Program-made: the position numbers and the translations under genes
Notes under the pieces: model-generated
Database searches by the model: none
What the model was told of the DNA's origin: nothing
What the model saw: only the letters and a program-made list of their open reading frames with translations
In this document: piece by piece, positions 1 to 64,000 of the stretch
How positions within the stretch are numbered: the stretch's first letter is position 1
How the letters are laid out: every line of letters starts with the position of its first letter
NCBI GenBank assembly: GCA_029959295.1
Contig: JASCOH010000002.1
Coordinates: 372,001 to 436,000, forward strand
Reading direction: 5' to 3'
DNA from: Flavobacteriaceae bacterium PS02334
Lineage (GTDB): Bacteria > Bacteroidota > Bacteroidia > Flavobacteriales > Flavobacteriaceae
DNA: 64,000 nucleotides

Positions 1-749
1 ACCAATTGTCCTGGCTGGATGTTGATTTTTGAAACTTGGCCGTCGATTGAAGCGGTTACAACTGTGTAGCTCAAATTCAATTTTGCAGCGTCTAAAACGG
101 CTTGAGCTCTTTTGATATTTGCAGCGGCAACTTCAGTCTGTTTGCTTGAAACATTGGAACGAGAAGCGGCGATGCCTTTTTGGTAGTTGCTTGCTTTTTG
201 TTGCTGCTGCAAGATTTTCACTTCGTTGTCGGCTTCTAGTTTTGCAGCTTCGGCTTGTTCGAATTGCTGTTTTGTAATCGATTTGTTTTTGTATAAATTT
301 TGGTAACGCACATAATCATTATTCGCTCTGTTGGCTCTGATTTTTGCGCTTTCGATATTTCCTCCTGCAGAAGAGAAGTTTGCTTCAGAAACGGAGATGT
401 TTGCTTGCGCGCCGCTGATATCCGCTTTTGAAACTTCAAGGCTTCCTTGTGCTGAAACCAAAGCAGCGTTTGCTTCTTCCACGCGAACTTGGTAATCTTT
501 GTCATCGATTGTGAAAAGCGTATCGCCTTTTTTCACGAAGTCATTGTCTTTTACAAAAACTTTTGTCACATAACCCGTCACTCTTGGAATGATCGGATTC
601 ATATTTTTTTCTACTTGCGCGTCATCAGTAGTTTCGTGCGCCAAAGAGTGAACATATTTGTAAACTCCATAAATTATCCCAATGATTACAAGGGCTCCAA
701 GTATGTACTTGAATTTATTGTTTGTTGCTTTCTTTTCTGTATTTTCCAT
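1..749 (-). CDS. HlyD/EmrA-type efflux adaptor (partial, 3' end outside window)
   Basis: Periplasmic adaptor (membrane fusion protein) linking an inner-membrane transporter to an outer-membrane channel. The first 249 codons are visible, starting at the ATG at 749; the rest lies beyond base 1. A short cytoplasmic N-terminus is followed by one membrane segment at about residues 14-30. The EmrA-like stretch TTDDAQVEKNM follows, then a lipoyl-type half (VTGYVTKVFVKDND...GDTLFTIDD) and a long Ala/Gln/Lys-rich coiled-coil hairpin. The second lipoyl half begins at SYTVVTASIDGQVSKI. It is the third gene after tetR and the TolC-like gene, 11 bases downstream of the latter. The TTDDA motif suggests a DHA2 (EmrB-like) pump as partner, expected just outside the window; that partner is inferred. 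Confidence 0.9.
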   Translation of the reverse strand, partial: MENTEKKATNNKFKYILGALVIIGIIYGVYKYVHSLAHETTDDAQVEKNMNPIIPRVTGYVTKVFVKDNDFVKKGDTLFTIDDKDYQVRVEEANAALVSAQGSLEVSKADISGAQANISVSEANFSSAGGNIESAKIRANRANNDYVRYQNLYKNKSITKQQFEQAEAAKLEADNEVKILQQQQKASNYQKGIAASRSNVSSKQTEVAAANIKRAQAVLDAAKLNLSYTVVTASIDGQVSKINIQPGQL

Positions 750-760
750 TGTGAAAGAAA

Positions 761-2104
761 TTAGTTTTTAGGTGTAAGATTGAATGAGTCAGTTAATTTT
801 CCGGATGCGTTCAGCAATTCATAATAGCTTTGCGCGATGTCAGCTTTTGAGAAAGCTTCGTTTAATTTGGCCTGCAAGTCTTGAACATCGGCTTCTAGCA
901 AATCATTTGTGTCTGAAAGTCCGTTGTCATATTTGTCTTTTACGATTCTGTAATTTTCATCCGCTTGAACAACCGCTTCTTGGTACACTTTGAATTGTTT
1001 TAAAGACAAAGCATAATTTTCTTGGGCTTCTTGCACTTCCACTTTAATTTGATCAGTTAAAATGTCAGCAGATTGTTTTGTTTCAGAAGCAATGCTTCTT
1101 GCTAATTTTACATCCTTTCCATTTTTGAAGATAGAAGAAAGATCATACGAAACGCCAACTCCAAAATTCATGGCATTTTTTACCTCAAGCGCATTTTTTA
1201 AATTCAAGGCTGCATATCCTCCCAATAAATTCACAGATGGATAATAATTTCCTTCGGCTTTCTTTATATCCAGCTCAGAAGCTTTTTGAAGCCATTTTAA
1301 AGACTCTAAATCACTTCTGCCTGAAAGAGCGTCACTTTCGGTAACTGAAGCTCTCTGAGCCAAAGAATTTGCGAAAACAGATTCTTCGGGAATGATTTGC
1401 GTGCCTTCGTTCAATTTCAAAAGATTTACCAATTGATAATTGATTGTTGAAACTTTCTTTTTAGCATCTTCCAGCGAAAGCTCGATGTTTGAAGATTGCA
1501 ATTGCGATTTCAATAAGTCGTTTCTCGCAATCAATCCGTTTTCTTCCATTGCCGTAAAATCTTTTACGCGCTGTTGTGCCGATTTCAAGTTTTCTTGAAT
1601 CAACGAAACCGACTGTTGCGCTTTGTAAAGATTTACATAAAGAATCACCGCATTCATCGCCAACTGCTCTTTTGTGTTTTTTGCATTAAAAACTTCAGCT
1701 TGGTATCTGTTTTCAGACGCCTTGATGCTGTTGGTAATTTTGAATCCAGAAAAAACCGGAACTGAAAGACTCGCTTGTCCTAAAATCAATTGGTCGACTT
1801 TTGGCGAAGCTGCGGCAGGTTCTCCATCGGCAGGTTCTGAGCTTCCTAATTTCGAAGTTACTTCGGCACCGGTCAAACGCTGAAATTGTCCGGAAAGTTT
1901 TAGGCTGGGGTAGCGCGAGTTTTTGATGGTCTGCGTTTCATACTTTGAAGTCGCAATTTTAGTATCGGCCAAAGTGGCTTGATTACTCTGTGTTGTGGCC
2001 AGCGAAATGGCCTCGGTCAATGTCAGTGGCTTTTTTTCTTGAGCGCGGCTTTCGGCGAAACCCAAAATCAAAAGCATGCCTAACAATAGGGAATTAGTTT
2101 TCAT
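761..2104 (-). CDS. TolC-family outer-membrane efflux protein
   Basis: Outer-membrane channel component of a tripartite efflux pump, 447 aa, the usual length for the family. It has a cleavable signal peptide (residues 1-21, ending SRA before QEKK). The start of the mature protein, LTLTEAISLATTQSNQATLADTKI, is the usual opening of the first OEP repeat. Two long helical OEP repeats follow, rich in Ala, Gln and Lys. The second ends with DKYDNGLSDTNDLLEADVQDLQAKLN, a typical OEP C-terminal helix. The start codon overlaps the end of the upstream tetR by 11 bases, and the adaptor follows 11 bases downstream, so the three form one operon. Substrate not determinable. Confidence 0.93.
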   Translation of the reverse strand: MKTNSLLLGMLLILGFAESRAQEKKPLTLTEAISLATTQSNQATLADTKIATSKYETQTIKNSRYPSLKLSGQFQRLTGAEVTSKLGSSEPADGEPAAASPKVDQLILGQASLSVPVFSGFKITNSIKASENRYQAEVFNAKNTKEQLAMNAVILYVNLYKAQQSVSLIQENLKSAQQRVKDFTAMEENGLIARNDLLKSQLQSSNIELSLEDAKKKVSTINYQLVNLLKLNEGTQIIPEESVFANSLAQRASVTESDALSGRSDLESLKWLQKASELDIKKAEGNYYPSVNLLGGYAALNLKNALEVKNAMNFGVGVSYDLSSIFKNGKDVKLARSIASETKQSADILTDQIKVEVQEAQENYALSLKQFKVYQEAVVQADENYRIVKDKYDNGLSDTNDLLEADVQDLQAKLNEAFSKADIAQSYYELLNASGKLTDSFNLTPKN

Positions 2105-2717
2105 AAACTAAAAGGGCTTTAATTGTTTTCTTAATGTGGTTTGTCAAATCTGTTTTTATGTAATTGTCAAAATCTTCTTCGTTCTTGAAATCAAAAATTT
2201 CTTCGTAGTAAGTTCGGTTCATCTGAAAGTGAAAAAAAGTGCCCATGATCGTCGGAGGCAAAAGTTGGACATTAATATCTTTTGCAAAAACGCCTTGTTC
2301 TTGACCTTCGTTGATAATTTTTTTTAGAGACCTCAAATTGTCTTTTTTCATATCGGTAAAAACTTTGAAATCCATCACTCGCTTTTTTGAAGAAAATTCA
2401 AAATGCAAAATTTGGTACATGCACTTATTTTTATTCAGTCGGCTTATGTAAAGTTCGATCAGCTTGTCAATTTTTTGCATCGGAGGCAGATCTTCGGTGA
2501 AAAGATTTTCGAGTTGCATTTTCAAATCAGAAGTGCGAAAGAGAATAAGCGACTCTAGTAATTTTTCTTTGGAACCAAAATAGTAGGAGACCATCGCAAT
2601 ATTGATATTTGCCTTTTTTGCAATCTCTCTTATGGAAGTTCCATCGAATCCTTTCTCTGCAAACAGCTCTTCAGCGACCTGAAGAATCTGTGTTTGCTTT
2701 TCATTAAATTCGGTCAT
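2094..2717 (-). CDS. TetR/AcrR-family repressor of the efflux operon
   Basis: 207-aa regulator with a TetR N-terminal helix-turn-helix at about residues 8-55 (ILQVAEELFAEKGFDGTSIREIA, then INIAMVSYYFGSKEKLL). The C-terminal ligand domain is family-variable. It is the first gene of the operon with the TolC-like and adaptor genes. A perfect -7 element (TAACTTTG, 2753 to 2746 on the minus strand) lies upstream. It is immediately preceded by overlapping inverted repeats at 2759-2782, so autorepression and control of the efflux genes is likely. The inducing ligand is unknown. Confidence 0.92.
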   Translation of the reverse strand: MTEFNEKQTQILQVAEELFAEKGFDGTSIREIAKKANINIAMVSYYFGSKEKLLESLILFRTSDLKMQLENLFTEDLPPMQKIDKLIELYISRLNKNKCMYQILHFEFSSKKRVMDFKVFTDMKKDNLRSLKKIINEGQEQGVFAKDINVQLLPPTIMGTFFHFQMNRTYYEEIFDFKNEEDFDNYIKTDLTNHIKKTIKALLVYEN

Positions 2718-2745
2718 TGTGTTTCCTTGTTTTTAAAATCGAGTA

Positions 2746-2782
2746 CAAAGTTAAACACTTGTTTAAATTAAACGATTGTTTA
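2746..2782 (-). promoter_or_regulatory. tetR-efflux operon promoter and operator
   Basis: On the minus strand TAACTTTG (2753-2746) matches the TAnnTTTG -7 element. Just upstream are two overlapping palindromes: TTGTTTAAATTAAACGA (2759-2775, one arm mismatch) and TAAACGATTGTTTA (2769-2782, perfect 5-bp arms). They cover the spacer and -33 region, a usual position for a TetR repressor. Operator assignment is inferred from position and symmetry. Confidence 0.65.
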
Positions 2783-3076
2783 GTTTTTGTTTAACAATAT
2801 ATTAACAGAAAACGTTATCGAAAAATACCATAGAATAAATCTATATCATTTATTTATAATTTTGTTAATCAGATGTTTATGTTAATTTATATAAATTATA
2901 AATTTAATTTATATTTTTTGAAGACTTGAAGCTGTTGAAAAACATTAGGAAGTAATATAAGAGTAAATGTAGGTCAAAAATTGCTAATAAATTGCAATTT
3001 TCTGTCCTATTTTGGATGTAAATTCTACTGGAAATTTCTTCCTAGCGTTAATAGTTTCAAAAAAAATGTCTCGTTT

Positions 3077-3108
3077 TTGGCATCCTATTCTTTTTTCTTT
3101 TAAATTTG
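3077..3108 (+). promoter_or_regulatory. Promoter of the cysE leader transcript
   Basis: TTG at 3077-3079, a 21-base spacer and TAAATTTG at 3101-3108 match the Bacteroidota promoter pattern TTG-N17-23-TAnnTTTG. The predicted transcription start, about 3112-3114, is only 8-10 bases before the ATG of the leader peptide at 3122. Confidence 0.65.
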
Positions 3109-3121
3109 AAATACTTAAAAA

Positions 3122-3202
3122 ATGATAATGTTAGGTCTAAAACAAAATTGTGTGCTATGTATGTGCTGTCCGCTTTCTGGGGATGCTTTTGCTATGGTAT
3201 GA
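3122..3202 (+). CDS. Cys-rich leader peptide, candidate attenuator peptide for cysE-cysK
   Basis: A 26-codon reading frame (ATG 3122, TGA 3200-3202) that starts 8-10 bases after the predicted transcription start. Residues 10-17 read CVLCMCCP, so four of eight codons are Cys (3149-3151, 3158-3160, 3164-3166, 3167-3169). It precedes a terminator at 3232-3260 and the serine acetyltransferase gene, the first step of cysteine synthesis. The arrangement resembles classic leader-peptide attenuation (trp, his) and the polycysteine leaders described in mycobacteria. There is no obvious Shine-Dalgarno, which is normal in this phylum. Translation and function are inferred. Confidence 0.6.
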   Translation: MIMLGLKQNCVLCMCCPLSGDAFAMV

Positions 3203-3260
3203 TTTGGTTAAAACCTTGAAATATAATAGATAAGCTCCTCAAATTCGAGGGGCTTTTTTT
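3179..3260 (+). terminator. Attenuator: terminator hairpin with alternative antiterminator
   Basis: Terminator: AAGCTCCTC (3232-3240), loop AAATTC, GAGGGGCTT, then a T run to 3260. The 5' terminator arm can instead pair with GGGGATGCTT at 3179-3188 (nine pairs, one G-U, one bulged T; T3178-A3241 extends it). This competing arm lies 10 bases after the last Cys codon and inside the leader frame. A ribosome that reads to the stop at 3202 would cover it and allow termination. A ribosome stalled on the early Cys codons would leave it free. The pairing was derived by eye and not by an energy calculation. Confidence 0.6.
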
Positions 3261-3283
3261 ATATTTATAATTTAATAAAGGAA

Positions 3284-4099
3284 ATGAAACATCCAATTTA
3301 TACCGCCAATTATCAAAAATGGCAATCACTTCCGGACAAGGCAAAAGCAGAACAATGGATTGAAGAAGCCTTTCAATGGCTGTTTTGCATCGGACAAGAA
3401 TATGCAGATTATGACTATTTTATAGTGAAAGAAAAACAGCTTTGGGATCGGTTTTCAGAATTGCTTTTACATTTTGATTTAGATAAAAATAAAATTACTC
3501 AAATTATTGATAATCTTAAGTCTAATGTAGTTTTACTTCATGATAAGCTTGAAGATGATTTAAAAGCTATTTTTGAGTTCGATCCGGCTGCAAAATCTAG
3601 AAATGAGGTCTTGATTTCCTATCCTGGATTCTTTGCAATTGCAGTTTATCGGCTTGCAAATTTTCTTTGGAAAAGTGAAATTCCGGTTTTGCCGAGGCTT
3701 TTTAGCGAGTATGTTCATGGCAAAACAGGCATCGATATTCATCCTGGAGCAACGATCGGAGAGCGATTTTTTATCGATCACGGCACCGGAATTGTGGTTG
3801 GAGAAACGGCAATTATCGGCGATGATGTGAAAATTTATCAAGGCGTAACGCTCGGCGCATTGATTGTAAGGAAGGAAGAAGCGTCTGTAAAAAGACATCC
3901 GACAATCGGAAATCAGGTCACAATTTATGCAAATGCGACCATTTTAGGAGGCCAAACTTTGATTGGAAACGGGTCAATTATTGGTGGAAATGTCTGGATT
4001 ACGAACTCAATTCCGGAGAATTCTTTGGTTTATCATAAGAGTGAAGTGACCATAAAAAGTAAAAATCCGTTTCCAGAACCTTTGAATTTTGTAATTTAA
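3284..4099 (+). CDS. cysE: Serine O-acetyltransferase
   Basis: Transfers acetyl from acetyl-CoA to L-serine, giving O-acetylserine, the committed step of cysteine synthesis in the cytoplasm. 271 aa. An N-terminal helical part (residues 1-140) precedes a left-handed beta-helix of hexapeptide repeats. That part begins IDIHPGATIGERFFIDHGTGIVVGET and continues through GDDVKIYQGVTLGA and HPTIGNQVTIYANATILGG, the standard SATase signature with its catalytic His residues. It ends near SEVTIKSKNPFPEPLNFVI. The start ATG at 3284 follows a purine-rich AAAGGAA stretch. cysK starts 15 bases after its stop, so the two enzymes are co-transcribed downstream of the attenuator. Confidence 0.93.
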   Translation: MKHPIYTANYQKWQSLPDKAKAEQWIEEAFQWLFCIGQEYADYDYFIVKEKQLWDRFSELLLHFDLDKNKITQIIDNLKSNVVLLHDKLEDDLKAIFEFDPAAKSRNEVLISYPGFFAIAVYRLANFLWKSEIPVLPRLFSEYVHGKTGIDIHPGATIGERFFIDHGTGIVVGETAIIGDDVKIYQGVTLGALIVRKEEASVKRHPTIGNQVTIYANATILGGQTLIGNGSIIGGNVWITNSIPENSLVYHKSEVTIKSKNPFPEPLNFVI

Positions 4100-4114
4100 T
4101 TAAGTCAAATATAT

Positions 4115-5026
4115 ATGAAAGCAAATACAATTTTAGACACAATCGGGAAGACTCCGGTGGTCAAAATCAATAAACTTTTTGGAAATAAGCACCATGTTTT
4201 TATTAAGCTAGAGAGAAATAATCCAGGAAATAGCATCAAAGATCGTATCGCTTTGGCGATGATTGAAGATGCGGAAAGTAAAGGATTGCTTACAAAAGAA
4301 AGCGTGATAATTGAACCGACTTCGGGGAATACTGGTATCGGTTTGGCACTTGTTGCGGCGGTAAAAGGATACAAATTAATCCTCGTTATGCCCGAATCTA
4401 TGAGCGTGGAAAGACGCAAATTGATGTCCATTTATGGTGCGGAATTCGAACTTACGCCACGCGAAAAAGGCATGAAAGGAGCGATTGAAAAGGCTGCTGA
4501 ATTGGCAGCATTGACTCCAAATTCATGGTCGCCAAAGCAATTTGACAACCCTGTAAATGTCGAAATTCACAAGAAAACTACGGCTCAAGAAATCATTGAA
4601 GACTTCCCTGATGGACTCGATTATATCATTACTGGTGTTGGAACTGGCGGTCATATTACTGGAATTGCGTCGGTTTTAAAGGAGAAATTTCCGAATTTGA
4701 AAGTCTTTGCTGTGGAACCAGAATTGTCTCCGGTTTTAAGCGGTGGAAGTCCGGCGCCACACCCAATTCAGGGGATTGGAGCAGGTTTTGTGCCTTCAAT
4801 TTATGATAGTAATTTGATTGACGGCGTCATTCAAGTAAGCAAGGATGACGCGTTTGAATTCGCTAGAAACCTGGCCAAAGAAGAAGGGATTTTAGCAGGA
4901 ATTTCAACAGGAGGATCGTTAGCTGCAGTCAATAAAAAGCTTTCAGAATTGCCAGAAGGAGTGACGATTTTGACTTTTAATTATGATACAGGAGAACGTT
5001 ATTTGTCAATCGAAGGCTTATTTTAA
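4115..5026 (+). CDS. cysK: Cysteine synthase (O-acetylserine sulfhydrylase)
   Basis: PLP enzyme that makes cysteine from O-acetylserine and sulfide, 303 aa, the usual CysK length. Visible motifs: NPGNSIKDR with the PLP-binding Lys (about residue 43), the substrate loop [12 protein letters not shown], the phosphate-binding [20 protein letters not shown] and GISTGGS. The PIQGIGAGF loop favours CysK over CysM. It forms a two-gene operon with cysE and could form the cysteine synthase complex with it, since CysE here ends in Ile as in the known complex (inference). Control is probably through the leader at 3122-3260. Confidence 0.93.
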
Positions 5027-5070
5027 GGCTATTTTGATAACGATTATCGAGAAAGATATTCGACAATCTA

Positions 5071-5224
5071 GGTGCGAAAGGGATTGAAACGGAAAGCCTC
5101 GCAGGCAGAAAACTATTTTTTCTTGGCTTGAAAAAGCGACCAGCGGAAGCTTTTTTCAGGCCGTAGAAAAAAAGTTTTTTGACAAGAGCTTGGAGAGAAA
5201 AGCCCGACCCGAAGGGTTTCGCCC
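5071..5224. repeat. Large imperfect palindromic intergenic element
   Basis: A nested palindrome of about 154 bases. The outer ends pair: GGTGCGAAAGGG (from 5071) with GGGTTTCGCCC (to 5224). Inside is a long hairpin, 5109-5178. Its arms AAAACTATTTTTTCT and GGCTTGAAAAAGC are complemented, with few mismatches, by GCTTTTTTCAGGCC and AGAAAAAAAGTTTT around the loop GACCAGCG. A small GCC-TCGC-GGC hairpin sits at 5096-5106. It lies after cysK and contains no credible gene. I recall similar blocks between Flavobacterium genes, so a dispersed REP/BIME-like repeat is likely; copy number cannot be checked here. Confidence 0.6.
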
Positions 5225-5253
5225 AAATAAAAAAATAGAAATTAGTACAAATG

Positions 5254-5286
5254 AAAAACCCTGCCAATTGCTTGAGCAGGGTTTTT
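5254..5286. terminator. Bidirectional terminator between cysK and the yceI operon
   Basis: AAAAACCCTGC (5254-5264), then a loop, then GCAGGGTTTTT (5276-5286). A GC-rich stem flanked by A and T runs can terminate both cysK (plus) and the convergent yceI operon (minus). Confidence 0.8.
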
Positions 5287-5308
5287 CGCGTACAGATTTT
5301 TGGAAAAA

Positions 5309-5878
5309 TTAGAATTTCAAATCTACAGCCAATTCGAATTCGTCGTTGATTGCTTTGTCACCAAGGCCTTCGAAAACGCTACCTGAACCGTATTTGATGT
5401 CATATTTAGTTCTGTCAACTTTTAAAGCAGCAGTTGCAGTATTTTTTCCAACAGTAATGTTGAATTTCACTGGGTTTGTGATTCCTTTGATAGTCAAATC
5501 AGCAGTCACAGCGTATACGCCAGCAGATTTTTTTCCGATAGTTTTGAAAACCAATTTCGCTGTTGGGAATTTGTCAGTTCCGAAGAAATCGTCAGCTTTT
5601 AAGTGACCTTCTAATTTCTCTTTTCCTTCACCAGCTTTCAAGTCAGTAACAGTGATTGAAGTCATGTCAACAATGAAAGTACCGTTTACCAAAACGTCTT
5701 TTTTGAAAGATAAAGATCCTTGAGATAAGTTGATTGTCCCTTCGTGTTGTCCTGTTACTTTTTTACCAACCCAGCTGATTTTGCTCTTTGATATGTCTAC
5801 TTTTTTCTCTTGTGCTGTTGCCGAGAATGATCCTGCTACTACTAATAAAGCGATTGCGATTGTTTTGAAATTTTTCAT
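5309..5878 (-). CDS. YceI-family secreted protein
   Basis: Periplasmic lipocalin-like protein of the YceI family, which binds polyisoprenoid or other amphiphilic ligands. 189 aa with a signal peptide (residues 1-22, ending ATAQ). Family signatures are visible: VDISKSKISWVGKKVTGQHEGTI at the start, LEGHLKADDFFGTDKFPTAKL in the middle and LTIKGITNPVKFNI near residue 130. Third gene of the marR-nitroreductase-yceI operon, 33 bases after the nitroreductase, so it is probably induced together with it. The true ligand is unknown. A second, divergent YceI protein lies at 39881. Confidence 0.9.
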   Translation of the reverse strand: MKNFKTIAIALLVVAGSFSATAQEKKVDISKSKISWVGKKVTGQHEGTINLSQGSLSFKKDVLVNGTFIVDMTSITVTDLKAGEGKEKLEGHLKADDFFGTDKFPTAKLVFKTIGKKSAGVYAVTADLTIKGITNPVKFNITVGKNTATAALKVDRTKYDIKYGSGSVFEGLGDKAINDEFELAVDLKF

Positions 5879-5911
5879 GTTTTTGATTTTAATTAATTAA
5901 GGTTATTGCTA

Positions 5912-6544
5912 TTATAAATTGATAAATAATTCTTCGTTTGATTTTCTTACTTTTTTATAGTGCTGAGTTGCATCTTCTTCGTGACGGTACCCAACTGCTG
6001 CGATTACTGCAGTGCTTAATCCGAGTTTGTCTAAACCAAGAATTTCGTCAAATTGCTCTGCGCTGAAACCTTCCATTGGAGTTGCGTCAATTTTCAGGAA
6101 AGATGCAGTGTTTATTAATGTAGACAAAGCTAAGTAAGCTTGTTTTTTTGCCCAATTGTCTTTTCCGTTTTCGTCTAGGCTACCAACAAAACCTTTGATC
6201 ATACCGCTAAAACCGTCAAGGCTTTCTACAGGAATTCCTCTTGTTTCGCTGATGTTTTGGATGTATTTTTCGATTTGTTTCTCGCCAATATTTTTCTCGA
6301 TTGCAAAAACAAATAGCTGTGAAGCCTCAGTAATTGCTGATTGTCCGTATGCTGCAGGTTGCAATTTTGCACGCAATTCAGGATTTTCAATGATCAAGAT
6401 TTTGTAAGGCTGTAATCCCATTGAAGAAACGCTCAGTTTCGTAGCTTCTTTCAATGTTTTCAAGTCTTCGGCAGATACTTTTTTTGATGCGTCATATTTT
6501 TTAGTCGCATAGCGCCAGTTCAGGCTATTTAATAATTCAGTCAT
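5912..6544 (-). CDS. NAD(P)H-dependent nitroreductase-family oxidoreductase
   Basis: FMN flavoprotein of the NfsB-like nitroreductase family, 210 aa, the usual length. Visible parts: LNWRYATKKYDASKKVSAEDL near the N-terminus (the FMN-phosphate RYATKKYD signature), SVSSMGLQPYKILII, and C-terminal GLDKLGLSTAVIAAVGYRHEED. Family members reduce quinones and nitro compounds by two-electron transfer. It lies 11 bases after a MarR-type repressor gene, which fits a quinone or electrophile stress operon like those controlled by YodB or MhqR elsewhere. The substrate is inferred only from this context. Confidence 0.9.
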   Translation of the reverse strand: MTELLNSLNWRYATKKYDASKKVSAEDLKTLKEATKLSVSSMGLQPYKILIIENPELRAKLQPAAYGQSAITEASQLFVFAIEKNIGEKQIEKYIQNISETRGIPVESLDGFSGMIKGFVGSLDENGKDNWAKKQAYLALSTLINTASFLKIDATPMEGFSAEQFDEILGLDKLGLSTAVIAAVGYRHEEDATQHYKKVRKSNEELFINL

Positions 6545-6555
6545 TATATTTAAAA

Positions 6556-7011
6556 TTAAATTGTTCGAAATTTTTCTAATAATATATTTAATTGTTCAAG
6601 TTCTTCTGGATCTAGATTTTGAGCGAAAAGTGATTCATGTTTGTCTACTTTCGGGTTCAATTCAGTCAGTAAATCTAAACCTTTCTGTGTAATTGCAATC
6701 TCCATTTTTCGCCTGTTTCCTGGGCAAATTTCACGAGTTAACAATTCTTTAAGCAACAGTTTGTCTACTAATCGGGTAGTGTTGCTGGTTTTAGCAATCA
6801 TTCTCTCCTGGATAACGCACATGTTTGTCGATTTGCCGTTTTGACCTTTTAAAATTCGCAAGACGTTAAATTGCTCTGGCGACAAGTCATATCCTTTTAA
6901 GACTTCGTTGAATTTTTCAGAAATTACATTTTGCGTGTACAAAATGTTCAGCATCGTTTTTTTTGCGATTGCCATAGGAGAGGTCGTCATTATGATATCT
7001 TCTATTTTCAT
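6556..7011 (-). CDS. MarR-family repressor
   Basis: 151-aa winged-helix regulator. Core: LSPEQFNVLRILKGQNGKSTNMCVIQERMIAKTSNTTRLVDKLLLKELLTREICPGNRRKMEIAITQKGLDLL, with recognition helix near residues 73-87 and wing at RREMEI-like residues. It has two Cys residues in the DNA-binding domain (in NMCVIQ and REICPG) that could sense oxidants or electrophiles; this is speculative. First gene of the operon with the nitroreductase and YceI genes. Two near-identical palindromes sit over its promoter (7027-7072). Confidence 0.9.
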   Translation of the reverse strand: MKIEDIIMTTSPMAIAKKTMLNILYTQNVISEKFNEVLKGYDLSPEQFNVLRILKGQNGKSTNMCVIQERMIAKTSNTTRLVDKLLLKELLTREICPGNRRKMEIAITQKGLDLLTELNPKVDKHESLFAQNLDPEELEQLNILLEKFRTI

Positions 7012-7026
7012 TGTTGTATTTACAAA

Positions 7027-7072
7027 ATTTGTATGTACAAATGTAGTACAATTTTTAATTGTATATACAAAT
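7027..7072 (-). promoter_or_regulatory. marR operon promoter with two operators
   Basis: Two palindromes: ATTTGTATGTACAAAT (7027-7042) and core TTGTATATACAA (7059-7070), with centres 30 bp apart, about three helical turns. A minus-strand -7 element TACATTTG (7045-7038) is covered by the first palindrome. The second falls on the -33 region. Two same-face sites over a promoter fit autorepression by the adjacent MarR protein. Confidence 0.7.
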
Positions 7073-7156
7073 GTATATTAAAATTTTGTTAATACGTAAT
7101 GTACGCCTCTTTAAAGCTTAATTTTATTGGCTTTAAAAGAATAAATATTTTTATAA

Positions 7157-7684
7157 ATGAAGAAAATTATATCCTTTTTAGTCTTGATTTTGATTGTTTC
7201 TTGCAAATCTGAAGAGAAAAAAGAAGCCGAAATAGCTTCAAAACCTTTGCAAACGTATAAAAAAGATCAAATTTCTGTAAAATCATATGACTTTTCAGGC
7301 TTGGAAAGTTTGTTGAAAAAACAGAATGATACGACTTATGTAGTCAATTTTTGGGCGACATGGTGCGTTCCTTGCGTGGAAGAATTGCCTAATTTTGAGA
7401 AGATGAACGCAACTTCTAAAGACAAAAAAGTCAAAGTAATTCTGGTAAGCATTGATTTTCCAAAAATGGTGGAAAGCAAACTTTTGCCATTTATAAAAAA
7501 GCATGAGTTGAAATCAGAAGTAGTTCATTTAAACGATCTGGATGCGAATTCTTGGATAAATAAGGTAGATTCTACTTGGAGCGGCGCGATTCCTGCTACA
7601 GTAATTTACAAAAAAGACAAGCGCAGTTTTTATGAAAAAAGCTTTACTTTCGAAGAATTAGAAACAGAAGTGAAGAAGTTTTAA
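7157..7684 (+). CDS. TlpA-like thioredoxin-fold lipoprotein
   Basis: 175-aa envelope thiol-disulfide protein. The N-terminus is a lipoprotein signal (LILIVSC, Cys16). A thioredoxin-like fold begins near residue 50, with active site WCVPC (Cys70, Cys73) in the context VVNFWATWCVPCVEELPNF. The cis-Pro region is GAIPATVIYKKD. TlpA/ResA-like proteins reduce disulfides, often in c-type cytochrome maturation. It is followed by three more thiol-chemistry genes on the same strand. The spacer at 7685-7769 has low-complexity, repeat-like sequence. Confidence 0.9.
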   Translation: MKKIISFLVLILIVSCKSEEKKEAEIASKPLQTYKKDQISVKSYDFSGLESLLKKQNDTTYVVNFWATWCVPCVEELPNFEKMNATSKDKKVKVILVSIDFPKMVESKLLPFIKKHELKSEVVHLNDLDANSWINKVDSTWSGAIPATVIYKKDKRSFYEKSFTFEELETEVKKF

Positions 7685-7769
7685 TGAGGCACTAAGTTTC
7701 TAAGGTTTAAAGGTGCAGAGCCTAATAATATTTAACACTCTAAGAAGTCTAATAATCTAAATATCTAAT

Positions 7770-8387
7770 ATGAAAACAACAATAAAAATTTTCGCATTTG
7801 TTTTGCTGGCTGGTTTGGCAAGCGCTTTTACAAATAAAACTACTGTTGCCGCTGGCTACAAAGTTGGTGATATTGCAACAGATTTCAGCCTGAAAAATAT
7901 TGACAACAAGAAAGTTTCTTTGAAAGATTTCAAAGATGCTAAAGGTTATATCGTGATTTTTACCTGCAATCATTGTCCGTATGCGCAGGCTTATGAAGAC
8001 AGAATCGTGGCTTTGGATAAAAAATACAAGAAATTAGGCTATCCGGTTATTGCGATAAACCCTAATAATCCTGAAAAGCAGAAAGACGACAGCTTTGAAT
8101 TGATGAAAGTCAAAGCGAAAGAAAAAGGATTTACTTTTCCTTATTTATTTGACGAAGGACAAAAAATCTATCCGCAATATGGCGCTACAAAAACACCTCA
8201 CGTTTATATTTTGCAAAAAACGGCAAAAGGAAATGTGGTAAAATATATTGGAGCAATCGACGATAATTACGGAGATGAAAAAGCAGTTAAGACAAAATAT
8301 GTTGCAAATGCAGTCGACGCTTTATTGAATAACAAAGAAGTTTCGGTTAAAGAAACAAAAGCTATTGGATGTTCCATTAAAGCATAA
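7770..8387 (+). CDS. Thioredoxin-family (redoxin) secreted protein
   Basis: 205 aa with an N-terminal signal peptide (residues 1-19, cleavage near SAF). The AhpC/TSA-like redoxin domain starts at YKVGDIATDFSLKNIDNKKVSLKDF. Its active-site region is FTCNHCPYAQAYEDR (Cys66, Cys69), a CxxC redoxin subfamily common in Bacteroidota and distinct from true peroxiredoxins. ATKTPHVYIL is the cis-Pro loop, and a third Cys sits near the C-terminus (AIGCSIKA). It is followed after 19 bases by a rhodanese gene. The precise redox partner is unknown. Confidence 0.88.
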   Translation: MKTTIKIFAFVLLAGLASAFTNKTTVAAGYKVGDIATDFSLKNIDNKKVSLKDFKDAKGYIVIFTCNHCPYAQAYEDRIVALDKKYKKLGYPVIAINPNNPEKQKDDSFELMKVKAKEKGFTFPYLFDEGQKIYPQYGATKTPHVYILQKTAKGNVVKYIGAIDDNYGDEKAVKTKYVANAVDALLNNKEVSVKETKAIGCSIKA

Positions 8388-8406
8388 TACTTTTACATAA
8401 AAAAAG

Positions 8407-8718
8407 ATGAATTTATCACAAGAACAATGGTGGGCGCAAGCTCAAGAAGACGAAAATGCTGTAATTCTGGATGTTAGGACAGAAGATGAAGTAAACAGAG
8501 GACAGATTCCTGGAGCCAAAAATATTGATATATATAAAGGACAAGGATTTGTTTATGAAGTCGAAGAATTAGACAAAACCAAAAATTATTATGTGTATTG
8601 CCAAGCCGGAATGCGAAGCGCAAAAGCGTGCGGGATCATGAACCAGCTGGGAATTGAAAATACTTATAATCTCTTGGGAGGCATCGGAGAATGGAACGGG
8701 CCGATCGAACAACAATAA
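8407..8718 (+). CDS. Cytoplasmic single-domain rhodanese
   Basis: 103-aa rhodanese-like sulfurtransferase without a signal peptide. LDVRTEDEVNRGQIPGAKNI carries the family Asp-Arg loop. The active-site loop is YCQAGMRSAKA with catalytic Cys65, and GGIGEWNGPI is the C-terminal signature. Rhodaneses carry a persulfide on this Cys. It sits between a redoxin and a second, lipoprotein rhodanese, which suggests one sulfur or redox pathway across compartments (inference). Confidence 0.92.
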   Translation: MNLSQEQWWAQAQEDENAVILDVRTEDEVNRGQIPGAKNIDIYKGQGFVYEVEELDKTKNYYVYCQAGMRSAKACGIMNQLGIENTYNLLGGIGEWNGPIEQQ

Positions 8719-8745
8719 AAAAAGGAGCAGAAGCTCCTTTTTTTA
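8717..8745 (+). terminator. Rho-independent terminator after the rhodanese gene
   Basis: GGAGC (8724-8728), loop AGAA, GCTCC (8733-8737), flanked by A and T runs (8717-8745). It begins at the stop codon of the preceding rhodanese gene. Confidence 0.85.
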
Positions 8746-8771
8746 TACTTTTACATTTCAAAATTATCTTT

Positions 8772-9161
8772 ATGAAAACTAAAATATTTTCACTTTTATT
8801 AGTCCTAATTACGTTTGCTTCGTGCCAATCTCAAGAGAAGAAAAGCGTTCAGCTTGTTCCTGCAAAAGAATTTTCTCAGAAAGTTGCTTCAGAAAAAGGG
8901 CAAGTTATAGATGTAAGAACGCCAAAAGAATTCGAACAAGGACATTTGAAAAATGCGCAAAACATACATTTATATGATCAAGATTTTGCACAGCGAATCG
9001 ATAAATTAGACAAAAAGCAACCGATTTATGTGTATTGCAAAGCTGGCGGAAGAAGCGCTGAAGCTGTTGAAATCATGCAAAATCACGGTTTTGAAAATAT
9101 AATCGAACTGCAAGGAGGTACTGATTCTTGGTCAGAAACAGGACTTCCTTTAGAAAAATAA
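8772..9161 (+). CDS. Rhodanese-like lipoprotein
   Basis: 129-aa envelope rhodanese. The start is set at ATG 8772, where an ideal lipoprotein signal begins (hydrophobic core then FASC, Cys18). A longer in-frame extension to 8691 would overlap the preceding gene and the terminator. The domain shows VIDVRTPKEFEQGHLKNAQNI and active loop YCKAGGRSAEA with Cys89, then LQGGTDSWSETGLP. Being a lipid-anchored persulfide carrier it complements the cytoplasmic paralogue just upstream. Confidence 0.9.
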   Translation: MKTKIFSLLLVLITFASCQSQEKKSVQLVPAKEFSQKVASEKGQVIDVRTPKEFEQGHLKNAQNIHLYDQDFAQRIDKLDKKQPIYVYCKAGGRSAEAVEIMQNHGFENIIELQGGTDSWSETGLPLEK

Positions 9162-10943
9162 TTATCTTGGAAGGTAAATCGTAAAAGTGGCTCCTTTATC
9201 AGGGTCGCCTTTTGCTTTTATGAAACCGTTGTGGTTTTCGACTACTTTTTTGCAGATTGCTAATCCCAGGCCGGTTCCCGTGTAAGAAGATTGTGTTTCA
9301 AGGCGTTTAAAAAGAATGAAAATCTTCTCTGAAAATTCTTGCTTAAAGCCTATTCCGTTATCTGAAACTATGATTTTATGGTATTTTTTATCGGTTATTT
9401 CTATGCCGTTAAACGTTTCACCATGTTTTATTTTTCCAGTATAAATTTTTATTATCGGCGGTACATTATCTTTGCTGTATTTCAGTGAATTGGTAATCAA
9501 GTTCACAAAAAGCTGGTGAATTTGAAACGGAATCCCACTGATTTTTGGCAGTTTCTTTATCGTGATCTCTGCCTTTTTTTCTTCTATATTTATTGCGAGT
9601 TCTTGAATGACGTCATCAAGCATTTCACTCAATTCTACTGGGCTAAATATTTTGTTCTCTTTTATCGTTCGAGAATAAGCAACCAAATCCATCATCAGAT
9701 TCTGCATTCTGTTGGCAGAAATCTTTATTTTTGAAAAATAATCTTTGCCTCTTTCGGTAATATTGTCAATTTCACCGCCTTCGAGCCTTGAAATGAACAT
9801 TTGAATTTTGCGTAATGGTTCTTGAAGATCGTGGCTGACTATTTGATTGAAAGATTCGAGCTCAGCATTGATTGCTATTAGATTTTTATTCTTTTCTTCT
9901 AATATAAATTTGCTTTTTTGTTGTTCTGTAATATCATAAGTCACCCCAATTTTTACTAATTCTCCTTTGGTATTTTCAGTAAAATCTCCTACAGAATTAA
10001 CATATCTTACTTCTCCGTCGGGCCTTATAATTCGGTAAGTTAGCGAAGTTGCCGTAAGATTTTCTAGCGAATTTTTATGTTCTTTTAAGCAATAAGCAAC
10101 ATCTTCTGGATGAATATATTGAATGAAATTTTCAAGATTTTGCTCAAAAGAATTAGGTTTCAGCCCTAAAATTCTATAAAAATTATCGGAATAGAAATAT
10201 TTTCCGGTTACCATGTTTATCTTCCAATGGCTGATTCCTGCAACTTTTTCGGCATTATCAGATATTTGTTTTGCGAATCGCAAGTCACTATTCAAGCCTT
10301 GCAATTTTTTGTAGTCATAATTTACCTTGCTCAGGGAGAAAAGCAAGACTACAAGTGTAATTATGGTAAGCGAAAATGCCGTAATTGTCGATGTTTCAAT
10401 GTCATAACGGTGATTGATGTTATGAATTTTAAGATTGGCAATTTCTTTTTCTTTCAGCGTAAAAATTTTTTCCCTGATTTTTTTGGTAATTTGTGACCCT
10501 TGTGAAAGTTTCTGCTTTAATATTTCGGAATTTAAAGGATTCTCTTCAGAGGTTTTATATGTTTCTTCAAAAAGCTGTAATCTTTTGGCAACCAAGCTAT
10601 CCAAGGTTTTTATATGCCCAGATTCGGATTTACTTGGAACCAAACTTTTAATCACGGCAAGTGAATTGTGAATGCTGTTTTCTGCCAAACTATCTTGTTC
10701 GAAATATGTCGAATCTTTCGTGATAATATAGTTTCTGAGGCTGTTTTCCTTTAAAGTTATGGAAGAAATCAGCTGTTCAAGTTCAAATTGCTTTTTGTTT
10801 GTCTCAGAAATTGAACTTACAGAAGTGTTCAGGCTGTTCATTTGAATGTGAAAAACGACTGCCACACTTACTACTAAAATAAAAGAAACCCCTAACGCTG
10901 TTCGGTAAACAAGAGTAGGGGTTAAAATATTTTTTAAATTCAT
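9162..10943 (-). CDS. CHASE3-like/PAS sensor histidine kinase
   Basis: 593-aa membrane kinase. Membrane segments at about residues 13-33 and 185-205 enclose an extracytoplasmic helical domain of CHASE3 type. A PAS/PAC domain (about 230-345; FYRILGLKPNSFEQNLENFIQYIHPED) follows, then HisKA with FNQIVSHDLQEPLRKIQMF (phospho-His near 371). The ATPase domain has N box NLITNSLKYSK, G1 DNGIGFKQ and G2 GTGLGLAICKK. It lies 25 bases downstream of a single-domain response regulator gene, its probable partner. No output gene is evident nearby. Confidence 0.92.
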   Translation of the reverse strand: MNLKNILTPTLVYRTALGVSFILVVSVAVVFHIQMNSLNTSVSSISETNKKQFELEQLISSITLKENSLRNYIITKDSTYFEQDSLAENSIHNSLAVIKSLVPSKSESGHIKTLDSLVAKRLQLFEETYKTSEENPLNSEILKQKLSQGSQITKKIREKIFTLKEKEIANLKIHNINHRYDIETSTITAFSLTIITLVVLLFSLSKVNYDYKKLQGLNSDLRFAKQISDNAEKVAGISHWKINMVTGKYFYSDNFYRILGLKPNSFEQNLENFIQYIHPEDVAYCLKEHKNSLENLTATSLTYRIIRPDGEVRYVNSVGDFTENTKGELVKIGVTYDITEQQKSKFILEEKNKNLIAINAELESFNQIVSHDLQEPLRKIQMFISRLEGGEIDNITERGKDYFSKIKISANRMQNLMMDLVAYSRTIKENKIFSPVELSEMLDDVIQELAINIEEKKAEITIKKLPKISGIPFQIHQLFVNLITNSLKYSKDNVPPIIKIYTGKIKHGETFNGIEITDKKYHKIIVSDNGIGFKQEFSEKIFILFKRLETQSSYTGTGLGLAICKKVVENHNGFIKAKGDPDKGATFTIYLPR

Positions 10944-10968
10944 AAGCTTCCAAAATAAAGGAAATTCA

Positions 10969-11421
10969 TTAAATACTGAAAAAGAAAGTATCTTTATTTA
11001 ATCCAGACGTATGGAATTGCCAGTTTAAGTTTACCACTTCTTGAAGCACTTTTTTCAGCTTTGAGAAATCGTTTGGTTTTTTGATATAAATATTGGCGCC
11101 ATCAATAAATGTGTCTTCGATATCTTTTTCAGATGAAGAAGTTGAATATATTGCAATCGAAATGTCTTTAAACTTTGAATTTGATCTTATTTCTTTTAAA
11201 CATTCATTTCCAGTCTTGCACGGCATGTTTAAGTCTAGAAAGAGAATGTGAGGCAAAACGGTTTCAGGCGCATTTAGGTAATCCATGAGATCTTTACCGT
11301 CTTTGAAGACTGTAAGATTGTTTTTAATTTTAAGTTCCTTCATCGCATCATTAAAGAAATTGCGGTCATCTTCATCGTCATCAGCAAGCATTATATTCAA
11401 CGGTGACTGATCTTTACTCAT
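10969..11421 (-). CDS. Single-domain response regulator (Rcp1-like)
   Basis: 150-aa receiver with no output domain. Acidic cluster ADDDEDDRNFF at residues 13-22, phospho-acceptor Asp63 in LFLDLNMPCKTGNECL, switch region IYSTSS and conserved Lys in IKKPND. The insertion-bearing Rcp1 type commonly pairs with phytochrome-like or PAS kinases having the SHDLQEPLRKI motif, as encoded immediately downstream. A paralogous RR-kinase pair is at 31914-34771. Confidence 0.92.
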   Translation of the reverse strand: MSKDQSPLNIMLADDDEDDRNFFNDAMKELKIKNNLTVFKDGKDLMDYLNAPETVLPHILFLDLNMPCKTGNECLKEIRSNSKFKDISIAIYSTSSSEKDIEDTFIDGANIYIKKPNDFSKLKKVLQEVVNLNWQFHTSGLNKDTFFFSI

Positions 11422-11471
11422 AGATTTATCTAGTTTAGTTTAATTCACAGTTCAAATATAATTTTTTTATT

Positions 11472-12032
11472 CTATTTCTCACTTGCAATACCTCGCCTTT
11501 TATCAACAATCCTTTTAAACATCGACGGCGTCAGGCCTGTGGTCTTTTTAAATTGTCCCGAAAGATGGGCTACGCTGCTGTAATTCAATTTATAAGAAAC
11601 TTCGGTTAAGGTTAAGCCGTCTTCAATAATAAGTTTTTTTGCCCTTTCGATTTTCTGCATTATTATATAATTTTCTATCGAAGTAAAGGTGTTTTCTGAA
11701 AAAATATTAGAAATATAGCCATAGCTTAAATTTAATTTATCAGCCAAATAACTAGATATTGTTGATGTCGGAAGCTTGTCTTTTTCGTACACCATTTCCA
11801 CAATCGTATCTTTAATTCTTTGGATAAGCTGGCTTTTTTGATTGTCTAAAAGCTCAATCCCATATCTGGCAAGTCCTGCTTGCAGATTGTCATAGGTTTC
11901 TTGAGAAATGTTTTCCTTAAATTCAATCTCCCCTAAGTCAAGGAGCTGGTATTTTATGTCAAGCTTTTCAAGCTGTTCCTGCAAAATTACGCGACAGGCA
12001 TGGTTTATGTCATATTTAATGTAAAGTCTCAT
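11472..12032 (-). CDS. AraC-family regulator
   Basis: 186 aa. The C-terminal half (about 85-180) is an AraC double helix-turn-helix: ISSYLADKLNLSYGYISNIFSENTFTSIENYIIMQKIERAKKLI, then LTLTEVSYKLNYSSVAHLSGQFKKTTGLTPSMFK. The short N-terminal part (MRLYIKYDINHACRVILQEQLEKL...) is a small domain seen with AraC HTHs in Bacteroidota, not a cupin. It lies upstream of the response regulator on the same strand but with a 50-base gap. Targets unknown. Confidence 0.88.
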   Translation of the reverse strand: MRLYIKYDINHACRVILQEQLEKLDIKYQLLDLGEIEFKENISQETYDNLQAGLARYGIELLDNQKSQLIQRIKDTIVEMVYEKDKLPTSTISSYLADKLNLSYGYISNIFSENTFTSIENYIIMQKIERAKKLIIEDGLTLTEVSYKLNYSSVAHLSGQFKKTTGLTPSMFKRIVDKRRGIASEK

Positions 12033-12350
12033 ATTTTTTGTTGTTTGGGGGAATAAATTTATTTAAAAATTGCTTTTTAAGCAACCTTCTTTTTTATTTT
12101 AAGCTATTTTTTCTTGTACAGAATTATAAATCTGGATTTGATAAATTGAAATACATGGAATGCTTTAAAGCATCCCATATATTTTTGCATTGTTAATGCG
12201 ACTAGTGAAATTCATAGCAATTTCTCCCACTAATTACTTTTGTATAGAAGATTTAAAAATAAATTTCCTATTAATTTTAAGGGATAAATTTCTTTTAAAA
12301 AGCAATACAAATGTTTATAGATTTATAGTAAATGTTTATATAATTCCCAC
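12033..12350. other. Intergenic spacer without a recognised gene
   Basis: AT-rich spacer between two minus-strand genes. No convincing hairpin or promoter match was found. Plus-strand reading frames here run into the SemiSWEET gene antisense and look like noise. Confidence 0.5.
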
Positions 12351-12611
12351 TTATTTTTTCTTGGATGTAAGTTTCATAAATAAGATGATCGCATGCAAGC
12401 ATCCAGCAATGCCATTTGCCAAAATGACAGGAATATCTTCTCTCAAGAATCCATAAATTACCCAAATCATGCTGCCGCAAAAAAGCATGAGAAAGCTAGA
12501 AGTTGAAAGGCTTTTTGTCGATTTTGTTGTAATGACTTTGTATGTCTGCGGAAAATTTGCTCCAGTTGTGAATACCGCGGCGCAGAGTCCTAATATCTGA
12601 ATATAGTCCAT
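12351..12611 (-). CDS. SemiSWEET-type sugar transporter
   Basis: 86-aa protein with three membrane helices, the size of a bacterial SemiSWEET half-transporter that works as a dimer. The PQ motif is in helix 1 (TTGANFPQTYKVITTKSTKSLS), followed by LMLFCGSMIWVIYGFLREDIPVILANGIAGCLHAIILFMKL with the conserved Trp-Tyr and the Asn of helix 3. Family members carry sugars by facilitated diffusion; the substrate is not predictable. Monocistronic. Confidence 0.9.
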   Translation of the reverse strand: MDYIQILGLCAAVFTTGANFPQTYKVITTKSTKSLSTSSFLMLFCGSMIWVIYGFLREDIPVILANGIAGCLHAIILFMKLTSKKK

Positions 12612-12765
12612 AATATATAAAGGTACAATTTTAAATTTGCAAATGTTTATCGTGTAACTAATTGTTGAAGTGCTGTAAAAATGTTTTCAAATGAAATTAT
12701 AAATTTATAGTGCTGAAATTTGATTATTTCGGACGTATACAATTATGAATACTAAAAAATAAATT

Positions 12766-13029
12766 ATGAAAGTAGTATCTCTTATTCTGTCAATAACAGT
12801 ATTTTGTGTTTCAGTTTATTTTTTCGTTATTGATTTCAGGCTTTCTGCTGAATATAACTATTTGATTTATATGTCGATGCTGGTTATTTTAATGTCAATT
12901 TGTGTAGTCGGCATGCTGATAAACATTCCTTTAATCAAGCAAGAAAAACGAAGAATGAATTATCTTTTGTATTCTAGCTATGCCCAAAGAAATTTCTTGA
13001 AAAAGCAAAAAACATTTCGGTCAAATTAG
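12766..13029 (+). CDS. Small two-helix membrane protein, unknown function
   Basis: 87 aa. Two hydrophobic helices (about residues 3-24 and 33-56) are separated by a short polar stretch (DFRLSAEYN). A basic C-terminal tail rich in Lys/Arg (KQEKRRMNYLLYSSYAQRNFLKKQKTFRSN) is probably cytoplasmic. No family recognised. It is alone on the plus strand between the SemiSWEET and SDR genes, with a normal ATG start. Confidence 0.6.
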   Translation: MKVVSLILSITVFCVSVYFFVIDFRLSAEYNYLIYMSMLVILMSICVVGMLINIPLIKQEKRRMNYLLYSSYAQRNFLKKQKTFRSN

Positions 13030-13070
13030 GCGCGATCAACTAGATTTGACATAGCTAATTAGCAAACGTT

Positions 13071-13922
13071 TTATCCGCCCACAATTTCACCGCCATTTAC
13101 ATGGATGATTTGTCCGGTAATATAACTGGCGTCTTCGCTGGCGAGAAATACATATGCTGGTCCGACTTCACTTGGCTGTCCGGCTCTTTTCATGGGAGTA
13201 TCCTGTCCAAATTTCATAAGGTCTTCACCTTCAAATGTCGACGGAATCAAAGGTGTCCAGATTGGGCCAGGCGCCACGCCGTTTACCCGAATTTCTTTTT
13301 CAGCAAGCATATTTGAAAGCGACCGAGTAAAAGAAACGATTGCGCCTTTCGTGCTTGAATAATCAAGAAGATGATTACTTCCGCGATAGGCAGTAACCGA
13401 AGTCGTGTTAATGATAGAATCTCCTTTTTTTAAATGTTTCAGCGCTTCTTGGGTAGCATAAAAAAACGGAAAAATATTAGTTTCAAAGGTCATCCTTACT
13501 TGCTTTCCATCTACTTCTTGAGGTTTTTTCTTCGGAAATTGCATCGCAGCATTATTGACCAATATATTCAAGTCTCCAAAATGTTTGACTGTCATGTCGA
13601 CCATTTTTTTGCAGAAAACTTCTTTCTTCACATCGCCTTTTATGAGCAGGCATTCCATGCCCTTGCCTTGAATTAACTTCTGGGTAGTTTCAGCATCTTT
13701 CTTCTCTTCTAAATAAACGATGGCAACATGGGCGCCTTCTACTGCAAAATGTATGGCTACGCTTCGGCCAATTCCGCTGTCACCGCCTGTAATCAGTGCA
13801 ATTTTGCCTTGAAGTTTGCCACTTCCCCTGTAGTTCTTCTTGATAAATTCTGGTTCGGGACTCATTTTATATTCCTTGCCAGGCTGTGATTGCTTTTGTT
13901 CTGGAAAATCCTCTTTTTTCAT
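13071..13922 (-). CDS. SDR-family oxidoreductase (YghA-like)
   Basis: 283-aa NAD(P)-dependent short-chain dehydrogenase with the long N-terminal extension typical of YghA/general-stress SDRs (residues 1-38, PEQKQSQPGKEYKM). Cofactor motif TGGDSGIGR, then NNAAMQFP, catalytic Ser in NTTSVTAYRGS, and YSSTK as the YxxxK pair. The C-terminus ends in the usual SYITGQIIHVNGGEIVGG. These proteins are linked to stress and desiccation genes in many bacteria; the substrate is unknown. An SPW-type membrane protein is directly upstream (14 bases), probably in the same operon. Confidence 0.92.
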   Translation of the reverse strand: MKKEDFPEQKQSQPGKEYKMSPEPEFIKKNYRGSGKLQGKIALITGGDSGIGRSVAIHFAVEGAHVAIVYLEEKKDAETTQKLIQGKGMECLLIKGDVKKEVFCKKMVDMTVKHFGDLNILVNNAAMQFPKKKPQEVDGKQVRMTFETNIFPFFYATQEALKHLKKGDSIINTTSVTAYRGSNHLLDYSSTKGAIVSFTRSLSNMLAEKEIRVNGVAPGPIWTPLIPSTFEGEDLMKFGQDTPMKRAGQPSEVGPAYVFLASEDASYITGQIIHVNGGEIVGG

Positions 13923-13936
13923 GGCAGAAATATTTT

Positions 13937-14332
13937 TTAGTCTTGAATAATCATGTCATTTTGCAATTCTTCTTCAACTTTTGCAGGTTCTTGGCTGGTT
14001 TTTGTAATAAAACTTGTCCCGATTATAGCAATTCCCAAAACAATATGTGGAATCATCGAATGCTCCTTAAGATTGAATAAAATAGGAGAGGTGGCTAAAA
14101 AAGCGCCTAGCAAAAAATCGATTGCCAGATGTATTTTGAATGAAAATATCTTGACTAAGAAAAATTCAAAATCGGTCAATAGAGAGGTTAATAACAGCAA
14201 AAGTCCAGTGATCATGAGCAGTCGGCAATGGATGGAATCTTCCTCTAAATCAAAAATAAAAGGGGAAATAGAAAGCATAAAAACCAATATATAATCGATT
14301 ATGCCGTGTGTTTTAGAGTTAATGAGTTTCAT
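13937..14332 (-). CDS. SPW-repeat-like membrane protein
   Basis: 131 aa with four predicted membrane helices in two related halves: HGIIDYILVFMLSISPFIFDL and HLAIDFLLGAFLATSPILFNL. The repeated H-x-x-x-D-[YF]...SP-x-x-F pattern resembles the SPW repeat, here with F/I in place of the Trp. An acidic/Gln-rich tail ends the protein. It is 14 bases upstream of the SDR gene on the same strand. Function of the family is not established. Confidence 0.7.
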   Translation of the reverse strand: MKLINSKTHGIIDYILVFMLSISPFIFDLEEDSIHCRLLMITGLLLLLTSLLTDFEFFLVKIFSFKIHLAIDFLLGAFLATSPILFNLKEHSMIPHIVLGIAIIGTSFITKTSQEPAKVEEELQNDMIIQD

Positions 14333-14369
14333 AAAAAAATAGGTTTGCGTAAATCGAGAGCTTATACAA

Positions 14370-14407
14370 AAAAATCCCTGCTTTTAAATAGATGAAAGCA
14401 GGGATTT
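14370..14407 (-). terminator. Terminator for the two small genes upstream
   Basis: AAAATCCCTGCTTT (from 14370) pairs with GAAAGCAGGGATTT (to 14407). Read on the minus strand the stem is followed by a run of seven T, so it stops transcription from the genes at 14473-14896 before the SPW/SDR operon. Confidence 0.8.
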
Positions 14408-14472
14408 CAGAAAAAACGAATCCCTAAAAATATATAATCTATTGGTTCTTAGTTATATAGATTTCGGAATAT

Positions 14473-14658
14473 TTAAAAATCATCATCAATAGGATAGCCT
14501 TCAATCAGGTTATCATTAATCTCTACAGGAAATAAATGGTATGTCTTAAAAAAAGATTCCATCCATGAAGGAATTGGGTTTGGAATAGCCCCGATTCCTG
14601 AAAGATCTCCTGTTTCTCCAATATTGAAATTCTCCTTATTGTGATTGTTTTTTTTCAT
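14473..14658 (-). CDS. Small hypothetical protein
   Basis: 61 aa, hydrophilic N-terminus (KKNNHNKENFN), then GETGDLSGIGAIPNPIPSWMESFFKTYHLFPVEI and an acidic end (YPIDDDF). No signal peptide or membrane segment and no family recognised. Support is a good start, location 28 bases after a lipoprotein gene on the same strand, and a terminator 66 bases downstream. Confidence 0.5.
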   Translation of the reverse strand: MKKNNHNKENFNIGETGDLSGIGAIPNPIPSWMESFFKTYHLFPVEINDNLIEGYPIDDDF

Positions 14659-14686
14659 TTCTTTAAAATTTAGATTTATTATCTAA

Positions 14687-14896
14687 TTAAGGTGCCGGAG
14701 CCGTTGCAGTAACTGAATCAGCTGGCATCGTTGCAGTGTCAGCAGGCATAGTTTCTACGGGTTCAGTAGTTTCAACAGCATCCATGTCTGTCTCTGTAGT
14801 CGTCGTTTCCTTGTCTTTGCAAGAATAAATCGAAACGCTCATCATAACAACTGTCGCCGTTAAAAATGCTTTTCTGAAGAAATTCAAATTTTTCAT
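14687..14896 (-). CDS. Small Thr/Pro/Ala-rich lipoprotein
   Basis: 69 aa. Lipoprotein signal with Cys near residue 26 (VSIYSCKDKE), then a low-complexity tail of TTTTETD, VETTEP and repeated MPADTATMPADSVTA. Similar in design to the larger Ser/Thr/Gly-rich lipoprotein at 16620. Such tails are probably unstructured spacers on the outer or inner membrane surface. No function assignable. Confidence 0.65.
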   Translation of the reverse strand: MKNLNFFRKAFLTATVVMMSVSIYSCKDKETTTTETDMDAVETTEPVETMPADTATMPADSVTATAPAP

Positions 14897-15068
14897 ACTC
14901 GTGTTTTTTAATGGTTTCTATCAAATCAAAGTTCTTGTTTTAGAAGCTGTTATCCATTATAGAATTTTTGCAAAAAGTTATATGATATCAAAAACTTAAT
15001 TAAATATTACCTATTAGTTTTAGTTAAAAATCTTAAAATTGTATAACATTATCTTTATTTTCAGGAAT

Positions 15069-15076
15069 TAAATTTG
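15069..15076 (+). promoter_or_regulatory. -7 element upstream of the 15106 gene
   Basis: TAAATTTG, a full TAnnTTTG match, 29 bases before the ATG at 15106. Confidence 0.5.
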
Positions 15077-15105
15077 CCTATCTTCAATGAGACATTTTAT
15101 ATATT

Positions 15106-15540
15106 ATGAAATTGATTGTCTTTTTATTATTATTATCTAATCTCGCATTTTGCCAAAATTTTGGTGATGTGGCTATACAATTGCATGCCCAGCCCCAAGA
15201 TCAGAGAGACATGCACTATTATAAATGGTATGTGCATCCTGAGGAAAATAACATTTACATAAAAAATTTTGAGACGACTCTGTCAGGCTTGCTAAAGGCT
15301 TTTTCTGAAGCTGAAAAAATGCTGTCTGAAAACGACTTAGAATTCAGCAAGCCTGCTACTGACGCTTCTCAGTTTCATCCGGAAATTAACCAATCGCCAT
15401 CGTTGGAAGAATTGCACGTGTCTATTTCTGAAAATAAATCTAAAATATTGAGAACCTGGAGCATCGACGGAGACTATCTTTCATTATTGGTGCGAAACGA
15501 TGTCTGCATGCTTATTTTAGGCGAAAAAAGATCAGATTAA
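15106..15540 (+). CDS. Secreted hypothetical protein
   Basis: 144 aa with a signal peptide (residues 1-16, LLSNLAFCQN). The mature part is soluble, with a helical centre (SGLLKAFSEAEKMLSENDLEFSKP) and a C-terminal beta-like section (RTWSIDGDYLSLLVRNDVCMLILGEK). No family recognised. It is first in a run of three unknown genes (to 16526), each preceded by its own -7 element. Confidence 0.7.
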   Translation: MKLIVFLLLLSNLAFCQNFGDVAIQLHAQPQDQRDMHYYKWYVHPEENNIYIKNFETTLSGLLKAFSEAEKMLSENDLEFSKPATDASQFHPEINQSPSLEELHVSISENKSKILRTWSIDGDYLSLLVRNDVCMLILGEKRSD

Positions 15541-15563
15541 TTCAAGGGATACTTTTAAATTGT

Positions 15564-15571
15564 TATATTTG
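15564..15571 (+). promoter_or_regulatory. -7 element that sets the start of the 15593 gene
   Basis: TATATTTG matches TAnnTTTG. It overlaps the codons of a possible TTG start at 15560, so translation must begin downstream, at ATG 15593. Confidence 0.55.
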
Positions 15572-15592
15572 GATGAACGCAAAGCAATCTTC

Positions 15593-15928
15593 ATGTTAGG
15601 AATTTTATTTATCTATTTTATCGGAAAGTATTTTTATGAATTAGCAAAGACTTACGAAAAAAACAAATGGCTTTTCGCAATTTTAGGCATACTTTCTTAT
15701 TATGTCGGAGGAATATTAATTGGTGCGGGAATCGTAATTTTTGCTTCTCTTATTGAAATTACTTTTTTTGAAACAATGGATGAAACTGCTCTAGGCATAA
15801 TGATTATTCCTTTTGGACTAATTTCCTGCTATCTTTTTTATTACATCTTAAAAAGAAACTGGAGCAAAAATTTTAAAGTTGAGCTTGAAGAAATTGAAAA
15901 TATAGGAAGAACAGAAGATACTATTTAA
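15593..15928 (+). CDS. Membrane protein of unknown function
   Basis: 111 aa from ATG 15593 (an upstream TTG is rejected because the promoter covers it). Three hydrophobic helices: MLGILFIYFIGKYFYELA, FAILGILSYYVGGILIGAGIVIFASLIEITFF and GIMIIPFGLISCYLFYYIL. A charged tail follows (KRNWSKNFKVELEEIENIGRTED). No family recognised. Confidence 0.7.
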   Translation: MLGILFIYFIGKYFYELAKTYEKNKWLFAILGILSYYVGGILIGAGIVIFASLIEITFFETMDETALGIMIIPFGLISCYLFYYILKRNWSKNFKVELEEIENIGRTEDTI

Positions 15929-15987
15929 TTACCAAAATTCTGTTACTAAATAGTGGATATGTATAAAGTTTGAATTTGTTTTTCGAA

Positions 15988-15995
15988 TATCTTTG
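15988..15995 (+). promoter_or_regulatory. -7 element upstream of the 16017 gene
   Basis: TATCTTTG, full match to TAnnTTTG, 22 bases before the ATG. Confidence 0.5.
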
Positions 15996-16016
15996 TAAAG
16001 TCAAAAGCTACTTAAA

Positions 16017-16526
16017 ATGAAACTATTCCTGTCATCTGCGTTGTTCTGTTTTTGCTCCATCGCCATTGCGCAGGATGTGAGCTTCATAAATTCTATTTCA
16101 AAAACCGATCGCGATAGGGCTAAAGCGGCCTCTGATAAAATAGTCTCATTGACAACGCTTTCTTACCGATTTTATAAGGCTGTGGAAAAGGCTTCTGATT
16201 CTACTTACACCATAATTTATGCTCCTGTAGATATTTCAAATGCTGATTTGGAAAGCAAAGAAGATTGGGAAAAATGCTTCTATGTAGATTTCAAATATGA
16301 AAATACAGCAGAAAACGGAGGCTTAAAATTTCATACGATCAGAGGAAAATATTTAGATGTTTTTCCGGCTTGGAAAAAATACTTCAAAGAAAAAGCACAT
16401 TTAGAATATACGATTACAGACCCGAGCAGTCGTGAAATTGCTGACTCTCAGAAGAAATTTCATTTTATATTGCAGGAAGGCTCCAATCCAAAAATTCCAA
16501 TTTGGAGTATTGTCAATAAATCATAA
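16017..16526 (+). CDS. Secreted hypothetical protein
   Basis: 169 aa with a signal peptide (MKLFLSSALFCFCSIAIAQ, cleaved before DVSF). Mature protein is mixed alpha/beta with a helix SKTDRDRAKAASDKIVSLTTLSYRFYKAVEKA. No conserved motif recognised and no paired Cys in the mature part. Own promoter element. Confidence 0.7.
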   Translation: MKLFLSSALFCFCSIAIAQDVSFINSISKTDRDRAKAASDKIVSLTTLSYRFYKAVEKASDSTYTIIYAPVDISNADLESKEDWEKCFYVDFKYENTAENGGLKFHTIRGKYLDVFPAWKKYFKEKAHLEYTITDPSSREIADSQKKFHFILQEGSNPKIPIWSIVNKS

Positions 16527-16619
16527 AAAACAAATTCTGCAATCTTTCCTTAAAATCATGTAATTTTTTTCTGAATAAAGATTATAATTTTACCACATGA
16601 TAATTTTAAAAAAGTTTGT

Positions 16620-17063
16620 ATGAAAATGCTAGCCAATAAAATCAACCAAAGCTTGTTCTTTTTAAGTATTGCATTGTGCTGCACTATTTTTGTTTCCTGC
16701 AAGGATAATAAAGATGCGTGCCAGAAATGTGCTGAGGAAAGAGCATCAGAAGTTTCTACAACGATAGAAATGGATACTGATACGGCAAAAACAGAGGATA
16801 ATTATTCAAGTACTGCTACAGCAAATAGTTCAAATACCACAAAAACTACGACCAAATCAACTGCTACAGCTCCTTCAAAATCTGCAGAAGAGAAAGCCGA
16901 CGAAGATGCAAGCATCATTAATCCGAACGACAAAAGTAATAGCGATAGCAAGCGTACTTATGGAAGCAGCGGTACAGGCGGTGGAAGCGGTACCAGCGGA
17001 AGTGGAGGCGATGGAAACGGGAGCACAGGCTGGAATTCTGAAACAAAAAAAGATAAAAAATAA
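16620..17063 (+). CDS. Lipoprotein with low-complexity Ser/Thr/Gly tail
   Basis: 147 aa. Lipobox-type signal (IALCCTIFVSCKDNKD) then a second short Cys pair (DACQKCAEE). From residue 45 it is almost only Thr, Ser, Ala, Lys and acidic residues, ending in glycine-rich GSSGTGGGSGTSGSGGDGNG. The tail is probably disordered. Homology searches will be unreliable here. Followed by a strong terminator. Confidence 0.65.
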   Translation: MKMLANKINQSLFFLSIALCCTIFVSCKDNKDACQKCAEERASEVSTTIEMDTDTAKTEDNYSSTATANSSNTTKTTTKSTATAPSKSAEEKADEDASIINPNDKSNSDSKRTYGSSGTGGGSGTSGSGGDGNGSTGWNSETKKDKK

Positions 17064-17091
17064 AAATACAACCAACCAACCACTCAACCAG

Positions 17092-17130
17092 AAAAGGCAG
17101 AATCTATTTTTAGACTCTGCCTTTTTTATT
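17092..17130 (+). terminator. Rho-independent terminator
   Basis: AAAAGGCAGA (from 17092) pairs with TCTGCCTTTTTT; loop includes TCTATTTTTAGA, which extends the stem. It ends the 16620 transcript. Confidence 0.85.
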
Positions 17131-17185
17131 TTTTAAAAGCAATAATTTTATGATTTTTGGAAGTCAGGTACACTGCTTATTTCCA

Positions 17186-17193
17186 TAAATTTG
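17186..17193 (+). promoter_or_regulatory. -7 element that sets the start of the DUF763 gene
   Basis: TAAATTTG, full match. An in-frame TTG at 17191 lies inside it, so the ATG at 17227 is the start. Confidence 0.55.
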
Positions 17194-17226
17194 TGCCCAA
17201 TTGCTACACTCTTTAAAAATCCAATT

Positions 17227-18444
17227 ATGAAACGCTCAGGTTCTGCAGATTTGCCATTGCATTATGGCCACGTTCCGATGTGGCTTGCCGAACGCATGTC
17301 AAAATTGGGTTTTGCCATTGTCGAAACCATTGCCATGGAATTTTCTACAGGAGAAGTTATCAGCAAATTAAGCAATCCGTTTTGGTTTCAGAGTTTTGGC
17401 GCCGTAATGGGAATGGATTGGCATTCTTCAGGAATTACGACTTCAGTTCTGGGAGCCTTGAAAAAATCAGTAAATCCGCATTCAAAAGAATTGGGAATTT
17501 ATATCTGTGGCGGAAAAGGAAAACATTCCATGCAGACTCCTAAAGAACTTTTAACTGTGGGAGAAAAAACAGGGTTGGACGGTTTTATGCTTTCCAATTT
17601 CAGCAAATTGACAGCAAAAGTCGACAACAATGCGATTCAAGACGGATTTCAATTGTATCAGCATAATTTTATTGTAGACAGCAAAGGCCAATGGGCTGTC
17701 ATCCAGCAAGGAATGAATCCGGATGTGAAAACAGCACGCCGCTATCATTGGCATTCTCAGAATTTGCAGTCTTTTGTGAATGAGCCTCATACTTTTATTT
17801 ACGGAGAAAATCAGGGAAATATCTTGAATCTTACTTCCGATAAAGCTTCAAAAGCCAGAGACGGAATTTTAGAATTGTGCATGGAATCTCCCGATAAAAT
17901 TATCAAGGAAGTACAGCATTTGTTGATGCCAAATCATCACGACGTTCGAATGAAAGATGTCAACATGAAAAGGCTGGGAGCGATGCTTTGGGCGACTCAC
18001 GATAACAAACCAGAAGACTTTGAGGAATTGTTGCTTTTGAAAGGAATGGGGCCGAGGGCATTGCAATCGCTGGCTTTGGTGAGTGAAATTATTTATGGTT
18101 CGCCTTCCCGTTTTGAAGATCCAGCTCGTTTTTCTTTTGCGCATGGCGGAAAAGACGGACATCCATTTCCAGTGCCTGTAACTATTTATGATGAAACAAT
18201 TTCTACTTTGCAAAAGGCGATTGACCGAGCAAAAATTGGAAATAGCGATAAAATGCAGGCAATCCAAAAATTATCGGAAATAGCCAGAAATGCCGAAAAA
18301 GATTTTACGCCAAACACCAATTTTGATGCATTAGTGGAAAGAGAAAGAGCACAATCCTATAAATTTGGAGGAAAAACGGTTTTCGGTGATGCAAAACCTC
18401 CTAAAGAAAAACCACCAATTTCAACCCAGCTTAAGTTATTTTAA
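17227..18444 (+). CDS. DUF763 protein
   Basis: 405 aa from ATG 17227. The N-terminus MKRSGSADLPLHYGHVPMWLAERM is the DUF763 opening, followed by the AVMGMDWHSSGITTSVLGALKK block and GIYICGGKGKHSMQTPKEL. Near 295 is a helix-hairpin-helix-like segment (ELLLLKGMGPRALQSLALVSEIIYG), which hints at nucleic-acid binding. FSFAHGGKDGHPFPVPV and a basic end follow. The family is best known from archaea and scattered bacteria and has no established function. No obvious partner gene. Confidence 0.88.
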   Translation: MKRSGSADLPLHYGHVPMWLAERMSKLGFAIVETIAMEFSTGEVISKLSNPFWFQSFGAVMGMDWHSSGITTSVLGALKKSVNPHSKELGIYICGGKGKHSMQTPKELLTVGEKTGLDGFMLSNFSKLTAKVDNNAIQDGFQLYQHNFIVDSKGQWAVIQQGMNPDVKTARRYHWHSQNLQSFVNEPHTFIYGENQGNILNLTSDKASKARDGILELCMESPDKIIKEVQHLLMPNHHDVRMKDVNMKRLGAMLWATHDNKPEDFEELLLLKGMGPRALQSLALVSEIIYGSPSRFEDPARFSFAHGGKDGHPFPVPVTIYDETISTLQKAIDRAKIGNSDKMQAIQKLSEIARNAEKDFTPNTNFDALVERERAQSYKFGGKTVFGDAKPPKEKPPISTQLKLF

Positions 18445-18483
18445 ATGGAATAACATGCTGATTCATTAGTGGAAAATTTTATT

Positions 18484-20577
18484 TTAGTTATTTCCTGAGG
18501 GCAATTCTACCCAAAAAGTTGTGCCTTCGCCAAGGTTGCTTTCTACTCTAATCTCGCCATTATTTTGTTTGACCATATCTTTGCAGAGAATCAAGCCGAT
18601 GTGGTGCCCTTTTTCACCTGAAGTTCCCGTACTCACTGTATATTCAAGGCTGAAAAGTTTTTCTAAATCACTTTCGCTGATTCCTGGGCCTGTATCTTTT
18701 ATTGAAAAAATTACTTTTTCGTTACTTTTTGTAGCTTCAATAATAATCTTATCTTCAGGATGGCAGAATTTTATGCAGTTGGAAATCAGGTTCCTGACCA
18801 CAACGTGAATCATATTCGGATCAGCAAATACTTTTGTGTTTTCTGGAACTCTATTTTCAATAAGTAGTTTTTTCATACGAATTGAATTATCCATCATTTT
18901 GATGTTTTCATCAATCGTATTTTTCAGTTCAAAAACAGAAGGTTTTACTATGATTCCGTCAAGCTGGCTTTTTGACCATTCTAATAAATTATCCAAAAAA
19001 GTTGCCGTCGTGTAGATTGTATCTTCCAGTTTTGAAAGTAAAATGCCGAGTTCGGTTTCATTCAATTGTCCTTCACGATACATGCTGAACAACATTTTCA
19101 AATTCGCCAACGGACTTCGCAAATCATGTGATACGATAGAAAAAAATTTATTTTTTACACGATTAAGCTGTTCTAATTCAGTATTCTGTGTGGCAGTAAG
19201 CTCCATTTGAACAAGTACTTCTTCGTTTAAAGTTTCTAATTCAGAGTTGATTTCTGCAATTTCGTCTTTTTGCTGTTGCAGTAATTTATTAGTAGCCTGT
19301 TTTTCTTTATAGCGGTAATAAAACAAGAACAAAAGCACAATTAACAACAGAAGCAATACCGAAGTAATCGCAATTGTTTTTAAGTAGCTGGTGTTTTTAG
19401 TAACAATGACTTTATTATCTTTTTCAAGCACTTCATTTTCGGTTCTTACTCGCTTAAAATCAGAAAGAATGATGCGCTTTGAATCTGCTTCATTGCTCAA
19501 GGTATCTAAAAGTGCAATATAATGCGTTTGGTAATTAAAAGCTTTTTCGAAGTTTTTTTGTTTTTTGGCAATTTCTATAAAAACTTTCAGCGCTTCAGTA
19601 CGCGAATTTTTAGATTCAATAGCAAAGCTTTGATCATAAGCTTCTTCGGTTAGGCTATATGCTTTTTCAAAATCGTTTAGTCCTAAATAAGCCGCTGCTA
19701 AAGAAAGTACGACCGCCGATTCTTGGTAATAATTTTTTATCGCAATATTATTTTCACGGGCAATTTTAAGATTTTCTAAGGCTTTTTTATAATCTCCTCT
19801 TTCAATATCAATTGTTCCAAGTCCCCAACGAACCAAGGCAATTCGGTTCAAATCGCCAATTTTTTCGCTGATTTCAAGGCTCAATTTAAAATAATTATAA
19901 GCTTGATCTTTTTTATTTAGCCTTTTGCAGACGTCACCAAGAGCAAAAAGCGCACTTGCCGTTCCCGCTTCATTGCCAATTTCAAGATTGCCTTCATAAG
20001 CTTTCTTAAAATATTTTTCAGACATTTCATATTCTGTAAGATCATAATAAATGCCTCCAATATTCATCAAGCACTGATTGATTCCTTTTTTGTGCTTGAT
20101 TTTTCTATAAATTCCAAGTGCTTTGTTATAGATTTCAATACTTTCAGATTCTTTGTCAAGCAGGTCATAAACATAGCCTGTATTGATAAGACTGCGCGCG
20201 ATTCCGTTTTGATAATTTAAAGATTCTGCTTTTTCCCTTCCTTTTGTAAAATAATAAAGTGCGCTGTCCATTTTGCTTTGAATGGCATGAGTACTGCCCA
20301 TGTCAAGCAGAGCGTCCACGACAAGGGTATCTATTTTTAATTTTTCGGCTAAAATTTTATACTTTTTTGCATAATAAAATTTCTTGTCCTGGTCGACAGA
20401 AGAATAGGCAGCAGTAAGCTGTCGCAAGACTCTCAATCGTGTTGTATCTTTTATATTTCCTTTGAGTTCAGGCAATAATTTTTCAACCTTTGTGGTTTGC
20501 GAAACACAAGGAAGAGTAAAAAGAAACAATAAAATCAGACAAATTTGTTGCCTAAGGAGCTGGGGAATTTTAGTCAA
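18484..20577 (-). CDS. TPR-domain sensor histidine kinase
   Basis: 697 aa. A signal anchor (about 8-26) leads to a periplasmic array of about seven TPRs (residues 55-370; e.g. GIARSLINTGYVYDLLDKESESIEIYNKAL). One membrane helix (about 400-420, IAITSVLLLLLIVLLFLFYY) and a coiled coil follow. Then comes HisKA FFSIVSHDLRSPLANLKML (phospho-His near 480). The ATPase has NLISNCIKFC, DTGPGISESDL and GHHIGLILCKDMVK; the last is a divergent G2 box. Class common in Bacteroidota. No response regulator is adjacent, so its partner is unknown. Confidence 0.92.
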   Translation of the reverse strand: MTKIPQLLRQQICLILLFLFTLPCVSQTTKVEKLLPELKGNIKDTTRLRVLRQLTAAYSSVDQDKKFYYAKKYKILAEKLKIDTLVVDALLDMGSTHAIQSKMDSALYYFTKGREKAESLNYQNGIARSLINTGYVYDLLDKESESIEIYNKALGIYRKIKHKKGINQCLMNIGGIYYDLTEYEMSEKYFKKAYEGNLEIGNEAGTASALFALGDVCKRLNKKDQAYNYFKLSLEISEKIGDLNRIALVRWGLGTIDIERGDYKKALENLKIARENNIAIKNYYQESAVVLSLAAAYLGLNDFEKAYSLTEEAYDQSFAIESKNSRTEALKVFIEIAKKQKNFEKAFNYQTHYIALLDTLSNEADSKRIILSDFKRVRTENEVLEKDNKVIVTKNTSYLKTIAITSVLLLLLIVLLFLFYYRYKEKQATNKLLQQQKDEIAEINSELETLNEEVLVQMELTATQNTELEQLNRVKNKFFSIVSHDLRSPLANLKMLFSMYREGQLNETELGILLSKLEDTIYTTATFLDNLLEWSKSQLDGIIVKPSVFELKNTIDENIKMMDNSIRMKKLLIENRVPENTKVFADPNMIHVVVRNLISNCIKFCHPEDKIIIEATKSNEKVIFSIKDTGPGISESDLEKLFSLEYTVSTGTSGEKGHHIGLILCKDMVKQNNGEIRVESNLGEGTTFWVELPSGNN

Positions 20578-20744
20578 TCGCTTTAGAATTTAAACTAATG
20601 GCTAAAATAATAAACTTTAGCTTTTTTTAGTAGAAAATGAAGGAAAAATCTATGTTATTATTTGATTATTTAATCAAGTGAAGTTAAAATCATTTTTTGA
20701 CTTTAAAATATTGACAATTATAAAATTATGATCTTTTTTCAAAT

Positions 20745-20788
20745 ATGATAATTGTCATTTTTTTGGTGCTGCTCTAAACGTAATTTTG
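20745..20788 (+). promoter_or_regulatory. hemN promoter with FNR-type site
   Basis: ATGATAATTGTCAT (20745-20758), an imperfect 14-bp palindrome, is followed by TAATTTTG (20781-20788), a full -7 match. Palindrome centre to the last G of the -7 element is 36.5 bases, placing it near -41.5, the class II activator position. The same spacing recurs at ccoS and ccoI. Confidence 0.7.
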
Positions 20789-20805
20789 AATTCAAAATAT
20801 ATGCT

Positions 20806-22170
20806 ATGAAAGAGTCGCTTATTCAAAAATATAACGTTCCAGGACCAAGATATACAAGCTATCCAACCGTTCCTTACTGGGAAAATGAAGCTTTTAATTA
20901 TGATTCTTGGATAGAAAGTTTCAAGAAATCTTTTAGAGAAAGCAATTCCTCTGAAGGAATTAGTATTTATATACACCTGCCTTTTTGCGAAAGTCTCTGC
21001 ACTTTTTGCGGATGTTCTAAAAGAATTACCAAAAATCACAGCGTTGAACAGCCCTATTTGCAGGCCGTTTTAAAAGAATGGAAATTATATTGTGATGAAA
21101 TGGAGGAAAGGCCGATCATCAAAGAAATTCATCTCGGCGGTGGCACTCCGACTTTTTTCTCCATAAAAAATCTGGAAGACTTAATAAACGGAATTTTAAA
21201 AACGGGCAAAAAAGCAAAAGATTTCGAGTTCAGTTTTGAAGGCCATCCTAACAATACGACTAAAGAACATTTGCAGAAACTCTATGATTTGGGTTTCAGA
21301 AGAGTAAGTTTTGGCGTGCAAGATTATTCAGAAACCGTGCAGAAAGCCATCCACAGAATCCAGTCTTTTCAAAATGTCGCCAAAGTAACTTTTTGGGCAA
21401 AGGAAATCGGCTATACTTCAGTCGGGCACGATTTGGTTTTTGGATTGCCATTTCAAAGAATTGAAGATATTGTGGACACGATTGAAAAAACAAAATCATT
21501 AAAACCAGACCGTTTGGCATTTTACAGTTATGCGCACACGCCGTGGATAAAGGGAAACGGACAGCGAGGCTACAAAGACGAAGACATTCCGAAAGACGAT
21601 GAAAAGCGAAAATTATACGAAGTAGGGAAGGCGCTTCTCAACTCAAACGGCTATCATGAAATTGGTATGGATCATTTTGCCATTGCCACAGATTCACTTT
21701 ACAAAGCTTCAAGAGAAGGAAAATTACACCGAAATTTCATGGGTTACAGCCATTCAAAAACGCAGATGATGATCGGATTAGGCGTTTCTTCCATCAGTGA
21801 TACTTGGTATGGATTTGCCCAAAACGTAAAAGATTTAGACGATTATTACCAATTATTAGAATGGGAAAAAATACCAGTTTTCAAAGGACATATTTTAAGT
21901 AAGGAAGATTTGATTATCAGAAAGCACATCTTAAACCTGATGTGCAATTTTGAAACTTCTTGGGAAAATGAAGTAGCATTCCTCCCACAAATTCCAGAAA
22001 TCCTCGAGCAATTAAAAGAAATGGAAACCGACGGATTGATAAAAATAGAAGAAAACAAACTAAAAGTAACTAAATCTGGAAAGCCATTTCTAAGAAATAT
22101 CTGCATGGCTTTTGACTTAAGATTAAAGAGAAAAGCACCGAAAACACAGCTTTTTTCAATGACGGTTTAA
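20806..22170 (+). CDS. hemN: Oxygen-independent coproporphyrinogen III oxidase
   Basis: Radical-SAM enzyme that converts coproporphyrinogen III to protoporphyrinogen IX without oxygen in haem synthesis. 454 aa from ATG 20806, matching the usual HemN length; an upstream in-frame extension lies inside the promoter. YNVPGPRYTSYPTVPYW is the family N-terminus. The cluster motif is HLPFCESLCTFCGCSKR (CxxxCxxC plus the adjacent Cys). GGGTPTFF, SFGVQDYSETVQKAIHRIQ and GHDLVFGLPFQ follow, ending in a HemN C-terminal domain. The FNR-type site upstream fits induction at low oxygen, alongside the haem-demanding cbb3 oxidase genes nearby. Confidence 0.95.
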   Translation: MKESLIQKYNVPGPRYTSYPTVPYWENEAFNYDSWIESFKKSFRESNSSEGISIYIHLPFCESLCTFCGCSKRITKNHSVEQPYLQAVLKEWKLYCDEMEERPIIKEIHLGGGTPTFFSIKNLEDLINGILKTGKKAKDFEFSFEGHPNNTTKEHLQKLYDLGFRRVSFGVQDYSETVQKAIHRIQSFQNVAKVTFWAKEIGYTSVGHDLVFGLPFQRIEDIVDTIEKTKSLKPDRLAFYSYAHTPWIKGNGQRGYKDEDIPKDDEKRKLYEVGKALLNSNGYHEIGMDHFAIATDSLYKASREGKLHRNFMGYSHSKTQMMIGLGVSSISDTWYGFAQNVKDLDDYYQLLEWEKIPVFKGHILSKEDLIIRKHILNLMCNFETSWENEVAFLPQIPEILEQLKEMETDGLIKIEENKLKVTKSGKPFLRNICMAFDLRLKRKAPKTQLFSMTV

Positions 22171-22221
22171 GGAGGCTCAAGGTTTTGGGTTTTAGGTTCA
22201 CGGCAAATCCGAAATAAATTA

Positions 22222-22270
22222 AAAAGACGCCAAATCGTAAGGAATTTAACCCTTTGTGACTTGGCGTCTT
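22222..22270. terminator. Hairpin between convergent hemN and cytochrome oxidase genes
   Basis: AAAGACGCCAAATC (from 22223) pairs with GACTTGGCGTCTTT (to 22271 region) with one mismatch, loop about 21 bases. A/T flanks on both sides suit a bidirectional terminator. The text CCCTTTGTGACTTGGCGTCTTTGCGAG looks like a block that recurs between genes in Flavobacterium, from memory. Confidence 0.6.
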
Positions 22271-22365
22271 TGCGAGAAAAAAATCTGCGAAAACCAGCGA
22301 AATCAGTAAAAATCCGCGTTCCATTTACAATACAAATTCATAAATCATAAATCCAAAATTAGAAA

Positions 22366-23064
22366 TTATCGGCAATCCGGCATTCCTTTAACAAACAAAC
22401 TAATATTTCCAGGCGAAATAAAATTTCCTAATCCAATTCCCCTCAAAATAAACAAAACTCCAATAAAAACCGCCACAAACGGAATCACTTTCTGAAGCTT
22501 ATTCCTAAAATTTCCACTCAAGAAACCGCTAACATAAACTGCAGCACTCAACATCGGGATTGTTCCCAAGCCATACAAAACCATGTACAAAACACCTAGC
22601 GACATATTCTGCATGGCAAGAGCGCCAAATAATGCCGCATACACCAAACCACACGGCAAAAATCCGTTAAGCAATCCGATCATAAACAAAGCCGAATTGC
22701 TCTTTTTCTTAAATTGTTTTCCCAAGCTCGATTTTACCTTAGAAATAATCTTATAAACTGGCTTAGAAAAATTATATTTCATAAAAATCTTCTCCGGAAT
22801 TAGTATAATCAAAATCATAAAAATTCCAACCAAAATCGACAACTGCTGTTGCATTCCGGCCAAGTAAAAACCTTTGCCCAAAAGTCCGAAAACCAATCCC
22901 AGACTTCCATAAGCAGTCAATCTTCCCAAATGATAAAGCAAAATTTGAAGCACTTTTTTTGCCTCACTGCTTCGATCCACAGGAAGCATCATCGCAATCG
23001 GACCGCACATTCCCACGCAGTGAAAACTCGAAATTAGTCCGAAGAAAAAAGCAGAAAATAGCAT
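22366..23064 (-). CDS. TauE/SafE-like membrane protein of the cbb3 cluster
   Basis: 232 aa, about six membrane helices. N-terminal signature FFGLISSFHCVGMCGPIAMML and the repeated GLLNGFLPCGLVYAALFGALA are typical of the UreH/SafE-like family found in cbb3 assembly clusters. The Cys/His motif in helix 1 resembles a copper-binding HCVGMCG and suggests metal handling. It follows ccoH by one base, so it is the last gene of the cco operon. Role in copper delivery to CcoN is inferred. Confidence 0.85.
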   Translation of the reverse strand: MLFSAFFFGLISSFHCVGMCGPIAMMLPVDRSSEAKKVLQILLYHLGRLTAYGSLGLVFGLLGKGFYLAGMQQQLSILVGIFMILIILIPEKIFMKYNFSKPVYKIISKVKSSLGKQFKKKSNSALFMIGLLNGFLPCGLVYAALFGALAMQNMSLGVLYMVLYGLGTIPMLSAAVYVSGFLSGNFRNKLQKVIPFVAVFIGVLFILRGIGLGNFISPGNISLFVKGMPDCR

Positions 23065-23065
23065 C

Positions 23066-23524
23066 TTATTTTATATCAATCGTCAGCTGTTTCTTGTCCA
23101 AATAGCCAACACCGTTAAATTCCCAGTCTACAATAATGTCCCATCGGCCGCCAGCCAAATCACTTTTAGGTATGAGCAAATCAGAAGAAGACAATGAAAT
23201 CGGAATTTCAAAGTCTAATTTTTGGCTTGACGGCCTGTAAAGGGACACTTTTCCTGTAATTTTTTTGTAATCAAAAGTCTTTGGGAATTGTATTTTTAAT
23301 CCGTTATCATTCTCTTCAAATCGTATTTTATCGGCCAATTCCAAAGCATTTTCCTCTTTATTCAGTTCTTTTTGAAGCCCAGTTTCATACTTGTAATAAT
23401 CTTCCACGACCAATTCATTGTCATATTTGCTGTCAGATTGTACCAAAAAAACAAAGGTCAGGATGAAACCCATGAACGTTGCAAAAGCGATAAAAACGCC
23501 TGTTCCCCAATTTATTTTTTTCAT
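23066..23524 (-). CDS. ccoH: FixH/CcoH-like cbb3 assembly protein
   Basis: 152 aa with one N-terminal membrane helix (WGTGVFIAFATFMGFILTFVFLV) and a periplasmic beta domain. EDYYKYETGLQKELNKEENALELADKI and the closing GRWDIIVDWEFNGVGYLDKKQLTI match the FixH pattern. CcoH is needed for stable cbb3 assembly. It is directly followed by the TauE/SafE-like gene and preceded by ccoG, with a 135-base gap that holds a palindrome. Confidence 0.85.
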   Translation of the reverse strand: MKKINWGTGVFIAFATFMGFILTFVFLVQSDSKYDNELVVEDYYKYETGLQKELNKEENALELADKIRFEENDNGLKIQFPKTFDYKKITGKVSLYRPSSQKLDFEIPISLSSSDLLIPKSDLAGGRWDIIVDWEFNGVGYLDKKQLTIDIK

Positions 23525-23539
23525 AATATTTAGTTTTTT

Positions 23540-23610
23540 GCCACAGATTAAAGGACTTCCACGGATTTTTATAATCTCAAGAAATCCTTTTAATTCTTTA
23601 AATCTGTGGC
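23540..23610. repeat. GCCACAGATT palindrome inside the cco operon
   Basis: GCCACAGATTAAAGGA (from 23540) faces TTTAAATCTGTGGC (to 23610), giving a strong stem. The TTTTTTTT following on the plus side and AAAAAACTAAA on the other would allow terminator-like action. GCCACAGATT/AATCTGTGGC blocks are, as I recall, frequent dispersed palindromes in Flavobacterium. Between ccoG and ccoH it could act as an mRNA stabiliser or partial terminator. Confidence 0.6.
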
Positions 23611-23659
23611 TTTTTTTTACATTTTAAAAAGCCAATCGCCAATAGAAATCAAAACCACT

Positions 23660-25078
23660 TTAATTAAAACTTCGCGGTCCTAAAAAGTTCGATTTTTCAG
23701 ATTCAATTAATTTATTTCCATCGAAAACGCCGATCTCAATCTCTGTCTTGTCGCCTTCCAAAAAAGCTGGATTTATTTCTACAAATAAAGTTCCCTGTGA
23801 CATTCCTTCTCTTGAAATCTTGACTGTGTTTTTGCCAACCATTTTGACTTCGCCTTTCGGTTTTATCAATCTGAATTGAATATTGTCAAAATCTTTGACC
23901 GTTTTATTTACAATTTTATACGTATAAACATTGCTGATATTTTCTCCTTTATGCTCAAATAATTGCCCTGGCAAGCGCAAAATCGTTGCTTCCACATCAT
24001 TTCTCAAGAACAATAATCCAATAAAAATTCCAGTCAAGATGAATAAAACGGCTGAATAGCCTTTCATTCTCGGCGTAAACTGAAACTTCTCTTTCTTCGT
24101 AATTTCATCTTCTGAAGCATAACGAATCAGCCCTTTCGGAAGATTTACTTTCTCCATAATAATGTCGCACTCATCGATGCAAGCCGTGCAGTTTACGCAT
24201 TCCAATTGGGTTCCGTTCCTAATGTCGATTCCTGTTGGGCAAACGTTTACGCATTGTTTGCAGTCGATGCAATCGCCTTTTCCGGTAAGCGCACGATCTT
24301 CCTTTTTATCGAATTTGGCCCGACCGATTTCCTTCTCGCCACGAACATGGTCATAGGCCACAATGATGGATTTGTCATCGAGCAAAACGCCCTGCAATCT
24401 TCCATACGGACAAGCAATGATGCAGACTTGCTCGCGAAACCAGACGTAAATAAAATAGAAAACTCCTGTAAAAATCAACAAGGCAATGAACGTGCTTATG
24501 TTTTGGGACAAAGGCTCTTCAACCAGCTGGATCAATTCATCGCTGCCAATTAAATACGCCAGAAAAATATTGGCAATCAAAAAGGAAATGATAAAGAATA
24601 GGCTCCATTTTAAGACACGTTTTCTGATTTTTTCAGCATCCCAATTTTGTTTTTCCAAGCGCATCTGGGAACCGCGGTCGCCGTCAATCCAAAATTCAAT
24701 TCTGCGGAAAACCATTTCCATGAAAATCGTCTGGGGGCAAATCCAACCGCAGAAAATGCGTCCGAATGCTACCGTAAAAAGCGCTATGAAAACCACTCCG
24801 ACTAACATTGAAATTACGAATAAGTAAAAATCTTGTGGCCAGAAAGGAAATCCGAAGATATTGAACTTGCGTTCCAATACATTAAAAAGCAAGAACTGGT
24901 TGCCGTTGATTTTCAAGAATGGCGCGCCAAACAGAAACAGCAATAAAAAATAACTGACTAATTTTCGCTTGTCATAAAACTTTCCTTTCGGTATTTTTGG
25001 GAAAACCCAAGCTCTTTTTCCTTTCTCATCAACTGTTCCAATCACATCGCGAAAGGATTCATCCGGCATTTTTGACAT
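23660..25078 (-). CDS. ccoG: CcoG (FixG/RdxA) iron-sulfur membrane protein
   Basis: 472 aa, five or so membrane helices around GRIFCGWICPQTIFMEMVFRRIEFWIDGD and CIIACPYGRLQGVLLD. Two 4Fe-4S motifs follow: CIDCKQCVNVCPTGIDIRNG and CVNCTACIDECDIIM, and then an Ig-like periplasmic C-terminal domain (about 370-472). CcoG is proposed to reduce copper(II) for insertion into cbb3 oxidase. It sits 21 bases after ccoP in the operon. Confidence 0.95.
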   Translation of the reverse strand: MSKMPDESFRDVIGTVDEKGKRAWVFPKIPKGKFYDKRKLVSYFLLLFLFGAPFLKINGNQFLLFNVLERKFNIFGFPFWPQDFYLFVISMLVGVVFIALFTVAFGRIFCGWICPQTIFMEMVFRRIEFWIDGDRGSQMRLEKQNWDAEKIRKRVLKWSLFFIISFLIANIFLAYLIGSDELIQLVEEPLSQNISTFIALLIFTGVFYFIYVWFREQVCIIACPYGRLQGVLLDDKSIIVAYDHVRGEKEIGRAKFDKKEDRALTGKGDCIDCKQCVNVCPTGIDIRNGTQLECVNCTACIDECDIIMEKVNLPKGLIRYASEDEITKKEKFQFTPRMKGYSAVLFILTGIFIGLLFLRNDVEATILRLPGQLFEHKGENISNVYTYKIVNKTVKDFDNIQFRLIKPKGEVKMVGKNTVKISREGMSQGTLFVEINPAFLEGDKTEIEIGVFDGNKLIESEKSNFLGPRSFN

Positions 25079-25099
25079 AACAATTTAATTTGTGTTCGC

Positions 25100-26035
25100 T
25101 TAATTTTGCGCTACAACTTTTGCTTCTTCCTTTTTTTGAGTTTCACTTTTTGGTGCCTTTTCATCCACCCAAACATCGCCTTCTGGAGCTTTTCCATCTT
25201 TTGGATTAGAGCCTTGAAGTGATAAGACATAACTCGCCACTTGCTGAATTTCGGATGGTTTTAAAGTTCCTTTCCAGGCTACCATTCCTTTGCCATCACG
25301 TCCACCTTCGGTAATCGTATGGAAAACATTTTTAATGCCTCCGCCTAAAATCCAGTGATTGTCCGTTAAGTTTGGCCCGATTGCACCTCCTGCATCAGGT
25401 CGGTGACACGGAATGCAATTGGCTTCAAATATTTGTTTACCGGAAGCAATATCGCCAGCGTCTGTCAGCAAAGTCACGGTTTCAAAATCGATCAGATCTT
25501 TGGCAGTTTTTTTATATTCTTCTACGGCAATTTTCGCTTCAGCCATCTCCGTTTCAAATTCCTGCGTCTGGTTTTGGTCGCCGAAAATGTGGTATTTTGC
25601 TAGATAAATGAAGGCGAAAATGATGCAGGCATAGAATAATTTTGTCCACCAGGGCGGCAAATCATTATCTAATTCTTTGATTCCGTCATAATCGTGTTCT
25701 AACAAAAGCGCGCCTTCGTCTTCAATTGGTCTTGATTTTACAAACCATTTTTTGATTTTCAGATACAATTTGCTTTCGGTAATCGGAATGCTTTCCGCTT
25801 CTTCCAACTGTTTTCTTTGTTCATCCGTAAGCAAATGATATGTCACATTATCAACCGCGCTCGCTACGATTTCAATCGCAATTAGCAAAAAAAGAAAGAC
25901 GGCTAAAAACACAGAAATCATCGGATATTTTAGGAAAGCCGGTCTGTCGCCAGAGTCCACGAAATATTCCATGGCCATGAAAACAGAAAAGAAAATAACG
26001 GGGACGCGGAGATAAACTGGAACTAGTTTTTTCAT
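25100..26035 (-). CDS. ccoP: cbb3 oxidase subunit III, monohaem CcoP
   Basis: 311 aa. Two N-terminal membrane helices (about 8-24 and 36-58) precede the CcoP N-terminal domain with EHDYDGIKELDNDLPPWW and a third helix (KLFYACIIFAFIYLAKYHIFG). Then one cytochrome c domain with a single haem motif CIPCH (near 206) and distal Met in GKGMVAWKGTL. Proteobacterial CcoP has two CxxCH motifs; only one is present. The tail is Lys/Glu/Pro-rich. Operon position between ccoQ and ccoG is standard. Confidence 0.93.
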   Translation of the reverse strand: MKKLVPVYLRVPVIFFSVFMAMEYFVDSGDRPAFLKYPMISVFLAVFLFLLIAIEIVASAVDNVTYHLLTDEQRKQLEEAESIPITESKLYLKIKKWFVKSRPIEDEGALLLEHDYDGIKELDNDLPPWWTKLFYACIIFAFIYLAKYHIFGDQNQTQEFETEMAEAKIAVEEYKKTAKDLIDFETVTLLTDAGDIASGKQIFEANCIPCHRPDAGGAIGPNLTDNHWILGGGIKNVFHTITEGGRDGKGMVAWKGTLKPSEIQQVASYVLSLQGSNPKDGKAPEGDVWVDEKAPKSETQKKEEAKVVAQN

Positions 26036-26046
26036 GATTTCTACTC

Positions 26047-26235
26047 TTAAATGTTATCGATTTCGTTTTCATCCTCGAACGGAATGTGGCTCAATTCAGT
26101 GATTTTTTCTTTTTTGTAAGTATACGTCCAAGTGTAAAGCACTAGGAAGAAGATGAAGAAAATGAGCAGTGAAATGATGGGATAAATCTCAATTCCAGAG
26201 ATGGTATCCATATTATGTTTGATAAATTTTAGCAT
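26047..26235 (-). CDS. ccoQ: CcoQ-like small cbb3 subunit
   Basis: 62 aa, one membrane helix (YPIISLLIFFIFFLVLYTWTYTY), then a short charged tail (KKEKITELSHIPFEDENEIDN). Size, topology and position between ccoNO and ccoP identify it as CcoQ/FixQ-like, which stabilises the oxidase complex. Sequence alone would not be enough. Confidence 0.85.
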   Translation of the reverse strand: MLKFIKHNMDTISGIEIYPIISLLIFFIFFLVLYTWTYTYKKEKITELSHIPFEDENEIDNI

Positions 26236-26244
26236 CGCAATTGA

Positions 26245-28434
26245 TTATTTAGGTTGTGCTTCTTTGACTTTGATATCGGTTCCCATGCGCTGCAAATAAG
26301 CAATCATCGAAATAATTTCTCTCTGATACATCGGAATAAACGGGTCGCCTTTTGCAGCTGCCGCTTTTCGGCTTTCTTCATAGCTTTTTCTGAAATCAGG
26401 ATCGGTATAAAGATTTTTTTCAATAGAAAGAGCTTGGTTTTCAATCGCTTTTTGGGCGTTTGCAATTTCTTCTTTTGTGTAGGGAACGCCTAGTTTTGCC
26501 ATGACTTCCATCTTGGTTTCTATCTCTGAATAATCCATTTTTTCATTGTCAAAAAGCCATTTATACGAAGGCATTATTGAACCTGCAGAAGTACTTCTGG
26601 GATCCCACATGTGGTTAAAATGCCAGTTGTCAGAGTATTTTCCGCCGACTCTCATCAAATCTGGGCCAGTTCTTTTTGATCCCCACAAAAACGGATGGTC
26701 ATATACGTATTCACCTGATTTTGAATATTCTCCATAACGTTCTACTTCAGATCTGAATGGTCGGATCATTTGCGAATGACAACCTACACAACCTTCTCTG
26801 ATATATAAATCTCGTCCTTCTAATTCCAACGGCGTATAAGGTTTAACCGCGGCAATTGTCGGGATGTTTGATTTTACCATAATTGTCGGCACAATCTGGA
26901 TAATTCCTCCAATCAACACCGCAACCGTCGCCAAGATTGTCAACTGAATGGGTCTTCTTTCTAACCAAGGATGGAATTTTTCGCCCTTGATTCTTTTGTT
27001 TGTAATTTTTTGCAACGCTGGAGCTTCCGCCAATTCATCTTCAACTGCTTTTCCTTGTTTTACGGTTTTGATAATATTATAAACCAAGACAATTAATCCG
27101 ATTAAATATAACGTACCGCCAATGGCTCGCATCCAATACATAGGCATGATGGAAGTCACGGTTTCCAAGAAATTTCCATAGACCAAAGTCCCGTCAGGAT
27201 TGAATTGTTTCCACATAGAAGCTTGGGCAAAGCCCGCAACATACATCGGAAGCGTGTATAAAATGATTCCCAAAGTGCCAATCCAGAAATGGAAATTTGC
27301 CAATTTTGTAGAATATAAAGACGTTTTTGTCATTCGAGGAATCAGCCAGTAAATCATACCAAAAGTCATGAAACCGTTCCAAGCCAAAGCACCAACGTGC
27401 ACGTGTGCAACGATCCAGTCAGTAAAGTGGGCAATGGCATTCACATTTTTCAATGATAACATCGGGCCTTCAAAAGTCGCCATCCCGTAACCGGTAATCG
27501 CTACTACAAAGAATTTCAAAACCGGTTCTGTTCGAACTTTATCCCAAACACCGCGAAGCGTTAGAAGCCCGTTGATCATTCCTCCCCAAGACGGTGCAAT
27601 CAGCATGATTGAAAATACAACACCCAGATTTTGAGCCCATTCTGGCAAAGCAGAATATAATAAATGGTGCGGACCAGCCCAGATATAAATGAAAATTAAC
27701 GACCAAAAGTGGATAATGGAAAGTCGGTAAGAATACACTGGTCGGTTGGCTGCTTTTGGAACAAAATAATACATCAGGCCAAGAAACGGAGTTGTCAAGA
27801 AAAACGCAACTGCATTATGACCGTACCACCATTGAACTAAAGCATCTTGAACTCCTGCATATACTGAATAACTTTTTAAAGCATTGACTGGCAAAGCCAA
27901 ACTGTTGAAAATATGCAAAACCGCAACGGTAATAAATGTGGCCAAGTAAAACCAAATCGCAACATACAGATGGCGTTCTCTTCTGCGTAAAATTGTTCCG
28001 ATCATATTGATTCCGAAGACGACCCAAACCACTGCAATTGCAATGTCAATCGGCCATTCCAATTCTGCATATTCTTTAGAAGAAGTATATCCTAAAGGCA
28101 AAGTAATCGTTGCAGCAACAATAATAAACTGCCAAGCCCAAAAGTTGATCTTGCTCAAAGTATCGTTAAACATTCTGGCTTTCAGCAATCGCTGCAACGA
28201 ATAATAAACTCCGGCAAAAATGGCGTTACCGACGAAGGCGAAAATCACGGCATTCGTATGAAGCGGACGCAATCTTCCATAACTCAGCCACGAAATTCCG
28301 TCGGTAAGATTTGGAAAAAGATACATCGAGGCGATTAAAAGCCCGACAAGCATCCCAACCGCACCCCAAAATATGGTAGCGTAAAGAAAATTCTTTACAA
28401 TTTTGTTGTCATAATAAAACTGTTGTACTTCCAT
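26245..28434 (-). CDS. ccoN: cbb3 cytochrome oxidase subunits I and II fused (CcoN-CcoO)
   Basis: 729 aa. Residues 1-480 are CcoN with about 12 membrane helices. The haem/copper ligands lie in RPLHTNAVIFAFVG, WWYGHNAVAFFLTTPFLGLMYYFVPK, WAGPHHLLYSALPEW and TDWIVAHVHVGALAWNGF. Residues about 500-729 are CcoO: an anchor helix and one haem c motif CVGCHSQMIRPF. The fusion of N and O is characteristic of Bacteroidota. It is the high-affinity terminal oxidase for microaerobic respiration, with CcoQ and CcoP encoded just downstream. The start ATG at 28434 lies 20 bases after ccoS. Confidence 0.96.
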   Translation of the reverse strand: MEVQQFYYDNKIVKNFLYATIFWGAVGMLVGLLIASMYLFPNLTDGISWLSYGRLRPLHTNAVIFAFVGNAIFAGVYYSLQRLLKARMFNDTLSKINFWAWQFIIVAATITLPLGYTSSKEYAELEWPIDIAIAVVWVVFGINMIGTILRRRERHLYVAIWFYLATFITVAVLHIFNSLALPVNALKSYSVYAGVQDALVQWWYGHNAVAFFLTTPFLGLMYYFVPKAANRPVYSYRLSIIHFWSLIFIYIWAGPHHLLYSALPEWAQNLGVVFSIMLIAPSWGGMINGLLTLRGVWDKVRTEPVLKFFVVAITGYGMATFEGPMLSLKNVNAIAHFTDWIVAHVHVGALAWNGFMTFGMIYWLIPRMTKTSLYSTKLANFHFWIGTLGIILYTLPMYVAGFAQASMWKQFNPDGTLVYGNFLETVTSIMPMYWMRAIGGTLYLIGLIVLVYNIIKTVKQGKAVEDELAEAPALQKITNKRIKGEKFHPWLERRPIQLTILATVAVLIGGIIQIVPTIMVKSNIPTIAAVKPYTPLELEGRDLYIREGCVGCHSQMIRPFRSEVERYGEYSKSGEYVYDHPFLWGSKRTGPDLMRVGGKYSDNWHFNHMWDPRSTSAGSIMPSYKWLFDNEKMDYSEIETKMEVMAKLGVPYTKEEIANAQKAIENQALSIEKNLYTDPDFRKSYEESRKAAAAKGDPFIPMYQREIISMIAYLQRMGTDIKVKEAQPK

Positions 28435-28454
28435 AAAAAAATATATTATAGGAT

Positions 28455-28673
28455 TTAAAGATTTAAAAAATTAAAGAGACGACGTTTCGCTTTCGGGCTT
28501 TTGCCTATTGGCTTTTCAACTTTTGTCTTGACTAATTCATCGTCAAAAAGCATTCTGACTGATGGCGTATAATCGTCATCATATTGGCCACTTTTCACTG
28601 CTCTGATAAAAGCGATAAAGAAGCAAACAGCAACAACGATGCTGATGGAGATTAATAAATAGATGACGCTCAT
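28455..28673 (-). CDS. ccoS: CcoS, cbb3 maturation protein
   Basis: 72 aa with one membrane helix (IYLLISISIVVAVCFFIAFIRAV) followed by the CcoS signature KSGQYDDDYTPSVRMLFDDE. CcoS is required for cofactor insertion into CcoN. First gene of the operon; its promoter carries an FNR-type site. Confidence 0.93.
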   Translation of the reverse strand: MSVIYLLISISIVVAVCFFIAFIRAVKSGQYDDDYTPSVRMLFDDELVKTKVEKPIGKSPKAKRRLFNFLNL

Positions 28674-28692
28674 ATCCTTAATTTTATGTTAA

Positions 28693-28736
28693 CAAAGTTA
28701 GTTTGGCAGTGATTCAAATAATATGATATTTATCAT
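28693..28736 (-). promoter_or_regulatory. ccoS-ccoNOQPGH promoter with FNR-type site
   Basis: Minus strand: ATGATATTTATCAT-type palindrome (28723-28736) then TAACTTTG (28700-28693), a full -7 match. Centre to last G is 36.5 bases, identical to hemN. The palindrome overlaps the stop codon end of ccoI. Confidence 0.75.
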
Positions 28737-31129
28737 GCTTTGCCATTTTTTGTATTTAATTTCTTAGCATAATAATTGCTCGACAAAGTCACGAAACTGA
28801 TAATGGTGACGGTGCTTAACGGCATAATAATAGCAGCAACCAAAGGCGATAATTTACCACTTATTGCAAAGGCCAAGCCCACAACATTATACAATAACGA
28901 AAGCGTAAAACTGCGCTTGATAATCAAGATTGCTTTCTTGGAAAGGTTCAGGAAATAGCTAATTTTTGAGAATTCAGTTGCATCTAAAATTCCGTCGCAG
29001 GCAGGCGAGAAGACATTTACATTTTCAGAAATTGAAATCCCGACGTTGCTTTGCGCCAAAGCTCCGGCGTCATTTAAACCATCGCCGATCATCATGATGT
29101 TGTGTCCTTTTTCTTGGAGGTTTTTGATAAAATGCAGTTTCTGTTCCGGTCTTTGGTTAAAGACTAATTCGGTGTTTTTTGGAAGCAGTTTTTCCAGCAT
29201 TTCACGTTCGCCGTCATTGTCGCCAGAAAGAATTTTGACTTTGTAATCCTTGCGTAAGTTTTTAAATAACTTTTCTAGACCATTTCGATATTGGTTCTCA
29301 AAAATATATTTTCCCATGTAATTTCCGTTGATGGAAATATAAACTGCAGTCTGATGGTGCGCTTTTTCATCGGCATAATTGACATACGAAGAAGAACCTA
29401 TTTTTATGAAATTTCCATCAATAAAACCCTGGATTCCTTTTCCTGTAATTTCTTCAAATTGGTCAACATTTTGAATTTCAAAAGGAGGAAGAAAATCATA
29501 CAATCTCCGGCTTAACGGATGATTTGAACCGCGAAGCAGATTTTTCACGTAGGATAATTCCTTTGTACTAAAACCAGTGCCGCTGAAAATTATGTCTGAT
29601 TTTTTATTGGTCGTAATGGTTCCGGTTTTGTCAAAAACAATCATGTCGACTTTGGCCAATTGCTCGATTACGACCGCATTTTTAAGGTAGAATTTCTGGT
29701 TTCCCATGATTCTTAAAATATTTCCCATCGTAAAAGGCGCGGTCAATGCCAAAGCACATGGACAGGCTACAATTAGAATCGCCGTGAAGACATTGAAGGC
29801 TGTATTTGTATCTATAAAAATCCAATATCCGAAGGAAATAAAAGCAATCAAAAGCAACGCTGGAGTGAAATAACGGCTGATGGCGTCGGTAATTGTCTTG
29901 TGCTTGATGTCAATTTTTTTCTGGAATACGTCATTGCTCCACAATTGCGTCAGGTAACTTTGGGAAACTGAATTTAGCACTTCCATTTCGATGACTTTGC
30001 CCAATTGCTTGCCTCCAGCGAAGATTTTATCGCCAGATTTTTTAGGAATTGGAATAGCTTCTCCGGTTACAAAACTATAATCGATCTGGCATTCTTCGCT
30101 TATCAGAATTCCGTCCACGGGAATCAATTCTTGGTTGCGAATCAATAATCTGTCACCTTTTTTTATGTCATAAACCGGAACAGAAACTTCTTCTTTTTTG
30201 GAATTTATCTGAGTGACCGCAATCGGAAAATACGATTTGAAATCCCTTTCGAAGGAAAGAAAATTATAGGTTTTCTGCTGGAACATTTTACCCAAAAGCA
30301 TGAAGAAAACCAGCGCTGTCAAACTGTCGAAAAAACCTTGGCCATAGCCAAAAATAATATCGATGGTGCTTCTGATGAACATCACGATGATTCCCAAAGC
30401 AATCGGAATATCGATATTGAACATTTTTGCACGGATGCTTTTATAGGCCGAAACGTAGTAACCGCTGGCAGAATAGAAGAAGGAGGGAAGCGAAAGTGCG
30501 AAAATCAGCCAGCGAAAAAAACCGCGGTACTGGTTGAGCCAAAATTCTTCGACTTCAAAATATTCTGGAAAAGAAAGCAGCATGATATTTCCAAAACAGA
30601 AGAAAGCAACGCCAACTTTATAGGTCAGGCTTCTGTCGATTTTGGCTTTGCCACTTTCATAATTTTCCAATGAAATATAAGGTTCGTAGCCAATTGAACA
30701 CAGCATCAAGACAATTTCTTTCAGCGTAGTTTCTTCAGAATTGAAAATAATGCGCACTTTTTTCTCATGGAAATTTACCTGCGAAGTGCTGATTCCTTTT
30801 TGAAGCTTGTGTAAATTTTCCAGAATCCAAATGCACGAACTGCAGTGAATATGAGGAATGTAAAGTGAAACGATGTTCGTTTTGTCTTCTTCAAAATCCA
30901 ATAATTTTGCAACGATTTTGTCATTGTCTAAAAAGTCATATTTTCCATTAATTTCTTGCGGGGTTGCGCCTGGCATCCTTTCGAAATCATAATAAGAAGT
31001 GAGTCCGTTTTCGCTGAAAATCTCGTACACGGTTTTGCATCCGTTGCAACAAAATGATTTTTCATCAAAAACAATTTCTTCTTTTTTTATAATATCTAAC
31101 CCGCAATGGAAACAGTTTTGTGTGTCCAT
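28733..31129 (-). CDS. ccoI: Copper-transporting P1B ATPase for cbb3 oxidase
   Basis: 798 aa from ATG 31129; a further-upstream Met at 31153 would precede the predicted transcription start. N-terminal metal region with CFHCG and CCNGCKTVYEIF, then an HMA-like domain (IPHIHCSSCIWILENLHKL). ATPase motifs: CPCAL in the transport helix (VACPCALALTAPF), phosphorylation site DKTGTITTNKKS, HP in SNHPLS and GDGLNDAGAL. CcoI/FixI exports copper needed for CcoN. It lies directly upstream of ccoS and divergent from the Crp/Fnr gene. Confidence 0.94.
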   Translation of the reverse strand: MDTQNCFHCGLDIIKKEEIVFDEKSFCCNGCKTVYEIFSENGLTSYYDFERMPGATPQEINGKYDFLDNDKIVAKLLDFEEDKTNIVSLYIPHIHCSSCIWILENLHKLQKGISTSQVNFHEKKVRIIFNSEETTLKEIVLMLCSIGYEPYISLENYESGKAKIDRSLTYKVGVAFFCFGNIMLLSFPEYFEVEEFWLNQYRGFFRWLIFALSLPSFFYSASGYYVSAYKSIRAKMFNIDIPIALGIIVMFIRSTIDIIFGYGQGFFDSLTALVFFMLLGKMFQQKTYNFLSFERDFKSYFPIAVTQINSKKEEVSVPVYDIKKGDRLLIRNQELIPVDGILISEECQIDYSFVTGEAIPIPKKSGDKIFAGGKQLGKVIEMEVLNSVSQSYLTQLWSNDVFQKKIDIKHKTITDAISRYFTPALLLIAFISFGYWIFIDTNTAFNVFTAILIVACPCALALTAPFTMGNILRIMGNQKFYLKNAVVIEQLAKVDMIVFDKTGTITTNKKSDIIFSGTGFSTKELSYVKNLLRGSNHPLSRRLYDFLPPFEIQNVDQFEEITGKGIQGFIDGNFIKIGSSSYVNYADEKAHHQTAVYISINGNYMGKYIFENQYRNGLEKLFKNLRKDYKVKILSGDNDGEREMLEKLLPKNTELVFNQRPEQKLHFIKNLQEKGHNIMMIGDGLNDAGALAQSNVGISISENVNVFSPACDGILDATEFSKISYFLNLSKKAILIIKRSFTLSLLYNVVGLAFAISGKLSPLVAAIIMPLSTVTIISFVTLSSNYYAKKLNTKNGKA

Positions 31130-31150
31130 AATTTGCTCATTTACCTGATG

Positions 31151-31211
31151 CAAAGTTTGGAAATCATGGCTGTTTAAAATATGATATTTGTCATGCTTTT
31201 GTTTATCTTTG
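31151..31211. promoter_or_regulatory. Shared ccoI / crp-fnr intergenic FNR-type site
   Basis: ATGATATTTGTCAT at 31181-31194. For ccoI (minus) a 7/8 -7 element AAACTTTG lies at 31158-31151, again 36.5 bases from the palindrome centre. For the regulator (plus) TATCTTTG lies at 31204-31211, only 23.5 bases away, so the site would overlap the -33 region. This predicts activation of ccoI and autorepression of the regulator from a single site. Confidence 0.65.
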
Positions 31212-31232
31212 CAAAATTAAACACCACCAATA

Positions 31233-31913
31233 ATGAGCAAGTGTGAACAATGTATCGTACGCGAATTCAGCTCACTAAAAGCATTAAACAAAGACGAACT
31301 GCTGAAAATTGCGAACTGCAAATCTTCGTATACCATCAAAAAAGGCGAGCCGATTTTTGAGGAAGGAGAAAATGTAAACGGAATTTTCTGCGTAAAAGAC
31401 GGCGTCTGCAAACTCTCGAAATTGAGTCCGAATGGCAAAGACCAGATTGTAAAACTGGTTTCAAAAGGCGAACTTTTGGGCCAGCGATCGATGATCAGCG
31501 ATGAGCCTGTGAATCTGAGCGCTATTGCTTTAGAAGACATGGAAGTGTGTTTTATTCCCAAAAGCGAAATCATGGGACTGTTTACCCAGAACAACAATTT
31601 TTCGATGAATGTGATGAAAGCGATCTGCGGGGATTTGAAGGAAGCCGACGATCACATGGTCAATATGGCGCAAAAAACTGTTAAAGAAAGACTTGCGGAA
31701 ACGTTATTATATTTGAAAGATACTTTTGGAACAAATGAGGACCAAAGTTTAAAAACCCAATTGTCACGCGAAGAATTGGCCAGCATGATCGGCACTGCGA
31801 CGGAAAGTTGCATCAGATTATTGTCAGATTTCAATAAAAATGGCTTGATTGAAATTAAAGGGAAAAAGATTTATCTGAAAGATATTTCCAAGCTGAAACG
31901 TGAGGCGAATTAA
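31233..31913 (+). CDS. Crp/Fnr-family regulator, candidate controller of hemN and cco genes
   Basis: 226 aa. Cyclic-nucleotide-type beta-roll (about 20-130; KKGEPIFEEGENVNGIFCVKDGVCKLSKL), dimer helix and a Crp HTH (LSREELASMIGTATESCIRLLSDFNKNGLIEIKGKKIYL). Recognition helix TESCIRLL keeps the Glu and Arg of FNR. The N-terminus is MSKCEQC, with further Cys at 29, 53 and 59; some could bind an Fe-S cluster as in FNR, but the spacing differs. Divergent from ccoI across a 14-bp palindrome that recurs at hemN and ccoS. Confidence 0.9.
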   Translation: MSKCEQCIVREFSSLKALNKDELLKIANCKSSYTIKKGEPIFEEGENVNGIFCVKDGVCKLSKLSPNGKDQIVKLVSKGELLGQRSMISDEPVNLSAIALEDMEVCFIPKSEIMGLFTQNNNFSMNVMKAICGDLKEADDHMVNMAQKTVKERLAETLLYLKDTFGTNEDQSLKTQLSREELASMIGTATESCIRLLSDFNKNGLIEIKGKKIYLKDISKLKREAN

Positions 31914-34295
31914 TTATTGAACCATCGGAAAATAAAGGTGGAAAGTCGCGCCTTTATTGACTTCAGATGTTGCTTCAATGAGAGCATTATGGTTTTCTGC
32001 AATTTTATTACAAATCGCCAAGCCAATTCCAGTTCCTTCATATTCGCCTTTTCCGTGCAATCTTTGGAAGACTTCGAAAATTTTTGAGGCATATTCTTGA
32101 CTGAAGCCAATTCCGTTATCAGCAACCGTGATGTGAAGGTATTGCTTATCTTGGAACATATTTTTGTTTCCGATTTTGTTTCCTTTTACGATTTTAGACG
32201 TAATTCGAATTACCGGCGCTACATCAGGTTTTGTAAATTTCAGTGCATTCGAAATTAAATTCAGGAAAAGTTGTCGCAATTGAAATGGAATCGCACTGAT
32301 TTCAGGCATTTTGCTAATTTCCAGCTTGCCGTTTTTCTCTTGTAAAGTTTCTGCAAATTCAGATTGCATTTCACCTAAAAGTAGGTTCAAGTCTGTTTTT
32401 TCGTATACTTTTTCTGAAGAATTGGTTCGAGAATAAGTCAGCAAATCATTGATCAAAGTTTTCATTCGATTGGCGGCGAGCAGCATTCTCGAAAAGTTTC
32501 GCTTTCCTAATTCTGACAAATTTTCAAAATCATTTTCTTTTATGATACTTCCAAAAGTTTGGATTTTCCGTAAAGGTTCTTGCAAGTCATGGCTTGAAAT
32601 ATAAGCAAAGGAAGAAAGTTCCTTATTCATGTTTTCAAGTTCGATATTCGCTTTTTTAAGCTCTTTTGTACGCTCTTCAACAAGATTTTCAAGTTTCTTC
32701 TGGAATGTTTTATGGTCTTCAATATCTGTACTGGTTCCGACCCATTGCAAAACATTTCCCTTTTCATCTTTTTGGGCAGTGGCACGGCTTAATTGCCAGC
32801 GGTAAACGCCGTCATTTCTACGAAATCGATGCTCAAATTTAAAATCTTCTCCAGTATTTACAGCATGTAGCCATTGGCTGATGTTTTCTTCGCGGTCTTC
32901 AGGATGCACAATATCTATCCAGCCTCCGTTTGAAACTTCCTGATTAGTCATGCCAGAATATTTGAAGACAGAATCACTGAAATAATCTAAATTTCCATTG
33001 GGATCACTTGTCCAAATAAACTGCGGAATTGAACTTGCAAGAAGTCTGAATTTTTCTTCACTCTTGCGCAATGCTTCTTCTGCATCCTTGCTGTCAGTGA
33101 TGTCAATCATTACTTTTGAAGCACCGACAATCGCTCCGGTTTCATTATATAAAGGTTGGGGATGAACAATCACGTGGCGTTTTTCGCCATTTTCGCGATA
33201 CATGTAGATTTCTTCCTGAATTGATCTTTGTTCTTTAAAAGCCATTGCCATTGGACACAAATCTTTTGGAATCGAAGTTCCATCAAGTTTGGATAATTTA
33301 TAGGAACCGCACCAGCGATCTTTTCCAGTAATTGGTTTTCTTCCCCATAATACTTCGGCGGCTTGATTGTGCAAGTCAATATACCCTTTATTATCAATGG
33401 TATACATCGCGACTGGAAGCGTTTCAATCAAGTGGATGTGTCTTTTTTGTGAAGTTTCTTTGATTTTTCTGGCTTTTACGCGGTCAGTTGCGTCTGTAAC
33501 CGTACACATGATGCCGTAGACCTCATTGCTGGTGTCAAATAAAGGCAGGTATTCGAAGTCAAGATAGAAAGTTTTTCTTCCGTCATGGGAATCAACATGT
33601 GCCAAAGATTCATTTTCACGATGCGGAATGCCAGTTTCCATTACTTTTTTAAGCAAATTTGCATAAGATTGCTCCCGAAGTTCTGGAAAAACGTCTAAGA
33701 GGCTTCGTCCTGAAACTTCTGCAAAATCTTTACGCCAAATTGCTTCCATGGCTTTATTTGAAATGTCGATAATAAAATCTTTTCCTTTCAAAATGACCAT
33801 TGCAATACTCGACTGCGATACAATGTTTCTGAATTCTTTTTCTTGAAGTTCGGTGTTTTTTAATGACTTTGAGGGTGCGTTAAATTCCTCTTTTTCATGC
33901 AGTTCATTATTTTCTATGTGCTGAAAAGAAGTACCTGATTGCAATTTTAATTCTATAATTTGGAGCAATAACAGAAAATTGTCAACTTTAAGTTCAAAAT
34001 TTGGAAAGCCATTTTGAGCCTCTTCAATTTTATTTTTTTTGTAGAGTGAAATCAGCGCGTGGGCAGTTTCGTTTATGGCATTATGAATATTTGATAAATC
34101 TTGAGCTTCAGGGATATGCTGTATTTTTTTTAGCCCTACGGAATCAATCCAGTTATTGGAAGTTTTTTCTATGTCCAAAAGAAATTCTTCTTCATTGATT
34201 TCAGCACCAAGCAAGTAAGAACGAAGCTTCGTTTTATATAGAATCTTCTCGGTTCTTGCTTTATTAAAATCAATTTCAGTAGTATTCTTATCCAT
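31914..34295 (-). CDS. Multi-PAS histidine kinase, cytoplasmic
   Basis: 793 aa with no membrane segment. An N-terminal helical region (1-150) is followed by three PAS domains (about 155-270, 285-405 and 415-530, the last with the PAC HRFRRNDGVYRWQLSRA). A coiled coil leads to HisKA SSFAYISSHDLQEPLRKIQTF (phospho-His near 567). The ATPase has NLISNALKFTK, DNGIGFSQEYASKIFEVFQRLHG and GTGIGLAICNKI. A response-regulator gene ends 20 bases upstream, so the two probably work together. Paralogue of the kinase at 9162. Confidence 0.92.
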   Translation of the reverse strand: MDKNTTEIDFNKARTEKILYKTKLRSYLLGAEINEEEFLLDIEKTSNNWIDSVGLKKIQHIPEAQDLSNIHNAINETAHALISLYKKNKIEEAQNGFPNFELKVDNFLLLLQIIELKLQSGTSFQHIENNELHEKEEFNAPSKSLKNTELQEKEFRNIVSQSSIAMVILKGKDFIIDISNKAMEAIWRKDFAEVSGRSLLDVFPELREQSYANLLKKVMETGIPHRENESLAHVDSHDGRKTFYLDFEYLPLFDTSNEVYGIMCTVTDATDRVKARKIKETSQKRHIHLIETLPVAMYTIDNKGYIDLHNQAAEVLWGRKPITGKDRWCGSYKLSKLDGTSIPKDLCPMAMAFKEQRSIQEEIYMYRENGEKRHVIVHPQPLYNETGAIVGASKVMIDITDSKDAEEALRKSEEKFRLLASSIPQFIWTSDPNGNLDYFSDSVFKYSGMTNQEVSNGGWIDIVHPEDREENISQWLHAVNTGEDFKFEHRFRRNDGVYRWQLSRATAQKDEKGNVLQWVGTSTDIEDHKTFQKKLENLVEERTKELKKANIELENMNKELSSFAYISSHDLQEPLRKIQTFGSIIKENDFENLSELGKRNFSRMLLAANRMKTLINDLLTYSRTNSSEKVYEKTDLNLLLGEMQSEFAETLQEKNGKLEISKMPEISAIPFQLRQLFLNLISNALKFTKPDVAPVIRITSKIVKGNKIGNKNMFQDKQYLHITVADNGIGFSQEYASKIFEVFQRLHGKGEYEGTGIGLAICNKIAENHNALIEATSEVNKGATFHLYFPMVQ

Positions 34296-34315
34296 ACAAA
34301 AGATTTTCTTTCTGC

Positions 34316-34771
34316 TTACGCAGTAAATATAAAACGTTCTTTTTCAGGCTGTAAGGCTTCTTTAAGCCAGTCAATTGCTAATAATTTTTTTACTATTAAC
34401 TTCAACTGTTTATAGTCTGTTGGTTTTCTGACATAATAATTCGCTCCTTGGTTATAAACTTTCCTGACACTCTCTTCTTGAAGGCTTGTAGTAAAAATAA
34501 TGATCGGAAGGTTTTTAAGATTTCGATTATTTTTGATTTCGGCAAGACACTCAAAGCCATTTTTTTTAGGCATATTTAAATCTAAGAAAATGACGTCAGG
34601 CATCGGCACCGGCGGTCTGTATAAAATTTCCATAAGTTCATCACCGTTTTCGGCAACCGTTAAGATGGCATCATTGCATACTTCTTTTAAAGCTTCTTCA
34701 AAGAAAAGGCGATCGTCTTCATCGTCATCTGCAAGAAAAATATTTTTTGATAGACATTGGGGTACTAGCAT
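34316..34771 (-). CDS. Single-domain response regulator (Rcp1-like)
   Basis: 151 aa. ADDDEDDRLFFEEAL acidic pocket, LDLNMPKKNGFECLAEIK with the phospho-Asp (near 63), TTS switch residues, and YYVRKPTDYKQL with the conserved Lys. No output domain. Encoded just upstream of its probable kinase, as at 10969/9162. Confidence 0.92.
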   Translation of the reverse strand: MLVPQCLSKNIFLADDDEDDRLFFEEALKEVCNDAILTVAENGDELMEILYRPPVPMPDVIFLDLNMPKKNGFECLAEIKNNRNLKNLPIIIFTTSLQEESVRKVYNQGANYYVRKPTDYKQLKLIVKKLLAIDWLKEALQPEKERFIFTA

Positions 34772-34862
34772 GTTTCAAATATAGTACTTTCTCCTTGTTT
34801 TTTCAATTTCAATTTTGAAATTTTATATTCGTTTAGCTTAATTATAAATTACGAGTAAACAC

Positions 34863-34906
34863 AAAATTAGGATAAATTAGCTTCTGCCGATTTATCCTAA
34901 TTTTTT
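34863..34906 (-). terminator. Terminator after the SDR gene
   Basis: AAATTAGGATAAA pairs with TTTATCCTAATTTTTT around a 14-base loop. It lies 19 bases past the stop of the minus-strand SDR gene, and could also act on plus-strand transcripts. Confidence 0.75.
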
Positions 34907-34924
34907 GCAATTATAATTTGGAAA

Positions 34925-35668
34925 TTACTTTTGATTCAAGACTTCAAAAGCTTTTAGCGGATCTGAGAAAAACAATTCTCGAAAATCTTTTGTCTGGCCT
35001 ACGAGAATTTCATAAACATCATTTTCTATTCCGTGAATTAGGTCTTTTGCAACATCAATTGCCGGCATTCCGTTTTCTAATCCGCCGATTTCTTTTGAAA
35101 ATTCTGTGCTGACCAAAGGCGGCATCAATTCGAAAACTTTTATGTTTGTATCTTTCGCTAATTGATGGCGAAGTGATAATGTGTAAGAATGCAAGGCTGC
35201 TTTTGAATCAGAGTAAGAAGGCAAAAATGCGTCTGGAGCAAAGGCTACAATTGATGATGTATTTACAATTGCTGCTTCTTTTTGTGTTTTTAAGAGAGGC
35301 AATAATTCTTCGTTCAATCTTATTACAGAAAGATAATTTGTCAAAATTTCATTACTCGCTTTATCAAAAGCATCAGCCTTTTCGCCATGATAATAAGGAA
35401 AAGCTGAAGCCGCATTGTTAATTACGATGCTTAAATCGCTGAAATCTGAAGCAATTTTTGCTGCTAATTTTTTCACATCTTCCGCTTTAGTAATGTCACT
35501 GGCAAAAGTGCTGACATTTTTTAATCCTTCAGAAGCTGTTTTTAATTTATCGCCGTTTCTTCCAATAATTAAAATTTTATTTCCTTGCTCATTCAATAGT
35601 TTTGCGATTTCAAGTCCTATTCCTGAACCTCCGCCTGTGATCAAAATTGTTTTGTTTGTAATTTTCAT
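34925..35668 (-). CDS. SDR-family oxidoreductase (DltE-like)
   Basis: 247-aa classical short-chain dehydrogenase: ITGGGSGIGLEIAKLL cofactor motif, NNAAS, catalytic Ser in VNTSSIVAFAP and YSDSKAALHSYTL for YxxxK. Similar to DltE-type SDRs. Substrate unknown. The adjacent tetR is its likely repressor; a TGACC-N4-GGTCA palindrome lies between them. Confidence 0.92.
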   Translation of the reverse strand: MKITNKTILITGGGSGIGLEIAKLLNEQGNKILIIGRNGDKLKTASEGLKNVSTFASDITKAEDVKKLAAKIASDFSDLSIVINNAASAFPYYHGEKADAFDKASNEILTNYLSVIRLNEELLPLLKTQKEAAIVNTSSIVAFAPDAFLPSYSDSKAALHSYTLSLRHQLAKDTNIKVFELMPPLVSTEFSKEIGGLENGMPAIDVAKDLIHGIENDVYEILVGQTKDFRELFFSDPLKAFEVLNQK

Positions 35669-35695
35669 TTTAATAAGTATTTAAATTTATATAAT

Positions 35696-35709
35696 TGACC
35701 AATCGGTCA
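35696..35709 (-). promoter_or_regulatory. TetR operator at the SDR promoter
   Basis: TGACCAATCGGTCA, perfect 5-bp arms. It lies just upstream of a 7/8 -7 element (TAAATTTA, 35689-35682, minus). Matches the site in front of the adjacent tetR gene. Confidence 0.7.
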
Positions 35710-35729
35710 TTTTTTGTTTAAAAAAAAAG

Positions 35730-36317
35730 CTAATTGCTTTCTTTTTTTATTTCTTCCTTTAGAATTAAGGCAATTGTTTTGAGCTGGTCATTTTTACATG
35801 AAATCCTTGAAATCATGATGCCGCCTTCAATCATTGCGAATGCTTTCAGCGCAAATTTTTTCGGATCCCAATCTGCATTAAATTCTCCGGCATTTATTCC
35901 GTCTTTGATTATTGTGATTAACATTTCCTGAAATTTTTCCATGGCTTTATTTACCTTATTCAAAATTACTGGATTGGTATCGTCAGCTTCCATGCCAAAA
36001 TTCAGCATTGGGCAACCGCCTTCAACCGCTGGATTTGATGAATTGCAATAAAAATTTAGTATTGCAAATAATTTTTCCTTAGCCGTTTTTTTATTTATAA
36101 TTGAAGCAGAAATCTTAGTTTTTAATTGGCTAAAAATATAGTCTACTGTGCAATAAGACAAGTCTTCTTTATTTTCAAAATGTACATAAAGACTACCTTT
36201 TGCAAGTTTTGTAGCCTCCATAATATCACTCATGGCTGTTCCGGCAACTCCTTTTGTATTAAAAATTGGAGCTGCTTTTTCTATAATAAATTGTCTCGTT
36301 CTTTCTGCTTTTGTCAT
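35730..36317 (-). CDS. TetR/AcrR-family repressor
   Basis: 195 aa from ATG 36317. A Met 45 bases further upstream would lie before the predicted transcription start and inside the operator, so it is rejected. HTH at residues 1-50: MTKAERTRQFIIEKAAPIFNTKGVAGTAMSDIMEATKLAKGSLYVHFENKEDLS, the typical YcdC/AcrR-like form. C-terminal domain has GGCPMLNFG, common in TetRs paired with SDR genes. It is upstream of the SDR gene on the same strand, with identical operators in front of both. Confidence 0.92.
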   Translation of the reverse strand: MTKAERTRQFIIEKAAPIFNTKGVAGTAMSDIMEATKLAKGSLYVHFENKEDLSYCTVDYIFSQLKTKISASIINKKTAKEKLFAILNFYCNSSNPAVEGGCPMLNFGMEADDTNPVILNKVNKAMEKFQEMLITIIKDGINAGEFNADWDPKKFALKAFAMIEGGIMISRISCKNDQLKTIALILKEEIKKESN

Positions 36318-36335
36318 AATTGCGATAAATAACAC

Positions 36336-36359
36336 TACAAAGTTAAATGACTTATCGGT
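36336..36359 (-). promoter_or_regulatory. tetR promoter and operator
   Basis: Minus-strand -7 element TAACTTTG (36343-36336) is preceded after two bases by TGACTTATCGGTCA (36346-36359), differing from the SDR-promoter operator at two positions (CA for TT). Position in the spacer fits autorepression. Confidence 0.7.
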
Positions 36360-36480
36360 CACTTTTTAATATTTAACACTAAAATTTTTAAAAAAATTTT
36401 AGAACCAAGTGAATACGGCAATCTTGGTAATTTTTTATTTCAATTATATCTATCTTTACTGAAAAATTTTAACAATTCTC

Positions 36481-38088
36481 ATGTCTGTTCGAAAACTTCT
36501 TTTGGTTTTTTTATTTTTTCTGTCTTCTGCCAGTATGGTTTCACAGCCATCTGAAAATATTTTATTGCAAAAAGGTTGGGCAGCACTTATAAAAGACCAT
36601 GAAGATGAGGCTTTCCGCTATTTTTTTCAAGCCTATGAAAAAGCCAAAGATGATAAGAATGAGCAAGATAAAGCAGAATCTTTGCTGTATTTAGGAATCT
36701 GTACATTTGGATCCAATCTTGAAAAGGGACTCCAATATGCTACGCAATCTTTAGAAATTTATACGAAATTAGAGAAAATTAATCCGGAAAAGTCTAAAAT
36801 CGGACGAAGCAAATGTTTGCAATTAATCGGGACAATTTATACACGCCAAGGTAAATTTAAAGAAGCGATTCCGCTTAGCCGTGAAGTCGTCAATATCCTT
36901 GAAGATTTAGAAGATAAAAGCGGCACTTTAGGATTGGCTTATACAACTCTTGGAAATTTATATGATTCTAGAAAGATCTCAGATTCGGCAACTTATTTCT
37001 ACAAACTGGCCTTAAGTGATTTCGAAAAATCAAATAATATTGCCTATTTGCCGACCGCTTATATCAGAATGGGCGAGCTTGAGCTTAAAACCCAAAATAA
37101 GGAAGCGAGTTTGGGTTATTTTAAAAAAGCGCTGGCTATTTCAATAAGTTCTGAAAATGACCAAGCGCACGCATCTTCATTGATTGCATTGGGTAAATGG
37201 TATTTCACTGCTAATAATTTAAAAGAAGCGCTGCATTATTTTCAGGAAGCAAATGCTATTGCGGTAAGCCTTTCTGATAAGATTTTTGAAATAAAAACTT
37301 TAGAACAGCTTATTGAATTATATGAAAAGCAACAGAATTTTAGGGAAGTTTCAACGCTCCAAAAGCGATTGCTGAAAATTAAGGAGGAATCTTATTCTTT
37401 GGAAAAAGCCAAAATCGGAAAAAGCCTCGAAGTGCAATTTGACACAGCCGAAAAGAATAGAAAATTGGCATTGATGTCAAAAGAAAGAGAGATTGCTAAG
37501 CTTACAAATTATATGCTCGCGATTTGCATCGTTGTGCTTCTGATCATTTTTATAACTGGATATTTCTACCTAAAAAATATAAACAAGCGCGATAAACAAT
37601 TGCTAAAAACCAAAGGAGATTTGGTTGAAGCGCTTGAAAAGCAAAAAGAATTGAAAGAAATTCAATTTAAGAATGATCTTGACCACAAAGAAAGCCAGCT
37701 GAGCGCGATCACACTGCAAATGCTTCAGAAAAATGAATTGCTGGGCGAAATTAAGACAACTATCGAACAGCAGCAGCCTCTGTCTGAACAGCAACTAGTG
37801 AAAATGGTAAACCGCCATTTTGAGCAGAAAAATAATTGGGATGATTTCAATCTTTATTTCGAAAGCATCAACAAAAATTTCTACACGCGCTTGAAGCAAA
37901 TCTACCCAGAAATTAGTGCAAATGATCTAAAAATTTGCGCGCTGATCAAACTAAATCTGTCGATAAAAGAGATGGCTTCTATCTTAAATATTTCTCCTGA
38001 CAGCGTAAAAACGGCACGTTACCGACTCCGCAAAAAACTCCAAATGAATGCCGATGATAACCTGACAAGTTTCATTCTTTCGGTATAA
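36481..38088 (+). CDS. TPR protein with LuxR-like HTH
   Basis: 535 aa. Signal peptide (1-21, ASMVSQ), about six TPRs (30-300; e.g. SGTLGLAYTTLGNLYDSRKISDSATYFYKLAL), one membrane helix (about 340-360, AICIVVLLIIFITGYFYL), a coiled coil and a C-terminal LuxR/GerE-like helix-turn-helix (NDLKICALIKLNLSIKEMASILNISPDSVKTARYRLRKKL). This membrane-tethered architecture is common in Flavobacteriia. Sensing through the TPRs and direct DNA binding are inferred. Confidence 0.9.
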   Translation: MSVRKLLLVFLFFLSSASMVSQPSENILLQKGWAALIKDHEDEAFRYFFQAYEKAKDDKNEQDKAESLLYLGICTFGSNLEKGLQYATQSLEIYTKLEKINPEKSKIGRSKCLQLIGTIYTRQGKFKEAIPLSREVVNILEDLEDKSGTLGLAYTTLGNLYDSRKISDSATYFYKLALSDFEKSNNIAYLPTAYIRMGELELKTQNKEASLGYFKKALAISISSENDQAHASSLIALGKWYFTANNLKEALHYFQEANAIAVSLSDKIFEIKTLEQLIELYEKQQNFREVSTLQKRLLKIKEESYSLEKAKIGKSLEVQFDTAEKNRKLALMSKEREIAKLTNYMLAICIVVLLIIFITGYFYLKNINKRDKQLLKTKGDLVEALEKQKELKEIQFKNDLDHKESQLSAITLQMLQKNELLGEIKTTIEQQQPLSEQQLVKMVNRHFEQKNNWDDFNLYFESINKNFYTRLKQIYPEISANDLKICALIKLNLSIKEMASILNISPDSVKTARYRLRKKLQMNADDNLTSFILSV

Positions 38089-38268
38089 AATTCTAATTGT
38101 CTACCTTATTTCTACGAGTATTTACAGGCTTGTCTACCTTTTGTCTACCTCATTTTTAAAGGTTTTGTAGTTATTTCTTATAATTTTGATAATGTTATTC
38201 TGATACAATTAATTGTTTTGAATTGTTTAAGAATTAATCAAAATTTCGGAGTTTAATTACGAATAAAG

Positions 38269-38661
38269 ATGAATAGAAAAAAGCTTTTAATTTTTGGAAT
38301 AATCCTCTTATTGGGTTTCGGATTATTTTATGTATACAATAATGTATTGTATAAAGAAAGTCGAAATATTGAGAAAGAAGAGTCGTTTTTCCTTCTTACT
38401 TCAGCTGATTTAATCAAGCAATACAAATCAGATTTGTCTAAATCGGATGAAAAATACCTAAATAAGACAATAGAAATTGAAGGAAAAATTACAGAGATAT
38501 CCGAATCGACAATAACACTTGACAGCACCATTTTTTGCAGTTTTGATAAAAAAATAGGCCAAGAGAACCTAAATAAGAAGGTAAGAATTAAAGGAAGATG
38601 TATTGGTTTTGACGAAATGTTTAACGAAGTAAAATTTGACCAATGCACAATTTTAGAATAA
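38269..38661 (+). CDS. OB-fold (tRNA_anti-like) membrane-anchored protein
   Basis: 130 aa. N-terminal membrane helix (LLIFGIILLLGFGLFYVYNN), then an OB-fold-like domain: LIKQYKSDLSKSDEKYLNKTIEIEGKITEIS, TITLDSTIFCSFDK and KVRIKGRCIGFDEMFNEVKFDQCTI. This pattern fits the tRNA_anti-like family. Its stop codon overlaps the start of the DUF5777 gene (TAATG), so it heads the following gene set. Confidence 0.8.
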   Translation: MNRKKLLIFGIILLLGFGLFYVYNNVLYKESRNIEKEESFFLLTSADLIKQYKSDLSKSDEKYLNKTIEIEGKITEISESTITLDSTIFCSFDKKIGQENLNKKVRIKGRCIGFDEMFNEVKFDQCTILE

Positions 38662-39506
38662 TGAAAAATATATTTCTCCTTTTTACATGCCTTTTTTCTG
38701 GTTTTGTGGCGAATGCTCAAGAAGATTTGCTTTCAAGTTTAGATTCAACCCAAGTTGAGGACACAAATGTAACTGCGGTTTTCAAAGGATTACAGATTAT
38801 CACGCTCCAATCCACAAAATTGGCGGCTAAAAAAGAATTTTATTTCGTAGTTGCGCATCGTTTCGGAACTGTAAAGGACGGAATTTCTGAGTTCTTCGGA
38901 TTTGACCACGCGACAACAAAAATAGGAGGAATTTATGGCGTAACAGATTGGCTTTCTGTCAGCGGATCGCGCCATACATTATCAAAAATGTATGAAGTAG
39001 GAGCGAAGTATAGATTATTCAGGCAAAATGATACTTTTCCAGTTGAAATTGTAGGCTATAGCACGATTGACATCAATAGTTTCTTAAAAAAAGAGGATTA
39101 TCCAAAAATCGGATTTTCTGATCGATTGGCATTTATCCACCAGCTGTTGATTTCGAGAAAAATTTCTGAAAAACTTTCACTTGAATTGGCGCCGTCGTTC
39201 ATACATAAAAATTTGTACAATCCAGAAATTGAGCGGGATAACCAGTTTTCAATCGCATCAGGAGGCAGAATGAAATTGACCCAAAGGCTTTCTCTTAATT
39301 TAGAATATGCCTACAATTTTGACAAACCTAGTTTTTACAATAATCCGCTGTCAGTGGGCTTGGATGTTGAAACCGGCGGTCACATTTTTCAATTATTGTT
39401 TACCAATTCACAGTCGATGACTGAAAGTGGCTATTTGACAAATGCCGCTGGCGATTGGGGCAAGGGAGATTTCTTTTTTGGATTTAATTTATATAGAGTT
39501 TTTTAG
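38661..39506 (+). CDS. DUF5777-family outer-membrane beta-barrel
   Basis: 281 aa from ATG 38661, where the signal peptide begins (IFLLFTCLFSGFVANAQ); an in-frame ATG at 38643 only adds a poor extension. The mature protein shows alternating strands: FVVAHRFGTVKDGISEFFGFDHATTKIGGIYGVTDWLSVSGSRH, EVGAKYRLFRQ and SLNLEYAYNFD, ending in a C-terminal Phe (FFFGFNLYRVF) as in outer-membrane barrels. DUF5777 has no known function. Followed by the haem lipoprotein gene after one base. Confidence 0.85.
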   Translation: MKNIFLLFTCLFSGFVANAQEDLLSSLDSTQVEDTNVTAVFKGLQIITLQSTKLAAKKEFYFVVAHRFGTVKDGISEFFGFDHATTKIGGIYGVTDWLSVSGSRHTLSKMYEVGAKYRLFRQNDTFPVEIVGYSTIDINSFLKKEDYPKIGFSDRLAFIHQLLISRKISEKLSLELAPSFIHKNLYNPEIERDNQFSIASGGRMKLTQRLSLNLEYAYNFDKPSFYNNPLSVGLDVETGGHIFQLLFTNSQSMTESGYLTNAAGDWGKGDFFFGFNLYRVF

Positions 39507-39507
39507 G

Positions 39508-39867
39508 ATGAAAAAAATTGCACTGTTCTTAATTATTCTGCTCTTATCATTAGCCAGCTGTGATTCGAGCACTTATGAAGATATTCAGGAAGATACGATA
39601 ATTGTTGGAAAAGTTACTTATACGACTCAAGTCAAAGCGATAATCGATGCCAATTGTGTCAGTTGCCATTCCGCTACCGGAAGCGCTTCTTTTCGACCAA
39701 TGACGAATTATTTGGAAGTAAAAACAGCTTTTGAAGAAACAAACTTGGTCAGCAGAATCCAAAGACAAAACGGAGAATCTGGACAAATGCCGCAAACAGG
39801 AAGAATGTCTCAAGACAAAATAAATATCATAATTCAGTGGGGAACTGACGGATTACTAGAGAATTAA
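39508..39867 (+). CDS. Haem c lipoprotein
   Basis: 119 aa from ATG 39508. Lipobox LLLSLASC (Cys18), one haem motif CVSCH (in DANCVSCHSATGSASFRP) and a possible distal Met in SGQMPQTGRM. Looks like the small 'cytochrome c' lipoproteins found next to DUF5777 genes. Probably anchored at the outer face of a membrane. Electron partner not evident. Confidence 0.88.
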   Translation: MKKIALFLIILLLSLASCDSSTYEDIQEDTIIVGKVTYTTQVKAIIDANCVSCHSATGSASFRPMTNYLEVKTAFEETNLVSRIQRQNGESGQMPQTGRMSQDKINIIIQWGTDGLLEN

Positions 39868-39880
39868 ATTACGAAGAAAC

Positions 39881-40423
39881 ATGAAAAAGAACTTTTTTTT
39901 AATACTTTTATTACTTACATCCATTTCATTTTATGGACAAAAGTACATTACCAAAACAGGAAATCTAAAATTTGAAGCTTCAGTAGCTTCTTTTGAGGAA
40001 GTCGCTGCCGAGAATAAAAGTGCTTCTGCGGTTTTGGAAGCTTCTACTGGAGAACTCGCCGTTTTGGCGCTTATGAAAGGCTTCCGTTTTAAAGTGGCTT
40101 TGATGGAAGAGCATTTCAATGAAAATTATATGGAATCTGATAAATTTCCAAAGGCAACTTTTAAAGGAAAAATTGAAGATTTCAATATAGAAAAGACGAT
40201 AAACGCTAAGACTTGCAAGATTTCTGGCGATTTGACGCTTCATGGCAAAACAAAAAAAATTACGTCCACAGCAAAAATATCAAAGTCAGGAAATGCAATA
40301 ATATTGATAGGAAATTTTGAAGTTATGCCAGCAGATTTTGCCATAGAAATTCCGAAAATAGTAAGTAAAAAAGTGGCAGATAAAATCCAGATAACTTACA
40401 ATTTATCATTAACAAATAAATAA
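39881..40423 (+). CDS. YceI-family secreted protein (second copy)
   Basis: 180 aa with a signal peptide (LLLLTSISFYGQ). YceI-type core: KTGNLKFEASVASFEEVAAENKSASAVLEAS, KLADKFPKATFKG-like block NYMESDKFPKATFKGKIEDF, SGDLTLHGKTKKITSTAKI. Diverged from the copy at 5309. Located between a haem c lipoprotein and an ankyrin gene, in a block of tightly packed genes. Confidence 0.87.
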   Translation: MKKNFFLILLLLTSISFYGQKYITKTGNLKFEASVASFEEVAAENKSASAVLEASTGELAVLALMKGFRFKVALMEEHFNENYMESDKFPKATFKGKIEDFNIEKTINAKTCKISGDLTLHGKTKKITSTAKISKSGNAIILIGNFEVMPADFAIEIPKIVSKKVADKIQITYNLSLTNK

Positions 40424-40425
40424 TC

Positions 40426-40950
40426 ATGAAAAGAATTATACTATTTTTTCTGCTAGTTTCTGTGTTTTCAAATGCTCAGGAAAAAGAAAATAAAGATGTT
40501 TTCAACGTAGCGAGATTTGGAACTGTTGAAGAAATGAAACTCTTAGAAAGCAAAAATCAAGATACTATAAATGCAACAAATCCTGCTGGATTCACGCCGC
40601 TAATTTTAGCCTGCTACAAAGGAAATACGGCAGTTGCGACTTATTTGATTCCGAAAGTAAAGGATATAAATTTTAATACTTCAAGCGGTTCTGCGCTTGC
40701 GGCGGCTTCTGTGAAAGGAAATGTTGCCTTAGCGAAATTGCTTCTAGAAAACAAAGCAAATCCAAATCTTGCCGATGGTTCTGGAATGACGCCTTTACTT
40801 TATGCAATTCAATTTAAGAATAAAGAATTAGTCGAGCTTCTGCTAAAATTTAAGGCAGATAAAAAACTAGCGGATAACAGCGGCAAATCGCCATTTGAAT
40901 ATGCAATCTTTACTAAAAACCAAGAAATTATTAACCTTTTTAAAAACTAA
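40426..40950 (+). CDS. Secreted ankyrin-repeat protein
   Basis: 174 aa with a signal peptide (ILFFLLVSVFSNAQ). Four ankyrin repeats: NATNPAGFTPLILACYKGNTAVATYLI, NFNTSSGSALAAASVKGNVALAKLLLENKANPNLADGSGMTPLLYAIQFKNKELVELLLKFKADKKLADNSGKSPFEYAI. Two bases after the YceI gene, so co-transcribed. Probably a periplasmic binding partner; target unknown. Confidence 0.9.
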   Translation: MKRIILFFLLVSVFSNAQEKENKDVFNVARFGTVEEMKLLESKNQDTINATNPAGFTPLILACYKGNTAVATYLIPKVKDINFNTSSGSALAAASVKGNVALAKLLLENKANPNLADGSGMTPLLYAIQFKNKELVELLLKFKADKKLADNSGKSPFEYAIFTKNQEIINLFKN

Positions 40951-40954
40951 CACA

Positions 40955-41725
40955 ATGAAAAAAACACTACTATTTTTATTATTCAGCGTTTCATCGCTGA
41001 GTTCTCATGCCCAAACTAAATCGACCGGCGTCGTAAATTTAATGATAGGAATGACGGCCAAATTAGATTTAAACAGCGCAACTTCTGTGGCGACATTGAC
41101 GCTTACTGGTCCGTCTGATCGATGGTTTGCATTACAATTCGGATCATTTTCTGAAGGACAAGGAATGGAAGCAGGCCAAGACGTAGTTTATTTCAACGGA
41201 ACAACTTTGGTCGATGCTGTTCACAACGGAGTTGGTTCAGCGCCTTCTGCAGACACAAACAACTGGACTGTTGCTTCAAATACAGTAGCTTCAGGAACTA
41301 GAACTATCGTAGCAAATCGTGCATTTAACACATCATCATCAGGAGACTATACTTTTGTTTATGCAAACGGAACAATTGATTTTGCTTATGCAAGAATGAG
41401 TTCTGCGAGTTTTTCTTTAGCTTATCATGGAGGCGGAAACAGGGGGTACGTGATCGGAGCGCCAATTACAACTGCTTTGGGAGTTGGAGAATTTGAGGCA
41501 GCAAAAATTGCGTTGTTTCCAAATCCAGCTAATAATGCTTTTTCAATCAAGTCAAATGATGAGATCAAGTCTGTAATTGTATATGACACAAACGGAAAAC
41601 AAGTAGCAAAATTTGCTAACCAAAAAGAATTATTGGATATTTCTTCTTTGCATACGGGACTTTATTTCGTAGAAATTCAGAATTCTGAAGATCAAATTTC
41701 TATTGAAAAGCTGCTTAAAAAATAA
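40955..41725 (+). CDS. DOMON-like protein with T9SS sorting domain
   Basis: 256 aa from ATG 40955 (signal peptide FLLFSVSSLSSHAQ); a longer frame overlaps the ankyrin gene. The N-terminal domain (25-175) has DOMON-like features: DLNSATSVATLTLTGPSDRWFALQFG...MEAGQDVVYFNG. The C-terminus is a type A T9SS sorting domain (AAKIALFPNPANNAFSIKS ... TGLYFVEIQN). DOMON domains often bind haem or sugars; the possible axial ligands here are not clear. Last gene of the set, followed by a terminator. Confidence 0.82.
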   Translation: MKKTLLFLLFSVSSLSSHAQTKSTGVVNLMIGMTAKLDLNSATSVATLTLTGPSDRWFALQFGSFSEGQGMEAGQDVVYFNGTTLVDAVHNGVGSAPSADTNNWTVASNTVASGTRTIVANRAFNTSSSGDYTFVYANGTIDFAYARMSSASFSLAYHGGGNRGYVIGAPITTALGVGEFEAAKIALFPNPANNAFSIKSNDEIKSVIVYDTNGKQVAKFANQKELLDISSLHTGLYFVEIQNSEDQISIEKLLKK

Positions 41726-41745
41726 TACGTTACTATTTTTTAAAT

Positions 41746-41778
41746 AAAAAAGATGAGCTCATAAACTCATCTTTTTTT
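41746..41778 (+). terminator. Terminator after the DOMON/T9SS gene
   Basis: AAAAAAGATGAG, loop CTCATAAA, CTCATCTTTTTTT. Ends the gene set that begins at 38269. Confidence 0.88.
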
Positions 41779-41854
41779 GCTTGAAATAATTTTACTTTTA
41801 AATTTCTAAATTTTTTATCATATAAATCTAAGCTTTGTAGTATTTATTTTTGTC

Positions 41855-42667
41855 TCATAATATTGAAATTTTAGAAGGAGCAACGCCATATTTTTTCTTA
41901 AAGGCAAAGGAAAAATGCGACAAATCTTCAAAACCTACATCCAAATAAACTTCTGAAGGAGATTTTGCTTTTTCACTCATCAAAAAATAAGCTTCCTGCA
42001 AGCGTCTTTGCAAAAGCCATCTACTTGGCGTGTCTTGAAATGTCTTCTGGAAATCTCTTTTGAAAGTAGCCAAACTTCTTCCGGTCAAGTAGGCAAATCT
42101 TTTCATCTGTACGTTGAAATGAAAATTTCGATTCATGAAAGCTTCTAGATCAATCTTTCCAGGCTCGCTGAAATCGAATAAAATATCTTTTAATTCTGGA
42201 TTTATTTTTATCAGAAGATAGACAGCTTCTTTTATTTTCAGCCTAAAAATTTCTTCATTATTCTCTTGTGGCAATTGAAAGTAAACCAGTAAAGATTCCA
42301 TAAAACTCTTGTAAAGCGGATTATGTGGCACATTTACAATCGCTTCATCCGTTTTTTTTCGGTTGGCTGTATAATTAATTTCTTGGCTGATTTCGCGCAA
42401 AATATCCTGGCTCAAAAAAAGCGAAATAGATTTGTAATCGCCATTTTCTGGAGGCAATTTTAAAAATTTAGCCAATCGGTTTCGAGTGCTTAATCGAAAA
42501 TCCCCTTCTTGAGAATGATAACTGTTTTTTGCATCCCAAGCCGTGACTGTGCCAGCAATCTGGTAGCTGAAAACATGCTCAGGGATGAAATTTTCTCCTT
42601 CTCTGCTTTTTGAAAAATAACAAGAATAGAGAATTTGCGGTTTTTTAATTTCCTCTTTTTCGTTCAT
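41855..42667 (-). CDS. AraC-family regulator
   Basis: 270 aa. N-terminal ExsA-like cupin part (about 10-130; VFSYQIAGTVTAWDAKNSYHSQEGDFRLSTRNRLAKFLK). C-terminal AraC double HTH with MKRFAYLTGRSLATFKRDFQKTFQDTPSRWLLQRRLQEA and PSEVYLDVGFEDLSHFSFAFKKKYGVAPS. It follows the aldehyde dehydrogenase gene (66-base gap) on the same strand and may regulate it. Confidence 0.92.
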   Translation of the reverse strand: MNEKEEIKKPQILYSCYFSKSREGENFIPEHVFSYQIAGTVTAWDAKNSYHSQEGDFRLSTRNRLAKFLKLPPENGDYKSISLFLSQDILREISQEINYTANRKKTDEAIVNVPHNPLYKSFMESLLVYFQLPQENNEEIFRLKIKEAVYLLIKINPELKDILFDFSEPGKIDLEAFMNRNFHFNVQMKRFAYLTGRSLATFKRDFQKTFQDTPSRWLLQRRLQEAYFLMSEKAKSPSEVYLDVGFEDLSHFSFAFKKKYGVAPSKISIL

Positions 42668-42733
42668 ATTGTAAATTTAAAAAAATAGCAACAGAAATAT
42701 GCCAAATTGATTGTATTTCTGTTGCTGAATTGA

Positions 42734-44155
42734 TTAAAACTGGCTGATCAAAGCTTTCGGTTCTAAATGAGCCTCTAATCCATAAACTCCAAATTCTCTT
42801 CCAATTCCAGATTGCTTGAAACCGCCGAAAGGTGCCTCTGGATCGTGTCCCAAACCGTTAATCAAAACACGTCCGGCGTTGATTCTAGAAGCAACATGCA
42901 TTGCCCTTTCGTTCGTTCCCGCGCTCACATAAGCCTGCAAGCCATAAACAGTGTCGTTGGCAATTTCAATAGCTTCTTCTTCAGTTTTGTAAGTAATAAT
43001 CGAAAGTACTGGTCCAAAAATTTCTTCTTGGGCAATTCTCATCTTGTTGCTTACGTTGTAAAAAACGGTTGGCTTAACAAAATTTCCATCTTCAAGGCCT
43101 TCCGGTTTTCCAAGACCTCCGACAAGAATGTCTGCGCCTTCTTCAATTCCCAATTTGATATAATTTTGAACTCTCTCATATTGTTTTTTGCTGACCATTG
43201 GCCCAACAGCCGTAGTTTCATTTTTGGGATTTCCGACAGGAAATTGAGGAATCACTGTTTTTATAATTTCTTTCACTTCTTCCAAACGATTTTCTGGAAT
43301 AAGAAGGCGCGTTCCTGCAACACAAGCCTGGCCGCTATTCATGAAAGACGCCATCAGAGCCATCGGAATTGCTTTTGAAAAATCGGCATCATCTAAGATA
43401 ATATTCGGAGATTTTCCGCCAAGTTCCAGCGTGATTCTTTTCATGGTGTCGACGGCTTCTCTGGCGATAGTTTTTCCAACAAAAGTAGAACCCGTGAAAG
43501 AAATTTTTGCAACATCCGGATGACGGCTGATGGCAGTTCCGACAACGTCGCCCAAGCCATTTACGATATTGAAAACGCCATCAGGAAGTCCGGCTTCATG
43601 AATACATTCTGTGATTAACTGCGTTTGCATGGCACTCATTTCGCTTGGTTTTATAACGACTGTGCAACCTGCGGCGATGGCTGTAGCTAATTTTCCGCAG
43701 ACAAAACCGTTGCTTGAATTCCATGGAATGATGATTCCCACTACGCCGATTGGCTCTAAAACAACATCAGAATTGCCCATTTTTTTAATGAATTCATATT
43801 TTTCTAATGTTGAAATTGCTGAGGTAAAAGCACTTAAAGAAAATTCCATGCTCATTTTTGCAAATCGCAGCGTTCCTCCATATTCTTCTACGACAGCATT
43901 GATCAGTTCTTCTTTTCTTTTGGAAACAGCCTGGTGAAGGCGTCTTAAATAGTCAATTCGTTCTGCTTTTGTAGTCTTAGAAAAAGTCTTGAAAGCTTTT
44001 TTCGCGGCAGCAATTGCAATTGCTGCATCTTCTTCATTTCCAAGCTGTACTTGCCCTGCTAGTTGGTTTGTTGTCGGATTTATCAGGTCGAACATTTGGC
44101 TTCCTTTTGGAGTCACAAAGCTTCCATCGATATAAATTTTGTCGATCGTTTTCAT
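42734..44155 (-). CDS. NAD(P)-dependent aldehyde dehydrogenase
   Basis: 473 aa, family length. PWNSSNGFVCGKLATAIAAGCTVVIKPSE for the cofactor site, FTGSTFVGK, catalytic Glu in LELGGKSPNIILDDAD, catalytic Cys in MNSGQACVAGTRLLIP, and EEIFGPVLSIITY with PFGGFKQSGIGREFG at the end. Oxidises an aldehyde to the acid; substrate not predictable. Probably co-transcribed with the AraC gene. Confidence 0.93.
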   Translation of the reverse strand: MKTIDKIYIDGSFVTPKGSQMFDLINPTTNQLAGQVQLGNEEDAAIAIAAAKKAFKTFSKTTKAERIDYLRRLHQAVSKRKEELINAVVEEYGGTLRFAKMSMEFSLSAFTSAISTLEKYEFIKKMGNSDVVLEPIGVVGIIIPWNSSNGFVCGKLATAIAAGCTVVIKPSEMSAMQTQLITECIHEAGLPDGVFNIVNGLGDVVGTAISRHPDVAKISFTGSTFVGKTIAREAVDTMKRITLELGGKSPNIILDDADFSKAIPMALMASFMNSGQACVAGTRLLIPENRLEEVKEIIKTVIPQFPVGNPKNETTAVGPMVSKKQYERVQNYIKLGIEEGADILVGGLGKPEGLEDGNFVKPTVFYNVSNKMRIAQEEIFGPVLSIITYKTEEEAIEIANDTVYGLQAYVSAGTNERAMHVASRINAGRVLINGLGHDPEAPFGGFKQSGIGREFGVYGLEAHLEPKALISQF

Positions 44156-44692
44156 ATAATTTGTTTTAATTATTTATTGGACAAAGTTCGAATATTAATA
44201 AAGCGATGATTTTGCTGTAAAGCTCAATTTCGTTTGTTTTAAAGCTCATTTTTTTAAGTATAGTAAGCAAAACAGCTATTAATTTTAGCTAGTTTTTATA
44301 TTATATTTTAGGAATTACAGCTTTTTCAGAACCTGATTTTTTACCAGTCCCGAAGAGACGTTTCAATAGTTCTTTTTTCAAACACCCACCGATTCCAAAA
44401 TTATAGCGATAGTGCTTTTAGTTCATTTTTGCTTTTCAAAGACATTCTTTTAGAACTTATCATAGAGCCATTTCAAATCAAATCTATTTTTAATTTAAAA
44501 CGTATTATTTTGAAAAACAGGTATTTATGCGTATTTCGGAAATTTTTTAAAGTGCTAATTTCGTCTTAATAAATTTTAAATGGAAGGAAATTAGTTGAAG
44601 AACATAAAATCTAATGTGGACCAAACCACTATCTAAAGGGGCGGTATCTGAAAAGCCAAACGAGTAAGAATTAAACTTAAATTAAACACAAA
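44156..44692. other. Intergenic region without a recognised gene
   Basis: AT-rich divergent spacer between the aldehyde dehydrogenase and the DUF1842-like gene. Only short inverted stretches and no clean -7 element were seen. It must contain promoters for both sides, but I cannot place them. Confidence 0.5.
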
Positions 44693-45102
44693 ATGAGCAC
44701 AACAGCAGAAAAAAAATCGAGTCGTTTAATCGGAGCGTATCTTGTAAATGGCACAATGGGAAATGTAGGAACTCCAGGAGCTCCAATCATGCACTTTTCT
44801 TTAGTAGTAGTTCCTTCGGCAAATACCGTTTCAGGAACTGTTGAAATCACTCAGGCAATTGCGCATTCTGGTGATATTATCATTAAAAACGTAAAAGGTG
44901 TAATTCGTTCTACAGGTTATGGAAACATAACTAAAGTAGTTTCACTTGAAGGTCAGTACGTACAGTCGGTTCCCCGCCAGCTATAGGATCTTTTCTAGCA
45001 AACTTTTCAGCTCACATGGCTATCGATGACAATTGGGATGGAAAAGGAGGATTTACTTATGCAAACCATGACGTTGAAGATGTTCCTGTAAAAAAAGCAT
45101 AA
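44693..45102 (+). pseudogene. DUF1842-like gene broken by a one-base frameshift
   Basis: The frame from ATG 44693 reads SSRLIGAYLVNGTMGNVG...IMHFSLVVVPSANTVSGTVEITQAIA, which resembles DUF1842, and stops early at 44986. In the +1 frame coding resumes at about 44973 (AIGSFLANFSAHMAIDDNWDGK and on to VPVKKA, stop 45102). The break is at the CCCC run near 44971: five C would restore one 136-aa frame (VPPPAIGSF). Explanations are a real mutation, a contingency tract or a sequencing error. The rest of both halves looks well conserved, which favours a recent event or an error. Confidence 0.75.
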
Positions 45103-45352
45103 GGATTAAATCTGGAAAGTAATTTAAGCTTTCACATCAAAATTTAAAGGCGCTACAATCAATTGATTGTGGTGATTTTTGTTTGAGAAGTCCGTTGGGC
45201 TTCAGTTTTGCAATACTATATATAAAAGATGAAATTTTACATTTAATATGCCAATCTTCTGAAAGCCAATGCTATTGGATTTTTTATAGTTTTATAAAAC
45301 ACAATCTGCGTCAATTTTTAGATAAATTTCTTCGTGATTGAGGCAAAAAGGC

Positions 45353-45360
45353 TATTTTTG
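45353..45360 (+). promoter_or_regulatory. -7 element upstream of the histone H1-like gene
   Basis: TATTTTTG, full match, 25 bases before ATG 45386. A TTG start at 45338 would lie upstream of it and is rejected. Confidence 0.55.
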
Positions 45361-45385
45361 CTCGCAAATTTTAATACAAAATACT

Positions 45386-45559
45386 ATGAACGAATTAGTG
45401 GAAAAAATCAACGCAGAAATCGAAATTTTCAAGAAAGAATCAGCATCTCACCTTGGTGGCGTAAAAGCTGCAGGAGCTCGTGCTCGTAAATCAACATTGG
45501 AATTGACAAAACTTTTCAAAGATTACAGAAAAGTTTCTATTGAAGAGTCAAAAAAATAA
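45386..45559 (+). CDS. Histone H1-like protein (Hc1 family)
   Basis: 57 aa from ATG 45386: MNELVEKINAEIEIFKKESA, then GGVKAAGARARKSTLELTKLFKDYRKVSIEESKK. A small, basic, helical protein of the Hc1-like family annotated as histone H1 in Bacteroidota. Likely nucleoid-associated; direct evidence is lacking. Strong -7 element and a terminator bound the gene. Confidence 0.85.
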   Translation: MNELVEKINAEIEIFKKESASHLGGVKAAGARARKSTLELTKLFKDYRKVSIEESKK

Positions 45560-45567
45560 TACTCTTT

Positions 45568-45601
45568 AAAAGCCCTTTGAGAAATCAAGGGGCTTTTTTT
45601 T
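45568..45601 (+). terminator. Terminator after the histone H1-like gene
   Basis: AAAGCCCTTT, loop GAGAAATC, AAGGGGCTTTTTTTT; stem contains one G-U pair. Confidence 0.85.
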
Positions 45602-45670
45602 GATATTAAAAGTAATTATCAAAGGCTCAAATTTTTATAAAATTGTGAATATCTATTTTAGAAATTGCGG

Positions 45671-45699
45671 TTGTTTTTTCCTTGTAAAATCTATCTTTG
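45671..45699 (+). promoter_or_regulatory. Promoter of the DUF4494 gene
   Basis: TTG (45671-45673), 18-base spacer, TATCTTTG (45692-45699): a full consensus promoter. An alternative TTG start at 45697 lies inside it. Confidence 0.65.
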
Positions 45700-45720
45700 G
45701 CATCCTTAAAAAAATATAGT

Positions 45721-46266
45721 ATGAGCGCAACTTGGTATGAATGCAAGGTAAAATATAGAAAAGTAGATGAAACTGGAGCACAGAAGATTGCAACAGAGCC
45801 TTATTTGGTAGATGCAATATCTTACACAGAAGCCGAAAAAAGAATTAATGAAGAAATGGCCGCTTATGTCAGTGAAGAATTTAAAATCACAAATATAAAA
45901 GTAGGCAATTATGCAGAAATTCATCCTTTTGAAAATGCAGACCGCTGGTTTAAATCAAAAGTTTCGTTAGTGTCTTTTGATGAAGAAAGTGGCAAGGAAA
46001 GAAAGTCAAACATGTATTTGCTGGTGCAGGGAAATGACGTAAAAGAAGCCTATGACAATACGGTTCAGGTAATGAAAAATACCATGGGAGATTATACTAT
46101 TCCAGCAATTTCTGAGTCTCCGATCATGGATGTTTTTCCTTATTTCAGTGGGGAAGAAGGCGAAGCAGAGCAATTGGAAAGATTCAATGCGCTGAAAGCT
46201 TCCAGGCCAGTTTTAGAAGAAATAGAAGACACGGGCGAATTTCTTGAAGTTGAAGAGGCAATCTAA
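45721..46266 (+). CDS. DUF4494 protein
   Basis: 181 aa from ATG 45721 (set by the promoter). MSATWYECKVKYRKVDETGAQKIATEPYLVDAISYTEAEKRI is the family opening; IKVGNYAEIHPFENADRWFKSKVSLVSFDEESGKERKS continues it. Soluble, acidic tail (EEIEDTGEFLEVEEA). The family is confined to Bacteroidota and of unknown function. Monocistronic. Confidence 0.87.
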   Translation: MSATWYECKVKYRKVDETGAQKIATEPYLVDAISYTEAEKRINEEMAAYVSEEFKITNIKVGNYAEIHPFENADRWFKSKVSLVSFDEESGKERKSNMYLLVQGNDVKEAYDNTVQVMKNTMGDYTIPAISESPIMDVFPYFSGEEGEAEQLERFNALKASRPVLEEIEDTGEFLEVEEAI

Positions 46267-46284
46267 AAATAGCAGATTAAAGAT

Positions 46285-46315
46285 AAAAAGGGGATTTGAA
46301 GTCCTCTTTTTTTTT
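46285..46315 (+). terminator. Terminator after the DUF4494 gene
   Basis: AAAAGGGGAT, loop TTGAA, GTCCTCTTTT plus further T; ten pairs with two G-U. Confidence 0.75.
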
Positions 46316-46434
46316 AGAATATAATTTATAAATCTCACTGTCAAGTGGCTTAAAAGTGTAATACTCTGAGAAATCCTATAATGCAACTTCAGATTTAATT
46401 TTCTATTTTTACGGCTAAATAACAAAAACAAAAC

Positions 46435-47316
46435 ATGGCATCAGGATTTTTTGCAATTTTAGATGATATAGCGTCGTTGATGGATGATGTTGCGGTAACC
46501 AGCAAGATAGCAACCCAAAAAACCGCAGGAATATTAGGCGACGATTTAGCTGTTAATGCTGAAAAAGCTACAGGCTTTCTTTCTTCGAGAGAACTTCCTG
46601 TGCTGTGGGCAATTACAAAAGGTTCTCTCATTAACAAGATAATTATTATTCCGATTGCCTTGCTTTTGAATGTATTTTTTCCTGTAGCTATTAAAGTTAT
46701 TCTTGTGCTTGGCGGATTTTATCTGGCTTATGAAGGAGTTGAAAAAATAGTAGAATACTTTTTTCATGCTGCTCCAGAAGGCCATGAAGTTATTGAAGAA
46801 GCTACTGAAGACAATTCTGAAGCTGAAAAATCTAAAATTAAATCTGCCGTAACTACTGATTTCATCCTTTCCGTGGAGATTGTGATCATTGCTTTGGGAA
46901 CCGTTTTAGACAGCACCCTGACTATACAAATAATCACGGTTTCTGTCGTAGCCCTTTTGGCAACAATCGGAGTTTATGGAATAGTTGCGCTTATCGTTAG
47001 AATGGATGATGCTGGCTTCAAGCTTATTAAGCGTTCGAATGATAAGGGGATTTTGGCAACACTGGGCCATTTCTTGGTAAAAGCTTTGCCAATAGTAATC
47101 AGATTTTTAGCAGTAGTCGGAACAATTGCCTTGATTTTAGTCTCTGGAGGTATTTTTGTACACAATATCGAATACTTGCATCATATCCTTCCTAATTTTC
47201 CTTCCATTGTCAAGGAATTCGCGCTTGGTTTAATAGCAGGACTGCTTGTAGTGGGAATTGTAACAGGTGTCAAAAAGCTAATCGCTGTGGTTAAATCTAA
47301 AAAAGCAACTAATTAA
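46435..47316 (+). CDS. DUF808 (YedI-like) membrane protein
   Basis: 293 aa. MASGFFAILDDIASLMDDVAVTSKIATQKTAGILGDDLAVNAEKA is the DUF808 N-terminus. About six membrane helices follow, with GHEVIEEATEDNSEAEKSKIKSAVTTDFILSVEIVIIALGTV between them. Inner-membrane protein of unknown function, widespread in bacteria. No operon partner. Confidence 0.9.
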   Translation: MASGFFAILDDIASLMDDVAVTSKIATQKTAGILGDDLAVNAEKATGFLSSRELPVLWAITKGSLINKIIIIPIALLLNVFFPVAIKVILVLGGFYLAYEGVEKIVEYFFHAAPEGHEVIEEATEDNSEAEKSKIKSAVTTDFILSVEIVIIALGTVLDSTLTIQIITVSVVALLATIGVYGIVALIVRMDDAGFKLIKRSNDKGILATLGHFLVKALPIVIRFLAVVGTIALILVSGGIFVHNIEYLHHILPNFPSIVKEFALGLIAGLLVVGIVTGVKKLIAVVKSKKATN

Positions 47317-47572
47317 ACGACTGCTAAAAGTTTGAAAGCACTTTTCAAGCGTTCCATATAAAGCAACTCAACCTCAGCACTACATTATTTTTTTTCTCAA
47401 AAAGAGATTATGAATATTTATATATTCGCAAAATGAGATTTTTTAATTGAGTTTTAAAATTAATTTTATAAATAGGAAAGTTCTGAATTCATATCGCCCC
47501 GCAGGTTTTTCAATTTTGCTCATTATTTATTATGGCAGTTTTTGCTTTATAAATGTACGTTAAAGCCCTACT

Positions 47573-47599
47573 TTGACCATGTAATAATGGTTAATTTTG
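47573..47599 (+). promoter_or_regulatory. Promoter of the DHA2 transporter gene
   Basis: TTG (47573-47575), 16 bases, TAATTTTG (47592-47599). The rest of the 315-base gap from 47317 is AT-rich and shows nothing recognisable. Confidence 0.6.
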
Positions 47600-47631
47600 T
47601 AAAAAGTTAATCACATCCATAAGAAAATATA

Positions 47632-49047
47632 ATGCTTGGCACCAAAAAGGAGAAAAAGGAAGAGAAAAAAAAGAAAGAGAGAACAGCAACGCATTTATTG
47701 CCCTGGGTCACAGCTGTAGCCATGTTTATCCAGTCTTTAGATGGCACAATTCTTAATACCTCTTTGCCAGTAATTGCTAGAGATATGGAATATTCTCCAA
47801 CCGAAATGCATTCTGTTATTGTTACTTATGCGCTTACGCTGGCTTTGTTTATTCCGCTTTCCGGATGGCTGGCCGATAAATTTGGCACAAGAACCATGTT
47901 CATGATTGCAGTTGGTCTGTTTGTTGCCGGTTCTTTATGCTGTGCTCTTTCTGTAGACCTTTTTACTTTCAATCTTTCCCGAGTGTTGCAGGCCATCGGC
48001 GCTTCAATGATGGTTCCCATCGCAAGGCTGGCTATTTTGTACCAATATCCGAAAAGCGAACTTTTAAAAACAATGAATTTCATAACGGTTTTTGGACTTT
48101 TGGGAATGGTAGTAGGCCCAAGTTTAGGAGGATTTTTATCCGATAACTTTTCATGGCACTGGATTTTTTTAGTAAATGTGCCCATCGGACTGATTGGCAT
48201 TTCGATGGCAAAAAGAATTATGCCTAATTTTAAAAAGGCTGTTGGAAGGTTTGATTTCAGGGGATTGATGTATTTCAGTCTCGCATTAATCGTAATAACG
48301 ATGGTCCTTGAGCTGATTAGTACAGGACTTACGCATTGGATGTTAATTTTAGCAGGCTTGTTGCTGTTTAATCTTCTGGCTGTAGTTTATTTTGTCCATT
48401 ATAAAAAAACGGAAAAGCCAATTATTGATCTCAGGCTTCTAAACATAAAAACACTTAGAATCGGACTTTCGGGCAGCCTTATTACAAGGCTGGGAATCGG
48501 AGGCCTGCCGTTATTATTGCCCCTTATGTTGCAAACCGGATTTGGCTATTCGGCATCAACGGCTGGCTTGCTATTATTGCCCTCGGCATTGGCAAATGTA
48601 GCAGTAAAACCTTTTATTGTTCGCATTATTAAGGCTTTGGGATATAGAACTGTTCTTATAAGCAACACCATTTTACTAGGATTGGTATTGATTGTATTAG
48701 GATTTGTCGAGCGCGACACGCCATTGGCCTATTATATTTTATTGATGGTTTTCTACGGATTTTTCACATCCATTCAAATGTCGGCTATGAACACTATTAC
48801 TCTAGTCGATTTGGATGAAAACACAAAAAGCGGCGGCAATACTATGCTGGTAATCATGCAGCAGCTTTCTGTAAGTTTTGGCGTATCAGTAGCCAGTCTT
48901 GTGCTTTCCTTCTTCCAGTCTGATGCTTTTGACATGAATCTTACACAGCCTTTTCATTACACTTTTATATGTTTGGCGATTTTTACCATTCTTTCAAGCC
49001 TTACTTTTAGCAGATTAGGCAAAACTGATGGAAGCGGTTATGTATAA
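47632..49047 (+). CDS. MFS transporter, DHA2 (EmrB/QacA-like)
   Basis: 471 aa, about 14 membrane helices. A Lys-rich N-terminus (LGTKKEKKEEKKKKERTATHLLP) precedes helix 1 with SLDGTILNTSLPVIARDM. GWLADKFGTRTMF is MFS motif A. RVLQAIGASMMVPIARLAIL and LGMVVGPSLGGFLSDNFSWHWIFLVNVPIG are DHA2 motifs. Likely proton-driven drug or metabolite export (MdtD-like). No adaptor is adjacent, unlike the operon at the left edge. Confidence 0.92.
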   Translation: MLGTKKEKKEEKKKKERTATHLLPWVTAVAMFIQSLDGTILNTSLPVIARDMEYSPTEMHSVIVTYALTLALFIPLSGWLADKFGTRTMFMIAVGLFVAGSLCCALSVDLFTFNLSRVLQAIGASMMVPIARLAILYQYPKSELLKTMNFITVFGLLGMVVGPSLGGFLSDNFSWHWIFLVNVPIGLIGISMAKRIMPNFKKAVGRFDFRGLMYFSLALIVITMVLELISTGLTHWMLILAGLLLFNLLAVVYFVHYKKTEKPIIDLRLLNIKTLRIGLSGSLITRLGIGGLPLLLPLMLQTGFGYSASTAGLLLLPSALANVAVKPFIVRIIKALGYRTVLISNTILLGLVLIVLGFVERDTPLAYYILLMVFYGFFTSIQMSAMNTITLVDLDENTKSGGNTMLVIMQQLSVSFGVSVASLVLSFFQSDAFDMNLTQPFHYTFICLAIFTILSSLTFSRLGKTDGSGYV

Positions 49048-49118
49048 ATTACAGCTGAATTCAAGTTGCATTTTTTACAAAATTCTTGTTCAAAACAGTT
49101 TTTCTGCCATCAGCAAAG

Positions 49119-49493
49119 CTACTTTTTTTGTCCGCTCAGATGAGGCATTTTAGAATAATCGGTAAGTCCCAATTTATTTCCGAAAGGATCAGTAAACTCC
49201 ACGGAAAGCCCAGTCATGATCTCAAACGGTTCGCTTAAAAATGCAACGCCTTTTCGTTTCAGCTCTTCATATGCCTCTCGGACATTGTCAACAGTAAACC
49301 AAATTGTAGGTTTTGCATTTTGCATAGTGCTGAGAATAATTGCGGGTTCGCTGTCGCCAACTTTAAAAGCGGCCATTCCTTTGTCGGCAAAGTCAAATTT
49401 GATTTCAAGCCCAAGTTTGTTTTTATAAAATTCTTTTGCCGTGTCAAGATTGTCGGCCGGCAGAAAGAAATTGTCGTAGTCTTTGATATTCAT
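49119..49493 (-). CDS. VOC-fold (glyoxalase/bleomycin-resistance-like) protein
   Basis: 124 aa. Two betaalphabetabetabeta units: NFFLPADNLDTAKEFYKNKLGLEIKFDF and IWFTVDNVREAYEELKRKGVAFLSEPFEIMTGLSVEFTDPFGNKLGLTDY. Family members are metal-dependent lyases, dioxygenases or binding proteins; the activity is not predictable. The start overlaps the stop of the ArsR-tail gene by four bases, so the two are translationally coupled. Confidence 0.9.
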   Translation of the reverse strand: MNIKDYDNFFLPADNLDTAKEFYKNKLGLEIKFDFADKGMAAFKVGDSEPAIILSTMQNAKPTIWFTVDNVREAYEELKRKGVAFLSEPFEIMTGLSVEFTDPFGNKLGLTDYSKMPHLSGQKK

Positions 49494-49702
49494 AGTTCTT
49501 CTGATTTTATTTGAGAAAGGTCGATTCCAAGTTTTGTAAATTCTTCTTGCCCCTTGTCAGTGATAAAAAAATGCTTGTCTCCAGATTTCTCTTTTGTAAT
49601 CCATCCTTCACCAATAAATTTTTCGAAAAGAAGTGTCCCAAGCTTCCCGCCAATGTGAGTATAGCAGGTTTTTGCTGGTTTTTTGCCTGTTTGTTTTATC
49701 AT
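49490..49702 (-). CDS. Standalone ArsR C-terminal-type domain protein
   Basis: 70 aa. MIKQTGKKPAKTCYTHIGGKLGTLLFEKFIGEGWITKEKSGDKHFFITDKGQEEFTKLGIDLSQI resembles the C-terminal half of long ArsR-family regulators (pattern RTCYDHLAGKLG...L.ALLERG, then a wing and TPAG). The N-terminal DNA-binding HTH of such regulators is absent and no upstream remnant is visible. It overlaps the VOC gene by ATGA. Either a truncated regulator or a real small family; function unknown. Confidence 0.7.
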   Translation of the reverse strand: MIKQTGKKPAKTCYTHIGGKLGTLLFEKFIGEGWITKEKSGDKHFFITDKGQEEFTKLGIDLSQIKSEEL

Positions 49703-50176
49703 AATGCTATCGTTTTATATTTATTGCTAACATTTTGGAACTTGCGTTTTGGCAGAAGTAGAAGTACAAAAGCGGATCATGATTAAAATATTGCTGTGGG
49801 TTTTTCTCCATAGGTTCCACTTTAGCAGCTAACTTATCCTTTACAATAATAGCCAATAAATCAATAAGGTGATTGCCACTTTCTAAATTAATTTGATAAA
49901 ATAATTTAGATATATGTCTGGCTTTTTTTGCATATTATTTTGAATAAGTGATATTTTGCTGAATTTTTTCAAGTGATATATCCTTATTAGCTTTGGCTTT
50001 CCAGATATTTTCAAGATCAACTATTATTACCAATTTCTTATGAATACCTATTACTCTTTTGAGTCTGGAGAACAATCTGAGGCTTATATAAATTTCATCA
50101 AATATAAAGCAATCGCCTTCTAAAACTAAATGGTATTTATAAATTCCCTTTCCCAAAAATAATTTATTTTAGCATT
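49703..50176. other. Intergenic region with a weak minus-strand frame
   Basis: A 73-codon minus-strand frame (49935-50156) has no ATG: its only start is a TTG inside a TATTTTTG -7-like element (50161-50154). The translation (YHLVLEGDCFIFDEIYIS...) looks protein-like but unassigned. It may be the remnant of a gene or noise. The rest shows nothing. Confidence 0.35.
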
Positions 50177-51364
50177 ATGCAACCAATTGTCATTACTACA
50201 GCGCAGGCCAGGAAAATCATTCTTAATGCTTCTGGACTTGCCCGAAAAGGGCAGTTCGGTCAAGGCAAGGAGGCAGTATATCGTGTAATAGACCACTTGG
50301 GTTTCCTGCAGCTTGATACAAATTTTGTTGTAGAAAGAGCCCATCACCATGCCCTTTTTGCGCGCATACCCGATTATGAAATTGAATGGCTGGCAGAACT
50401 TTGTGAAGAAGGGCGCATTTTTGAGTATTTTGCCTCTGATGCAGGCTATATCCCGATGCAGGATTTCCGATTTTCACTGCCTGTAAAAAAATCTTTTGAA
50501 GAAAATCGCAAGCCCCTTACTAAGCCTGAAATACGAATGATGGAGCAGATCATAGAAAGAGTAGAGCGGGAAGGGCCGCTCATGGTTACGGATTTTGAAA
50601 ATGACCGTCTAGAAATCAGCTCGGGTTGGTGGGATTGGAGGCCGGCGAAAGTGGCGCTGGAAAGGCTGTATCTTGAAGGAAGCCTGACAATTGGCCGAAC
50701 GAAATCTTTCCAGAAAGTATATGACCTGCCTCACAATACTGTTCCGCGCGAAACCGACCTTGTTCTGCCAACAGCTGAAGAATATGCACGTTATATAATT
50801 CTCCGTACGCTTCAGGCGCTAGGTATTGCATCAGTTAAAGAAATGTCATGGCGCAGCCGCCGCGTAAAAAGCAATCTGGTCAAAAATGAAGTGGAATTAA
50901 TGGCGAAGGCGGGAAAGATAAAGACCGTTATTGTGGAAGGCATCAAAGGACCGCTTTATATGCTGCCTGATCAGGAGATCAATGTTGAGGTTTCCAGCGA
51001 AGTATTCATTCTTTCGCCTTTCGATGTTCTCAACGTTTTCCGCTACCGACTGAAGGATTTTTTCAATTTTGATTACCAGATCGAGTGCTTCGTGCCAGCT
51101 TCCAAGCGCATTTATGGCTATTTTTCATTACCTATTCTTGCAGGCGATACCTTTATTGCAAGAATGGATGCCAAAGCTGACCGCAAGCAAAGGATACTGC
51201 TTGTTCATAATATTCATTTTGAGCCTTTTGCTATTGATAAAGCTATTTTGGAAAAGTTTGCAGATGCCATAAAGGCGTTTGCAGAATTCAACAACTGCAG
51301 GGAGATTGTCTTTGGAAAATCAAATAATGAAAGCTACATCAAAACGATAATTAATAATTTATAG
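50177..51364 (+). CDS. YcaQ-like winged-helix (DNA glycosylase-type) protein
   Basis: 395 aa. Starts ITTAQARKIILNASGLARKGQFGQGKEAVYRVIDHLGFLQLDTNFVVERAHHHALFARIPDY, the family opening with the QLDT/HH signature. GPLMVTDFEND, WWDWRPAKVALERLYLEGSLTIGRTKSFQKVYDLPHNTVP and ILSPFDVLNVFR...YFSLPILAGDTFIARMDAKADRKQ follow. YcaQ/AlkX proteins unhook interstrand crosslinks and contain several winged helices. Crosslink repair is inferred from the family. Confidence 0.9.
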   Translation: MQPIVITTAQARKIILNASGLARKGQFGQGKEAVYRVIDHLGFLQLDTNFVVERAHHHALFARIPDYEIEWLAELCEEGRIFEYFASDAGYIPMQDFRFSLPVKKSFEENRKPLTKPEIRMMEQIIERVEREGPLMVTDFENDRLEISSGWWDWRPAKVALERLYLEGSLTIGRTKSFQKVYDLPHNTVPRETDLVLPTAEEYARYIILRTLQALGIASVKEMSWRSRRVKSNLVKNEVELMAKAGKIKTVIVEGIKGPLYMLPDQEINVEVSSEVFILSPFDVLNVFRYRLKDFFNFDYQIECFVPASKRIYGYFSLPILAGDTFIARMDAKADRKQRILLVHNIHFEPFAIDKAILEKFADAIKAFAEFNNCREIVFGKSNNESYIKTIINNL

Positions 51365-51515
51365 GATTTTTTTGCATATTCCAAATTTGGGAAGATGGCG
51401 TGTGCAGGCATGACGCTTCAGCAACTTCGTAAGATATGTAAAAAGCCCGTCAAGCTGAACATTAATAAATTATTAAATCATATTTATGTAAAATTATCGA
51501 AGTCCATTTCAATTA

Positions 51516-51523
51516 AATTTGTT
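51516..51523 (+). promoter_or_regulatory. -7 element upstream of the ECF sigma gene
   Basis: TAAATTTG, full match, 30 bases before ATG 51553: the sigma gene seems transcribed by the housekeeping sigma factor, not by itself. Confidence 0.55.
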
Positions 51524-51552
51524 ACGCCTCTCTTCTAATCCAAAAACAAACC

Positions 51553-52122
51553 ATGGACACTAATTTTGTCAAAAGCTTGCGTGACGGAGATGATTCCTAT
51601 TTTAGGAAAATCTATGATCTTCATCATTTCAAAGTATTTAGCTTTGTGAAAAAATATACTGCCCAGCTGGCAGATGCAGAAGACGTGACTCAAAATGTTT
51701 TTATCCATCTGTGGAACTATAGAGCGAAATTAGATCCCTCTATTGACCTGGAATCAATCCTGTTCAAGACTTCAAGGCAGGAAATCTCAAAATGGTACAA
51801 GAAGCAGAATCTTATTTTTTCAGTAGAGGAAAAACAGCTGATCAAAGATCTTGACAGCGCTGAAGAAAATGGAGAATCTTTGGATTCTAAAATGGAAGAG
51901 ATAGGGCTCTTGCTTAAGCAGATTCCAGAACGGAGAAGAAAGATTTTCGCATTATATATCTTCGAAGAACTTAGCCATAAGGAAATAGCTTCCAAAATGG
52001 ATATGTCCCCAAGTGCTGTAGCAAACCAAATTTCGAAAACGCTGCAGTTTCTCAAAAAAAATTCAGTAAAGCACCACGAAATTTACTGGTTTGCTTTCGC
52101 ATTCCTCGGAAGCAATTGCTGA
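51553..52122 (+). CDS. ECF-type RNA polymerase sigma factor (FecI-like)
   Basis: 189 aa. Sigma-2 region: YFRKIYDLHHFKVFSFVKKYTAQLADAEDVTQNVFIHLWNYRAKLD; sigma-4: LLLKQIPERRRKIFALYIFEELSHKEIASKMDMSPSAVANQISKTLQFLKK. Ends with a short hydrophobic tail (IYWFAFAFLGSNC), sometimes present in this group. It directs core RNA polymerase to a special promoter class. fecR and an STN-domain receptor follow, so this is a trans-envelope signalling system. Its target motif may be that at 52272 and 56632. Confidence 0.93.
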   Translation: MDTNFVKSLRDGDDSYFRKIYDLHHFKVFSFVKKYTAQLADAEDVTQNVFIHLWNYRAKLDPSIDLESILFKTSRQEISKWYKKQNLIFSVEEKQLIKDLDSAEENGESLDSKMEEIGLLLKQIPERRRKIFALYIFEELSHKEIASKMDMSPSAVANQISKTLQFLKKNSVKHHEIYWFAFAFLGSNC

Positions 52123-52271
52123 TTTCATTTTTGTAAAATTATTTATAGGGCTTTCCATCAAAGCCTCCTTCTTTTAGCTTCGCCATTGACTACGGATCTA
52201 ATATGCTCCGTTTATGCCGGAAAGGCAAAAGATTCATTTATATAATATTCTTCTTGTTTATTAACAAATCG

Positions 52272-52316
52272 TTAAGACTGTTGCATCCCGTGATTTCTCG
52301 GATAAAAAAAATCTAA
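52272..52316 (+). promoter_or_regulatory. Candidate ECF promoter of fecR-receptor operon
   Basis: TTAAGACT (52272-52279), 9 bases, CGTGATTT (52289-52296), 12 bases, AATCTAAT (52309-52316). The same three blocks, with spacers one base longer each, occur at 56632-56678 and nowhere else I noticed. No TAnnTTTG element overlaps it. Confidence 0.55.
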
Positions 52317-52369
52317 TGTAATATAAGGGAATGATAGGGGATTTCCCAAAATATTAAAGAAATAGTAGG

Positions 52370-53245
52370 ATGAGGTCTAAAAAAGAAATCGAGGACAGTA
52401 TAAAGAAAAATTGGAATGAAACGCCTGGCAAAGGAATACTTTCAGAAGAAATTAGATTGAGAATGTGGAAGAATATCGAAAAAGCCACTATCCGCAGGAA
52501 GAAACGCACCTACCGATGGATCGCTGCCGCCTGCATAGCTTTTCTTTTGTCAGTTGCAGGATACCAGTCGCTGTTCTATACTTCTTTTTCATCTTCCAAA
52601 ACTATAGTTTCTACTAAAACTTTTCCACAAGATATACGCCTGCTTCGTTTGCCTGACGGTTCGAGAATTTGGGTAAACCAGAATACTGAAATTGAATATC
52701 CTGAACAATTTGCAAGTAATGAAAGGGTAATAAGCCTTAAAGGTGAAGCTTTTTTTGAAGTTGCAAGAGATACTTTAAGGCCATTTATTATAACTTCTGG
52801 TGAAATCAGGACAACAGTTCTTGGAACTTCTTTTAATGTAAAGGCTTATAAAGGCATAGCGCCCGAAGTGCATGTAAGAAGCGGGAAGGTAAAAGTGGAA
52901 AGCAGCCAAAATACCGTGTATCTGGAAAAAGGCTTTGCAGGAATATTTAATGCCGGCTCAAAAAAAATCAATAAGCAAAAAAGCGGCATTCTAGAGCCAG
53001 AATGGAAGAAAACACTGCTTGATGTTGACGGCATCACGCTAGAGCAGGTAATCGAAAAGCTTCAGCCAATACAGCCATTTATTGTAAAATATACCGATGA
53101 TAATTTAAAAAATCTAAGGATAAAAGGAACTCTTGATACCAGGCATGGACTTGCAGAAGTGCTGAAGACATTATCCTTTGCCTTGGGATTAGAAATCAAC
53201 CCAGTGGATAATGGTACCTACTCCATAAGTAAATTAAAGATCTAA
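52370..53245 (+). CDS. FecR-family anti-sigma factor
   Basis: 291 aa. Cytoplasmic N-terminus (1-55), one membrane helix (WIAAACIAFLLSVAGYQSLFY), periplasmic FecR domain (IRLLRLPDGSRIWVNQNTEIEYPEQF, VISLKGEAFFEVARD, RTTVLGTSFNVKAYKGIAPEVHVRSGKVKVES) and a DUF4974 end (ITLEQVIEKLQPIQPFIVKYTDDNLKNLRIKGTLDTRHGLAEVLKTLSFALGLEI). It holds the ECF sigma until the receptor's STN domain signals. The receptor gene starts 67 bases later. Confidence 0.94.
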   Translation: MRSKKEIEDSIKKNWNETPGKGILSEEIRLRMWKNIEKATIRRKKRTYRWIAAACIAFLLSVAGYQSLFYTSFSSSKTIVSTKTFPQDIRLLRLPDGSRIWVNQNTEIEYPEQFASNERVISLKGEAFFEVARDTLRPFIITSGEIRTTVLGTSFNVKAYKGIAPEVHVRSGKVKVESSQNTVYLEKGFAGIFNAGSKKINKQKSGILEPEWKKTLLDVDGITLEQVIEKLQPIQPFIVKYTDDNLKNLRIKGTLDTRHGLAEVLKTLSFALGLEINPVDNGTYSISKLKI

Positions 53246-53312
53246 AAAAATGCCTGATATGGCGCTACAATTACAATTTTATATTCAACCCAATAACTGC
53301 AAATTATCAATT

Positions 53313-56300
53313 ATGAACAACGCTTTTTCTAAGCAATCCTCCATTGCTATCCGGATTTTATTCTTTTGCCTGTTTTTCGGAACAACCATCTTAAGGGCAC
53401 AATCCGGAACTGTTTCGGTAGATTTCAAAAATGCTTCTCCAAAAGAGATTATCGAAAATCTAGAATCCCGTACGCCTTACAAATTTGTATACCAAAAAGA
53501 TATAAATCTCGATTCGCCTAGAATTACTCTTAAAAAGGAAAATGTTTCCATAGACGAGATGCTTAAGGAAATGCAATCCCTCACAAACCTCAATTTCATG
53601 AGAAATGAGAATAATATTGCCGTCATTAATAAGCCAAGCGTAAAAAAAAAGGGAAAGATAAGCGGAAAAACGGTTGACAATACCGGACTTTCCTTGCCTG
53701 GCGCCACTATTAAGCTGGTTGAGAATGGCCTGTCTGCAATTGCTGACAGTGACGGGAATTATTCCTTGGCCACAGAACCTGGAATTTACACTGTGGAAGC
53801 CAGTTATATGTCATACCAGACACAAAAAATTACCGGAGTCAAGGTTATAGAAAATAGCATCACGCCACTGAATATTGCTCTCAAGGAAGATGCTCAGTCA
53901 CTGGAAGAAGTAGTAATTACCCAGACTTATCAAAAAGCCACTGCTTCAACAGAGGGAATGCTTCTGGAACAAAAGAAAGCGGCCCAGTTCTCTGACGGAA
54001 TCTCAGCCGAGCAGATTGCTCGCACGCCAGACAAGGATGTTGGCGCATCTTTAAAACGCATAACAGGAGTAACTACAGTTGATGATAAATACGTAGTTGT
54101 CCGTTCCATGGGAGAACGATGGAACCAGGCGGTAATGGATGGGATAAATCTTCCCAGTACTGATGCTTACCAGCAGAATTTTGCCTTTGACATTATTCCG
54201 ACTGCGATGGTGGAAAGCATTGTAGTAAGCAAGACGGCTACGCCAGACATGAATGCCAATTTTGTCGGAGGATCTGTCGAGATTAGGACGAAAGCCATAC
54301 CTAAGGAAAACTTTACAATTTTTTCTGTAGGGACTTCCCACAACAGCCGAAGCACTTTCAAAGATCGTCTCACCAAACAGGAGGGAAGCAATGACTATCT
54401 CGGGTTTGATGACGGTACGAGAGATTACCCGACCGGATTGGCCGCCATCAGCCTGCCTGCCACCGAAGCTGAAGCTGCGCCTTTTTTAGATCAGTCTAAA
54501 AAGTTTACGCAAGACAATTTTACTACCTATAAAACCTACACCGCACCAGGAAACTCCCTGCAATTTGCCCTTGGGCGCTCCTATGACTTGAAAAATAACG
54601 GTCGATGGGGTTTCGTAGGCTCATTGATATTTAAAAATACCCAAGAGCAGTTAAAGATAGACCATACGGAAAGGGGACGCTTTATGGAAAACACTCTTTT
54701 TGTTCCAGAAGGCACCAGCGCAAGCACAGGCATTACCAAATATTCGGTCTTGGAACAATATGGCTTCAAAAATTCTGGCGCTTCCTATACTTTTAATTCC
54801 ACGCTTGGAGGTATGCTTAATGCAGGAATCCAAATAGGAAACCACCGCATTTCTGTCCGAAATACTTATATGCACATTTATGACAGCAAGCTTACTCAGA
54901 TTACGGGATGGGATCATTACGGCTCTTCTATTCCTTCTATAATTGAGGGAGGCGATCTTGCGTTCACGCAGGAAACCAGCTATCCTATCTACCAAAACCT
55001 CCTGCAAAATAAGATAGAAGGCAACCACCGTTTCAATAAATTGGAAGCCAATTGGTTTGCTTCTTACAATCTGATTTCTAAAGATACCAAAGATGCCACT
55101 TTTCTGCAGTCTTACCGTAAAAAAGTAGGAGATGATGTTCTGCTGTATAACATGGTATATAACAACGGTGGAAAATATCCAATGAGCCGTGGCTATTATA
55201 CCAATGACGAGACTGACTATAATTGGGGTTTCAATGCCAGCTATGCTTTTGACTTTGGAATTTTTCGCAATAGCATCAAGGCAGGATATTTTGGCAGCTA
55301 TAAAGAAGCATCCAACCGCCAAGAAGATGCTTCGCTTCGGTCAGTCGGACACAATGAAACGGAAATCAATATTCCTATTTCTCAATTGCTAGACGGGTCG
55401 CACTATAATTGGGGTGGTTATGGCTGGCAGAATTTAGGATATTATGGCAATGAATATGCAGGTATAGTCAAGGCACATGCGCCTTTCCTGATGTTTGATA
55501 ATAAGATAACAGATTATGTCCGCCTGGTTTGGGGAATGAGAGCAGAAAGCTATGTTTATACGCAGGTTTCAAGCCAGGCCAGCAATCCTGGAGATTTTGA
55601 AGCAGAACAGAAGGACGACCAAAAGTGGCAGTATCTTCCGTCGGCAAGCTTGATAGTCAGTCCCACTTCAAAGATGAATATACGTCTTGGTTATAGCAAG
55701 TCGGTATTGCGCCCCCAATTTTCTGAGCGTCTGAAGATTCCTTATTTCGATCCTGTCCGTTCGGCCTATATATTGAATTGGACAGATGGAATAGTATCCT
55801 CTGTAGCAGAAAATTATGACTTTAAATTCGAATGGTTTCCTTCAATGGGCGAGATTCTATCTTTTGGCATATACAGCAAAAATATCATGGATCCGATTGA
55901 GGCGGTGACACAAATACAAAGCGAAGGTACCCGCTATATCTTTAATACCAACTCGCACAGTGCCAAGCTTAACGGTGTTGAACTCGAGGTCTATAAAAAC
56001 TTATCTTTTCTTGGCGAAGGTGAAATTTTGCAGCACCTATTTGTCTTGGGGAATGCAGCCTTTAACGATACTAAAGTCACTTCCTTCGTCAATCTGGACG
56101 GCTCGGGAGGGCTCTATAAAGCAGATCGTCCACTTTATGGGCAATCGGCTTATACTTATAATTTAGGTATAGAGTATGCTGGCGAACGCATGGGCTTCGG
56201 GATTCGCCATAATGCTTCTGGCGACCAGTATATACAGGTAGGCTTTGATTATATAGCAGAAGAAATCCGCATGCCTTATGCGACTACTGACGCCCAAGTA

Positions 56301-56561
56301 AGCTATAAATTTTTCAAGGAGAAGAACTTCGAATTGAAGTGCGGGATAAAAAATCTTTTTGACACTCCTATCGAAACATATAACAATTTTAACAGCTATA
56401 TGGGAAAAGTGAAGGAAGGATATGAATATGGAGACAATCCTCGAGACCGCTATACATTAGTGTCAGGCGCTACCAAACATTATGATGAAGGCATCGACAG
56501 GGTTTTATACAAAGCTTGGAATGGCAGAACGATAAGCCTGACCGTTAATTATAATTTTTAA
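53313..56561 (+). CDS. STN-domain TonB-dependent receptor
   Basis: 1082 aa from ATG 53313, where the signal peptide starts (IRILFFCLFFGTTILRAQ). Order: STN signalling domain (about 30-110; VSVDFKNASPKEIIENLESRTPYKFVYQKDINL), carboxypeptidase-like domain (ISGKTVDNTGLSLPGATIKL), plug (ARTPDKDVGASLKRITGVTTVDDKYVVVRSMGERWNQAVMDGINLPSTDAYQQNFAFDIIPTAMVESI) and a long beta-barrel ending RTISLTVNYNF. The plug is of the polysaccharide/organic-ligand receptor type. Co-operonic with fecR, no SusD follows. Substrate unknown. Confidence 0.94.
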   Translation: MNNAFSKQSSIAIRILFFCLFFGTTILRAQSGTVSVDFKNASPKEIIENLESRTPYKFVYQKDINLDSPRITLKKENVSIDEMLKEMQSLTNLNFMRNENNIAVINKPSVKKKGKISGKTVDNTGLSLPGATIKLVENGLSAIADSDGNYSLATEPGIYTVEASYMSYQTQKITGVKVIENSITPLNIALKEDAQSLEEVVITQTYQKATASTEGMLLEQKKAAQFSDGISAEQIARTPDKDVGASLKRITGVTTVDDKYVVVRSMGERWNQAVMDGINLPSTDAYQQNFAFDIIPTAMVESIVVSKTATPDMNANFVGGSVEIRTKAIPKENFTIFSVGTSHNSRSTFKDRLTKQEGSNDYLGFDDGTRDYPTGLAAISLPATEAEAAPFLDQSKKFTQDNFTTYKTYTAPGNSLQFALGRSYDLKNNGRWGFVGSLIFKNTQEQLKIDHTERGRFMENTLFVPEGTSASTGITKYSVLEQYGFKNSGASYTFNSTLGGMLNAGIQIGNHRISVRNTYMHIYDSKLTQITGWDHYGSSIPSIIEGGDLAFTQETSYPIYQNLLQNKIEGNHRFNKLEANWFASYNLISKDTKDATFLQSYRKKVGDDVLLYNMVYNNGGKYPMSRGYYTNDETDYNWGFNASYAFDFGIFRNSIKAGYFGSYKEASNRQEDASLRSVGHNETEINIPISQLLDGSHYNWGGYGWQNLGYYGNEYAGIVKAHAPFLMFDNKITDYVRLVWGMRAESYVYTQVSSQASNPGDFEAEQKDDQKWQYLPSASLIVSPTSKMNIRLGYSKSVLRPQFSERLKIPYFDPVRSAYILNWTDGIVSSVAENYDFKFEWFPSMGEILSFGIYSKNIMDPIEAVTQIQSEGTRYIFNTNSHSAKLNGVELEVYKNLSFLGEGEILQHLFVLGNAAFNDTKVTSFVNLDGSGGLYKADRPLYGQSAYTYNLGIEYAGERMGFGIRHNASGDQYIQVGFDYIAEEIRMPYATTDAQVSYKFFKEKNFELKCGIKNLFDTPIETYNNFNSYMGKVKEGYEYGDNPRDRYTLVSGATKHYDEGIDRVLYKAWNGRTISLTVNYNF

Positions 56562-56631
56562 TTGCTATTTGATGAAGGGCTTGTCAATGTAAATTTTACT
56601 TTCAAAAGCAACTCTTAAAATTAAGAAACCA

Positions 56632-56678
56632 TTAAGACTATAGCCCTAGCGTGATTTTTTTTGAAAGAAAAATCTAAT
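56632..56678 (+). promoter_or_regulatory. Candidate ECF promoter of the lipoprotein operon
   Basis: TTAAGACT (56632-56639), 10 bases, CGTGATTT (56650-56657), 13 bases, AATCTAAT (56671-56678): the same three blocks as in front of fecR. Confidence 0.55.
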
Positions 56679-57078
56679 AGATATAGAAGTACATCATGAA
56701 CTGTTTTGCGGCCGGAAACAATTTGTGAATTTAGATTTGTGTTCTTTGAAAAACTGCAAGCAATCGATAAAATGTCTCCGGCTTATGGAATCTTCTCTCC
56801 AAATCTACCATCGTAAGAACGAATATAAAAGGTAACTCAAGATTTATCATGTCCCGAGGCATTTGTGTTTGCTTGCATTTTAAATGTCCAGACACTGCTC
56901 TTTCACATAGTTAACCCTGAAAGTGAAAGCAGGAAATCAGGGATTGCGACTCATGCGGTAAACTGAGGAGCAAATTAGGAAACTTTACCAAAAGCGAAAG
57001 ACCCAAGGGAAGAAAATTTGCTGCTCTCCCCAAAGGCCTCTAAAATTAATGCAGCAATATAATTAAAATTTAATTATC
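56679..57078 (+). other. Long structured leader of the lipoprotein operon
   Basis: About 400 bases without a reading frame between the candidate promoter and the ATG at 57079. Inverted repeats: CTTTCAC...GTGAAAG (around 56899-56928), CCCTG...CAGGG overlapping it, and AGCAAATT...AATTTGCT (around 56971-57025). No match to cobalamin, TPP or other riboswitch consensus I can recall. It could be a regulatory leader or a separate small RNA. Confidence 0.45.
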
Positions 57079-58419
57079 ATGAAAAAAATATTTTTGCTGG
57101 TAATGGCAGCCGCTGGTTTGTACTCCTGCCAAAACGATGATGTTGCTACTACTGATTCTTCTTTTGCGATGAAAGCTTCTGGAGCAGATTATAATGTATG
57201 TTCTCCAGCATTGCTTGACACTATCGTGAGCGGTGATCTTACTGCTGCAAATGGCCCTCACGTTTGGACCAAAGACCGAGTATGGACAATCAGAGGCGTA
57301 CTTCGCGTAAAAGGAACAACGCTTAAAATCAACCCAGGAACATTTATAAAGGCAGACCCAACACTTACTACAGGCGCAAACGGAGTTTTAGTTATCACTA
57401 AAGATGCTCAGATTAACGCAGTAGGAACGCCAACCGAGCCAATTGTTTTTACTAGCTGGAAACTTTTAGATTGCAATGCTGCTAACGCACCTGCACCAGG
57501 AGATTTTGGTGGCGTGGTATTGCTAGGAAATGCTCCTGTAAATACAGGTTCTGTTACTAATATAATTGAAGGATTAGGAGACCAGCCGAATCCAGAAGAT
57601 TTTTATTTCGGAGGTTCTACTTCTGGACATGATGCCGGTAGCTTGCAATACGTGCGTATCGAATATGGCGGAAGAAAATTAACTCCTGACGTAGAAATCA
57701 ACGGATTGACATTTGGAGGAGTAGGAAATGCAGGCTTGAATGTAAATACTACTAAAATTCACCATATCCAAGTAACTTATGGTACTGATGATTCTTATGA
57801 ATGGTTTGGTGGTACTGTAAATGCAAGAAATCTGGTTTCATTTGCTCCAGAAGATGATAATTTTGATTTTGACTGGGGTTTTGCAGGTTCTATCAATTAT
57901 GCCTTGGCTTTGGCAGATAGAAATTCTACGCACAGCTTAAGTGGCGGTAATCCAGATTCAAATGGAATTGAATTGGATAACGATGCTGCGGGTTCTGGCA
58001 ACACTCCATTTACAAGACCTATTATCAATCACTTGTCTGTGATAGGCGTAAGTTCTGCAGATGCGGGTTCGTATGAAAACGGTATACACGTAAGAAGAAA
58101 CGGACGCATAACATTGCTAAACTCAACAGTTGCAGGTTATGGTGTTGACGCACTTCCAAACAGATTTGCTATTAATATAGAAAACCCTTCGTTAGCTGCA
58201 AACAGCTCATTTAACAATGTTGGGGTAAATTCTTATAGAACATCTCCTTTTACATTTCCAAGTTCAATTACGAATGTAACAGAAGCGACTAGTACTAATT
58301 TCGGAATGGGACAGCCATTTTTTAATGTTGGAACTCTAAATTTTGCTGGCGCTACCAATGGTGCATTTGTAGATGGAACAGCATGGATTGACAACTGGAC
58401 TAAATTCAACAATTTCTAA
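57079..58419 (+). CDS. Beta-helix-like surface lipoprotein
   Basis: 446 aa. Lipobox MAAAGLYSC (Cys17), followed by an acidic linker. The mature part has repeating units such as WTIRGVLRVKGTTLKINPGTFIKADPTL, GVLVITKDAQINAVGTPTEPIVFTSWKLL, GGVVLLGNAPVNTG and LQYVRIEYGGRKLTPDVEINGLTFGGVGN, which suggest a right-handed beta-helix. Proteins of this kind are often encoded next to TonB-dependent receptors. Ligand binding at the surface with the receptor is inferred. It heads an operon with the T9SS gene. Confidence 0.8.
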   Translation: MKKIFLLVMAAAGLYSCQNDDVATTDSSFAMKASGADYNVCSPALLDTIVSGDLTAANGPHVWTKDRVWTIRGVLRVKGTTLKINPGTFIKADPTLTTGANGVLVITKDAQINAVGTPTEPIVFTSWKLLDCNAANAPAPGDFGGVVLLGNAPVNTGSVTNIIEGLGDQPNPEDFYFGGSTSGHDAGSLQYVRIEYGGRKLTPDVEINGLTFGGVGNAGLNVNTTKIHHIQVTYGTDDSYEWFGGTVNARNLVSFAPEDDNFDFDWGFAGSINYALALADRNSTHSLSGGNPDSNGIELDNDAAGSGNTPFTRPIINHLSVIGVSSADAGSYENGIHVRRNGRITLLNSTVAGYGVDALPNRFAINIENPSLAANSSFNNVGVNSYRTSPFTFPSSITNVTEATSTNFGMGQPFFNVGTLNFAGATNGAFVDGTAWIDNWTKFNNF

Positions 58420-58429
58420 AATAAAAATT

Positions 58430-58466
58430 CAGCTTGGCTAGATTAATATCCGGCCAAGCTTTTTAA
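58430..58466 (+). terminator. Terminator-like hairpin after the lipoprotein gene
   Basis: AGCTTGGCTAG and CCGGCCAAGCTTTTT form a stem (GCTTGGC/GCCAAGC) followed by T4. It lies in the 58-base gap before the T9SS gene and may only partly terminate. Confidence 0.65.
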
Positions 58467-58477
58467 CTTTTTTAAAC

Positions 58478-59338
58478 ATGAAAAAAATTATCATTCTTAC
58501 CTTTTTACTTTTTACTGTCTGCACGCAGGCGCAACTGGAAATTGCTTCTTGGGATTTTCAAAATGGCGGCGATATTAGTGAATGGACCATTGCAGACAAT
58601 GATGCTGTAAACGGATCAACTTGGGCTTTGCGAGATAATTACTACTCTGCAATTATGGGCGCAGCACCCATTAATGTCTTAAGCTTAAATAATTTAGGAG
58701 GACCTGGTTTTGCAGATGAATGGGCGATATTGCCTGTCCAAGATTTATCTTTTTATTCAGGAACACACTTAAATCTAGACTATCTAAAAGGTTTTTTTGA
58801 GGCAGAATCTGACATGCAGCTTTTGCTTTATGCTTTTGTTTCCGAAAACACGCCTACTGTGGCAAATTTTCTGACAAGCACGCCAATAGCAACAATAACT
58901 TTGATTGGAGATTTTAATGATCCTCCGCTTGAAGTGCCGTTGGTTGTGAATATTCCAGCAACGTATAATGTTGCAAACGTACATTTTGCACTAGTTTATA
59001 AATGGTCGCCAACTGGAGAAGGAGCGCCAAGTGCCGCACTTGAATTAACCAAAGTTGCAATTACAGCCGACCAAGTATTGGACATAAAAGATGCAGCTGT
59101 CCGTACAAATACAAAAATTAAGCAAAATCCTGTTTCAGAAACGCTGCGATTTAATTTAGGCAATGCAGTCAGTGCTGCTGGCTTGAGCATAAAGCTGTAC
59201 AATTTCAGCGGCATGATGGTTAAGGAATCTAAGTATGACGAAGCGGGCATTTCTGTAAGTGACCTGTCAGCCGGTGCCTATTTTGCAGTGCTTAATGACG
59301 GAGCTTCCATAGAAAGGTTGAAGTTTATCAAAAAATAA
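58478..59338 (+). CDS. Secreted protein with choice-of-anchor-like and T9SS sorting domains
   Basis: 286 aa. Signal peptide (TFLLFTVCTQAQ), then a jelly-roll-like domain (LEIASWDFQNGGDISEWTIADNDAVNGSTWALR...FADEWAILPVQDLSFYSGTHLNLDYLKGFF), similar to choice-of-anchor/cleaved-adhesin-like domains. C-terminal T9SS type A sorting domain (KQNPVSETLRFNLG...GLSIKLYNFSGMMVKES...LSAGAYFAVLNDG). Exported to the cell surface or medium. Binding partner unknown. Confidence 0.85.
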   Translation: MKKIIILTFLLFTVCTQAQLEIASWDFQNGGDISEWTIADNDAVNGSTWALRDNYYSAIMGAAPINVLSLNNLGGPGFADEWAILPVQDLSFYSGTHLNLDYLKGFFEAESDMQLLLYAFVSENTPTVANFLTSTPIATITLIGDFNDPPLEVPLVVNIPATYNVANVHFALVYKWSPTGEGAPSAALELTKVAITADQVLDIKDAAVRTNTKIKQNPVSETLRFNLGNAVSAAGLSIKLYNFSGMMVKESKYDEAGISVSDLSAGAYFAVLNDGASIERLKFIKK

Positions 59339-59407
59339 TACCTCTTAGCATTAAGAAATAATAAAAATAATACCTGCAAATAGTTGCAATACATTTTAAA
59401 TATTGAC

Positions 59408-60178
59408 ATGAAAGAAATATTCAATACTATGTTTCTCTTTACCCTTCTCGCCGTTACTGGTAGTTGTTCTAATGAGGATATGATTCCTGTAAACGGCGAG
59501 CAGAAGGCAGGAAAAGTAGTAATAAGAAGCTATAATGCGCTTCAAGATTCCCTGCAAATTGTAGTAAATGGAAAACCTCTCGAAATAGGCAACCATGATG
59601 CATTTGTAAAGAGAATTGTAAAAGATTATGAATTTGTCTTTTACGACAATCAAGAAAAGAATATAGAAATAATAAATAAGGTGACTCGAGAAAAATTGCA
59701 TTCTTATAATTTTTCTCCGCATTTTCCAGTAGACACTCTTTCTTTTTATCATAAGGATGGAATGTGGATAGACGATGTCCTTGCCAGCAAGCCAGGAACA
59801 TTAAGTGCTGCTGGCCGCACAGGCTACCGATTTATTTTTCCAACAATGAACAGGTATTCCAACAGTGGGTATGACGGACCTGTTGATGCTATTATAAGAA
59901 AAGTAAACGGGCAATTAATGGGAATTGCAGAAAATATTACAAAAGAAAATTTTAGCCCTTTTGTTGAGTTTGCCTATGGCGCTCCCCCGATATTGCAGGT
60001 AGAATTGGTAAAGCATGGCACCCAGGAATCTTATATAAATGGACAGCAGGTAATCATACAGATGGTAATGCAAAATAACAAGTCGAGGCTGATCGTTCTT
60101 GATGAGAAAGCAAATGTTGATGGCAGTTTCTCAGGTGTTGATGGCACTATCAATTTGGCAGACTATTTTGACTTTTAA
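59408..60178 (+). CDS. Hypothetical lipoprotein of the receptor locus
   Basis: 256 aa from ATG 59408. Lipobox LLAVTGSC (Cys20). The mature protein is beta-rich: GKVVIRSYNALQDSLQIVVNGKPLEIG, YEFVFYDNQEKNIEIINKVTRE, AAGRTGYRFIFPTMNRYSNSGYDGPVDAIIRKVNGQ. No family recognised. Position between a T9SS gene and an S41 protease suggests a role in the same envelope system. Confidence 0.8.
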   Translation: MKEIFNTMFLFTLLAVTGSCSNEDMIPVNGEQKAGKVVIRSYNALQDSLQIVVNGKPLEIGNHDAFVKRIVKDYEFVFYDNQEKNIEIINKVTREKLHSYNFSPHFPVDTLSFYHKDGMWIDDVLASKPGTLSAAGRTGYRFIFPTMNRYSNSGYDGPVDAIIRKVNGQLMGIAENITKENFSPFVEFAYGAPPILQVELVKHGTQESYINGQQVIIQMVMQNNKSRLIVLDEKANVDGSFSGVDGTINLADYFDF

Positions 60179-60234
60179 GGAAGCTGAAATGTCTAGTAAT
60201 TCTTTTTAGTACTATATATTTTTAAAATGTACAA

Positions 60235-61590
60235 ATGAAAAAGTATCATTTATTTTCTATAATAATATCCTTTTTTGCCCTAGGATTTTTGGCTGTCAGT
60301 TGCACCAGTGATGACAGCCCAGAAATCTACAAGGAAGATACTAATGAATATGTAAATCAGTGGATATACCAGCAGATGAAGCGTTACTACTATTGGAATG
60401 AGAATATTTCAGACGAAGGAAACCTTTCGCTGCATCCGAAAGAATATTTCTCAAGCTTGGTGCATCCGAATGACCGGTTCTCATATGCGCTTCTGCCTTC
60501 CATGCCCGGTACATTTCCTAAAAGTATCAGAGGCTCATTTGGGTTTGACATCACCTTTGTCGAGCATCAGGGACAGGTTTATGGCACTATTCTTTATGTA
60601 CTTTCTGATTCTCCCGCCTATCGGAATGGACTTAAAAGAGGAAAATTTATAAAATCGATCAGCGGTATTGCATTGAACCATGAGAATTATGAGAGACTCT
60701 ATAAGGATCTGACTACTGCTAATCGAGCAGAATTGCAGGTAGTGGAATATAATGGAACTATGTTTTCTTCTCCTGTCAGTGTCAGCATACCCGAAGGGAT
60801 TACGCTACTGCAACCTGTCATAAAACGCATTATTTTGCAAGGGAATGACAGGATTGGCTATCTCGAAATTCCGCATTTTGATGTCGGACTGTCGCGTTCG
60901 CTGCTTCAGGCTTTCCAAGAATTTAAAAGCCAGTCTGTAAATAAGGTTGTTTTGGATCTTCGCTACAATGGCGGTGGCGACATTTCTTCTGCAACAGCGC
61001 TTGGCATCCTGCTGGCGCCAAATATACAGCCTGATGATTTGTTTATCAAGTTTAAAGGGAATAACAATGGAGGAACAATATCCCAATCTTTCAGGCAATC
61101 CTTAGAGATGAATGAATCGCAGGTTACCTTCCAAGAGCTCAGAAATGCGCATCCAGAAATCCGGAAGATATATATCCTTTGTGGAAGGCACACTGCATCG
61201 GCATCTGAAATAATAATCAATAATCTCAAGCCATACATGGATGTGGTTACGATTGGAGAAAAAACAACAGGAAAGGATGTTGCAGGTTTTCCTATCGAAG
61301 ACGACAGGATTCCGGGTCAGCCAGGATGGATTTTGTACCCGTCAATTTATAAGCTATACAACGCAAGCAATGTCGGAGGCTATTCTGAAGGGATTGTTCC
61401 AACAATAACCTTAGATGAATTGCAGCAGGCCGAGATTTTTCCTTTGGGCGATCCAAATGAAATTTTGTTGAGCAGAGCTCTCAATGCAATTTCTTTGAAC
61501 GGTCGCATCGGCAACACCCCTGAAATGCAAGTGCTTCTAAAACAACCCATAAATTTCGACGCTGACCCTCTGCTGTATGTAAATCCTTGA
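60235..61590 (+). CDS. S41-family peptidase lipoprotein
   Basis: 451 aa. Lipobox FLAVSC (near 23). N-terminal S41 domain (EYVNQWIYQQMKRYYYWNENISDEGNLSLHPKEYFSSLVHPNDRFSY), a PDZ domain (VYGTILYVLSDSPAYRNGLKRGKFIKSISG) and the S41 core: IGYLEIPHFDV, KVVLDLRYNGGGDISSATALGILLAPN, catalytic Ser in CGRHTASASEIIINNLKP and Lys in GEKTTGKDVAG. C-terminal-processing type protease acting in the envelope. Target not known. Confidence 0.93.
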   Translation: MKKYHLFSIIISFFALGFLAVSCTSDDSPEIYKEDTNEYVNQWIYQQMKRYYYWNENISDEGNLSLHPKEYFSSLVHPNDRFSYALLPSMPGTFPKSIRGSFGFDITFVEHQGQVYGTILYVLSDSPAYRNGLKRGKFIKSISGIALNHENYERLYKDLTTANRAELQVVEYNGTMFSSPVSVSIPEGITLLQPVIKRIILQGNDRIGYLEIPHFDVGLSRSLLQAFQEFKSQSVNKVVLDLRYNGGGDISSATALGILLAPNIQPDDLFIKFKGNNNGGTISQSFRQSLEMNESQVTFQELRNAHPEIRKIYILCGRHTASASEIIINNLKPYMDVVTIGEKTTGKDVAGFPIEDDRIPGQPGWILYPSIYKLYNASNVGGYSEGIVPTITLDELQQAEIFPLGDPNEILLSRALNAISLNGRIGNTPEMQVLLKQPINFDADPLLYVNP

Positions 61591-61639
61591 TTTCAGCAAA
61601 CATTTATCCATTAGGCTAGAATCTTACAATTACCATAAA

Positions 61640-61930
61640 ATGATAGGACTAGATCAGAAAAAACACGAAAACATGGTAAATACCATAAGCCGCTTTGAAG
61701 AATATTCTGCTATCTGCGGGCATATTGTTCCTGAAATTCACAGCGAAGCTATCCGTTCAAAAATATCTAAATTTAAAGATGCGCATGACCACTACCATAT
61801 CCTGCTTAAGGAATTGGAAGAATGCATCGGTAACTATAGGGAGCTTCACGAGTCTTTGAAAAAAACAGCTTTTCCTTATGTTAGGAAGATGGTTGGAGAG
61901 GTTCGGCGTAAAAAGCATTCTAAGACATAA
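61640..61930 (+). CDS. Small helical hypothetical protein
   Basis: 96 aa, no signal peptide. MIGLDQKKHENMVNTISRFEEYSAICGHIVPEIHSEAIRSKISKFKDAHDHYHILLKELEECIGNYRELHESLKKTAFPYVRKMVGEVRRKKHSKT, essentially all helix, with a basic end. His/Cys residues (ICGHIVPEIH, DHYHILL) could bind a metal, but no motif is clear. It follows the S41 gene by 49 bases. No family recognised. Confidence 0.5.
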   Translation: MIGLDQKKHENMVNTISRFEEYSAICGHIVPEIHSEAIRSKISKFKDAHDHYHILLKELEECIGNYRELHESLKKTAFPYVRKMVGEVRRKKHSKT

Positions 61931-61999
61931 GATAGTTCTGCTTTATAGTTCCTAGAGAACGCTGCGGTAACAGTAGCAGTATCCGTAGGTTCGTTGTTT

Positions 62000-62998
62000 T
62001 TAATTCTTTATCAGATGATTTAAAGTTGTCGCAGACTCAGATGAAGATGGTCTTGGTGCATTAGAATCGGCGACTTGGCCATCTTTTCCAATAATGACAA
62101 ACCTCGGAATGCCTGCAATCTTAAAATGCTTTATCCATTCTGAGTTCCAACCATCGTTTGCCAGTAGCTGCATTCCCTTCAAGTTGTTCGCTATCGCAAA
62201 TTTTCGCCATTTAGCGCGGTCTTTTGGCGCATCAATCGAAATGCTTACAAATTGCACCGGCTTTCCTATGAAATTTTCTTCAAGTTTTTTAAGATGAGGT
62301 ATCTCGCTTTTGCAAGGGCCGCACCAAGTTGCCCAGATGTCCACATATACGACCGATCCCCTTAAGGAGGAAAGTTTCGAAGTTCCCCCATTGAGATTTT
62401 CAAAATTGAAGTCTGGAGCAGGAGTGTTTTTCAGTGCGGCAACGCTGTTTTCTTTAGCCTTGAACAGTGCCAGCTGCTCAATAATTTCTTGATTTTCTCT
62501 TTCGTATTCTGCCAGCATCAGCGACGGAAAGTACCGATCGTATTTTTGGGATGCCAGCCGGATTTTCGCATCCTCCAGACGCTTTTTTAGGATGTCCTGT
62601 AACTGGGAGTCGTCTGGGACAGCGCTTCTGAAGCGATCCTTTAGCTTCTGGTCTTCCTTTTTCTTGATAAGCAGAAAGGTATTTTCTTTAGATCCGTTGC
62701 CGGAAAAAGCCAGCGTCTCGGCAAACCGCTTTCCGTCTGCCATAATTTTTAGGTCAGAGCCTTTACTGAGATAGAGCGTTGAAAATGCCGCACCGTCAAA
62801 AAGCTGGTAAAAGCCACGGGGAGCGTCGAAATTTCCCGCAAAATTTCCCTCGGAGCCCTTAAGAGTAATTTTGAAATCATTGTTGTGGATGACAAGGGAG
62901 TCCGAATTGGGATTGCGTACCGATGCGCTTAGCCGTACGCCTTTCTGGCAGGATGCAGCGGTAATTGCAATCAGGACCAGGATTGTTATTTTTTTCAT
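62000..62998 (-). CDS. DUF4369-like/TlpA thiol-disulfide lipoprotein
   Basis: 332 aa. Lipobox ITAASC (Cys17). The N-terminal region (20-110) resembles DUF4369: SLVIHNNDFKITLKGSEGNFAGNFDAPRGFYQLFDG. A helical linker leads to a TlpA-like thioredoxin domain (about 190-330): APDFNFENLNGGTSKLSSLRGSVVYVDIWATWCGPCKSEIPHLKKLE (WCGPC active site near 224-227) and GIPRFVIIGKDGQ cis-Pro loop. Typical Bacteroidota disulfide reductase, attached to the membrane. Confidence 0.92.
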   Translation of the reverse strand: MKKITILVLIAITAASCQKGVRLSASVRNPNSDSLVIHNNDFKITLKGSEGNFAGNFDAPRGFYQLFDGAAFSTLYLSKGSDLKIMADGKRFAETLAFSGNGSKENTFLLIKKKEDQKLKDRFRSAVPDDSQLQDILKKRLEDAKIRLASQKYDRYFPSLMLAEYERENQEIIEQLALFKAKENSVAALKNTPAPDFNFENLNGGTSKLSSLRGSVVYVDIWATWCGPCKSEIPHLKKLEENFIGKPVQFVSISIDAPKDRAKWRKFAIANNLKGMQLLANDGWNSEWIKHFKIAGIPRFVIIGKDGQVADSNAPRPSSSESATTLNHLIKN

Positions 62999-63056
62999 AA
63001 GGGGTTATTTGTGTGCCTGAAACAGCTATGGTTTCTGGCTTGCGATTTATAGTATG

Positions 63057-63064
63057 CAAAACTA
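63057..63064 (-). promoter_or_regulatory. -7 element of the TlpA lipoprotein gene
   Basis: TAGTTTTG on the minus strand, a full TAnnTTTG match, 58 bases from the ATG at 62998. Confidence 0.5.
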
Positions 63065-63099
63065 CCGGAGAATTACGAGCTGTTGAATTTTAAATTGCC

Positions 63100-63128
63100 G
63101 AACTGTCGGTTTACCAAGATGAACTGTC
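63100..63128. repeat. GAACTGTC direct repeat in the divergent spacer
   Basis: GAACTGTC at 63100-63107 and 63121-63128, 21 bases apart (two helical turns), about 35 bases upstream of the TlpA gene's -7 element. Could bind a regulator to a tandem site. The rest of the 416-base spacer from 62999 shows nothing recognisable. Confidence 0.35.
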
Positions 63129-63363
63129 AATCGATATTTATAGTTAGAGAGTTTAGGGCGATCATGTGATTGGCTACGATTAAAATCCAGCAATTTTGAT
63201 CGGTTGTGGTTTGGCTAAATATTTAATCTGCATCGTTATTTTAAATTTACTTTTTTAAGTGCTTTCATGTAATTGTAAAAAACTCACCTTTTAGAAAGTC
63301 CTGTTCAACCATTAGTTTGTCCGCTTGGAGTATTTTCTGATTCGCTTTCTTTTATAGCTGCGC

Positions 63364-63371
63364 TACTTTTG
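63364..63371 (+). promoter_or_regulatory. -7 element of the alpha/beta hydrolase gene
   Basis: TACTTTTG, full match, 43 bases before ATG 63415. Confidence 0.5.
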
Positions 63372-63414
63372 ATACAGAAATTAACCAAGTATCAATCATT
63401 AAATATTTAAAATA

Positions 63415-64000
63415 ATGGAAACAAGTAGCATAAAAAAAGCAACAGTAGCAAAGGATTTAGTTGCTGTAATTACCTTACCGATGGTAAAAAAAAATCAAAA
63501 ACGTGATCTTCATTGCCTTCTCGCAGCGATGATGCTTTTGGTATTTGTTTTCTTTAGTAATTTCGTATCTGCTCAGAAGCAAACAGAAAATGGAAATCCA
63601 GTATATAAGACTGCTAGCAAATATTCTGTCGCAAATTCCTTAGGCCAACTAAAGCAAATCAATGCGGGACTTTTAAATGTAGGCTACACTGAAGCAGGGC
63701 CAGCAAACGGCCCAGCTGTAATTCTACTGCACGGCTGGCCTTATGATATTCATGCATTTCAAGAAGTAGTTCCTCTATTGACAGCACAAGGATATCGAGT
63801 AATTGCTCCCTTTTTAAGAGGCTCGGGAACGACTTCATTTCTTTCGGACAAGACTTATAGAAATGGACAGCAAGCCGCAATTGCAAGCGATATCATCGCT
63901 CTTATGGACGCTTTGAAAATTGAGAAAGCCACTATTGCAGGATTTGATTGGGGAGCCAGGACTGCGGTGGTAATGGCAGCATTGTGGCCAGAGCGTCTAA
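63415..64000 (+). CDS. Secreted alpha/beta hydrolase (epoxide-hydrolase-like), partial
   Basis: 195 codons visible; the gene runs off the right edge. Oxyanion motif ILLHGWPYD, PFLRGSGTTS, and nucleophile elbow GFDWGAR with Asp as nucleophile, as in epoxide hydrolases and haloalkane dehalogenases. Substrate unknown. From ATG 63415 the signal peptide starts late (34-residue extension, then LLAAMMLLVFVFFSNFVSAQ). ATG 63481 gives a normal signal peptide (MVKKNQKRDLH...) and may be the true start; the extension is hydrophobic and odd. Confidence 0.85.
   Translation, partial: METSSIKKATVAKDLVAVITLPMVKKNQKRDLHCLLAAMMLLVFVFFSNFVSAQKQTENGNPVYKTASKYSVANSLGQLKQINAGLLNVGYTEAGPANGPAVILLHGWPYDIHAFQEVVPLLTAQGYRVIAPFLRGSGTTSFLSDKTYRNGQQAAIASDIIALMDALKIEKATIAGFDWGARTAVVMAALWPERL

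Follow-up and report, generated by a model that had tools for sequence, protein, structure and literature searches.

Upstream of cysE and cysK in Flavobacteriaceae bacterium PS02334 lies a short open reading frame that is rich in cysteine codons and is followed by a hairpin with a run of T, and this arrangement raises the question of whether the supply of cysteine controls the genes for its synthesis through translation of a leader peptide. The locus was analysed within one stretch of DNA of 64,000 nucleotides, referred to here as the window, which belongs to a genome assembly of 4.6 Mb. The two genes are assigned from profile matches: the top NCBIfam match of cysE is TIGR01172, with 176.3 bits under its cut-off of 210.65, and the EpsC serine acetyltransferase model and the Pfam models Hexapep and SATase_N are all above their cut-offs, as is TIGR01139 for cysK. 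The features of the locus are as follows.

3076..3108, plus strand: putative promoter of the Bacteroidota type, TTTG-N21-TAAATTTG, read from the sequence (TTTG at 3076-3079, 21 nt, TAAATTTG at 3101-3108)
3122..3202, plus strand: leader open reading frame of 26 codons, MIMLGLKQNCVLCMCCPLSGDAFAMV, with ATG at 3122 and stop codon TGA at 3200-3202, from the sequence and the strict screen described below
3128..3224, plus strand: 1:2-like structure, in which the leader frame including the Cys codons pairs with 3179-3224; from the ribosome-free fold of the entire leader, prediction only
3149..3169, plus strand: putative regulatory stretch with Cys codons at 3149, 3158, 3164 and 3167 and a Met codon at 3161, read from the sequence; Cys clusters recur in relatives
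3177..3196, plus strand: predicted 5' strand of the antiterminator (region 2), core GGGGATGCTT at 3179-3188, from duplex prediction and the fold of 3170-3245
3225..3242, plus strand: predicted 3' strand of the antiterminator (region 3), which takes in the 5' arm of the terminator at 3232-3240, from duplex and fold prediction
3232..3260, plus strand: predicted intrinsic terminator, a stem at 3232-3255 (9 pairs, 5 of them GC) followed by a T run
3284..4099, plus strand: cysE, serine O-acetyltransferase, from NCBIfam and Pfam profile matches
4115..5026, plus strand: cysK, cysteine synthase A, from a match to TIGR01139

The 26-codon frame described in the original prediction is present from ATG 3122 to the TGA at 3200-3202, as are its four Cys codons within eight codons, and the cysE ATG lies 81 nt downstream of the leader stop. 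The consensus promoter that had been claimed fared less well: promoter-like boxes are present, but their match to the sigma-70 consensus (9/12) is at chance level, with 13 such sites in 2500-5600 against 9.9 expected, and this reading was rejected in favour of the Bacteroidota form, which fits better. We take TTTG-N21-TAAATTTG to be a promoter by the Bacteroidota consensus as generally known. This pattern occurs 6 times in the window against 6.65 expected, i.e. at chance in number, and in 28 of 47 distinct leaders TAnnTTTG stands at most 60 nt from the ATG, as opposed to 5.5% in shuffled sequence, so that it is position and not frequency that speaks for this candidate promoter.

The terminator had been placed about 30 bases past the leader stop, and its stem indeed starts 29 nt after the stop codon, with a predicted energy of -13.4 kcal/mol. 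The competing segment within the leader frame was likewise located, with GGGGATGCTT at 3179-3188, 9 nt past the last Cys codon. The duplex of 3177-3196 with 3225-3242 reaches -14.7 kcal/mol, whereas shuffles average -8.3 (p 0.013; 0.013-0.02 over two tests). When the 3' arm of the terminator is incomplete (RNA 3170-3245), the predicted fold is the antiterminator (-18.6 kcal/mol, z -2.49, equalled by 3/200 shuffles), and RNA 3205-3262 folds to the terminator (z -3.55, equalled by 0/200). Free RNA 3170-3262 is predicted to prefer the terminator over the antiterminator. The complete RNA with no ribosome on it is predicted to fold to the terminator, so for read-through the antiterminator would have to arise before it. 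When the entire leader is folded (3117-3262, z -3.92), region 2 is taken up by pairing with the Cys-codon stretch and the terminator forms as well, as expected when no ribosome reads the leader; given this 1:2-like structure, 1:2 pairing may occur at the window's own leader. On these models, the predicted folds supply the order of events needed for ribosome-mediated attenuation.

Rfam covariance models, including those for the SAM riboswitch and the T-box, found no match at gathering score anywhere in the window. A screen of the whole 64-kb window for leaders of nine amino acids, in which a significant antiterminator was required, returned the cysE leader and one Thr match. The latter, a short open reading frame with a terminator and weak pairing at window position 41889 (minus strand), is probably a chance match.

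In the attenuators of trp, his and leu operons, a leader frame carries codons of the end product, an antiterminator competes with a terminator, and a ribosome at the leader stop masks region 2. Judged from the sequence and the modelled folds, the element in the window is very probably a transcription attenuator of this ribosome-mediated trp/his type, which senses charged tRNA-Cys and controls cysE-cysK. From the parts, recurrence, spacing and pairing that were computed, we infer translation of the leader, stalling, termination and a response to cysteine in the following manner. Transcription would start a few bases 5' of the leader ATG. When Cys-tRNA is plentiful, the ribosome would reach the stop at 3200-3202 and cover region 2 (3179-3196), upon which the terminator at 3232-3255 would form and transcription would end before cysE. 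Under a shortage of Cys-tRNA, it would stall at the Cys codons in 3149-3169, leaving the segment from 3177 free to pair with 3225-3242 before the 3' arm of the terminator is made; with the antiterminator formed, RNA polymerase would continue into cysE-cysK.

Recurrence of the element was assessed with a strict screen, which required an ATG-initiated frame of 9-45 amino acids, at least 3 Cys per 10 codons and, 8-150 nt downstream of the last Cys codon, a terminator. It was applied to 81 upstream stretches of at most 520 nt each (80 cysE loci from named records plus the window). This screen returned 31 leader-terminator matches at cysE, in 26 of 81 loci and about 42 kb, as opposed to 3 matches in the remaining approximately 1.1 Mb outside the cysE upstream stretches (both strands, 2 x 582 kb). 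The distinct leaders number 30 rather than 31, as the second frame of L014 overlaps another match. The matches belong to Flavobacterium, Edaphocola and MAGs bearing the labels Bacteroidales, Bacteroidetes, Bacteroidia and Saprospiraceae. Of the named relatives, the 12 nearest (L005-L016) include 9 that satisfy the strict rule; L016 carries a two-Cys version whose pairing falls short of significance (p 0.33), and a leader at cysE is absent from L006 and L011. Further loci, which were the best-scoring matches of each search and not a random sample, carried a leader in only 5 of 56 cases at cysE (L121-L176) and in only 3 of 60 at sulphate genes (L177-L236); some of them repeat genomes already counted, as identical leaders reveal (L121 and L005, the latter being the named Flavobacterium sp. 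AG291; L196 and L110). PS02334 is itself taken to belong to Flavobacterium, as L121 comes from a genome of its genus and shares its leader with AG291. The trait is patchy, and many relatives have no leader. The check on conservation proposed for the original prediction came out in its favour, with exceptions: the Cys codons and the competing stem do recur, while many relatives lack the element and some leaders lack the stem. As a separate observation, a palindrome, CTACT-N-GTAG, perhaps the site of an Rrf2-type repressor, stands before cysE or the leader promoter in L005, L007-L010, L012-L016 and L044.

Although the strict screen allowed 8-150 nt between the last Cys codon and the terminator, this distance is 45-74 nt in 30 of the 31 matches, the single exception being the overlapping L014 frame (27 nt). 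Pairing was examined in 52 leaders from leader-bearing loci with a terminator 40-85 nt after the last Cys codon, which gave 47 distinct peptides, by setting the 45 nt that follow this codon against the 5' arm of the terminator and comparing the result with shuffles. The predicted antiterminator is stronger than shuffles at p<=0.05 in 39 of 47 leaders and at p<=0.01 in 26, and 8 of the 47 fail this test. When own and swapped terminator arms were compared over the 47 distinct peptides, none of 20,000 permutations equalled the observed sum, and the same count (0/20,000) was obtained for 29 clusters after removal of row and column means, i.e. of composition (-147.2 vs -5.3, sd 16.6). Leaders also hold longer exact copies of the 3' arm of their own terminator than of those of others (5.59 vs 4.67 nt; 0/20,000, 29 clusters).

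The antiterminator starts a median of 12 nt past the last Cys codon (quartiles 8-14); shuffled segments share this median with quartiles of 4-23, and it is therefore the narrowness of the spread alone that carries information. Counted from the last Cys codon, the stop codon ends at 33-48 nt in 40 of 47 leaders (33 nt in the window's leader) and at 6-21 nt in the other 7. A ribosome extends roughly 10-15 nt beyond its decoding site, and with this reach a stall at the Cys codons would leave most of the antiterminator free, while a ribosome at the stop would cover it. Pairing of the 1:2 kind is significant (p<=0.05) in 7 of 47 leaders and does not appear to be general. In four leader families N/S is 0.66, 0.40, 0.58 and 1.38, a measure that RNA constraint confounds, and selection at the level of the peptide (codons) appears to be weak.

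These results bear on three other explanations of the locus. The Cys-rich peptide itself could act, either through metal or redox binding or by causing arrest as a nascent chain, and motifs such as CMCC could indeed bind metal on general chemical grounds; the peptides, however, are very diverse in sequence, whereas the codons hold their position relative to the terminator, and the targets examined are genes of sulphur metabolism, so that an acting peptide is extremely unlikely. Control could instead be translational, with the hairpin only protecting or punctuating the RNA, as in mycobacteria, where polycysteine short open reading frames control cysteine genes through translation attenuation (Canestrari 2020, as cited in the excerpted text of PMC13236596). 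Against this stand the T-tailed terminator between leader and cysE, the near-constant spacing, the pairing of leaders with their own terminator arms and the 81 nt that separate the leader stop from the cysE ATG, which leave translational control highly improbable. It is also conceivable that control lies mainly with a protein repressor that has an Rrf2-like operator, the leader being incidental, as the palindrome lies upstream of 11 of 47 scanned cysE genes and an Rrf2-like gene (by eye) precedes the sulphate genes of L111. Leaders are present both with and without the palindrome, however, and CTACT-N-GTAG was not found upstream of the window's cysE, which makes a main role for such a repressor very unlikely there and suggests that relatives may combine a repressor with an attenuator. 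Attenuation through Cys sensing, as originally predicted, is the reading supported by the parts of the element, its recurrence at cysE, the spacing, the own-terminator pairing and the predicted folds.

As assigned from sequence, the target genes belong to the synthesis of Cys and Met, and relatives carry the same putative design at some of their other sulphur operons, including those for sulphate assimilation. Sulphate genes were inspected in 11 named relatives. In L017-L021, cysE follows a cysN-like gene (by eye), and the same genomes carry two Cys leaders, each with its own terminator, before their sulphate genes (L103, L109, L108, L104 and L110); L102 and L094 likewise have two leaders and two terminators there. 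One leader is present in L112, L105 has one leader with three Cys and one with two, and no leader was found at the sulphate genes of L107 and L111. Overall, two leaders with two terminators occur in 14 loci (L024, L028, L030, L038, L094, L102, L103, L104, L108, L109, L110, L267, L284 and the pair L283/L286 on one contig). L212 was considered as a further tandem locus on account of a second Cys-rich frame (MHTCMCNNCMCCC), yet a single terminator was found and it was rejected.

Searches by pattern extended the range of targets. A poly-Cys pattern matched 92 of 296 genomes of the phylum, and a leader with a terminator was seen in 1 of the 30 loci taken (L237-L266), namely L242, where it precedes a NirA/sulphite-reductase-like gene that scores below model cut-offs. 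A pattern MMCC(Y)M matched 19 of 199 genomes of the genus, and a leader with a terminator was seen in 11 of 20 loci (L267-L286), at least three of these leaders being repeats of known ones (L268, L271 and L280). The leaders of L267 precede a uroporphyrinogen methyltransferase (TIGR01469 above cut-off) and a frame that by eye resembles a sulphite reductase flavoprotein, and those of L284 precede metY (TIGR01326 above cut-off). The antiterminator test was passed by L242, L267, L275, L286 and the first leader of L284, and was failed by the KMMMCCMM-type leaders of L276, L277 and L283 and the second of L284 (p 0.06-0.30); most metY leaders tested fail it. Rfam models at gathering score gave nothing in 20 related loci except a SAM riboswitch in L030 (RF00162, 2337-2455, minus strand), which lies close to the tandem Cys leaders of this Bacteroidales MAG.

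Another group of loci, which we guess to be from Prevotella, has a polycysteine leader and a terminator 70-84 nt past the Cys run in 14 cases (L287-L299 and L304). They derive from 20 stretches, of which 13 had been selected for a match situated some 4-5 kb away from a cysE match and the other 7 were further matches of the same family; leader and terminator were present in 13 of 13 cysE-linked stretches vs 1 of 7 others. Downstream of the leader in L291 lie a DUF4395 protein, metY (TIGR01326), a LuxR-type regulator, cysK, cysE and a second PF01053 enzyme; for the loci besides L291, frame sizes were compared and a cysE match was available for 13, and L300, among the others, has downstream frames of similar size and no terminator that could be found. 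The test for an antiterminator of the Flavobacterium type failed in all 14 loci (p 0.32-0.81), and the mechanism there may differ from the Flavobacterium kind.

The composition of the leaders raises the further possibility that both sulphur amino acids are sensed, in that a stall on scarce Cys-tRNA or Met-tRNA would report the sulphur supply and not cysteine alone. In 37 non-redundant leaders, among which kinship is only partly removed, Met accounts for 64 of 337 non-Cys residues (19%) around the Cys cluster (58 of 315 once two rows that owed their inclusion partly to Met content are set aside), as opposed to 2.0% in the window's open reading frames of at least 250 amino acids and 2.65% in 2,953 random short open reading frames, an enrichment of 7-10-fold. 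L267-L286 were left out of this count, having been found by a pattern that contains Met codons. Met-rich leaders such as NMMMCMCC and CMMMMCCM stand before sulphate operons, and KMMMCCMM stands before metY in L284. While the enrichment suggests that leaders report both amino acids, the window's own Cys cluster holds just one Met, and Met codons could serve RNA pairing or act as alternative starts; dual sensing is accordingly a possible but rather doubtful reading.

Leaders with Cys codons are already known for actinobacterial cys operons and for cysS of Rhodobacterales, and the element described here would be a variant of ribosome-mediated attenuation. It is like the trp/his/leu class in having leader codons of the end product, a terminator, an antiterminator and a stop placed to mask region 2; it differs in its Cys (and Met) codons, its occurrence in Bacteroidota, its 14 tandem loci and the lack of detectable 1:2 pairing across the set, although the window's own fold has one. 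In the excerpted account of uORFC-8-2, a predicted Cys-codon attenuator sensing tRNA-Cys charging, a short upstream frame with conserved Cys codons likewise precedes a terminator-like U run. That element occurs exclusively upstream of cysS, the gene for cysteinyl-tRNA synthetase, in the alphaproteobacterial Rhodobacterales, and its conserved stem holds two tandem Cys codons (PMC8632094), whereas here biosynthesis operons (cysE, cysK) of Bacteroidota carry larger and variable Cys/Met clusters. Actinobacterial cys operons are similarly preceded by runs of Cys codons in short frames, but have no conserved terminator hairpins according to the excerpts of PMC1262725, in contrast to the terminator and antiterminator predicted here.

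Within the same phylum, clues for leader-peptide attenuation have been described in Flavobacterium psychrophilum, with 5' elements at pheA and hisG among others; they share the class of mechanism and the position upstream of amino-acid operons, and the section on 5' elements makes no mention of cysteine (PMC9723704, as excerpted). Short open reading frames resembling leader peptides have been noted in the excerpted text on B. thetaiotaomicron (PMC7366714), and the excerpts of PMC2965389, PMC4833913, PMC11109978 and PMC3766115 contain nothing on a cysteine attenuator in Bacteroidota. Open-licence literature, a scope outside which most subscription papers fall, gave no recognisable description of such an attenuator.

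If the reading of the window is true, cysteine synthesis in Bacteroidota joins the pathways under ribosome-mediated attenuation. Because RNA polymerase and ribosome have to be tightly coupled for a switch of this kind to work, it would also offer a way to ask whether they are so in this phylum, while leaders in series pose the question of how stacked attenuators shape a response. The broadest form of the proposal is a widespread but patchy Cys-plus-Met attenuator regulon of Bacteroidota at cysE-cysK, sulphate-assimilation, sulphite-reductase-like and metY operons, often in tandem, which senses both amino acids and needs tight transcription-translation coupling even though the phylum mostly initiates translation without a Shine-Dalgarno sequence; on this we are close to evenly divided, leaning somewhat against.

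The genome of PS02334 itself carries a second such element (L090; C68, about 252300-252440, minus strand) upstream of its sulphate-assimilation genes. Its frame has two Cys codons with a GTG start and one with an ATG start, its terminator lies 64 nt past the last Cys codon and its predicted antiterminator is significant (p 0.004), so that it is a putative weaker second copy of the attenuator. A degenerate search of the genome for the Cys stretch returned the window site and three matches with 3 mismatches, and six stretches around PF01053-like genes contained no leader. The sole MCCCC match of the genome (L257) is an open stretch of 8 residues and was rejected as a leader. A dispersed repeat was also observed at window positions 5066-5215, 3' of cysK, with 12 more matches in the same genome.
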